Assembly (NCBI GenBank): GCA_017553785.1
Contig: JAFZKD010000114.1
Span: 1-33,390 of the forward strand
Direction: 5' to 3'
Source: Muribaculaceae bacterium
Lineage (GTDB): Bacteria > Bacteroidota > Bacteroidia > Bacteroidales > Muribaculaceae
DNA: 33,390 nt
A model generated the notes under the pieces. The model was not told the origin of the DNA. It did no database searches and was given only the letters and a program-made list of their open reading frames with translations. Positions 1 to 33,390 of the stretch are shown one piece after another; position 1 is the first letter of the stretch, and each line of letters starts with the position of its first letter. The translations under genes were made by a program, and so were the position numbers.

Positions 1-168
1 AACAACATCAAGCTCGCTAACGGCCGTGCCGCCAGCGTGAAGGATCTGCTCGTCAAGAAGTATGGTATCGCCGCCAACCGCATCAACGCCGCTGGCCAGG
101 GTATCAGCAACATGTTCGACGAATTGAGCTGGAACCGTGTTTCGATTTGCGAAATCATCGTGAAGTAA
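1..168 (+). CDS. C-terminal end of SusC-type receptor with OmpA-like tail (partial)
   Basis: Only the last 55 codons are inside the window; the gene begins upstream. The visible part is the second half of an OmpA-type peptidoglycan-binding domain: the LANGRAASVKDLLV helix with its conserved Arg, then RINAAGQGISN and a final beta strand ending EIIVK. It matches the end of the minus-strand SusC-OmpA fusion at the right edge of the window except for one residue (Ala here, Glu there). With a SusD gene 52 bases downstream, I infer that the missing upstream part is a SusC/RagA TonB-dependent barrel, so this is the first gene of a SusC-SusD-lipoprotein operon. What cannot be seen is the barrel itself; a free-standing OmpA protein is possible but less likely. 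Confidence 0.75.
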   Translation, partial: NNIKLANGRAASVKDLLVKKYGIAANRINAAGQGISNMFDELSWNRVSICEIIVK

Positions 169-220
169 TCCCGAGACAAGGTGTTTAATTATATTCATCA
201 TTTTTAATAAGGATATAAAC

Positions 221-1765
221 ATGAAAAAGATATTTAAATATTTGTTCATTGGAATGTTTGGTGTGCTCTGCCTGTCGTCTTGCTCCAACGATATGCTGGA
301 GACCGAGCCCACCGACTCCATGTCGGGATCGACCTTCATGAGCGACGCTACTAAGGCCCTCGTGCCCCTCAACGGTATCTACCGCTCGATGTACAGTGCC
401 GGTTGGTCCACTACCGGTAACACTCACCAGTGCTTCGGTATCAGTGCTTATAACCTGATGGCTGAGGTGATGGGTGATGACTTCATCATGGGTGCCCAGG
501 GTTCGGGCTGGTTCTGGTTCGACGCTGCCTACAATGTGAAGACCCGTTACACCGCCAGCTCTTGGCGCAGCTATGACTTGTGGATGGCCTACTACACCTG
601 GATTGCCAACGCTAACTATATCATCGCCGCCGAGGAGACCATGGCTGGTTCCAGCGAGGATGTTGGTTACGTGATGGGCCAGGCTTATGCTATCCGTGCC
701 TACAGCTATTTCATGCTGTCACAGATTTTTGCCCGCAACTACACATATCCTAACGATCCTTGTGTTCCCATCTACAACGAGCCCACCTCGACCACCACTA
801 CCGGTCAGCCCCGCTCTTCTGTAGCTGAGGTTTACGCTCAGATCGACAGCGACATTGCCAAGGCTGTTGAGTATCTGGCTAAATCGCCTGCTCAGCGTCA
901 TCCCAGCCACATCAGTTATGCTGTGGCTCTGGGTCTCAAGTCACGCATCGCTCTCGTTGAGGAGAAGTGGCAGGAGGCTTATGACGCAGCTGTTGCAGCT
1001 ATTGCTGCCAGTGGCAAGAAGATTACTCCCGTTGCTAACTTCATGGGCAACAACAGTGTTGACCAGGGTAACGTGATGTGGGGTGCACAGATTGTTAGCG
1101 ACCAGGCCGGTATGTATGCTTCGTTGATGGCTCACATGAGTGTTGACGTGGCTTACGGTCAGCGTGCTCCCAAGCAGATTTCCACTTGGCTCTATGACAA
1201 GATGAATTCTACCGACACCCGTCTGGCATGGTGGGATCCCAACGATGAGACCTATAGCACCGGCGGTTATATCCAGAAGAAGTTTGACTTCTCTAATCTC
1301 CAGACTTGGGAAGCCGACTACATCTGGATGCGTGTAGAAGAGATGTATCTCAATGCTGCCGAGGCTGCTTGTATGAAGGGTGACGAGGGCAATGCCAAGA
1401 AGTACTTGATGGACCTCATGGCAGTGCGTGATCCTGGTTACACCTGCAACAAGTCTGGTAAGGATCTTGCTCCTATCACCACCAACGAGACTGGTTCGCT
1501 GCGTGAGGAAATCCTGCTGCAGCGCCGCATCGAGCTGTGGGGCGAGGATGGCCGCATCTACACCATCCGTCGTTGCCACCAGGGCTTCGAGCGTCCTGCT
1601 GCCTATGGTTGGCCCAGCGGTCTGCTGATTCCGACCCATGCTGCTGCAGCCAAGGATCCCGCTAGTTACCTGTGGGTACTGACCATTCCTCAGGCCGAGT
1701 TTGACGGCAATGAGAACCTGGACTTCGATAGGGACCAGAACCCCATTGGCGACTATCCCGAGTAA
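221..1765 (+). CDS. SusD/RagB-family outer-membrane lipoprotein
   Basis: A 514-residue nutrient-capture lipoprotein, the lid partner of a SusC channel at the cell surface. The start gives a lipoprotein signal peptide (MKKIFKYLF, hydrophobic core, LSSC box with Cys21). After the Cys come the acidic SND residues often seen in surface-exported Bacteroidetes lipoproteins. The N-terminal segment (TEPTDSMSGSTFMSD, LNGIYRSMY) and the alpha-helical repeats (GQAYAIRAYSYFMLSQIF, IWMRVEEMYLNAAEAACMKG) are typical of SusD, as is the C-terminal part with LREEILLQRRIELWGEDGR and a closing PQAEFDGN region. Length is normal for the family. It lies directly after the SusC-type gene and before a small lipoprotein, so it is in one operon. 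The substrate cannot be told from sequence, and no glycoside hydrolase lies nearby. Confidence 0.93.
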   Translation: MKKIFKYLFIGMFGVLCLSSCSNDMLETEPTDSMSGSTFMSDATKALVPLNGIYRSMYSAGWSTTGNTHQCFGISAYNLMAEVMGDDFIMGAQGSGWFWFDAAYNVKTRYTASSWRSYDLWMAYYTWIANANYIIAAEETMAGSSEDVGYVMGQAYAIRAYSYFMLSQIFARNYTYPNDPCVPIYNEPTSTTTTGQPRSSVAEVYAQIDSDIAKAVEYLAKSPAQRHPSHISYAVALGLKSRIALVEEKWQEAYDAAVAAIAASGKKITPVANFMGNNSVDQGNVMWGAQIVSDQAGMYASLMAHMSVDVAYGQRAPKQISTWLYDKMNSTDTRLAWWDPNDETYSTGGYIQKKFDFSNLQTWEADYIWMRVEEMYLNAAEAACMKGDEGNAKKYLMDLMAVRDPGYTCNKSGKDLAPITTNETGSLREEILLQRRIELWGEDGRIYTIRRCHQGFERPAAYGWPSGLLIPTHAAAAKDPASYLWVLTIPQAEFDGNENLDFDRDQNPIGDYPE

Positions 1766-1799
1766 AAAATGTTGAATCACATTAAACTAATTGAATATT

Positions 1800-2615
1800 A
1801 TGAAATTAGGTAAATATATTTTAGGATTGGCACTCATCGCTGCTGGCCTGACCAGTTGCGACCAGGAAAATGAGGGCGCCATCTATGAACCCAAGGTGCA
1901 GAACATTTCGTTCATTACTGCTGAGCAGAGCACCTTGACCGATCAGACCGTGATTGAGATTCCCGTTGCTATCAGCCGCGCAATGACCAATGGCACTTAT
2001 ACTGCTAATGTGACCCTCTCGGACTATGATGAAGAGGTGAGCCTGAAGAGCAATCAGGTGACCTTTGCCGATGGCGAGGGTATTGCTTATGCTACTGTTG
2101 TAGTTTCCGGCATGAAGCAGGGTAATGAGTACAGTGGTACGTTGAACCTGTCGGATGCTGATAAGGCTACCGCCAATACCGAATTTGGTGAGCAGGTTAC
2201 TTCGGCAACTATTACGGTGATGTGTGACTACAACTGGGTACCGGCTGGTACCTGCACCTTCGTTGACTACACTTGGGAGGACGGCTATGTTGCCGAGAAC
2301 GTACCCATTGAGAATGGTGAGGGTTCCAACGTTTACCGCATCGTTTCGCCGCTGGCATATGTATATCCCGCTAGCTATGTTGACGGTCAGGGTGACACTG
2401 CCAACTGGCAGTTCTATCTGAACAATGATGGTACCATCACCTGTGATGAGGGTGCTTCGCTCAACTACTGGGGCTACTACATGTACTTCACCAGCGATTA
2501 TCCCAGCTACTGCTTCATCGAGCAGGACGGCAACACCTATGGTGTGAACTTCCTGCTGCTCTCGGGTAGCAGTCTGTACACTGGTGGTTACTTTGAGTTC
2601 ACCTGGAACAGGTAA
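1800..2615 (+). CDS. Small surface lipoprotein of the SusC/SusD operon
   Basis: A 271-residue lipoprotein. I prefer the ATG at 1800 to the in-frame TTG at 1791 because MKLGKYILGLALIAAGLTSC is a clean lipoprotein signal with Cys20, followed by DQENEG, an acidic surface-export-like stretch. Residues of about 35-145 form a beta-rich module with the pattern of Calx-beta-like domains (ADGEGIAYATVVVSG). The second half is rich in Tyr, Trp and Gly (NWQFYLNNDGTITCDEG, NYWGYYMYF) and looks like a second beta-sandwich. Its place 34 bases after susD is that of SusE/SusF-type binding lipoproteins, so a role in substrate binding at the surface is inferred from position. No enzyme motif is visible. A strong hairpin follows the stop. 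Confidence 0.8.
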   Translation: MKLGKYILGLALIAAGLTSCDQENEGAIYEPKVQNISFITAEQSTLTDQTVIEIPVAISRAMTNGTYTANVTLSDYDEEVSLKSNQVTFADGEGIAYATVVVSGMKQGNEYSGTLNLSDADKATANTEFGEQVTSATITVMCDYNWVPAGTCTFVDYTWEDGYVAENVPIENGEGSNVYRIVSPLAYVYPASYVDGQGDTANWQFYLNNDGTITCDEGASLNYWGYYMYFTSDYPSYCFIEQDGNTYGVNFLLLSGSSLYTGGYFEFTWNR

Positions 2616-2661
2616 TCCAAGATGATGTAAGTTCAATCAATTGAACATAAATCACCACTGC

Positions 2662-2697
2662 AAGGGTGGGCGCTCCAGCAAGGAGTTGCCCACCCTT
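2662..2697 (+). terminator. Hairpin after the left SusC/SusD operon
   Basis: AAGGGTGGGC (2662-2671) pairs with GCCCACCCTT (2688-2697), and CTCC pairs with GGAG inside it, leaving a five-base AGCAA loop. The T-run after it is poor, so termination may be weak or may also serve for RNA stability. It lies 46 bases past the lipoprotein stop. Confidence 0.7.
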
Positions 2698-2782
2698 CGT
2701 CATACTCCCTAATCATCACAAAAGCCTGGTAAAATCATTTCATACATTATTCCCGCCATTACATCCAATACGTTTCAAATAG

Positions 2783-2815
2783 TTTGGTATAGGCGTTATG
2801 GGCATCATAACTTTG
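2783..2815 (+). promoter_or_regulatory. Bacteroidetes sigma-ABfr-type promoter of the barrel protein gene
   Basis: TTTG (2783-2786), 21 bases, then TAACTTTG (2808-2815) fits the TTTG-N19-21-TAnnTTTG promoter. The expected RNA start is near 2821, which leaves a leader of about 17 bases before the ATG at 2838 and supports that start codon. Confidence 0.75.
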
Positions 2816-2837
2816 TATCATCAAAAAAACAAAAGTT

Positions 2838-3461
2838 ATGACAACCAATACTTCAAATAAGTCCAACACCCAGCGCGAGATCCACAAGATCAATCATGCC
2901 GCAAAGCTGCGCATCCTTGCAATCACCATCATTTTGATGAGTTCTATGCCGGTTTGGGCTCAAACACAGTTCGGTATCCGTGGCGGTATCGTTATTGAGC
3001 AGGGCAGTCAAAGCAGCGAAGACAAGGATCATCACGTTGGTTATACTGCAGGTGCGGTTGTAGACTTTGATCTTCCAGTAAACGGCTTAGGTGTAGAGGC
3101 AAGCGCGATGTACACCAAACACACCTATGGCAAGCCAAGCATGGAGCAGTACTCTGTCGATGTCCCTGTTCATTTACGCTATCGTCTTGAGGTGCCTATT
3201 GTAGAAAAGGTGGTCGCACCTTGTGTTTTTACGGGTCCTGCAGTGTCGGTTGGTGTCGGTAACAAGATGCCCAAGAGCGTGGATGATGTCAAGTTGGGCC
3301 TGTCGTGGAATGTTGGTGCCGGTGTGGACTTGTTCAAGCACGTTCGCGTTGCTGCCACCTACAGCATTCAGGTCACCAAGACCGATATCGTGGATAACGG
3401 CTCGGTAGTGAAGGGCAAGAAGGGGAATTGCTGGAGTGTAAGTGCCGCTATCATGTTTTGA
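2838..3461 (+). CDS. Outer-membrane beta-barrel protein (porin-like, PF13568 type)
   Basis: A 207-residue predicted outer-membrane barrel. It has a long, polar N-terminal stretch, a hydrophobic core (LRILAITIILMSSMPVWA) and a likely signal-peptidase cut after Ala41. The mature part begins QTQFGIRGGIVIEQG and alternates beta strands: GYTAGAVVDFDL, GLGVEASAMYTKH, YSVDVPVHLRYRL, APCVFTGPAVSVGV, LGLSWNVGAGVDLF, VRVAATYSIQVT, and the final strand CWSVSAAIMF ending in Phe as barrel proteins do. This is the layout of the small 8-strand outer-membrane proteins common in Bacteroidetes. The gene has its own promoter and appears monocistronic. Specific function is unknown. Confidence 0.82.
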   Translation: MTTNTSNKSNTQREIHKINHAAKLRILAITIILMSSMPVWAQTQFGIRGGIVIEQGSQSSEDKDHHVGYTAGAVVDFDLPVNGLGVEASAMYTKHTYGKPSMEQYSVDVPVHLRYRLEVPIVEKVVAPCVFTGPAVSVGVGNKMPKSVDDVKLGLSWNVGAGVDLFKHVRVAATYSIQVTKTDIVDNGSVVKGKKGNCWSVSAAIMF

Positions 3462-3556
3462 TAAAATGCGTCATACAATTAAGAATTAATCGGGCAAGTG
3501 GACTCTCCACGGGCTGGGTTCTTTTTTTGTATGGGCAGATGGATGAGGACTATTTG

Positions 3557-3587
3557 TTGGTGGAGTGTTAAGATTAATGTACCTTTG
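3557..3587 (+). promoter_or_regulatory. Promoter of the MscS-type channel gene
   Basis: TACCTTTG (3580-3587) matches the -7 box exactly. A TTGG (3557-3560) lies 19 bases upstream and a TTTG (3553-3556) 23 bases upstream. The RNA should start near 3593, so the in-frame ATG at 3498 is not transcribed from here and the ATG at 3615 or 3624 is the likely start. Confidence 0.65.
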
Positions 3588-3614
3588 TGCCACATTTATA
3601 AAGAGATTTTTGAG

Positions 3615-6059
3615 ATGATAAATATGAAGAAGATTTTGGTAGCCTTGATGGTACTGATGACTGCATTGCAGGCCGGTGCGGTACTCAAGGAGAGAAACAT
3701 GGAGCAGACACTGGGCGTGCTGTGTGAGGAATTGAGTGACACCCACAAGGAGCAAAAGGAGCGCGCAGCCCGTTTTGAGCAACGCAACAAGCAGTTCCAG
3801 CGCAGCATCGGGCGCGATTTGGAGCTGTGTAACAATATAGAGTTGATGCTCTACAGCCAAAAGGAACAGAATGTCTTTGACCTGGCCTATGCCTGTGGGC
3901 AGGCGACAGGGTTGTATAACCGCTTGTCTCACACCCGCTCGTTCAAGCAGTTTGAGCAGCAGCAGGACGAGCAAATCACTCAGTATGAAAACCTCATCAA
4001 TGCGCTAAATCATATCCCTGATCACTTGCTCAAAACCCAGGAGATGCGCGTTACCCGTGACAGCTGCATCTATTTGGCGAACATCATTAAGAACGACATC
4101 CGTCATGCCCGAGAGACGATGAAGGACAACCACGAACAGCGCCAATGGGTCACCAAGAAGGCCAAGTCGCTGAATGACTATGCCCTGGGAATGTATGAGC
4201 GCATCCGCCAGAGCGTCTTTGTCAATGGTGGTCAGAGTTATTTCAAGATTTTGAGCCGTTTTGTTTACAACTGGGAAAACAGTAAGAAGGATTTTGCCGA
4301 GAAATACACACCGGCGCGCAAGACGCGCAGCGAGTGGCGAAGCGGTATCATCGGTTTCCTGTTCATCTTCATGGCCATCTATGTTGTGGGCGCGTTGCTG
4401 CTCAGTTGGGTTGTCCTGCGTTTTGCAGTGCCCAAACGTTTCATCTCGCTCACGTTCCGCAAGAAGCGGTCGTGCATCGTCATCTGTGTGGCGGCAGCCG
4501 TGTTTGGCATCGCCACGTTGATCATCAGCAATGTGCTGACTAACCAGAACTTCATGATTATGGCGACACGGCTTCTCAGTGAGTATGCTTGGCTCATTGC
4601 TGTTATCATGCTGTCAATCATCATCCGCATGGATGGCGACACGGTCAAGAGCGGTGTCAAGCTTTATGTGCCTGTATTGGTGATCGGTTTTTTGGTGTTC
4701 TTCTTCCGCATCGTGTTCCTGCCAAGCACCATCGTCAACCTGGTCTTCCCTGCCCTGCTGCTCATTTGCACCATTTGGCAGCTGATCGTCAACCGCCGCC
4801 ATAATGCTAATGTTCCCCGCAGTGACGTGTTCTACTCGTGGATATCGCTCATCGTGCTGGTGGTCTCGACGGTGATGTCGTGGATGGGCTACACGCTCAT
4901 GGGTGTGCAGGTGCTCATCTGGTGGATCATGCAGCTGACGCTCATCCAGACCATAACAGTTATCTATGACTTGCTGCACAGTTACGAGGCAAAGTACATA
5001 CCTAAGGATGCCGATGTGCGCAAGACTTGGTTCTATGACGCTGTTTACAAGATGGTGATTCCGATCGCCGCCACCTTGAGTGTGGCCTTGTCGATTTATT
5101 GGGCAGCACGGGTGTTTGACCTCACGCAGTGGTGCGAGCGCATCTTCCGCTACAAGTTCGTCGATCAGGAAGGGCTAATCGTCCTCTCGCTGGACAGGAT
5201 TCTGACATGTGTGGCATTTGCCTTTGTGTTCCACTATCTCATCTACCTGTTTATCCAGGGTTATCAGCTATGGAAGCAGAGTCGTGCCAAAGCCAAGGCC
5301 ATTTCGGCCTTTGAGGGCGAGAAAAACGTTGATATCGACATCGAAACCGTTGTTCAGGAAGATCCTAACGCCAAGGCCCAGTACAAGGCTGCGTCTAAGG
5401 CCGTGACGCTCTCGATGAACATCATCAAATACATCGGATGGGGCATCTACATCTATATTGTGTTGGTCACATTGCACGTCAGCCGCACTGGCATCACCTT
5501 CATCCTCACGGGCCTCTCGACTGGTATCGGTTTCGCCATGAAGGATACCCTCGAGAACCTGTTCTACGGGCTGTCGCTGATGAACGGCCGTGTGAAGATA
5601 GGCGATGTCATCGAGTGTGACGGCGTGCGCGGCAAGGTAAGCAACATCAACTACCAGAGCACCCTAGTCGAGACCGTTGACGGCTCGGTCATCGCTTTTC
5701 TCAACAGCCAGCTGTTCACCAAGAACTTCAAGAACATGACGCGCAACCATGGCTACGAAATGGCCAAAATCACCGTCGGTGTGGCTTATGGAAGCAAGAT
5801 TGATCAGGTGCGCGAGATGATCATCGACCGCATCAGCCGTCTCAACTGCTACGACCCCAAAAAGGGCGTGCAGGTACTGTTCCAAAACTTCGGCGACAGC
5901 AGCGTGGACCTGCTTGTTGTAGTATGGGTGCGTGTCAAGTCACAAGTGGCCGATATTGCCCTCATCAAGGAGAACATCTATAGTGTACTCAACGATAACG
6001 GCATTGAGATACCCTTCCCGCAGGCTGACGTCCACATCCGCACAGCAGCCCAGCAATGA
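3615..6059 (+). CDS. Large MscS-family mechanosensitive channel
   Basis: An 814-residue membrane protein that should release solutes when the membrane is stretched. The start at 3615 (or 3624) follows the promoter and gives a signal peptide, MKKILVALMVLMTALQAGA. Residues of about 20-235 are charged and helical, probably a periplasmic coiled region. About ten membrane segments then run from residue 240 to 620. The last one (about 625-655) is the pore helix, ILTGLSTGIGFAMKDTLENL, followed by the MscS beta domain with GRVKIGDVIECDGVRGKV and a soluble C-terminal domain. This is the plan of the long MscK/YbdG/YbiO-type channels rather than the short MscS. The usual IPNS motif reads AFLNS here. It stands alone with its own promoter. 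Confidence 0.9.
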   Translation: MINMKKILVALMVLMTALQAGAVLKERNMEQTLGVLCEELSDTHKEQKERAARFEQRNKQFQRSIGRDLELCNNIELMLYSQKEQNVFDLAYACGQATGLYNRLSHTRSFKQFEQQQDEQITQYENLINALNHIPDHLLKTQEMRVTRDSCIYLANIIKNDIRHARETMKDNHEQRQWVTKKAKSLNDYALGMYERIRQSVFVNGGQSYFKILSRFVYNWENSKKDFAEKYTPARKTRSEWRSGIIGFLFIFMAIYVVGALLLSWVVLRFAVPKRFISLTFRKKRSCIVICVAAAVFGIATLIISNVLTNQNFMIMATRLLSEYAWLIAVIMLSIIIRMDGDTVKSGVKLYVPVLVIGFLVFFFRIVFLPSTIVNLVFPALLLICTIWQLIVNRRHNANVPRSDVFYSWISLIVLVVSTVMSWMGYTLMGVQVLIWWIMQLTLIQTITVIYDLLHSYEAKYIPKDADVRKTWFYDAVYKMVIPIAATLSVALSIYWAARVFDLTQWCERIFRYKFVDQEGLIVLSLDRILTCVAFAFVFHYLIYLFIQGYQLWKQSRAKAKAISAFEGEKNVDIDIETVVQEDPNAKAQYKAASKAVTLSMNIIKYIGWGIYIYIVLVTLHVSRTGITFILTGLSTGIGFAMKDTLENLFYGLSLMNGRVKIGDVIECDGVRGKVSNINYQSTLVETVDGSVIAFLNSQLFTKNFKNMTRNHGYEMAKITVGVAYGSKIDQVREMIIDRISRLNCYDPKKGVQVLFQNFGDSSVDLLVVVWVRVKSQVADIALIKENIYSVLNDNGIEIPFPQADVHIRTAAQQ

Positions 6060-6140
6060 AAACCACGATATTGGCATTCGCGTCTTCCCACAAAAGAGTG
6101 CAGATGCCAATTAGCTGATTCGCGCAATTCGTAGTTTAAA

Positions 6141-6896
6141 TCATTTGTAGAAGGTGATCCAGTTGGTGCAGTAACGTGATTTTTCGGCAACGGGGTGGAT
6201 TTCATGCACCTTGCCGTCATTATCTCTCCACCAGGAGTGGTTCCAGCCGGCACCCATGTCCATATATAGGGCATGGGTTGGGGCAAAGGCTTCCAGCATA
6301 CTGACAAAACGCTCGTAGCTGACCTCGTTGCGGCTATCCACAATGCAAAGTCGTCCATCCTTCTCACACAGGGCACGATACTGATTGACCCCCTCGCGCC
6401 ACAGGGGCTGTATGCTCTCGCCGTCATGGATGATGATGGCCTGACCAAATCCCATTCCTCCTGCAGCTGCTACGCTGTCGAGCAACTCGCTGTATTCGCC
6501 GTTGACAAATTCCCATGTCGAATCACCAAACCAGGCGAATGCGCCACTGTTGTCCTTGCACTTGGCACCCGCGTAGCGCTTGCCGCCGCTCACGTGGTCT
6601 CCATCGATGTTGCTGTGTTTGAACTCATCAAGCAACTCGTGGGTGAAAGCTGCTTCGGCACAGAATACGATAGTTGTATCCTGCTGACTGGGCATGGTGC
6701 CGCACACGAGATCTATCCGGCTGAACTGCGGGAAATACACAATCAATCCGTCGAAGGTGGAGTCATCGATGTTTACTAGGCCTTCCTGAACGGCTAAAAT
6801 GTCATTGTTGTTCATAGTTTGCTTGGATGGACCAGTCGTGCAGCAGAACAGTAACGAGAATGCCAACACGGCAAAAATGAAGTGGAGATATTTCAT
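6141..6896 (-). CDS. Predicted lipoprotein, possibly phosphodiester-glycosidase-like
   Basis: A 251-residue exported protein. The N-terminus (MKYLHFIFAVLAFSLLFCC) is a lipoprotein signal with Cys18 or Cys19 as the lipid site. The middle and end carry motifs that recall the NAGPA/phosphodiester glycosidase fold: FDGLIVYFPQFSRIDLVCG, GMGFGQAIIIHDGE, LCIVDSRNEVSYERFVSML, and YMDMGAGWNHSWWR near residue 212, where that family usually has an LDGGGS-type motif. The match is by eye and weak, so I give only a tentative family. It begins 27 bases after lgt stops, so the two are co-transcribed. That Lgt itself lipidates lipoproteins may be coincidence. It could equally be an uncharacterised Bacteroidales lipoprotein family. 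Confidence 0.6.
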   Translation of the reverse strand: MKYLHFIFAVLAFSLLFCCTTGPSKQTMNNNDILAVQEGLVNIDDSTFDGLIVYFPQFSRIDLVCGTMPSQQDTTIVFCAEAAFTHELLDEFKHSNIDGDHVSGGKRYAGAKCKDNSGAFAWFGDSTWEFVNGEYSELLDSVAAAGGMGFGQAIIIHDGESIQPLWREGVNQYRALCEKDGRLCIVDSRNEVSYERFVSMLEAFAPTHALYMDMGAGWNHSWWRDNDGKVHEIHPVAEKSRYCTNWITFYK

Positions 6897-6923
6897 TGCG
6901 GTGATTGTATTTATGAGATAATT

Positions 6924-7817
6924 TTATTTCTTATTGTCTTTGTGAGTACTCTCGTCGGCAAAGCGGTCGGGGTATTCAAGCGGTATGCGTGGTCTGCGCA
7001 AAGCCCTGATTACGAGCCAAATGCCCAATACGATAAAAGGAATACTCAGAAGCTGGCCCTGGTCAATTCCATAATTGGCCCGCATAGTGATTTCCCACGG
7101 TTCCTGAACGTTCTTGATATATTCGATGAAAAAGCGTGGCACGAAGATACCCAGCATGAATACACCAAAGATGAGTCCCTCGCGCTCTTGCGCGCGATAT
7201 CTCCAGTACATTACCATGCACACTGCAAATATCAGCAGATAGAAGGCCGCCTCGTAGATTTGAGTGGGATGGCTGGGGGCAGAGAAAACAGGATCTGCGC
7301 CCTGCATCCACTGGCTCACGTTGGTGATGAACCTGAAACCCCAGGGAAGAGAAGTCTCACTACCATAGATCTCGTGGTTCATCAGGTTTCCGATGCGGAT
7401 AAGTGCGGCGACAAAGCCTACGGGCACCACTAGGCGGTCAAAAGTCCACAACATTGGTTTGCGCGTCACATAGCGGCTGTACAGCCATACGGCAATCATG
7501 ATGCCCAGCGTGCCGCCGTGGCTGGCAAGGCCGCCCTCCCATATCTTGGGAATCTCGCCCAGATGTTGGCTGTAATAGTTCCAATCATAGAAGAATACGT
7601 GTCCCAGTCTTGCTCCCACGATAGTCGCCACCACGACATAGATGAACAGACTACCTACCCAACTCTCCTTTGCGCCCTCATGCCTGAAGATGCGGTTTAC
7701 GATCTCATATCCCACCAGGAATCCGATGGCAAACATCAATCCATACCACCGTATGGTGATGCCGCCGGCACTAAACAGGTTGGGACTCGCGGTCCAAGTG
7801 ATAGAATCCAATATCAT
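6924..7817 (-). CDS. lgt: Prolipoprotein diacylglyceryl transferase
   Basis: Lgt moves a diacylglyceryl group from phosphatidylglycerol onto the lipobox Cys of prelipoproteins in the inner membrane, the first step of lipoprotein maturation. The 297-residue protein starts MILDSITW; the open frame continues far upstream, but that part is antisense to obgE and is not coding. Family signatures are clear: WYGLMFAIGFLVGY, the WEGGLASHGGTLG motif holding the essential His, RIGNLMNHEIYG with the conserved Arg-x-Gly-Asn-x-x-Asn, LPWGFRF, and HPTQIYEA. Seven or so membrane segments are visible, and the tail is basic and hydrophilic. Length is normal. A promoter box lies 30 bases before the ATG, sharing a short gap with the obgE promoter. 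The many lipoproteins in this window are its expected substrates. Confidence 0.97.
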   Translation of the reverse strand: MILDSITWTASPNLFSAGGITIRWYGLMFAIGFLVGYEIVNRIFRHEGAKESWVGSLFIYVVVATIVGARLGHVFFYDWNYYSQHLGEIPKIWEGGLASHGGTLGIMIAVWLYSRYVTRKPMLWTFDRLVVPVGFVAALIRIGNLMNHEIYGSETSLPWGFRFITNVSQWMQGADPVFSAPSHPTQIYEAAFYLLIFAVCMVMYWRYRAQEREGLIFGVFMLGIFVPRFFIEYIKNVQEPWEITMRANYGIDQGQLLSIPFIVLGIWLVIRALRRPRIPLEYPDRFADESTHKDNKK

Positions 7818-7846
7818 AGTTGAAGATGTATTTTCAGTTATCAGGG

Positions 7847-7879
7847 CAAAGGTAGCAAGAATTTTCCAATCACGGGAAA
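7847..7879 (-). promoter_or_regulatory. Promoter of lgt
   Basis: On the minus strand TACCTTTG (7854-7847) is an exact -7 box with a TTTC (7879-7876) 21 bases upstream in place of TTTG. The RNA should start near 7841, giving a leader of about 24 bases. Its -33 element sits inside the obgE promoter, so the two promoters are back to back. Confidence 0.6.
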
Positions 7880-7893
7880 AAATACTACCTTTG
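7863..7893 (+). promoter_or_regulatory. Promoter of obgE
   Basis: TACCTTTG (7886-7893) matches the -7 box and TTTC (7863-7866) lies 19 bases upstream. The RNA should start near 7899, about 15 bases before the obgE ATG at 7914. It overlaps the divergent lgt promoter, so polymerase binding at one could hinder the other. Confidence 0.62.
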
Positions 7894-7913
7894 TGGCATA
7901 AAAACAGAGGATT

Positions 7914-9125
7914 ATGGCAGAGAGCAACTTTATTGACTATGTGAAGATATTGTGCCGCAGCGGTAAAGGCGGCGCAGGTTCGGCGCATCTGCATCGCGCC
8001 AAGTATGTGCCCAAAGGCGGCCCTGACGGCGGCGACGGCGGTCGTGGTGGCCACATCTACTTGAAAGGCAACCGCAACTTGTGGACACTTATCCACTTGA
8101 AGTACCAGCGGCATGTGTTCGCCACCGATGGTCAGTCGGGCGGAGAGAACCAGTGTACAGGGCGTGACGGCGAGGACCGCACGATTGAGGTGCCTTGCGG
8201 CACGGCGGTGTATGATGCCGAAACGGGGCAATTCCTGTGTGACGTCACTAAGGATGGCCAGGTGGTGCGCCTGTTGCGTGGCGGTCGAGGAGGCTTGGGC
8301 AATCAGCACTTCAAGACGGCAACAAGACAGACACCACGCTTTGCCCAACCAGGCGAGAGTGGCGTGGAAAAGGCTGTGATTCTGGAACTTAAACTTCTTG
8401 CTGACGTGGGTCTTGTGGGATTTCCCAATGCTGGTAAATCGACATTGCTGAGTGTCATCAGTGCCGCGAAACCCAAGATTGCCAACTACCCCTTTACGAC
8501 GTTGGAGCCCAATCTGGGCATTGTGTCCTATCGCGGTGCGCAGTCGTTTGTCATGGCCGACATTCCCGGTATCATTGAGGGTGCCAGCGAAGGCCGCGGC
8601 TTGGGATTGCGTTTTTTGCGCCATATCGAGCGTAATGCCGTGCTCCTGTTCATGGTTCCGGCCGATAGTGATGACATCCGCAAGGAGTATGGCATCCTGT
8701 GCCATGAGTTGGAGACCTTTAATCCGGATCTGGTATCGAAACCCCGAGTGCTTGCCATCACCAAATGCGACATGCTTGATAATGAGCTTATTGAGCAAAT
8801 GCGTCCTGATGTGCCCGAGGATGTACCCAGCATCTTCATCTCCAGTGTGGCTCAAATGGGCTTGACCGAGTTGAAGGATCTGCTGTGGCGCACCATCAAC
8901 GACGAGCGCAACCGCATACCAGAGACACCCACCCACCACGACCTCGATGAGCGCCATCGTGAGCAGGCCGAAGATGACTTTATCTTTGGCGCCGATGACT
9001 TTAAGGATGAGGCTCCTGACGCTGGCGGAAAGATGGTGGATTCGGGCCGCAAACAGTGGAGCGAGGAATACTGGGAGAGCGACTACGAGGACGAGAACAA
9101 GGATTTCCAAGTCGTCAGCGATTGA
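7914..9125 (+). CDS. obgE: Obg-family GTPase
   Basis: A 403-residue GTPase that binds the large ribosomal subunit and acts in its assembly and in growth control. The glycine-rich Obg fold fills residues 1-160 ([27 protein letters not shown]). The G domain follows with P-loop GFPNAGKS (about 169-176), switch region [12 protein letters not shown], and G3 motif [10 protein letters not shown]. The G4 motif is TKCD rather than NKxD, a form I recall as usual in Bacteroidetes Obg proteins. The last 70 residues are acidic ([21 protein letters not shown]), a typical variable tail. The EamA transporter gene starts 35 bases downstream and is probably on the same transcript. Start and length agree with the family. 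Confidence 0.98.
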
Positions 9126-9160
9126 TGCTGGTGGTGTCGCTAGACATCCTATTAACCTGA

Positions 9161-10093
9161 ATGACACAGCACAAAGCTTCTAACGAAAAAGACCTGAAAG
9201 CTCATGGCGCCATGCTGCTCGCTATGGTGCTGTTCGGGTTAATGGCTACATTCTCCAAGGACGTGCTCACCAACGGCTCCATCACTGGTCCTCAGCTGGT
9301 GGCTTTCAGGATTTGTGGGGCAGCGTTGCTGTTTTGGGTGGGCTCATTGGTTGTGCCGCAGCAGCATGTGGAGCGTCACGACATGGTAAAAATTGTGGGA
9401 GCCAGCATCTTTGGGTTCGTTATGGCTCAAGGCGGATACATTGTTGGGCTAGGCTTTACTTCTCCCATCAATGCCACTATCGAGTTGACGACAATGCCCA
9501 TTTTCACGCTCATCCTGTCGGCGATTATCCTGCATGAGCGCATCACACCACGTCGGGCGTTGGGCATTCTCTTGGGCTTTGCGGGAGCTGTGCTGCTCAT
9601 CACCTGCACCACGGCAGGCGACAGCAGGTCAATCGATTTTCGGGGAGATTTGCTCATATTGGCCTCTCAAGTGGGTTATGCTTTCTACCTCACTTATTAT
9701 TCGGGAGTTATCCGCAAATATGACGCTTTCACATTCAATAAATGGACGTTCACCTTTGCCAGCCTGTTTATCTTGCCATTCACCCTACCCCACTTGTCTC
9801 GACTCGATTGGACGGGACTTAGTGCAAAGACGGTTGCCGAACTGGTTTACATTGTGGCGGCGGCCACGTTCTTCACTTTCCTGCTTGTGGTCTTCGCCCA
9901 GCGTCGTCTCATGCCCACAACAGTCAGCGTTTATAACTATCTTCAGCCGTTTGTCGCCACCGTTGCCAGCCTGATGATGGGCCTGGCCACATTGCAGTGG
10001 GGGCATGCCGTTGCGGCAGCCTTGGTCTTCACAGGCGTTTGGCTGGTCACCAATAGTCGGCGACATGAAACAAATCACACTGGGGATCCCTGA
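9161..10093 (+). CDS. EamA-family (DMT superfamily) transporter
   Basis: A 310-residue inner-membrane protein with ten predicted membrane helices in two EamA repeats (about 15-148 and 160-298). Recognisable pieces are HGAMLLAMVLFGLMATFSK at the start of the first repeat and MPIFTLILSAIILHERITPRR, which is the helix-4 HERIT motif at its end. The second repeat holds LTYYSGVIRKYDAF, MPTTVSVYNYLQPFVATVAS and GHAVAAALVFTGVWLVT. Members export or import amino acids, metabolites or vitamins; the substrate cannot be read from sequence. It follows obgE closely. The coding end runs into a strong hairpin that also serves the convergent gene. Confidence 0.92.
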   Translation: MTQHKASNEKDLKAHGAMLLAMVLFGLMATFSKDVLTNGSITGPQLVAFRICGAALLFWVGSLVVPQQHVERHDMVKIVGASIFGFVMAQGGYIVGLGFTSPINATIELTTMPIFTLILSAIILHERITPRRALGILLGFAGAVLLITCTTAGDSRSIDFRGDLLILASQVGYAFYLTYYSGVIRKYDAFTFNKWTFTFASLFILPFTLPHLSRLDWTGLSAKTVAELVYIVAAATFFTFLLVVFAQRRLMPTTVSVYNYLQPFVATVASLMMGLATLQWGHAVAAALVFTGVWLVTNSRRHETNHTGDP

Positions 10094-10111
10094 GAAAGGG
10101 ACCCCAGTGTG
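10076..10111. terminator. Bidirectional terminator hairpin
   Basis: CACACTGGGG (10076-10085) pairs with CCCCAGTGTG (10102-10111), extended by TCCC/GGGA inside with one bulged A. It overlaps the last codons of the EamA gene, whose stop is in the loop, and lies between convergent genes, so it can stop transcription from both sides. Confidence 0.75.
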
Positions 10112-10140
10112 TATCTATATCACACTAAAATGTGTCGGAA

Positions 10141-10815
10141 TCAGAATCCGTACAAAGAGCCGACAGATCCTTCTTGAATCTGCTTCAAGAGTTCAGGATT
10201 GGACAAGAGGGTGTATGCACTATAGATGGCTGAAGCCAGAATCACACCAATGGTAATCATAAACCATAGCTTTGCTGAAGACGATTTCCTGTTGGCACCA
10301 TCGTAATCGCCAGCCATATACTTGGATTTCACCCCATTTGCATTCACAATGGCGATGATACCTGGTATCAAGCCAATGATTGAGCAACACAAGAGAGCCA
10401 ACACCGTACCAATGACAGACTCAGTGAGCCATGTCTTGGGCATTGCCATCTTTTGTTGGGGGGATGAATTGTTGCTGGGCCCGTACTGCGGCTGAGCATA
10501 AGGCTGATTAGTTGTGCCCTGGTTATAGGTCACGGGCTGAGTGGGTTGCTGCTGACCGCCGAAAGGTGGTACCTCGGGCAACGGGGTTCCCATCTGCGGC
10601 GTTTGGGGCATCTGCGGCATCTGCATGTCAATGCCTCCAGGGTTGAATGTCTGCCCTGAGAGCAATGCCATCAGTTCGGGTACTTGGCTTGCCGAAGTCC
10701 AGTTGGGCATTCCCTCGCACCAAACGAGTGAATTAACTGTAAGTCCATGCGCCAAGAGTTCGCTGGGTTCAAAGGGGCCTGCCTGTTGGCCGTTTTCTGC
10801 AATGAAGTATTTCAT
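10141..10815 (-). CDS. GYF_2 domain plus CD225/dispanin-like membrane protein
   Basis: A 224-residue protein with three parts. Residues 1-50 form a GYF_2 (DUF4339) domain: YFIAENGQQAGPF, then LTVNSLVWCEGMPNW and a PEL helix. Residues 55-125 are a low-complexity linker rich in Pro, Gln and Met. Residues 131-203 look like a CD225/dispanin module: a membrane segment around LALLCCSIIGLIPGIIAIVNA, the loop SKYMAGDYDGANRKSS, and a second segment LWFMITIGVILASAIYS. GYF domains bind proline-rich peptides, so the adaptor part may bind a partner or its own linker; this is inference. No signal peptide is present, so the GYF domain is probably cytoplasmic. It is an independent gene; function is unknown. 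Confidence 0.85.
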   Translation of the reverse strand: MKYFIAENGQQAGPFEPSELLAHGLTVNSLVWCEGMPNWTSASQVPELMALLSGQTFNPGGIDMQMPQMPQTPQMGTPLPEVPPFGGQQQPTQPVTYNQGTTNQPYAQPQYGPSNNSSPQQKMAMPKTWLTESVIGTVLALLCCSIIGLIPGIIAIVNANGVKSKYMAGDYDGANRKSSSAKLWFMITIGVILASAIYSAYTLLSNPELLKQIQEGSVGSLYGF

Positions 10816-10887
10816 AGTTCTATATGTTAATTAAGTCAGACAATTCAGAAAATCAAATCAGCAGTTGATGTATATCAAATCCTTGTG

Positions 10888-10895
10888 CAAATATA
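10888..10895 (-). promoter_or_regulatory. Possible -7 box for the GYF/dispanin gene
   Basis: TATATTTG on the minus strand fits TAnnTTTG, but no TTTG is seen at the right distance and the leader would be about 65 bases. Weak call. Confidence 0.3.
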
Positions 10896-11002
10896 ATAAG
10901 TTTTTCAATATGAACCTATTTTTGAATGATGAATTGTACAAGAACGTTGTTTTCAGTCAGCCTTATACAACTCAAATAGCTTTTAATTGACCCCGTGCCG
11001 TG

Positions 11003-12151
11003 TCAGTTCTCCATAGATGTGTCGTTGGGAGCCAGCATATTCACTACAGGTGCGCTCTCAAGCAGATGAACGTACAGGTCGGTCATGCCTTTATAAAATA
11101 CCGGATAATCCAGTCTATTCTCAAAGTCGTGTTTCGCCTGGCTTCCCAAACGGGAACGCTCGGCATTATTGTTGAGCAATCTATTAATGGCTTCGGTTAG
11201 CGCGTTCACGTCGGCAGGAGGCACCAAGATGCCATTGACGCCGTCTTGGACATACTCGGGCTGAGCCCCGTTGTTACTGCTGATGTGAGCCTTTCCGGCC
11301 ATCATATATTCAAGGTTGGTGATTCCCAATGCCTCGGGCTGGATTGAAGGCAAGATGCCAAAGTCGGCCTGACGCAGATACTCTAGAATATTGTCACGGA
11401 ATCCTAAAAGAGAGACATTGTGCACCAGTTTGTTGGCGACGATAAAGCCTTTGATTTGAGCTTTGTACTTTGGTTGCCCGTCACCGATAATGGCTAGATG
11501 GTATTTGGACCTGTCCACATGTGTCAGCGCTTCCAGCAGCACGTCAAGCCCTTTTTCGGCAGCCAGCTTGCCATGGTACATGATAAGCGCCTGATGGGAG
11601 TCAAGTCCCAGTTCACGTCTCAAATCAGGAACGACGGTTCCCAATTGACTGTCACAAACACTGTCCCGAAGCACGACCGTGCGGTCGGCGTACTGCTTTT
11701 TAGCCTTACCGATGAATGCGTCACGCGCCATCATCGAAGAGAAGACAAAGCAATCGATGGATTTGTACAGCTTGGTGTACATGTAATTGCTTTTGGGCTT
11801 ATACACGCCATGTACGCTGATGACCACACGCGTGTCGCGGTTCTCGCTGATGCGACGGGCCATTACCGCCATGAACGCATCCCTGAAGCTGTGGACATGG
11901 ATGATGTTCTGCCCTTTGCGCAGGAGCCGTGCAAAGCGTACAGGACTATCAATATCGGTGACACCCTTTAGCGGCAGGATGGAAATGGGTATTTCCAGCC
12001 TGCGGTACTGTTTAAGGATATTCGCGTGCTTGCGGCAGACCACCTCCACATAGAATTTCGGATCGTTGCGCAATAGCGCAACGAGATCATAGGTGTACTG
12101 CTCGGCACCAGTCCAATGCTTATTGGAAACGATATGAAAAACGTTAATCAT
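11003..12151 (-). CDS. GT4-type glycosyltransferase
   Basis: A 382-residue retaining GT-B glycosyltransferase, expected to transfer a sugar from a nucleotide donor in the cytoplasm. I start it at MINVFHIV (12151): the upstream in-frame ATGs at 12217 and 12214 would add 22 residues without family resemblance. The N-terminal acceptor domain shows HWTGAEQYTYDLVALL, NIIHVHSFRDA and VVISVHGVY. The C-terminal donor domain has LIMYHGKLAAEKGLDVLLEA, YHLAIIGDG, and the E-x7-E signature PEALGITNLEY with Glu273 and Glu281. Acceptor and donor are unknown. No other polysaccharide genes are adjacent, so it is an orphan enzyme, perhaps for surface glycans or protein glycosylation. Upstream on the same strand is a hairpin-plus-U-run (12236-12267). 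Confidence 0.92.
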   Translation of the reverse strand: MINVFHIVSNKHWTGAEQYTYDLVALLRNDPKFYVEVVCRKHANILKQYRRLEIPISILPLKGVTDIDSPVRFARLLRKGQNIIHVHSFRDAFMAVMARRISENRDTRVVISVHGVYKPKSNYMYTKLYKSIDCFVFSSMMARDAFIGKAKKQYADRTVVLRDSVCDSQLGTVVPDLRRELGLDSHQALIMYHGKLAAEKGLDVLLEALTHVDRSKYHLAIIGDGQPKYKAQIKGFIVANKLVHNVSLLGFRDNILEYLRQADFGILPSIQPEALGITNLEYMMAGKAHISSNNGAQPEYVQDGVNGILVPPADVNALTEAINRLLNNNAERSRLGSQAKHDFENRLDYPVFYKGMTDLYVHLLESAPVVNMLAPNDTSMEN

Positions 12152-12235
12152 CAGACATTGTAAATGTTGAGCTACGAAATTACTATTTTTTTTTGGTTTC
12201 TCGGCCAAAATCATCACGATATCTGCAATTGAGAC

Positions 12236-12267
12236 AAAAAAATCAGTCTACCTTCACAGGCAGACTG
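12236..12267 (-). terminator. Minus-strand intrinsic terminator upstream of the glycosyltransferase
   Basis: Read on the minus strand, CAGTCTGCC (12267-12259) pairs with GGTAGACTG (12252-12244), followed by A and seven Ts (12242-12236). One pair is a G-U wobble in minus-strand RNA but an A-C mismatch in plus-strand RNA, so the structure belongs to a minus-strand transcript. No coding gene ends just before it. Confidence 0.65.
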
Positions 12268-12437
12268 AGGAATTCTTGCTAAAATCTAACCTCTTAGGGA
12301 AAAACCCTAATTTAATAACGTTTTCTTACTAATGATACTATTCTATTACTCGTATTTCGTATTATATGCATGAAATTACTGATTATATCGTATCCAATCT
12401 ATGAAAAGAGTTTCTATTGAACTAATCTGTTGGTTTG

Positions 12438-12445
12438 CAAAATTA
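12438..12445 (-). promoter_or_regulatory. Candidate -7 box for a noncoding RNA or leader
   Basis: TAATTTTG on the minus strand fits TAnnTTTG. The nearest TTTG upstream is 25 bases away, longer than the usual 19-21, so this is only a candidate. Transcription from it would reach the terminator at 12267-12236 after about 200 bases. Confidence 0.35.
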
Positions 12446-12530
12446 CTAATAATTTTTACATGCATGAAATCAAAAAAAGCAAATACGGTTTTTTATTGTT
12501 GTTACCCAAAATATTTGATGTATCCGCACC

Positions 12531-12568
12531 AAAAAATGCCGATTTCAATGAATAAATCGGCATTTTTT
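12531..12568. terminator. Intrinsic terminator of the minus-strand AraC regulator
   Basis: A perfect 15-bp stem: AAAAAATGCCGATTT (12531-12545) pairs with AAATCGGCATTTTTT (12554-12568), loop of eight. It has an A-run on one side and a T-run on the other, so it can work in both directions. It lies 22 bases past the stop of the regulator at 12591. Confidence 0.88.
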
Positions 12569-12590
12569 GTATCAAACAAATTTTTGATGA

Positions 12591-13727
12591 TTATTTACGA
12601 TTTCGCCATTCTTTGGGGCTTAATCCGGAGATTTTCTTAAAAGTGTTGGAAAAAGTAGAGTAAGAGGTATAACCCACTTGCCTCGCGATTTGCTCCATAG
12701 ACAGACTGCTGTCGTTTCTCATCAGCGACTGGGCTTCTTGAATCCGTAATTGGGCGATCCACTCATAGAATGTCAGATGCTTGATCTCATTTAAGTATTT
12801 AGAAAGGTAGTTGCGGTTAGTACCCATATCGCGTGCCGTCTGCTCGATGGTGATACCCGGAACGAGGTATCCACCGTGTTCGAGCCACCGCGTTTCTTTG
12901 TCTTGTAACACTTCTTGTAATGAAGCGCTCATAGTTGCTTGCCTTGACATGACGCATTCATCCTCACCGCTATCAGTATCTTGGTTAGCTTCATCAGTAG
13001 TTAAAGCAGTAGCTAACGAGGAATATTTGAACGAGAAGTTAATGATACAGACAAAGATGTAGATGAATATGAAGATGCCCAACGCAACCTGATAGACGCC
13101 CACCCATCTGGGGCAAAAGCAGACAAATGGAGCCGATAACAAGAAGATGAGAACCCCCACTGCGACACCAGGCATCCATTGCAACATGCTCTCAACGAGA
13201 TCTGAATAGTATTTTTTCAAGTCGATAATCGCCTTTCTATAGAATGAGATACAAAAATACAAACCTGTCCACGCTGTAATAAAGAGTATGGCACCACAAA
13301 CTAGAAGGCCATAGGCTCTTGTTTTCATTCCAGGCAAAAAATAGTTGATCGTCAACAAGATAAAGTAAATAAGAAATGAAATAATCGCAATTCGTCTAAT
13401 CTTGAATCTGGCATCGCTATTGCTACGGGATTTGAGCAGTGTACAAAATGCATCGGTTATGAGAAGCGTAGCAGTGAAGAAGCATAAAAGATATACCGAG
13501 ACCGATAGGATTGGATTGGCAATTTCAAATTGCCTTAAGAACCACTGGAATAGCAGTTCGAAGCTAAATAGCATGAAAACGATACCCAGGGTGTTCTTTC
13601 CTTGCTTGAAATATTCATTGGCTTTGTTGTGAGGAGGTTTGATGAGAATCAGAAAGACACCCAGCAGCAAAGCGATAACCCACCCCAGAAGGATGATATT
13701 GTATTCTATTATTTCAGGTATTTCCAT
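12591..13727 (-). CDS. Membrane-bound AraC-family transcription regulator
   Basis: A 378-residue regulator with an unusual membrane part. Residues 1-235 hold about seven hydrophobic helices, for example IILLGWVIALLLGVFLILI, LIYFILLTINYFL, GLLVCGAILFITAWTGLYF, VAVGVLIFLLSAPFVCF and VALGIFIFIYIFVCIINF. A polar, acidic linker follows (DEANQDTDSGEDE). Residues of about 280-378 are a double helix-turn-helix AraC domain: ITIEQTARDMGTNRNYLSKYLNE and SMEQIARQVGYTSYSTFSNTFKKISGLSPKEWR. The membrane part probably senses a signal and the DNA-binding part stays tethered; this is inferred. It is divergent from a related regulator at 13830. A -7 box lies 16 bases before the ATG, so the leader is only about ten bases. 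Confidence 0.9.
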   Translation of the reverse strand: MEIPEIIEYNIILLGWVIALLLGVFLILIKPPHNKANEYFKQGKNTLGIVFMLFSFELLFQWFLRQFEIANPILSVSVYLLCFFTATLLITDAFCTLLKSRSNSDARFKIRRIAIISFLIYFILLTINYFLPGMKTRAYGLLVCGAILFITAWTGLYFCISFYRKAIIDLKKYYSDLVESMLQWMPGVAVGVLIFLLSAPFVCFCPRWVGVYQVALGIFIFIYIFVCIINFSFKYSSLATALTTDEANQDTDSGEDECVMSRQATMSASLQEVLQDKETRWLEHGGYLVPGITIEQTARDMGTNRNYLSKYLNEIKHLTFYEWIAQLRIQEAQSLMRNDSSLSMEQIARQVGYTSYSTFSNTFKKISGLSPKEWRNRK

Positions 13728-13742
13728 CTTTTAAGATTTTTG

Positions 13743-13750
13743 CAAAGTTA
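13743..13750 (-). promoter_or_regulatory. -7 box of the minus-strand AraC regulator
   Basis: TAACTTTG on the minus strand is an exact -7 match. The RNA should start near 13737, giving a leader of about ten bases. No TTTG is seen at the -33 position, so activation by another factor is possible. Confidence 0.55.
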
Positions 13751-13791
13751 CATCATTTTTCTCATGAGTACGGTTTTAAATGCGTTTTTAG

Positions 13792-13821
13792 TTGATTTTT
13801 AGTTGTTTTTGATTATTTTTG
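13792..13821 (+). promoter_or_regulatory. Promoter of the plus-strand AraC regulator (near-leaderless)
   Basis: TTG (13792-13794), 19 bases, then TATTTTTG (13814-13821). The RNA should begin around 13826-13828, and the start codon is at 13830, so the leader would be zero to four bases. Confidence 0.62.
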
Positions 13822-13829
13822 CCATCGAT

Positions 13830-14948
13830 ATGATCGAGGCGTTATCCATATATGAGTATTCACAGTTGTTCACCATTATTGCAATGTTGGTGTTCAGCTT
13901 TTCGTTGATCATCATTGGTAACAATAGGACAAAGCACATTGCATGGTTGAATTTAGCTAAATGGTTGATAGTAGGAAATTTCGCTGTTATTGGCTTCACA
14001 ACCAGCATACAGTACTTTTTCAACTTGACCGAGGCACACGTGGATGTTGCTAAAGTTTTAAGTATCACAACATTCTATTTGTCTGCAGTTTTGCTTGCAG
14101 TGGCATTTATTCCGATGGTACATAATAAACGCCTCAGGTGGCACAACCTAAACATCACTATTGTCGTTTTTCTGATTTGTGACGCAATAGCGTGGGTTTC
14201 TCTGGCCTGTGACCGATCATTGGCCATGATTCTAGTAACAGCGTCTGTTACAGTATATCTTATCGAACTAGTGAGAATTACACTATTTTTCGTAGTGGAT
14301 TACAGGAGCCAGAGGCAGCGTTGGCTGCAAACGGGTGATTCTGGTCTGGTACATTATCCCCTTCTTTGCCAGCTATTAAGATGCGTTATCCTGCTGATAG
14401 CTTTCGCCCTTCTGTATGTAATCCTGGTATTCATGTCGGAAAACGCCAAAGCCATATTCAATTTCGCTATGCTCATCGTTTGGGGCTTTCTCTATGCATT
14501 TACCGTGAATCTCATCATCGATCACAACCGGCCGGTTGAGGTAGAACCTCAAATTAGGCTTAGTCATAACTCCGAGGTTAAGGAGAATGATTTATTAAAT
14601 GTCACCTCCACCCCACCCTATCCCGATCTAGGAACAAAAATCGATGAATGGATTGCCAGTGGCGGTTATTGTCGTCAGGGTCTTACAATGGTTCAAGTTG
14701 CCGAGTTGTTCGGTACAAACCGGACATACGTCTCTCGTTTCATTAACGGCAGTTATGGCTGCAATTTTAATACCTGGCTGACTAGGTTAAGAATTGAAGA
14801 GGCTAAGAGGCAAATGACGGCATCACCTGAACTCCCGATAGACACCATTGCCCTACGAGTCGGTTTTTTAACCAAGTCTCATTTTATCTCATCATTCAAG
14901 TCTATAGAGGGAATAACTCCAGGTATGTGGAGAAAAACACACAAATAA
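13830..14948 (+). CDS. Second membrane-bound AraC-family regulator
   Basis: A 372-residue protein of the same plan as its divergent neighbour. I use the ATG at 13830 rather than the TTG at 13803, which lies upstream of the promoter box. Residues 1-230 carry about seven membrane helices (FTIIAMLVFSFSLIIIG, VLSITTFYLSAVLLAVAFI, ITIVVFLICDAIAWVSLA, LLRCVILLIAFALLYVILVF, IFNFAMLIVWGFLYAFTVNL). After a linker, the AraC DNA-binding domain fills about 270-372: LTMVQVAELFGTNRTYVSRFING and IDTIALRVGFLTKSHFISSFKSIEGITPGMWR. The two proteins are only distantly alike in sequence, so they are old paralogs or a functional pair. Targets are unknown; each may regulate the shared gap. It reads toward a hairpin at 14974. 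Confidence 0.88.
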   Translation: MIEALSIYEYSQLFTIIAMLVFSFSLIIIGNNRTKHIAWLNLAKWLIVGNFAVIGFTTSIQYFFNLTEAHVDVAKVLSITTFYLSAVLLAVAFIPMVHNKRLRWHNLNITIVVFLICDAIAWVSLACDRSLAMILVTASVTVYLIELVRITLFFVVDYRSQRQRWLQTGDSGLVHYPLLCQLLRCVILLIAFALLYVILVFMSENAKAIFNFAMLIVWGFLYAFTVNLIIDHNRPVEVEPQIRLSHNSEVKENDLLNVTSTPPYPDLGTKIDEWIASGGYCRQGLTMVQVAELFGTNRTYVSRFINGSYGCNFNTWLTRLRIEEAKRQMTASPELPIDTIALRVGFLTKSHFISSFKSIEGITPGMWRKTHK

Positions 14949-14973
14949 TTGCAAATCAATTAATTATGAAATC

Positions 14974-15012
14974 AATAAGAGCATGGTAATTTGTGATCAC
15001 CATGCTCTTATT
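14974..15012. terminator. Bidirectional hairpin between convergent genes
   Basis: AATAAGAGCATGGT (14974-14987) pairs perfectly with ACCATGCTCTTATT (14999-15012), an 14-bp stem with an 11-base loop. It lies between the AraC regulator and the SPFH gene, which converge. The flanking T-runs are short. Confidence 0.75.
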
Positions 15013-15062
15013 GTTGTGAATTGAGAGGGTGATTAACCACCACTCCCCTACCCGATGGCTAC

Positions 15063-16037
15063 TTATTCTTTATTGGGAGCGTCTCCATTTGAGAAGAGTT
15101 CCTTGATGCCTCCGATAGAGCCAAGCAGATTGGTTGCCTCGTAAGGCAGGTAAACCGTCTTGGTCTTGTCGCCGCTGGCAACAGTGTCAAGCATCTGGAT
15201 ATACTTTTGAGCAAGCAGGTAGTTGGCCGGATTGGTGCTCTGCCCTACTGCCTCGGTAATCTTGTCGATAGCGATAGCCTCGGCCTCAGCTTTGCGGATG
15301 CGGGCCTGGGCTTCACCCTCGGCGCGCAGGATCTCGGTTTGCTTGTCGGCCTCTGCCTGATTGATTCGAGCTGTCTTCTGACCCTCGGATTGGAGGATGG
15401 CAGCCTGTTTTTGACCTTCGCTAGTAAGAATGGTTGCACGCTTGTTTCGTTCGGCCTGCATCTGCTTCTCCATAGCTTGGAGTACGGTTTGAGGCGGCTG
15501 AATGTCCTGTAACTCCACGCGGTTGACCTTAATACCCCATTTGTTGGTAGCATCGTCAAGAACGGCACGCAGTTTGCTGTTGATGGTGTCGCGCGAGGTA
15601 AGTGTCTGGTCTAACTCCAGTTCACCGATGATGTTACGCAGCGTGGTTTGTGTCAGTTTCTCGATAGCGTTAGGCAGATTGTTGATTTCATAAACAGCCT
15701 TGAACGGGTCCATGATCTGGAAATAGAGCAACGCATTGATTTGGGTCATTACGTTATCCTTAGTGATCACGTTCTGCTTGTCAAAATCGTACACTTGTTC
15801 ACGCAGGTCAATCACGTTGGTTGTGCGATAGCGGCCATGCTCATAGGAAACGATACTCTTGGCGCGGTCAATAAACGGGATAATGACGTTGATACCCGGT
15901 TTGAGAGTCGCATAGTATTTGCCTAGACGTTCGATGATCTTGGTCTCGCTCTGCGGGATGATAACAAGGCTGTTCTTGACAAGAATGAGTGCCAACAGGA
16001 TGATAACAATCAGAAATATTAATAACGTTTGTGACAT
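15063..16037 (-). CDS. SPFH/band-7 membrane protein (paraslipin/QmcA type)
   Basis: A 324-residue stomatin-like protein that should form large ring assemblies on the inner membrane and help organise membrane domains or proteases. The N-terminal anchor (LLIFLIVIILLALILV, about 5-22) is followed by the SPFH domain: VIIPQSETKIIERLGKYY, LKPGINVIIPFIDR, DLREQVYDFDKQNVITKDNV, LRNIIGELELDQTL, and WGIKVNRVELQDIQPP. A long coiled coil (about 185-265) is rich in Ala, Glu, Gln and Lys (AERNKRATILTSEGQKQAA, AEADKQTEILRAEGEAQA). This is the QmcA/paraslipin branch rather than HflK/HflC. It follows an NfeD gene by 44 bases, a pairing found in many bacteria in which NfeD and SPFH proteins work together. Confidence 0.95.
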   Translation of the reverse strand: MSQTLLIFLIVIILLALILVKNSLVIIPQSETKIIERLGKYYATLKPGINVIIPFIDRAKSIVSYEHGRYRTTNVIDLREQVYDFDKQNVITKDNVMTQINALLYFQIMDPFKAVYEINNLPNAIEKLTQTTLRNIIGELELDQTLTSRDTINSKLRAVLDDATNKWGIKVNRVELQDIQPPQTVLQAMEKQMQAERNKRATILTSEGQKQAAILQSEGQKTARINQAEADKQTEILRAEGEAQARIRKAEAEAIAIDKITEAVGQSTNPANYLLAQKYIQMLDTVASGDKTKTVYLPYEATNLLGSIGGIKELFSNGDAPNKE

Positions 16038-16081
16038 AATAAAATGGTTTTAATTGGTTATTGTTTAGATTTCATTTGATT

Positions 16082-16537
16082 TTAATCTGCAATAGGCTCA
16101 ACACTGATGATAATGCTGTCCATTTTCACGACGCGTACGCGTGTGCCCTTAGCAAGCTCGCTGCCGTCGGTAGAGCAGGCCTTCCAGTCATCGCCGTCGA
16201 TGGCTACACGGCCATAGCCATTGGCCTCAATCTCTTCTGAGACACGGCCCTCGCGACCAATCATGGCCTCGGCATTGCTCAGGCGCTCCTTGTTGGGCTT
16301 GTGCAGTTTCTTGATGAGTGCAGGCCGAACCAGCAACAGGCTCAGTGCCGACACCAATGCAAAGATGATGATTTGCCAGGTCAGTGATAATCCGCATCCT
16401 GCCAGGATAGCACTCACGGCGGCACCGATAGCGAAGCACAAGATGAAAAAGTCACCTGAGGAAAGTTCAAGAATCAGGCAAAGGATCGAAATGATGATCC
16501 AAATCAGCCAGAGGTTTGATGTTAAATACTCGATCAT
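16082..16537 (-). CDS. NfeD-like membrane protein
   Basis: A 151-residue short NfeD-family protein (NfeD1b type, without the protease domain). Residues 5-70 carry membrane segments (LWLIWIIISILCLILEL, FFILCFAIGAAVSAILAG, WQIIIFALVSALSLLLV). Residues of about 92-147 form the small OB-fold: MIGREGRVSEEI, GYGRVAIDGDDWKACS, KGTRVRVVKMDSIIISVEP. It is the first gene of a two-gene operon with the SPFH protein and is expected to bind it in the inner membrane. A well-formed promoter lies about 190 bases upstream, giving an unusually long leader. Confidence 0.93.
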   Translation of the reverse strand: MIEYLTSNLWLIWIIISILCLILELSSGDFFILCFAIGAAVSAILAGCGLSLTWQIIIFALVSALSLLLVRPALIKKLHKPNKERLSNAEAMIGREGRVSEEIEANGYGRVAIDGDDWKACSTDGSELAKGTRVRVVKMDSIIISVEPIAD

Positions 16538-16723
16538 AACTTTATCGTTTTATATTGTTATATATTCTTCTTTTTTCTTGTCTTTGTCATTCATTAGACG
16601 CAAATGCCATCACAAAAACTACACTTGGAGATAAATTTTTTGATGCGTCACATAAAAACACACTACATTGATGTTTTTGTCGTCCAAATCTGAGTGTCAA
16701 GGAACACGCTTGTTAAGTATCTT

Positions 16724-16755
16724 CAAAGGTATAGATTTGTTTTTAGTTATGCAAA
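16724..16755 (-). promoter_or_regulatory. Promoter of the nfeD-SPFH operon
   Basis: On the minus strand TTTG (16755-16752), exactly 20 bases, then TACCTTTG (16731-16724). This is one of the best consensus matches in the window. The RNA should start near 16718. Confidence 0.75.
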
Positions 16756-17004
16756 TTTTATGCCAAATTTCGTTAAAATACTCCATTAAATAACTTGCTC
16801 TGCCTGAATTTTCAATTCTCAGAGGGTTGAAATCACTTTTTGTGCTGAAATACAGCGAGTTTTGCATTTTTGGTTTTTTCTCAGAAAAATCGAGTAGGGG
16901 AGTAAAGGGGCATTTTATCTGTTGATATGTTCAGTTGGGTGCAAACATGGCTCAATGTCATATCAAATATTGCCAAAATATTCTTTTTTATCAAAATAAT
17001 GTGC

Positions 17005-17012
17005 TATCTTTG
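17005..17012 (+). promoter_or_regulatory. -7 box of the ybeY-mnmG transcript
   Basis: TATCTTTG matches TAnnTTTG. The RNA should start near 17018, 25 bases before the ybeY ATG at 17043, which argues against the longer frame starting at 16935. The -33 element is not clear. Confidence 0.6.
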
Positions 17013-17042
17013 TCTCTCCGTTTTTCCAAAGACACGATAGCT

Positions 17043-17483
17043 ATGACCGAAATCAACTACATGACTCAGGGTAATGTTGTGATGCCTCGCCTGAATGAGG
17101 TTGGGGTACAGGACTGGATTGTCAAGGTTGCAGCCACCCTTGGGCAAAAGGTGGGCTGTCTGACGTACGTCTTTTGTGATGACGAATACATTCTTGATAC
17201 GAATCGTCAATTCCTGGGACATGACTATTACACCGACATCATTACGTTTGATTACACCAACTCGCGACACATCGCTGGCGACATGGTCATATCGCTGGAC
17301 ACGGTGCGAAGCAATGCCGAGATGTTGGGCGGTGTGTACGAGATTGAGTTGATGCGCGTGATGATTCATGGTGTGCTTCACCTGTGCGGAATCAATGACA
17401 AAGGTCCAGGAGAACGTGAAATCATGGAAAAACATGAAAACGCCGCACTCTCCATACTCCCAAATAATGTGTTCCTGAAATGA
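17043..17483 (+). CDS. ybeY: Endoribonuclease YbeY
   Basis: A 146-residue metal-dependent RNase that acts in 16S rRNA maturation and ribosome quality control. Family marks are FCDDEYILDTNRQFLGHDYYTD, ITFDY, GDMVISLDTV, and the metal-site motif HGVLHLCGINDKG with two of the usual three His; the third position is Asp, as I recall being common in Bacteroidetes YbeY. I choose the ATG at 17043, which follows the promoter box, over upstream in-frame ATGs. Its stop overlaps the mnmG start as ATGA (17480-17483), so the two genes are translationally coupled. Confidence 0.95.
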   Translation: MTEINYMTQGNVVMPRLNEVGVQDWIVKVAATLGQKVGCLTYVFCDDEYILDTNRQFLGHDYYTDIITFDYTNSRHIAGDMVISLDTVRSNAEMLGGVYEIELMRVMIHGVLHLCGINDKGPGEREIMEKHENAALSILPNNVFLK

Positions 17484-19357
17484 GGCAAGACTATGACGTA
17501 ATCGTGGTTGGCGCCGGTCATGCCGGTTGTGAGGCGGCAAGTGCTGCAGCCAGATTGGGCTCACGTACGCTACTCATCACCGGTGATATGAATAAGATTG
17601 CCCAAATGAGTTGTAATCCTGCTGTCGGTGGGATTGCCAAGGGCCAGATTGTGCGGGAAATTGATGCTATGGGTGGGCAAATGGGAATTGTGACCGACCG
17701 TTGTAGCATTCAGTTCAGGATGCTCAATCGCAGTAAGGGTCCCGCGATGTGGAGTCCACGGTCACAGTGCGATCGCCAGCAATTCATTCTGGTGTGGCGC
17801 GAGGTGCTGGAAAATACACCTAATCTGTACATGTGGCAAGATCTGGTCAATGAAATTATTATTGAGAGTGGGGTAGTGAAGGGTGTCAAGACCGCCCTGG
17901 GTGTGACATTTCATGCCCAAGCTGTTATTCTTGCAGCCGGTACTTTTCTCAACGGGTTGATGCATGTGGGCGATGTCCAAACATCGGGTGGGCGCGTTTC
18001 GGAGCCTCCTTCAAGAGGAATTACCGAGCAACTGTCTTCTTTGGGTTTCACTGTGGGGCGCATGAAAACCGGCACACCTCCCCGTCTTGATGAACGCTCC
18101 ATCGATTTCTCGCAGTGCATCAGGCAAGATGGAGACCAGGATTTTCACCATTTCTCCTATTTGCCGGGAATCACATCGGGATTGCGTCAACGTCCCTGCT
18201 GGATTGTGCACACCAACGAACAAGTGCACGAAGTGCTTCGCAGGGGATTACCCTCCTCGCCCCTTTATAATGGTCAGATTACAAGCATTGGCCCGCGATA
18301 CTGCCCCAGTATCGAAACCAAGATTGTCACCTTTGCCGACAAATCTTCCCATCAGCTCTTTATTGAGCCCGAGGGTGCCACAACCCACGAGATGTATCTC
18401 AACGGTTTCTCCTCGTCGCTGCCCTGGCAGGTTCAGATCGAGGCCTTGCGGCATATTCCCGCATTGAAGGATGTGCATGCATTCCGTCCGGGATATGCGA
18501 TTGAATACGATTTCTTTGACCCCACCCAACTTTATCACACCCTTGAATCCAAATTGGTCAAGAACATGTTCCTCGCTGGTCAAGTGAACGGAACTACGGG
18601 ATATGAGGAAGCGGCAGGCCAGGGTCTCATTGCCGGAATCAATGCCCATCAAAAAGTCACGGGTGGTGTGCCGTTTACCCTTGCGCGTGACGAGGCATAC
18701 ATCGGTGTGCTGATTGATGATTTAGTCACTTGTGGAGTGGACGAGCCATATCGCATGTTCACATCAAGAGCCGAACATCGTATCCTGTTGCGTCAAGACG
18801 ACGCTGATATGCGACTGACCGAGCGCAGTTACAGTCTTGGGTTAGCGACGAAGGAGCGTTACGATTTGATGTGCGGCAAGCGTGAGCAGATCCAGAAACT
18901 GACTGGATTTTGCCGTGAATATACCGTCAAGGCTACCGCTATCAACCCCCTGCTTGAGCAGCAGGGTATGCAACCCATGACTCAGGGGCAGCGACTGCAT
19001 GACCTGTTGCTGCGCCCGCAGTTGAATCTCGCCATGATTGCCAAAGCTATTCCCGAAGTGCAACAGCAGTTGGATGCCATGGAGGCTGATCGTCGCCTTG
19101 AAATCGTTGAAGCTACCGAGATAGCCATCAAATACCGTGGCTATATCGAGCGAGAGACGCTAATTGCCGATCGCGTCAGCCGGCTCGATTCCGTTACCCT
19201 CAAAGGCAAGTTTGATTACTCACAGATCCACCAACTATCGACCGAGGCGCGACAGAAACTGCAGGCCATTGACCCAGAAACCATAGGTCAGGCTTCACGA
19301 ATCCCCGGTGTGTCCCCGAGCGATATTAATATACTGTTGGTTTTGTTAGGAAGATAA
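17480..19357 (+). CDS. mnmG: tRNA uridine-5-carboxymethylaminomethyl modification enzyme, FAD subunit
   Basis: MnmG (GidA) works with the GTPase MnmE to modify U34 of certain tRNAs in the cytoplasm. The 625-residue protein has the N-terminal FAD-binding motif VVGAGHAGCEAA (about 9-20), then SCNPAVGGIAKG, the GidA signature region MKTGTPPRLDERSIDF, and the second signature GQVNGTTGYEEAAGQG. The C-terminal helical part (FDYSQIHQLSTEARQKL, GQASRIPGVSPSDINILLVLLGR) is the MnmE- and tRNA-binding end. Length and start agree with the family. It overlaps ybeY by four bases. A parS-like site lies three bases past its stop codon. Confidence 0.99.
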   Translation: MRQDYDVIVVGAGHAGCEAASAAARLGSRTLLITGDMNKIAQMSCNPAVGGIAKGQIVREIDAMGGQMGIVTDRCSIQFRMLNRSKGPAMWSPRSQCDRQQFILVWREVLENTPNLYMWQDLVNEIIIESGVVKGVKTALGVTFHAQAVILAAGTFLNGLMHVGDVQTSGGRVSEPPSRGITEQLSSLGFTVGRMKTGTPPRLDERSIDFSQCIRQDGDQDFHHFSYLPGITSGLRQRPCWIVHTNEQVHEVLRRGLPSSPLYNGQITSIGPRYCPSIETKIVTFADKSSHQLFIEPEGATTHEMYLNGFSSSLPWQVQIEALRHIPALKDVHAFRPGYAIEYDFFDPTQLYHTLESKLVKNMFLAGQVNGTTGYEEAAGQGLIAGINAHQKVTGGVPFTLARDEAYIGVLIDDLVTCGVDEPYRMFTSRAEHRILLRQDDADMRLTERSYSLGLATKERYDLMCGKREQIQKLTGFCREYTVKATAINPLLEQQGMQPMTQGQRLHDLLLRPQLNLAMIAKAIPEVQQQLDAMEADRRLEIVEATEIAIKYRGYIERETLIADRVSRLDSVTLKGKFDYSQIHQLSTEARQKLQAIDPETIGQASRIPGVSPSDINILLVLLGR

Positions 19358-19359
19358 TA

Positions 19360-19375
19360 TGTTCCACGTGAAACA
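19360..19375. other. parS-like ParB-binding site, copy 1
   Basis: TGTTCCACGTGAAACA sits between mnmG and apt. It is identical to the 16-bp parS consensus known from Bacillus subtilis, which is conserved across many bacterial phyla. One position departs from a perfect palindrome. Chromosomal parS sites normally lie near the replication origin. Confidence 0.85.
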
Positions 19376-19401
19376 TTTTTAACATAATATATTGATTTAC
19401 A

Positions 19402-19935
19402 ATGGATAAGCAAAAATTAGAGAGAGTAAAAAGAGTGGTTCGCAATATACCGGACTTTCCTGTTCCAGGGATTCAGTTCAAAGACCTGACCACCGCGTTT
19501 AAGGATCCGGAGGCCTTGCGCATCATGACTTGCGCGATGGCTGACCTGTATCGCGACGCCAACGTCACAAAGGTTGTTGGTATAGAGGCCCGTGGCTTCA
19601 TTGGAGGCTCCATCCTCGCCACACAATTGGGTGCGGGATTTGTGCCCCTGCGCAAGCCAGGCAAGTTGCCTGCCGAGGTCATTCAAAAGTCCTATACCAA
19701 AGAATATGGTACCGACACTATCGAGATCCACAAGGACGCTATTACGCCCGACGATGTGGTGGTTATCCATGATGATTTGCTCGCTACCGGAGGCACGATG
19801 TTGGCCGCCTATGAGTTGGTGAAGTCGATGAACCCCAAGAAGGTGTACATCAACTTTATCTGCGACTTGGCCGACCTGCACGGGCGCGAGGTATTCCCTG
19901 ACGATGTGGAAATCACATCGCTGTTCACCTTCTGA
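19402..19935 (+). CDS. apt: Adenine phosphoribosyltransferase
   Basis: Apt joins adenine and PRPP to make AMP in purine salvage. The 177-residue protein shows the family start (NIPDFPVPGIQFKDLTT), VVGIEARGFIGGSILA for base binding, PLRKPGKLP, and the PRPP-binding motif VVVIHDDLLATGGTM (about 117-131), all in the right order and spacing. It lies 44 bases after mnmG with a parS-like site in the gap, and 59 bases before uvrC. The mnmG-apt-uvrC order is familiar from other Bacteroidales. Confidence 0.98.
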   Translation: MDKQKLERVKRVVRNIPDFPVPGIQFKDLTTAFKDPEALRIMTCAMADLYRDANVTKVVGIEARGFIGGSILATQLGAGFVPLRKPGKLPAEVIQKSYTKEYGTDTIEIHKDAITPDDVVVIHDDLLATGGTMLAAYELVKSMNPKKVYINFICDLADLHGREVFPDDVEITSLFTF

Positions 19936-19994
19936 CCGTCAGATCGTTGCCGCTGGCCGATTGATAAACAGTGCTCTATTAGCGCGAATAGTCC

Positions 19995-21842
19995 ATGACC
20001 GAGGATCTCAAGCTCAAATTGTCGTTGCTGCCCGATGAACCAGGCGTGTACCGCTATAAGAATCGGGAGGGCACCATCATTTATGTGGGTAAGGCCAAGA
20101 ACCTCAAGCGTCGTGTAAATTCCTATTTCAACCGCGATCATGCCACGGTGAGAACCAACTTGTTGGTTCGCAATATAGATGACCTGGAATACACTGTCGT
20201 CAATACCGAGGAGGAGGCTCTTGACCTTGAGAATTCCCTCATCAAGGAGTATCAGCCCCGGTATAATGTATTGCTCAAGGACGATAAGAGCTACCCGTGG
20301 ATTTGCGTGTCAGGCGGGTTGTATCCACGTGTTTTCATCACGCGGGATGAGCGCAATAAGGGCGACCGCTTCTACGGTCCCTATCCCCGTTCCGAAGTCG
20401 CTAAAGTGCTCATCGACACGATAAGACAGATTTATCCTTTGCGCACATGCCGACTGAATGTTTCACGTGAAACAATCGAATCGGGCAAGCATCGCCTGTG
20501 TCTGCAATACCACATCCACCGTTGTGAAGGGTGTTGCAAAGGATTGGTCACTCCCGAGCAGTATGGCGAGTATATCAGCGAGATACGCCAGATTCTGAAT
20601 GGAGACACACACCAGTTGATGGACTTGCTCATGCGGCAGATGCAACAGTTGGCCAATGAATTGCGGTTTGAAGAGGCCGAGTGTATCAAGCACCGTTACA
20701 AGCTGCTGGAACATGTTCGTCGCCGTTCAGTCATCGTCAGCCCCACAATTCACAATATCGACATCTTTGGGCTGCTGCGCACCGAGGATGCGGCGTGGGT
20801 GAATTTCATGCACATGCGGGGTGGGGCAGTGGTCCAGTCCTATACCCTGGAGTACCGTCTTTCCACCCGTGAAGAGACCGATTCTGAGATTATGTCCATG
20901 GCCATTGCCGAGGTGCATAAGCGCTTTGCAGAAACCTACCGAAGCGACCGTGTGACCGAAGTCATTGTCAACGTTGTCCCCGATGTGGAGTTTGCCAAAC
21001 TCACGTTCATTATTCCCCAGCGGGGAGACAAGAAGAAGCTGTTGGACATCGCCCTCAAGAATGCGACCCAAAAACGGACCGACCGCATGCTCATGATGGA
21101 AAAGCTGAACCCCGAGCAGCGCACCACGCGTGTGTTGGACACCATGAAGCGCGACTTGCGATTGGCAGTGATGCCAAGGCACATCGAGTGTTTCGATAAC
21201 AGCAACATCAGCGGTTCAAATGCTGTAGCATCGTGTGTCGTGTTCCGCAACGCCAAGCCTGCCAAGAAAGAATACCGCCATTTCAACATCAAGACTGTCG
21301 AGGGTGCCGATGACTTCGCGTCGATGCGAGAAGTTGTCACACGCCGCTATAGGCGCCTGGCTCAGGAAGGCCATGAACTTCCTCAACTGCTCATTGTCGA
21401 TGGCGGAAAAGGCCAGGTTTCTTCGGCTATCGAAGCATTGAGCCAGATAGGGCTGAAAGGGCAGATCGCAGTAGTTGGAATTGCCAAGCGGTTGAACGAG
21501 GTGTTTTTTCCTGGCGACAGCATCCCATTATATATTGATAAGAACAGCGAGACGCTTCGCGTTATCCAGCACTTGCGTGATGAGGCGCACCGCTTTGCTA
21601 TCACGTTCCACCGCAAGCAGCGCAGCAAAAGCCAGGTTCACAGCGCACTTGATGACGTGCCGGGCATCGGTCCCAAGACGCGAACACTACTGATTAAGCA
21701 GTTCAAGTCGCTCAAACGCATCAAGGAAGCCGCTCTGGAAGACCTTGCGCAAGTCATTGGGCAAGCCAAAGCCCAGTCGCTCTACGAAACGCTTCATGGC
21801 GATCAAAGGCCAACCACGAGAGATATTGACCCAATAGAATAA
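19995..21842 (+). CDS. uvrC: Excinuclease ABC subunit C
   Basis: UvrC makes both cuts around a DNA lesion in nucleotide excision repair. The 615-residue protein has the GIY-YIG nuclease domain at 16-95 (GVYRYKN, TIIYVGKAKNLKRRVNSYF). A Cys cluster follows (about 150-180: RTCRLNVSRETIE, YHIHRCEGCC), as does the UVR helix (about 205-240: LANELRFEEAECIKHR). The RNase-H-like second nuclease domain has ECFDNSNISGSNAVAS and LIVDGGKGQ, and the C-terminal helix-hairpin-helix is DDVPGIGPKTRTLLIKQF. Length is normal. A perfect parS palindrome (20459-20474) is embedded in the reading frame as NVSRET, in a variable segment beside the Cys cluster. Confidence 0.99.
   Translation: MTEDLKLKLSLLPDEPGVYRYKNREGTIIYVGKAKNLKRRVNSYFNRDHATVRTNLLVRNIDDLEYTVVNTEEEALDLENSLIKEYQPRYNVLLKDDKSYPWICVSGGLYPRVFITRDERNKGDRFYGPYPRSEVAKVLIDTIRQIYPLRTCRLNVSRETIESGKHRLCLQYHIHRCEGCCKGLVTPEQYGEYISEIRQILNGDTHQLMDLLMRQMQQLANELRFEEAECIKHRYKLLEHVRRRSVIVSPTIHNIDIFGLLRTEDAAWVNFMHMRGGAVVQSYTLEYRLSTREETDSEIMSMAIAEVHKRFAETYRSDRVTEVIVNVVPDVEFAKLTFIIPQRGDKKKLLDIALKNATQKRTDRMLMMEKLNPEQRTTRVLDTMKRDLRLAVMPRHIECFDNSNISGSNAVASCVVFRNAKPAKKEYRHFNIKTVEGADDFASMREVVTRRYRRLAQEGHELPQLLIVDGGKGQVSSAIEALSQIGLKGQIAVVGIAKRLNEVFFPGDSIPLYIDKNSETLRVIQHLRDEAHRFAITFHRKQRSKSQVHSALDDVPGIGPKTRTLLIKQFKSLKRIKEAALEDLAQVIGQAKAQSLYETLHGDQRPTTRDIDPIE
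20459..20474. other. parS-like ParB-binding site, copy 2, inside uvrC
   Basis: TGTTTCACGTGAAACA is a perfect 16-bp palindrome matching the ParB site consensus. It lies within uvrC codons for NVSRET and 1.1 kb from copy 1, with which it shares 15 of 16 bases. Confidence 0.85.
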
Positions 21843-21867
21843 CAAACGCTAACAGACAACAAAAAAT

Positions 21868-22731
21868 ATGAAACAGTTGGTGATTTTCGGTAATACTTAC
21901 CAGCAGGACGATTCATCCAGCGTGTTGCAACTACTGGAGTACCTGAAGAACAACGGCATTCACGTAGCCATAGAGCGCAATTACGTGCGCTACCTATTTA
22001 ATGGAAAGGATGGGGGCTATGACACTTTTGAGGCGAGTCAGGTCCCTGAAGCCGATATGGCGTTATCCTTGGGCGGAGATGGCACGTTCCTTACCACAGC
22101 CATGTGGGTATCGCGTCAAGGAATGCCCATTTTGGGCATCAATTTGGGGCACCTGGGATATCTTACCGCTGGGCGTCTTGACAAGGACAGTGACGTGATT
22201 AAAGAAGTCCTGAAGGGCAATTACCGCATCGAAGAGCGCGCCATGCTCCAAGTGCAGTGTGACGCGGTTGAGATATCACATCCGTGGGCGCTCAACGAGA
22301 TTGCTATTTTGCGTCATGACACCTCATCGATGCTTGACATGGAAACCCGTCTGCGTGACAGGGAACTTACTATTTATCGGGGTGATGGTCTGATCGTGAG
22401 CACACCAACAGGGTCTACAGCATATAACATGAGCGTTGGAGGCCCCATTCTTGAGCCCACCACTTCTTGTCTTGTCCTGTCTCCCATCTCTCCTCATTCT
22501 CTCACCATGCGCCCGCTTGTGGTGCGTGATGACAGCGAGATTGTGGTGCGCACCCACTCCCGCGCCGACCATTATGAAGTCAGCATTGACGGCGAGATCA
22601 CGTTATGCCCGACAGGTTCTTCGCTGGCTATCGCCCGTGCGCCTTATTATGCCCGTGTCGTGCAACTTCAGGGTAACAATTTCGCCAATACGTTGCGTAA
22701 GAAACTCCTTTGGGGGACCGACCAGAGGTAA
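21868..22731 (+). CDS. nadK: NAD kinase
   Basis: NadK phosphorylates NAD to NADP in the cytoplasm. The 287-residue protein has the catalytic GGDGT motif at 69-73 (ALSLGGDGTFLTTA), the ILGINLGHLGYLT segment, the ALNEIAI motif with the conserved Asn-Glu, and the glycine-rich PTGSTAYNMSVGGPI followed by LVLSPISPHSL and the ISIDGE-like strand YEVSIDGE. It starts 25 bases after uvrC and ends the housekeeping run before a strong terminator. Confidence 0.97.
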   Translation: MKQLVIFGNTYQQDDSSSVLQLLEYLKNNGIHVAIERNYVRYLFNGKDGGYDTFEASQVPEADMALSLGGDGTFLTTAMWVSRQGMPILGINLGHLGYLTAGRLDKDSDVIKEVLKGNYRIEERAMLQVQCDAVEISHPWALNEIAILRHDTSSMLDMETRLRDRELTIYRGDGLIVSTPTGSTAYNMSVGGPILEPTTSCLVLSPISPHSLTMRPLVVRDDSEIVVRTHSRADHYEVSIDGEITLCPTGSSLAIARAPYYARVVQLQGNNFANTLRKKLLWGTDQR

Positions 22732-22748
22732 TCGTACAAAAATTTATC

Positions 22749-22787
22749 AAAACAGGCAACAACTGCAGGGAGGTTGTTGCCTGTTTT
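22749..22787. terminator. Bidirectional intrinsic terminator
   Basis: AAAACAGGCAACAAC (22749-22763) pairs perfectly with GTTGTTGCCTGTTTT (22773-22787), a 15-bp stem with a nine-base loop. It lies between nadK and the convergent glycosyltransferase and can stop both. Confidence 0.88.
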
Positions 22788-22811
22788 GTTGTGTATGTCA
22801 ATCGATATGGA

Positions 22812-23954
22812 TTATTTCTGGAATAGGCGGCGGTGCATCAGTACCGAACGGTAGATGTGAATCATGTTATCGGCCAAAATTTTGCTGGTAAAGCGCTCGC
22901 TGTTTTCACGGGCGGCTTTGAGAAGATTAGCCTTCATAGTCTCATCTTCCAGCACGTCGCTGAGCTTCTCGGCTCCATCCTCAAAAGAGTCATAATAGAT
23001 TGCACCATCTCCACCAAACTCACGGGCCTTTGCCGAGTCTTTGCAGATTACCAGGGCGCCGCTACGTTGGGCATTGATGATCTTGTAGTTGTCACGTATG
23101 CGGTCGGTGTTCGGGATGATAACCGCTTTAGCCATTTTGCACACCGCGGTGAGGTCTGAATGGTGAATCTTGTCCACCTGTTTGAAGCGGTGGAAGATGT
23201 GCAGGTCATGGGCCTGTTCTTTTACGACATGGTCGAAGTAATCAGTGCGGTATCCCAGCATTACGACAGAGATCTTGCGGTTGCGCAGCTCATGCAATAA
23301 TTGCATGGCATCCTTGAGGTTGTCTTCCTTTTCGAATCGGCCTTTATAGAGGATGAACTTCTCGGGCAAATGATATTTTTCACGCAAAATCTCGAACATG
23401 CTTTCGGGAACCGACTCATCGCAGCCCTGGAAATAGCAGGGATGAACCACCTCAACATTGTCGGGCGATACTCTGTAGTGGTCGATGATGGTCTGACGGT
23501 CAGATTCACACAAAGCAATCACGCGTTTTGCGATTTTGCAAGCTTTGCGTGCCCGCCGTTGAAGGAGCATACGGTCCATCCATCCTTTGGCCGACTTATA
23601 CAAGGGGTCAGTCATGGTAAACACGGTAGGAAAGTTGCTGCCTGCAAATCCTGATGCGATACCATCATCAATGCCATGAAACGTGTTAACGCCATGGGCT
23701 TTAGCCGATTTCACGATGCCGGCACCTGTGTACCAGCGGCGTTTGTTATGGACATAGGTGCGAGGGAACTTCACGCGCACGCTTTTATCATTCAATAAAG
23801 CGTTTACCCGTTTATTACTATCTTTTTTGGGAGAATACAAGATATAATAATTACTGGGATAATATGTAGATAGCGCTTTGATAAGGATACGAAGATAATA
23901 AGACGTATCATTGTTCCCTACAACCACTCGATGGCCACCGTAACCTACTACCAT
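22812..23954 (-). CDS. Glycosyltransferase, GT-B fold (GT4-like)
   Basis: A 380-residue predicted glycosyltransferase. The N-terminal half has DTSYYLRILIKALSTYYPSN, NTFHGIDDGIAS and PTVFTMTDPLYK, and then RVIALCESDRQTIIDHYRVSPDNVEVVHP, which is the typical domain junction of GT4 enzymes. The C-terminal half has KFILYKGRFEKEDNLKDAMQLL, ISVVMLGYRTDYF, a helix-loop region AKAVIIPNTDRIRDNYKIINAQRSGALVICKDS, and a final ERFTSKILADNMIHIYRSVL helix. The E-x7-E motif is not obvious: the matching segment reads RDNYKIINAQ. Donor and acceptor are unknown. It stands alone, with its own promoter, opposite a small lipoprotein gene. Confidence 0.88.
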   Translation of the reverse strand: MVVGYGGHRVVVGNNDTSYYLRILIKALSTYYPSNYYILYSPKKDSNKRVNALLNDKSVRVKFPRTYVHNKRRWYTGAGIVKSAKAHGVNTFHGIDDGIASGFAGSNFPTVFTMTDPLYKSAKGWMDRMLLQRRARKACKIAKRVIALCESDRQTIIDHYRVSPDNVEVVHPCYFQGCDESVPESMFEILREKYHLPEKFILYKGRFEKEDNLKDAMQLLHELRNRKISVVMLGYRTDYFDHVVKEQAHDLHIFHRFKQVDKIHHSDLTAVCKMAKAVIIPNTDRIRDNYKIINAQRSGALVICKDSAKAREFGGDGAIYYDSFEDGAEKLSDVLEDETMKANLLKAARENSERFTSKILADNMIHIYRSVLMHRRLFQK

Positions 23955-24026
23955 AATTTATTGATATTAGTTATTTTTATTCTGTTTGATTGGCGAAATT
24001 GAATTTGTTATATTCCTTGCAACTTG

Positions 24027-24034
24027 CAAAGTTA
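24027..24034 (-). promoter_or_regulatory. -7 box of the glycosyltransferase at 22812
   Basis: TAACTTTG on the minus strand is an exact -7 match. The RNA should start near 24021, giving a leader of about 66 bases. No clear -33 TTTG. Confidence 0.5.
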
Positions 24035-24087
24035 CTATTTTTTTCTTTTCATCAGTGATTTTATTCTCAAAATTTGGTGATTTGCAT

Positions 24088-24095
24088 TATCTTTG
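24088..24095 (+). promoter_or_regulatory. -7 box of the DUF4923-like lipoprotein gene
   Basis: TATCTTTG matches TAnnTTTG. The RNA should start near 24101, eleven bases before the ATG at 24112, which rules out the longer frame beginning at 23986. The -33 element is unclear. Confidence 0.58.
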
Positions 24096-24111
24096 CCAAA
24101 AAATTGATGTT

Positions 24112-24723
24112 ATGAAGAGAGACATGACAATTCTTTATGTGTTAATCGCAATCATGCTTCAAGGTGTGACAGGATGCGGTACCGCGCGTCAAACCCAGGA
24201 TTTGCGGCCTGATGAAGTGTTTACCGTGACCCAGGAGGATATTGCTCGAGAAACACTGCGTGTGAATAGGGCTATCCAGGGCGAATGGAAATATAGCGGC
24301 CCCAGCGTTGACGTGAGTGGCAAGAACCTGCTTGCCGGAGTGGGCAAACCCATTGCCAAGAGCAAGCTGAAGAAAAAGATTAAGAGCGCCTTCAATAAGA
24401 TCGGGCTAAATAAGGCTTGTCCGCAGTTCACTTTTAATGAAGACGGCAGCTGTGTGATCAGATTGCTGGGCGCAAACCTGAACGGGCGTTACAACTATAA
24501 TCCCGGATCAAATGAGATATCGTTTAAATGGCATGGCGTGCCCATCACCGCGCGTCTCAAACCTGATGGGAAAAAGAAGATGCATCTCACGTTTGAAGCC
24601 GATAAACTCTTGAAATTGCTGTCCCTTGCAAGCAAATTCAGCGACAGTTCAGCGATTAAGGCGCTTGGCACGCTTTTGGACAATTATGAGGACATCAACG
24701 TGGGTTTTGAACTTAAGAAATAG
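24112..24723 (+). CDS. Lipoprotein, DUF4923-like
   Basis: A 203-residue predicted lipoprotein. The ATG at 24112 follows the promoter box and gives MKRDMTILYVLIAIMLQGVTGC with lipid site Cys22. The mature protein has a helical N-terminal stretch, GEWKYSGPSVDVSGKNLLAG, a basic helix (SKLKKKIKSAFNKIGL), then beta strands PQFTFNEDGSCVIRLLG, NGRYNYNPGSNEISFKWHG, RLKPDGKKKMHLTFEAD, and a helix-rich end (LLSLASKFSDSSAIKALGTLL). This order recalls the DUF4923 family of Bacteroidales lipocalin-like proteins. The call is from memory of the pattern. No function is known. Confidence 0.75.
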   Translation: MKRDMTILYVLIAIMLQGVTGCGTARQTQDLRPDEVFTVTQEDIARETLRVNRAIQGEWKYSGPSVDVSGKNLLAGVGKPIAKSKLKKKIKSAFNKIGLNKACPQFTFNEDGSCVIRLLGANLNGRYNYNPGSNEISFKWHGVPITARLKPDGKKKMHLTFEADKLLKLLSLASKFSDSSAIKALGTLLDNYEDINVGFELKK

Positions 24724-24781
24724 ACCGTCTGATTTGATAGACTGCGTGCTGGGTCACTACTAATAGCACCCTTTAAAAAAA

Positions 24782-24817
24782 TTGGAGAGGATTCCTGTCA
24801 AAAGGAGTCCTCTCCAA
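24782..24817 (-). terminator. Terminator of the exported protein gene at 24845
   Basis: TTGGAGAGGATTCCT (24782-24796) pairs with AGGAGTCCTCTCCAA (24803-24817), 15 pairs including one G-T, loop of six. On the minus strand the stem is followed by ATTTTTT, an intrinsic-terminator U-run. It may also stop the convergent lipoprotein gene. Confidence 0.82.
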
Positions 24818-24844
24818 AATTATGTTAACAGCCACGTACTGAAT

Positions 24845-25462
24845 TTAACGGCGGGGTGGATTCTTCATGCGGTTCTTGCCCTCGTTCACGGCCTGTTTCT
24901 TGGTCATTGTTCCATTGTTCATGTGGCTTCCAGGCTGGCTCCTGTTGGTATTCATGCCAGGCTGTGTGCCGCCCATGCCGGGTTTAGGCTGTGATTTGCT
25001 CGTGGGCGCGCCAAAGGTGCGTCCGTTGTAAGCGCTGTGGTCGAAGTAACGGTTAGAGCCCTTATATACCTGGTATCCGGGAGGAGCTGCACGGAAGTAG
25101 CGTCCTTTGGGATAATGGTTATAGATTGCGAACACAAACCGATTGCCTTCCCACCTCACAGGGCGATAGAAATACTCGAGTGTGATGTACATCTGGTATT
25201 GTGCGGGAGAGAGCACAAACCTCAGTTCATTGTCGCGCCGATTCCAGAAAGTGCCAAAGATGTCATCATACACGTCCAGACACATGATGTAGTCCATATT
25301 GATTTCATACACGGCATTATACTGGTCGTCACTCAGCGCCAATTCATAAGCCATCTTGTCGGTCAGGAAGAAAGCCTGATCACGAGCCGACTTGTAACTC
25401 ATCGCGTTTGCTGCAACCCCAAGGGTCATCACAGCCATCATTGAGATAATAAACCGTTTCAT
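24845..25462 (-). CDS. Exported protein of unknown function
   Basis: A 205-residue protein I cannot assign. It has a signal peptide (MKRFIISMMAVMTLGVAANA, cut after Ala20). The mature part starts with helices (ARDQAFFLTDKMAYELAL, DDQYNAVYEINMDYIM) that resemble the helical repeats of periplasmic stress-sensor proteins such as CpxP/Spy-type folds, where a similar LALSDDQ-type turn is common; this is tentative. An aromatic segment follows (YQMYITLEYFYRPVRW, FVFAIYNHYPKGRYF). The last 55 residues are low-complexity and rich in Gly, Pro, Asn, Ser and Met, ending in basic residues (KNPPRR). It has a strong promoter and its own terminator, so it is a single-gene unit. Confidence 0.75.
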   Translation of the reverse strand: MKRFIISMMAVMTLGVAANAMSYKSARDQAFFLTDKMAYELALSDDQYNAVYEINMDYIMCLDVYDDIFGTFWNRRDNELRFVLSPAQYQMYITLEYFYRPVRWEGNRFVFAIYNHYPKGRYFRAAPPGYQVYKGSNRYFDHSAYNGRTFGAPTSKSQPKPGMGGTQPGMNTNRSQPGSHMNNGTMTKKQAVNEGKNRMKNPPRR

Positions 25463-25501
25463 AGTCGTAAGTTCTTAATCGTTATTAAATGTTTGTTGCC
25501 T

Positions 25502-25533
25502 CAAAATTAGCCTAAATGATAATTTATCGCAAA
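25502..25533 (-). promoter_or_regulatory. Promoter of the exported protein gene
   Basis: On the minus strand TTTG (25533-25530), exactly 20 bases, then TAATTTTG (25509-25502). The RNA should start near 25496, giving a leader of about 33 bases. Confidence 0.75.
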
Positions 25534-25723
25534 TATTTTAGACAAATATTCATAAATAATCGACTAATTACCCCTCAATGTGCATAATCTATGCCAAATA
25601 TCCAGTTTCAAGAAGTCAAGACGGACAAAACCGACCAATCTTCATTTTTTGACTTTAAACCGTTCAAAAACCACGAAATTTTGATTTTTCGGTTCTTATT
25701 CCTCTCATTTCGGGGTTTTTCAG

Positions 25724-25731
25724 TATTTTTG
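25724..25731 (+). promoter_or_regulatory. -7 box giving a leaderless GH3-family mRNA
   Basis: TATTTTTG ends at 25731 and the start codon is at 25737. With the usual spacing the RNA begins at about 25736-25738, on the start codon itself. No clear -33 TTTG is seen. Confidence 0.55.
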
Positions 25732-25736
25732 CCACC

Positions 25737-27257
25737 ATGTTTGACTTCACGCCATTGTTCCGCAAACATTTCCTGTCACGCTTGCAGCAGCATGCGCGAT
25801 ACATCGACCATGCCGATGCTGTTCAACAGGGTGAACTGGTACGCCTCATCGAGAAGGCGGCATTGACGCGTATCGGACGCAAGTATGATTTCTCGTCAAT
25901 CAGGACCTACCGCCAGTTCGCGTCGACGTTGCCTCTATATACTTATGAGGACCTGCGTCCGCAGATAATGCGTATGATTAATGGTGCGAAGGATGAGTTG
26001 TGGCCTGGCCGATGCATCAACTTTGCGCAGTCATCGGGTACGAGCGATGGACGCAGCAAGTATATCCCCATCACGCTCGAGGCATTCCGCTGGAACCATT
26101 ACCAGGGCAGCAGCGACGTAGTGTCCCATTATCTTAACCTGAATCCAGCTAGCCGCATTTTTGCGGGCAAGGCGTTTATCCTGGGCGGGAGTTTTGCCAA
26201 TAACCTGCAGCTTCCGCGAGGAGTTAGGGTGGGGGACCTGAGTGCCAACCTCATCGAAAACATGAATCCCCTGGCTAACCTGGTGCGTGTGCCTAGCCGC
26301 CGCGTGGCCCTCATGGAGGACTGGAACGAGAAACTGCCACAGCTCGTCGAGGCGAGTATAGGGCAGAATGTGACCAACTTGAGCGGTGTGCCGTCATGGT
26401 TCCTCACTGTGCTCCAACAAGTGCTGGAGCGCACGGGCAAGTCATGCATCCATGAGGTATGGCCCAATCTTGAGGTCTTTTTCCACGGCGGCATCGCTTT
26501 TGAACCCTATCGCCAGCAATATGAGGAAATCTGCGATATGGACAAGATGCACTTCCTGGATACCTACAACGCCAGCGAGGGCTTCTTTGCCGTGCAAAGC
26601 GATTGGGACAGCGAGGCTATGCTCCTGCTGATGGATGTGGGCGTATTCTATGAGTTCCTGCCTGTCGAGGAGAGTAACAGCGAGACGCCTGAGGTCTATC
26701 CCGTATGGGAAATCGAGGCAGGGCGTACCTATGAGCTGATAATTACCGCCGCTAACGGCCTGTGGCGCTATCGATTGGGCGATACTGTGACCGTTGAGCA
26801 GCTTAACCCCGTGAAAATTACCATCGCCGGGCGTACACGCAGCTTCATCAACGCCTTTGGCGAGGAACTGATGGTTCATAACGCCGATCATGCCATAGCC
26901 ATAGCATCACAGCAGATCGATGCCAAGGTATTGAACTATACCGCTGCGCCGGTCTATGCCAAGGGGGGTGAGCGGGGCTATCACCAATGGCTTATTGAAT
27001 TTGCGCGTCAGCCCGTTGACACTGAACGTTTTATGCAGCTGCTTGACCAGCAGTTGCGCGAGGTAAACAGCGACTACGATGCTAAGCGCACCAGCGATAT
27101 CTTTCTTGCCGCTCCGTCGCTTGTCATTGCTCCTGAAGGCTTGTTTGACCGCTGGCTGGCCTCTACAGGTAAACTGGGCGGGCAGCGCAAAGTTCCTCGC
27201 CTGAACAACAATCGAACCGTCATCGACCAGCTTCTCCATCTCATGGAAGAAGAATAA
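25737..27257 (+). CDS. GH3-family acyl-adenylating enzyme
   Basis: A 506-residue member of the GH3 family, known from plants as hormone-amino acid ligases and widely present in Bacteroidetes with unknown substrate. It should use ATP to adenylate a carboxylic acid and pass it to an acceptor. The P-loop-like motif FAQSSGTSDGRSKYIPIT (about 98-115) is clear. Further marks are LMEDWNEKLPQLVEA, NLSGVPSWFLTVL, the DTYNASEGFFAV motif, the YELIITAANGLWRYRLGDTV segment with the conserved YRLGD, and AGRTRSFINAFGEELM. The N-terminus is intact, so the start at 25737 is right even though the promoter box touches it. It is ten bases from the LTA-synthase-like gene and must be co-transcribed with it. Confidence 0.92.
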   Translation: MFDFTPLFRKHFLSRLQQHARYIDHADAVQQGELVRLIEKAALTRIGRKYDFSSIRTYRQFASTLPLYTYEDLRPQIMRMINGAKDELWPGRCINFAQSSGTSDGRSKYIPITLEAFRWNHYQGSSDVVSHYLNLNPASRIFAGKAFILGGSFANNLQLPRGVRVGDLSANLIENMNPLANLVRVPSRRVALMEDWNEKLPQLVEASIGQNVTNLSGVPSWFLTVLQQVLERTGKSCIHEVWPNLEVFFHGGIAFEPYRQQYEEICDMDKMHFLDTYNASEGFFAVQSDWDSEAMLLLMDVGVFYEFLPVEESNSETPEVYPVWEIEAGRTYELIITAANGLWRYRLGDTVTVEQLNPVKITIAGRTRSFINAFGEELMVHNADHAIAIASQQIDAKVLNYTAAPVYAKGGERGYHQWLIEFARQPVDTERFMQLLDQQLREVNSDYDAKRTSDIFLAAPSLVIAPEGLFDRWLASTGKLGGQRKVPRLNNNRTVIDQLLHLMEEE

Positions 27258-27267
27258 AGACAACAAC

Positions 27268-29229
27268 ATGTGGAAACGGCTTTTTCATAGCAATATTGGG
27301 GTGGCGCTGCTGAATATGCTGGTCGCCTATTTGGTGTGGATGCTGTCAAGGGTGGCGTTTTTTTGCGAGAACTGGTCCACCTTCGCACCCTATATGTCGT
27401 GGCCGTTATTCAAGAGCGGGTTGCACGGGGCGCTGGTGTTCGATACCTCGGCGCTGCTTTATGTCAACAGCCTGTATCTGGCGCTGATGTTGCTGCCGTT
27501 GCATCTCAAGGAGCGTTCGGGCTTCCATAAGGTGTTGAAATGGCTGTTTGTGGTGACCAATGCTGTGGCTGTGGCCAGTAATCTGATGGACGCGGTCTAT
27601 TTCCAATATACGGGTCGACGTTCGACGGTGTCGGTTTTCAGCGAGTTCGCCAACGAGGGCAATATCGCCTCTATCCTCTTAACCGAGTTTGCGCGTCACT
27701 GGTATTTGGTACTTGCATTCGTTGTGCTTGTTTGTATCTTGTGGCGAAGCTATACTAAGCCGCGATTGGAGGTGTATCGATTTGGTTTCCAGTACTATAT
27801 CTCCCAACTTGTAGCCATGCTGGTCCTGATTCCTCTCGCTATTATAGGTGTACGAGGCAGCGTTACGGCGGGCACACGCCCCATCACCATCAGCAACGCA
27901 AACGAGTATGTCAACCGCCCTGTGGAGGCGTCGGTGGTGCTCAATACACCGTTCTCAATGATTCGCAGCATTGGCAAAAAGGCTTTTGTCACGCCCGATT
28001 ACATGACAACGGAGCAGATGGAGGCTACCTATAGCCCTGTCCACAGCCATCCTGTGGTTGACGGTTTGAGTCATCCTGGCAAGAACGTGTTGATTCTCAT
28101 TGTCGAGAGTATGGGCAAAGAGTATATCGGGACGTTTAACACCGACCTTGACGGTGGACGTTACAAGGGATATATGCCTTTTATTGACAGCCTCGTCGCC
28201 AAGTCCTTGACGTATAAATACAGTTTTGCGAACGGGCGCGTCAGCATGGATGCGATGCCATCGATTCTCTCTGGCCTGCCTATGATGGTTGAGCCGTTTT
28301 TCCTCACGCCGGCATCTCTCAACGATGTGGACGGTATTTCATCGATTCTAGACCGTGAGGGTTACAGCACCGCATTTTTCCATGGCGGTCACAATATCTC
28401 GATGGGTTTCAGTGCCTATGCCCACAGTATCGGCTATCAGCATTACTATGGCCTTGATGAGTATTGCAAATCCTCGAAATATGGCGGCATGGGTGACTGG
28501 GACGGCAAGTGGGCAATCTGGGACGAGCCATTCCTGCAGTTCACGCTCGACGGCATCCATGAGATGCGTCAGCCTTTCCTGGCCACGGTGTTCACCGCAT
28601 CGTCCCACCACCCCTATAATGTGCCTGAGCAATACCGCGACTCGCTCAAGGACGAGGGGGGCCAGCCCATCCACAAGTGCGTGCGGTATACCGACATGGC
28701 GTTGCGACGCTTCTTTGAACGCGCAAGTAAGGAGCCGTGGTTCCGGCATACGATCTTTGTCGTAGTTGCCGACCATACGAATCAAGCTACTCACGACGTG
28801 TACAAGACCGATTTGGGGTTATATAGCATTCCTATGATTATTTATACCCCTGACGGGTCTATCGCTCCGATGTGTGATGACGTCTCGATCGCCCAACAAA
28901 CCGATATCACACCCACCTTGCTGCACCTGTTGGGTTACAGCAAGCCTTATCTCGCTTTTGGCAACGACCTGCTGTCGAATACCGTTCCCGACGGGACGTG
29001 GGCATTTAACTACAATGCGGGTATTTATCAGTTAGTCAAGGGCGACCTGCTCTTGCAGTTTGACGGCACCAAGACCACGGCCCTGTACCGCTTCAAGACC
29101 GACCCGCTGCTAAAGGAGAATCTCGTGGGCCGTCTGCCCGAGCAGCAACCGATGGAAACCCAGCTTAAGGCTATCATCCAACAGTACATGTCACGCATGA
29201 ACGAGAACCGGTTGCTGCCAGACAAATAA
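27268..29229 (+). CDS. LTA-synthase-family membrane phosphotransferase/sulfatase
   Basis: A 653-residue inner-membrane enzyme of the alkaline-phosphatase superfamily. Five membrane helices occupy about residues 10-210 (ALLNMLVAYLVWMLSR, LYVNSLYLALMLLPLHL, WYLVLAFVVLVCILW, QLVAMLVLIPLAIIGV). The external catalytic domain begins near 270: NVLILIVESMGKEYIG with metal-ligand Glu280, the nucleophile region NGRVSMDAMPSILSGLP (Ser326 where LtaS has Thr), FHGGHN, and VVADHTN with Asp502 and His503. In Gram-negative bacteria such enzymes move phosphoglycerol or phosphoethanolamine onto glycans or lipids. Bacteroidales make no classical lipoteichoic acid, so the substrate is unknown. It shares an operon with a GH3-type enzyme. 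Confidence 0.92.
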   Translation: MWKRLFHSNIGVALLNMLVAYLVWMLSRVAFFCENWSTFAPYMSWPLFKSGLHGALVFDTSALLYVNSLYLALMLLPLHLKERSGFHKVLKWLFVVTNAVAVASNLMDAVYFQYTGRRSTVSVFSEFANEGNIASILLTEFARHWYLVLAFVVLVCILWRSYTKPRLEVYRFGFQYYISQLVAMLVLIPLAIIGVRGSVTAGTRPITISNANEYVNRPVEASVVLNTPFSMIRSIGKKAFVTPDYMTTEQMEATYSPVHSHPVVDGLSHPGKNVLILIVESMGKEYIGTFNTDLDGGRYKGYMPFIDSLVAKSLTYKYSFANGRVSMDAMPSILSGLPMMVEPFFLTPASLNDVDGISSILDREGYSTAFFHGGHNISMGFSAYAHSIGYQHYYGLDEYCKSSKYGGMGDWDGKWAIWDEPFLQFTLDGIHEMRQPFLATVFTASSHHPYNVPEQYRDSLKDEGGQPIHKCVRYTDMALRRFFERASKEPWFRHTIFVVVADHTNQATHDVYKTDLGLYSIPMIIYTPDGSIAPMCDDVSIAQQTDITPTLLHLLGYSKPYLAFGNDLLSNTVPDGTWAFNYNAGIYQLVKGDLLLQFDGTKTTALYRFKTDPLLKENLVGRLPEQQPMETQLKAIIQQYMSRMNENRLLPDK

Positions 29230-29232
29230 GGT

Positions 29233-29255
29233 CAAGTCCTAAGACTTGTTTTTAC
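29233..29255 (+). terminator. Intrinsic terminator of the GH3/LTA-synthase operon
   Basis: CAAGTC (29233-29238) pairs with GACTTG (29243-29248), tetraloop CTAA, followed directly by TTTTTAC. It begins four bases after the stop codon. Confidence 0.75.
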
Positions 29256-29261
29256 AAAACA

Positions 29262-29296
29262 ATCAGCCGCAATGGAACAAATCCGTTGCGGCTGAT
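29262..29296 (-). terminator. Intrinsic terminator of the right SusC/SusD operon
   Basis: ATCAGCCGCAA (29262-29272) pairs with TTGCGGCTGAT (29286-29296). On the minus strand the stem is followed by TGTTTTGT, a short U-rich tail. It lies 22 bases past the last gene of the operon and next to the plus-strand terminator. Confidence 0.78.
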
Positions 29297-29317
29297 AAAT
29301 TGTTTATATCCGGTGTA

Positions 29318-30190
29318 TTACTCGATCACGAACTGATAGAGTGTGCAGCGGATGCTTTTGCTACCGCAGTTACCGGCAGCGATTTGGCGATAGGCACGTC
29401 CGATGTACCAGGTCCAGTAGTCGGTGAATTCGCCCATGCTACCGTTAGACTTGGTGTAGGGCAACATTCCTGTTACATTACCATTGTTGTCAACGGCAAA
29501 GAGACAAACCTCGCGGCGCTGATAACCTGAACTGTTGTAAACGGTCTTGCGGATCTTAACGGGGAACCACGATGTCACCTCGCCAAAACCAATGGGTTCA
29601 CCAACAGGCTCATACTCCTTGGTATCCAGGTTCTGGACACCATATTGTACCAAACCGGTGTAAGGGGTTCCATCAGCCTCGTAAAGCAGGTTGACGAACT
29701 GCACGCGGCACAGCGAATCGGTGTCGAGGGCGCGACCGAACTCAGGCGCTGATGACATCTCGATGGGAATCGGAGCCTTATCCAGGTCGTGCACATAGAG
29801 TACATAGCGTTTACCAGCCTCGACCGTCACGTTCTGGTCATAGACCACGGGATAGTTGTAACCACCGTTACCGTCGCTCTCGCGCTTGTGCAGCTTGAGG
29901 TTTAAGGTGCCGGCATCCACAGCATAGTATCGGTTAGTGCCGCCCGAGGGCACCGTGTTGAACGTTGCCAGGAAGGTAGCGCCGGCATTGCCGTACTCAA
30001 TGCCGTTGAGGTCGATGAAATACATGTAATTGGCTGCGCCGGCAGTCACGGGTGCATAGTAGCCCACTTGGACATAAGCCTTAGCGGACTCGTCAACAGG
30101 CTCAACCATGTAGGAAACATCCTTTTTGTCACAGGAGCTCATCGTGACAGCCACCAGCAGCAATAATGCTATATATTTGAAATATTTCAT
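29318..30190 (-). CDS. Surface lipoprotein of the right SusC/SusD operon (DUF4397-like)
   Basis: A 290-residue lipoprotein. I start at 30190 (MKYFKYIALLLLVAVTMSSC, lipid site Cys20) rather than the ATG six bases upstream; both are possible. DKKD follows the Cys, an acidic/basic surface-export-like stretch. Residues of about 40-140 (AYVQVGYYAPV, LNLKLHKRESDGNGG, QNVTVEAGKRYVLYVHDLD) have the beta-strand order of DUF4397 domains, which occur in cell-surface lipoproteins. The second half (VQFVNLLYEADGTPYTGLVQ, VTSWFPVKIRKTV) is probably another beta-sandwich. As the third gene after SusC and SusD, 30 bases from SusD, it likely binds substrate or stabilises the complex; this is inferred from position. 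Confidence 0.78.
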   Translation of the reverse strand: MKYFKYIALLLLVAVTMSSCDKKDVSYMVEPVDESAKAYVQVGYYAPVTAGAANYMYFIDLNGIEYGNAGATFLATFNTVPSGGTNRYYAVDAGTLNLKLHKRESDGNGGYNYPVVYDQNVTVEAGKRYVLYVHDLDKAPIPIEMSSAPEFGRALDTDSLCRVQFVNLLYEADGTPYTGLVQYGVQNLDTKEYEPVGEPIGFGEVTSWFPVKIRKTVYNSSGYQRREVCLFAVDNNGNVTGMLPYTKSNGSMGEFTDYWTWYIGRAYRQIAAGNCGSKSIRCTLYQFVIE

Positions 30191-30220
30191 AATCATTTAA
30201 TTTTTACGACATTAATAATT

Positions 30221-32101
30221 TCATTGAGGCATGTCACCAGGATAGCAGAACCACATGATGGAGCACTGATAATCGTTAGCCAGACCCGAGATGGGTTTGA
30301 GGGCATCAAGATTATTCTTGTTCCACATGTACTCGGAGTTGTAGCGCGGACGGATGCGGAAGCAAGGCGAACCGTTGTTGTCCTCGTTGAATGCGCTCTT
30401 GCGGCCCTGTACCTGAGCGGGCTGCAGCCAGAATCCCTTGTAAACCTTGTTGGGATCGGTATCCAACTTCTGGGTAATGGTGGTCTTGTCCCAACCATTG
30501 CCGTACTTGGGATACTCGCCCGTATACTCAATGTCATAGAAGTACTTGCGAAGGTCCACCCAAGTCTCGATGGCACCCCAAGGATACATGGCGAGGTACT
30601 TCTGCATCATGATGTGCGAGAGTGAGAAGTCACTCATGGGAAGACCAGCCACGTAGGGACCGTTCAGGTATTCCTGAGCGAGTTCGTTGAAGGTGGCCTT
30701 GGTCACCTTGTCGCCCTGGTGGTAGGTACCGTCGGTGGTACCGGGTACGATGTAGCTGGCGGTGAACTCCATATCGGCAGTCAGCGCCTTCTTCCATGTC
30801 TCAAAGGCCTCGCTCTTGCTGCCATACTTGAACTGTACCTCGGCGAGGTCGAACAGCAGCTCGGCGTAGGTGGCCATGATGTAGGGAGCATCGTTGTGGT
30901 AGATCCAGCGTCCAGCACCGTCATAGGTGGTGTTGGAAACGGCATTGCGGCCCCAGAACGAGGGAGCGGTGGCAATGGGACCACCAGCACCAGTGAAGCC
31001 TGATCCAGCGTAGTAGAGACTGCGGAGCACCTCACGGTCGGCGATAGTTGCTAGGTTGTTGCTGTCGGTAGTCGCCAGCTTCACGAGACGGCGCGGATCG
31101 AAGTGACCCATGTCGGGCAGCGTGTCGCTGGTAATTTGCTTGTCAAGCAACTGGTAGGGATAGTGCTTCTTGTTGATCTCAACCGTGTCCTCGGTCTGGA
31201 TGTAGTTACCCTGCTCGTCATATTTGCGGATGGTACCCGTGAACAGTTGCACGGCATAGTCATGCTGCCAGTAGCTGTTGGTCAGGTTGCCGCGATAGGT
31301 ACCCCAGAAGTTGTTGTAGCCGCTCTCGGCAGCATCGGCGCCACCACCGGCGATCTTCAGGGTCGCATTGTCAGCATTGCTGGCAAATGCGTTGTTGACA
31401 GCGGTCAGGAACTCATTGTAGTATTTGTCCTTGAAGTCATTCTTGTTGGTCAAGGAGGCCAGGTTGCGGGCGATTACGGCATAGGCGAACTTGATCCACT
31501 TGTCCTTGTCGCCGCCATACATGTAATCGTTGTTCTTGATGCGGTTGCCATAGGCAGAGTTGTCCTCCTTCTGCAGGTACTCGATAGCCTGATAAGCCCA
31601 TTCACGAACCTGGGTATAGATATCATACTGGTAGTCATACTCATGCGAGAGCAAACCAGGCACATATGCCTGCTTCATGGGAGCTTCACCGTTGACCTTG
31701 GTGAGCAGGTCCCAAGAGAAGGCCTTCATGGCCAAGCCGATACCGGCCAAAGTCCAGTTCTCGGCATCTTCACTCTGTTTGATCATGTTCTCCAGGTTCA
31801 TACCCTGGTTCCAGTAAACCATACGCCAAGCCTCACCACCGGCATCGCTGCCCTTGCTGTAGAAGTGGTTGGCAAAGGTGGTGTAGCTAGAGGTTCCCAT
31901 CATCTGGGTAAGCGGTGCGATAGCACGCAAGTCCCAGTAGATGCCCTGATAGGCCTGTTGGATGCCCGCCAGGTAGAGGTAACCCTCCACGTAGTCGGGT
32001 GCGTCGGTGTTCTTGTTCACATCCAGGTAGTCGTCACAGGATGTTAGCCCCAACGTCACGCAAGCCAGCGCACACAGTATAATTGATTTGAAAAGTTTCA
32101 T
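30221..32101 (-). CDS. SusD/RagB-family lipoprotein, SusD-like_2 type
   Basis: A 626-residue nutrient-binding lipoprotein. The ATG at 32101 gives MKLFKSIILCALACVTLGLTSC with lipid site Cys22; the frame opens nine codons upstream but without a signal-like start. The mature start, DDYLDVNKNTDAPDYV, is the signature of the SusD-like_2 branch (PF12771), which differs from the classic SusD of the left operon. Helical repeats follow: ENWTLAGIGLAMKAFSWDLLTKVNGEAPM, IYTQVREWAYQAIEYLQKED, KWIKFAYAVIARNLASL, YIMATYAELLFDLAEVQFKYG, and the end YNSEYMWNKNNLDAL. It is somewhat longer than the usual 500-550 residues. It lies 33 bases after the SusC-OmpA gene, so they share an operon. Confidence 0.93.
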   Translation of the reverse strand: MKLFKSIILCALACVTLGLTSCDDYLDVNKNTDAPDYVEGYLYLAGIQQAYQGIYWDLRAIAPLTQMMGTSSYTTFANHFYSKGSDAGGEAWRMVYWNQGMNLENMIKQSEDAENWTLAGIGLAMKAFSWDLLTKVNGEAPMKQAYVPGLLSHEYDYQYDIYTQVREWAYQAIEYLQKEDNSAYGNRIKNNDYMYGGDKDKWIKFAYAVIARNLASLTNKNDFKDKYYNEFLTAVNNAFASNADNATLKIAGGGADAAESGYNNFWGTYRGNLTNSYWQHDYAVQLFTGTIRKYDEQGNYIQTEDTVEINKKHYPYQLLDKQITSDTLPDMGHFDPRRLVKLATTDSNNLATIADREVLRSLYYAGSGFTGAGGPIATAPSFWGRNAVSNTTYDGAGRWIYHNDAPYIMATYAELLFDLAEVQFKYGSKSEAFETWKKALTADMEFTASYIVPGTTDGTYHQGDKVTKATFNELAQEYLNGPYVAGLPMSDFSLSHIMMQKYLAMYPWGAIETWVDLRKYFYDIEYTGEYPKYGNGWDKTTITQKLDTDPNKVYKGFWLQPAQVQGRKSAFNEDNNGSPCFRIRPRYNSEYMWNKNNLDALKPISGLANDYQCSIMWFCYPGDMPQ

Positions 32102-32134
32102 AATTATATCTGTTTTATTTGAGTTCATTAATAA

Positions 32135-33390
32135 TTACTTCACGATGATTTCGCAAATTGAAACACGGTTCCAACTCAACTCGTCAAACATGTTGCTGAT
32201 ACCTTGGCCTTCAGCGTTGATGCGGTTGGCAGCGATACCATATTTCTTAACGAGCAAATCCTTCACGCTGGCGGCACGGCCGTTAGCGAGCTTGATGTTG
32301 TTCTCCTGATTGCCCTCGGGAGAAGCATAACCCTTGATGGTGCAGGTTGCATTCGGGTGGCTCTTCAGGTAAGTGGCAACACGCTCAACATTAGGCTGCT
32401 GGTCAGAGCCAACGGAGGTTTTGTTCACGGGGAAGTGAACAAGCACGTTCATGTACTGCTTGCTGTTGTCAATTACCGTGGGAGCGGGAGCAGGAGCGTT
32501 CTTTGCGGCGTTCAGGTCATTGCGGCAGTTGGCCAGAGCGCGGTTAGCGGCGTCAAGGTCATTCTGCATCTGGGCCAGACGGCCGTTGAAGTTGTTCTCG
32601 GTGTCAGTGAGCTGAGCACGCAGGGCATTGATCTGGTCATTGAGCACGTTGGTGTTATTGTAAACGGGCTTGGGAGCCTCGTCGTTAGAACCGAAGGTCA
32701 CGCTCAGACCAACAGAATAGGTGCGGGGACTGGGCAACGACCAGCAGTCGTAACCCTCACCACCAGTACCGCCGGCAGCTGCCGACATGGTGTTCCCGGC
32801 AACATCGGTTCCTGTGTAGTTAGTGATGGTGAACAAGTCGTTACCTGCAACGTAGATGCTACCGTTCTGGATGGTACCACGGGTAACGCTATTCAGCCAG
32901 TTGTGCGGGATAATGTAAGCCAAACGCAGTTCCTGGCAACGGATGTAGTTGATCTTGTGCTGGATCCAGTCCTCATCACCACCAGTGTAGGTATATGAAC
33001 CATACTCGCCCAAGTTGACTGCGATAGTGTTCTTGGTGGGATTGTCAGTCTCCTGCTTGCCGTCGTACAGCACGCCGTCGAATACCACGAAGCCCTGTTC
33101 ACGCATGTCAACAGACAGCCAGTTCAGACCGGTGCCCAACATGTCACGCATGGTAGCGTTGACAACGTCGGCGTGGTAACGGCCCTGGAACATGGCGCTC
33201 AGGCGCCAGTTCTTCACACTCAAGGCAGTGGTGAAACCGAAGCGCAGCTTGGGCTCACGGTTACCCAGGATGCTCCACTCGCTGGAGGTGCGGGGCAGAC
33301 CGGTGGTCGGGTCGATCAGGATCTGGCCCTTGGAGTTGCGCTCATAGGCACGGCCGGTTACGGTGCTGATGGGATGTCCCTTCATCACAC
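32135..33390 (-). CDS. SusC-type TonB-dependent receptor fused to OmpA domain (5' end outside window)
   Basis: The last 418 codons of a gene that continues past the right edge. Numbering from the edge, residues 1-232 are the end of a SusC/RagA barrel: GNREPKLRFGFTTALSVKNW, LAYIIPHNWL, SIYVAGNDLFTITNYTGTD, and LPSPRTYSVGLSVTF, the usual last strand. Normally the protein stops there. Here it continues: residues 245-297 form a heptad-like coiled coil (LNDQINALRAQLTDTENNF, MQNDLDAANRALANCRNDL), then a Pro/Ala hinge, then an OmpA-type domain at 311-417 (YMNVLVHFPVNKTSV, IKGYASPEGNQENN, LANGRAASVKDLLV, RINAEGQGISN). The transporter would thus be tied to peptidoglycan. The OmpA-site Asp of the classic TD motif is replaced (ASPEG), while the conserved Arg remains. 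Confidence 0.9.
   Translation of the reverse strand, partial: VMKGHPISTVTGRAYERNSKGQILIDPTTGLPRTSSEWSILGNREPKLRFGFTTALSVKNWRLSAMFQGRYHADVVNATMRDMLGTGLNWLSVDMREQGFVVFDGVLYDGKQETDNPTKNTIAVNLGEYGSYTYTGGDEDWIQHKINYIRCQELRLAYIIPHNWLNSVTRGTIQNGSIYVAGNDLFTITNYTGTDVAGNTMSAAAGGTGGEGYDCWSLPSPRTYSVGLSVTFGSNDEAPKPVYNNTNVLNDQINALRAQLTDTENNFNGRLAQMQNDLDAANRALANCRNDLNAAKNAPAPAPTVIDNSKQYMNVLVHFPVNKTSVGSDQQPNVERVATYLKSHPNATCTIKGYASPEGNQENNIKLANGRAASVKDLLVKKYGIAANRINAEGQGISNMFDELSWNRVSICEIIVK

Follow-up and report, generated by a model that had tools for sequence, protein, structure and literature searches.

The closest described relatives of the locus reported here are the SusC/RagA TonB-dependent transporters (TIGR04056), which have the same CarboxypepD_reg-like domain, plug and barrel and the same adjoining SusD gene; the unfused orthologues that were read stop at the last barrel strand, whereas the fusions described below run about 184 residues further. 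A second relative is an OmpA/OprF-type stand-alone protein of 417 amino acids (G000 C101:19498-20751), which shares a coiled coil and an OmpA domain with the fusions, whereas its first approximately 250 residues are a different and far smaller N-terminal part that is not a TonB-dependent transporter and appears to be an outer-membrane barrel, with no match to a Pfam barrel model. PG1058 (PorE) belongs to the type IX secretion system; it is also from Bacteroidota, has an OmpA_C-like end and is required by an outer-membrane machine, but it is a predicted lipoprotein with TPR, beta-propeller and carboxypeptidase-regulatory domains and is without a transporter barrel. In Neisseria, RmpM is likewise an OmpA-type peptidoglycan-binding protein complexed with TonB-dependent transporters (TbpA, LbpA and FrpB). 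One published account records such complexes and states that mutation of RmpM lowers growth on lactoferrin iron (PMC8497027). RmpM may hold the Neisseria transporters in place in trans, as a separate polypeptide of an unrelated lineage whose partners are not SusC, whereas the fusions consist of one frame. In the literature searched, which was mostly that accessible without subscription, no report of a SusC–OmpA fusion was found; the component parts are known, and their combination and its spread across SusC families constitute the new element.

Architecture of the fused frame

The window, that is, the whole stretch of DNA that was analysed (33,390 nucleotides), is the entire contig C122 of a 122-contig, 2.54-Mb assembly that is 80% complete and 5% contaminated. 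Its final 1254 bases (33388-32135, minus strand) form a single open frame of 417 amino acids without an internal stop, in which the end of a SusC barrel, a coiled coil and an OmpA-type domain follow one another in that order (Table 1). The NCBIfam profile TIGR04056 matched residues 33-232 over profile positions 808-981 of 981 and thus reached the profile end, with a score of 85.7 bits that lies below the cut-off of 368 bits, as expected for a 417-residue fragment; the barrel preceding the OmpA domain is that of SusC and not the small barrel of OmpA/OprF porins. The Pfam OmpA family (PF00691) matched with 46.8 bits against a gathering cut-off of 27.2. The heptad-core score of the coiled coil was equalled by 2 of 2000 shuffles, and the linker was found in all ten rows of one homologue alignment. 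The earlier note, made from the letters alone, had read this stretch as one uninterrupted frame leading from the terminal SusC strand through about 50 residues of coiled coil and a Pro/Ala hinge into an OmpA domain; the frame, the coil (49 residues) and the domain were all recovered, and the hinge is present in the window but is not common to most homologues. Its statement that ordinary SusC proteins end at the terminal strand agrees with all 37 distinct unfused genes read from families A to D, which stop at Phe, Leu or Ile there.

Table 1. Positions of the two SusC–OmpA fusions and their neighbouring genes in the window
Feature	Position	Strand	Evidence or remark
Last 55 codons and stop of second SusC–OmpA fusion	1..168	+	remainder cut by contig start
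SusD partner of second fusion	221..1765	+	PF14322, PF07980
Small putative lipoprotein after second SusD	1791..2615	+	no Pfam family at E 0.01
Small putative lipoprotein, next after SusD-like partner	29318..30196	-	weak DUF4397 match, 21.1 bits (cut-off 30.6)
Partner SusD-like lipoprotein	30221..32128	-	PF12771
OmpA-type domain	32138..32455	-	PF00691, residues 319-399
Arg371, kept	32276-32278	-	
Ser356 in motif GYASPEG, canonical Asp position	32321-32323	-	
Pro/Ala stretch APAPAPT	32477..32497	-	absent from most homologues
Coiled-coil linker, 49 residues (residues 249-297 of 417-aa frame P0001)	32498..32644	-	heptad-core score
SusC/RagA TonB-dependent barrel, 3′ part, family A, end ...LPSPRTYSVGLSVTF	32690..33388	-	open at contig end

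The frame runs off the contig end, so that the 5′ portion of this gene, which belongs to the family of fusions termed A, is absent; no such portion was found in the remainder of the same genome assembly, and the partial SusC genes on contigs C80 and C15 were ruled out as the missing half, since their identity to the fusion families is no more than 31-42%. Across its 417 residues the frame is 85-90% identical to family-A fusions from other genomes, in which whole frames are mostly 1233-1302 amino acids long. The listed start of the SusD-like partner lies 6 bp beyond the stop codon of the fusion. The 55 residues of a second tail, encoded at the opposite end of the contig, are 98% identical in protein to the family-A tail, and the two tails form an inverted repeat of 169 nucleotides at 93%. 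The second fusion was judged by gene order to belong to family D, the genes downstream of it being arranged as they are after the family-D fusions of loci L083, L084 and L085.

Distribution within and beyond the genus

Whole fusions were recovered from public assemblies: of 103 confirmed stretches the best 80 were kept, and these gave 74 named loci, in which 68 of 75 frames exceed 1100 amino acids. Full-length fusions comprise about 1210-1360 amino acids, the extension past the last barrel strand accounting for about 184 residues of this length. They come from uncultured bacteria assigned to Prevotellaceae, Muribaculaceae, Porphyromonadaceae or Bacteroidales. The group is one of gut Bacteroidales, and part of it was sampled from ruminants, among them goat, sheep, water buffalo and roe deer. 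The CarboxypepD_reg-like domain (PF13715), the plug (PF07715) and the OmpA domain were present in all four full-length fusions scanned, and the Pfam barrel model was matched by three of them, the one without a match belonging to family D. In some fused copies the reading frame is either cut by a stop codon or divided in two (G071:C68:13355-14482, G056:C16, G054:C58 and G059:C105).

Within the genus, identity to the MnmG protein of the window separates 39 genomes at 84-100% from the other matches, which reach at most 79% (full-length ones at most 76%); seven genus genomes gave no MnmG match. At least 38 of the 101 genus genomes carry fusions, and these are 38 of the 39 genomes of the MnmG-defined clade, the exception being G031 (57% complete), for which there was no fusion among the matches listed. 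None was present among the matches listed for the other 62 genomes. In an MnmG tree obtained by a quick search with 41 rows, out of 101 genomes, the 17 tail genomes formed one side of a branch with an SH-aLRT value of 100. One of these 62, G073, is 94% complete and has a stand-alone OmpA protein like that of the tail clade, and neither MnmG nor any SusC of families A to D, fused or unfused, was found in it; a missing region may explain these gaps, since MnmG and the A to D genes lie close together in G016, or the genes may truly have been lost.

SusC families that bear the tail number at least five (A, B, C1, C2 and D); this spread, like the origin of the tail, went beyond what the earlier note had noticed. 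When barrels of different families (A, B, C1 and C2 pooled, and D) are compared within one genome, they are 21-34% identical, and the corresponding tails are 63-86% identical. A stretch of about 41 kb in G016 holds fusions of A, B, C and D as well as MnmG. Sister genomes without the tail carry unfused orthologues of the fused SusC genes: families A, B and D had tail-less members in at least 17, 29 and 11 genomes, respectively, and C1 and C2 taken together in at least 41, the unfused state being called from the end of the match and the frame length, with most frames that are cut short excluded from these counts. Among the matches listed, the only unfused member of families A to D in the tail clade is that of G018, a divergent B-like SusC (L241, G018:C38:47000-51000) that is 51% identical to fused B. 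Tail genomes also hold other SusC families without the tail, for example one that is 37-39% identical to D and has frames of 1043-1092 amino acids. In the genome of the window, the OmpA matches miss the other SusC genes, one of which was read to its end and does not continue past the barrel.

Beyond the genus, searches with the tail profile across the family, order and phylum placed this tail on no transporter of another lineage among the matches listed, although fusions that are weaker or fragmentary may have escaped them. The family search matched 282 of 297 genomes (30 genera); among the matches listed, all down to E = 5.6e-76 lie within the genus, and from 6.6e-72 on the listed frames, of 168-449 amino acids, are stand-alone proteins or fragments. 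In the order (295 genomes), the listed frames outside the genus measure at most 813 amino acids, too short for a whole SusC, apart from two of 1299 and 2217 amino acids that proved to be VWA/WD40-like–OmpA and SprB–OmpA proteins. L165:762-4592 (1276 amino acids, VWA and WD40-like) and L166:293-6907 (2204 amino acids, SprB repeats) end in an OmpA domain with the usual Asp. The longest listed frame in the phylum (392 genomes) has 602 amino acids.

Probable origin and exchange of the tail

In a tree of 43 tail and OmpA rows, from which G078_C2 was excluded because the cutting pattern did not fit its linker, all 34 fused tails formed one group (97/93), and these 34 together with the five stand-alone OmpA proteins of the clade were separated from the four belonging to other genus members (100/99). 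The nearest relative of the tail is the clade's own stand-alone OmpA protein, represented here by that of contig C101 described above, which has the same coiled coil and OmpA domain at 59% identity, a placement that assumes the root of the tree to lie among the stand-alone proteins. A tree of the barrels was built from 70 of 73 closed candidates, three of less than 1000 amino acids being excluded and two frames open at the 3′ end having been excluded earlier; among its rows, G000 C48 bears the label D without being an orthologue (30% identical), and long branches were flagged by the program. The best barrel tree requires eight changes of the fused state, four of them in B, where some forks are weak, and one in each of the other four families. 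Since eight changes are needed on the barrel tree and yet all 34 tails form one group nearest the OmpA of the clade, the tail was probably acquired in a single event, with the C-terminal part of the clade's stand-alone OmpA as its probable source, and afterwards copied across SusC genes, several of which are neighbours. That the tail is instead ancestral and was lost from all other lineages is spoken against by its closeness to the clade's own OmpA, given the assumed root, and this reading requires loss from every family in the tail-less lineages.

Common descent of tail and barrel was rejected for family B, in which the unfused genes of G032 and G063 group with the fused genes of G016, G028 and G046, and the fused gene of G051 groups with the unfused genes of G026 and G086, each grouping having an SH-aLRT value of 100. 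Family-B barrels from genomes with and without the tail interleave on the tree (L232 and L233 versus L071, L073 and L090), and this pattern suggests that family-B SusC genes have been exchanged horizontally between the two groups. The tails themselves cut across the SusC families, with one B tail among those of C, one C tail with those of A, B and D, and the D tails mixed with those of B. At fourfold sites, A and B tails are more alike within the same genome than between genomes (0.75 vs 0.65, from 5 and 40 pairs), and the other five family pairs have no such within-genome excess. The signal peptides of the SusD proteins beside A, B and C fusions are near-identical, and the SusD proteins differ (L071, L073, L090 and window 32128); the tail, the spacer and the start of SusD may recombine as a single block. 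A more far-reaching reading, which we put forward tentatively, is that in this gut clade the tail is a transferable wall-anchor module of a core set of SusCD importers, captured once from the OmpA of the cell itself, pasted on at least five SusC families and still being swapped, so that barrels of unlike ancestry would become tethered and these importers would be fixed, wall-anchored stations instead of complexes that drift.

Possible peptidoglycan binding and role of the tail

The OmpA-type domain was aligned to that of Acinetobacter baumannii OmpA (PDB 3td3), in which D271 and R286 are reported to hold diaminopimelic acid and Asp271 is one of two residues termed absolutely conserved in the domain (PMC6572160). 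The position of the Asp is occupied by Ser in 22 of 22 rows of one alignment, 12 of them stand-alone proteins, and in 43 of 43 rows of another that overlaps with it, and the Arg equivalent to R286 is invariant in the 22 rows. The surrounding motif is GYAS[PKQ][ED]G, with the Tyr at times replaced by Phe, and every row has an acid, E or D, two residues past the Ser that could take over from the Asp. Because stand-alone proteins of other genera share this motif, the change from Asp to Ser predates the fusion. An OmpA subfamily with Ser in place of the diaminopimelate-binding Asp thus occurs across several genera, and a different OmpA protein of the same genome (L001) retains the usual motif with both Asp and Arg. 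Judged from these residues, binding of peptidoglycan by the tail is possible but unproven. A Cys before the GYAS motif (C349, window 32342-32344) is found in 34 of 34 fused tails, in none of the five stand-alone OmpA proteins of the clade and in two of the four of other genus members; a second Cys lies near the C-terminus (C412, window 32153-32155), and a disulfide between the two is possible.

The reading that we favour, with moderate confidence, is that of a SusCD importer whose SusC would bear a periplasmic peptidoglycan tether and would be held in place against the pull of TonB; such wall anchoring of a nutrient pump, which the earlier note had proposed, is plausible. The last strand of the barrel would still be read by BAM as in OmpA, leaving the tail in the periplasm, and this topology is feasible because in OmpA, too, the last barrel strand is followed by a periplasmic domain. 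The coiled coil would then bridge the gap between the outer membrane and the peptidoglycan, a helix of 49 residues being about 7 nm long by helix rise, roughly the distance from outer membrane to wall, and the OmpA domain would hold the importer to the wall and in place against TonB, as a cis counterpart of RmpM. In Bacteroides thetaiotaomicron, one study describes a porin F orthologue with a peptidoglycan-binding domain as retained in the outer membrane and not in vesicles, and an ordinary TonB-dependent receptor as likewise kept out of vesicles (PMC6222051); the observation is neutral for a tether because the ordinary receptor is also kept out. The replacement of Asp by Ser, the tail-less orthologues in sister genomes and the other SusC families that lack the tail within tail genomes count against a tether.

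That same replacement, found in all 43 rows, is what would be expected if the tail had lost peptidoglycan binding and had become a protein-interaction module that pairs importers with one another or with the stand-alone OmpA of the clade. Consistent with this reading are the coil and domain that the tail has in common with the stand-alone protein and the Cys that all 34 fused tails have and the five clade proteins lack at the same place, but the Arg is invariant in 22 rows, the acid two residues past the Ser could replace the Asp, and PF00691 scores well above its cut-off, and we regard the reading as doubtful. It is also unlikely that the envelope is the beneficiary, with abundant SusC proteins adding to the OmpA-like staples that join the outer membrane to the wall and with transport unchanged. 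Several importers per genome do share the tail whatever their barrel, as expected if the cargo were irrelevant; however, the matches listed for many tail genomes still include a stand-alone OmpA gene with the same domain, and the tail is not on every SusC, given the ordinary frame lengths of other SusC families in the tail genomes and, in the genome of the window, the SusC genes that the OmpA matches miss, including the one read to its barrel end.

The tail is under purifying selection, with a dN/dS of 0.16-0.23 in all four groups tested, and it has an invariant core. These findings, together with the open frames of most listed copies and the five family pairs without a within-genome excess at fourfold sites, make it very improbable that the tail is a neutral hitch-hiker, a functionless 3′ segment homogenised by recombination among neighbouring SusC–SusD loci, even though the tails cross SusC families, those of A and B are more alike within a genome, near-identical SusD signal peptides lie beside A, B and C tails, and a few fused copies are interrupted. 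There is a negligible chance that the fusion arose from a frameshift, from contigs wrongly joined or from two genes mis-assembled. Both ends of this contig do fall within a fusion gene, and at one of them the break lies in the repeated tail. The two grounds for doubt named in the earlier note, a join and the absence of homologues, were nevertheless not borne out: fusions are present in at least 38 of 101 genus genomes, and the 74 named loci that carry them stem from many assemblies made separately. The fusion itself is safe in this respect, and individual tail swaps between families could be mis-joins.

If the favoured reading of a wall-tethered SusCD importer holds, the fusions bear on two open questions, how TonB pulls on a transporter without dragging it along and where an importer is positioned relative to the wall. 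Sister bacteria within a single genus have importers of these families either with the tether built in or without it, a natural comparison by which the part that wall anchoring plays in TonB-dependent uptake would become directly testable. The fusions also present a case in which a protein tail moves between paralogous transporters while the barrels stay divergent.
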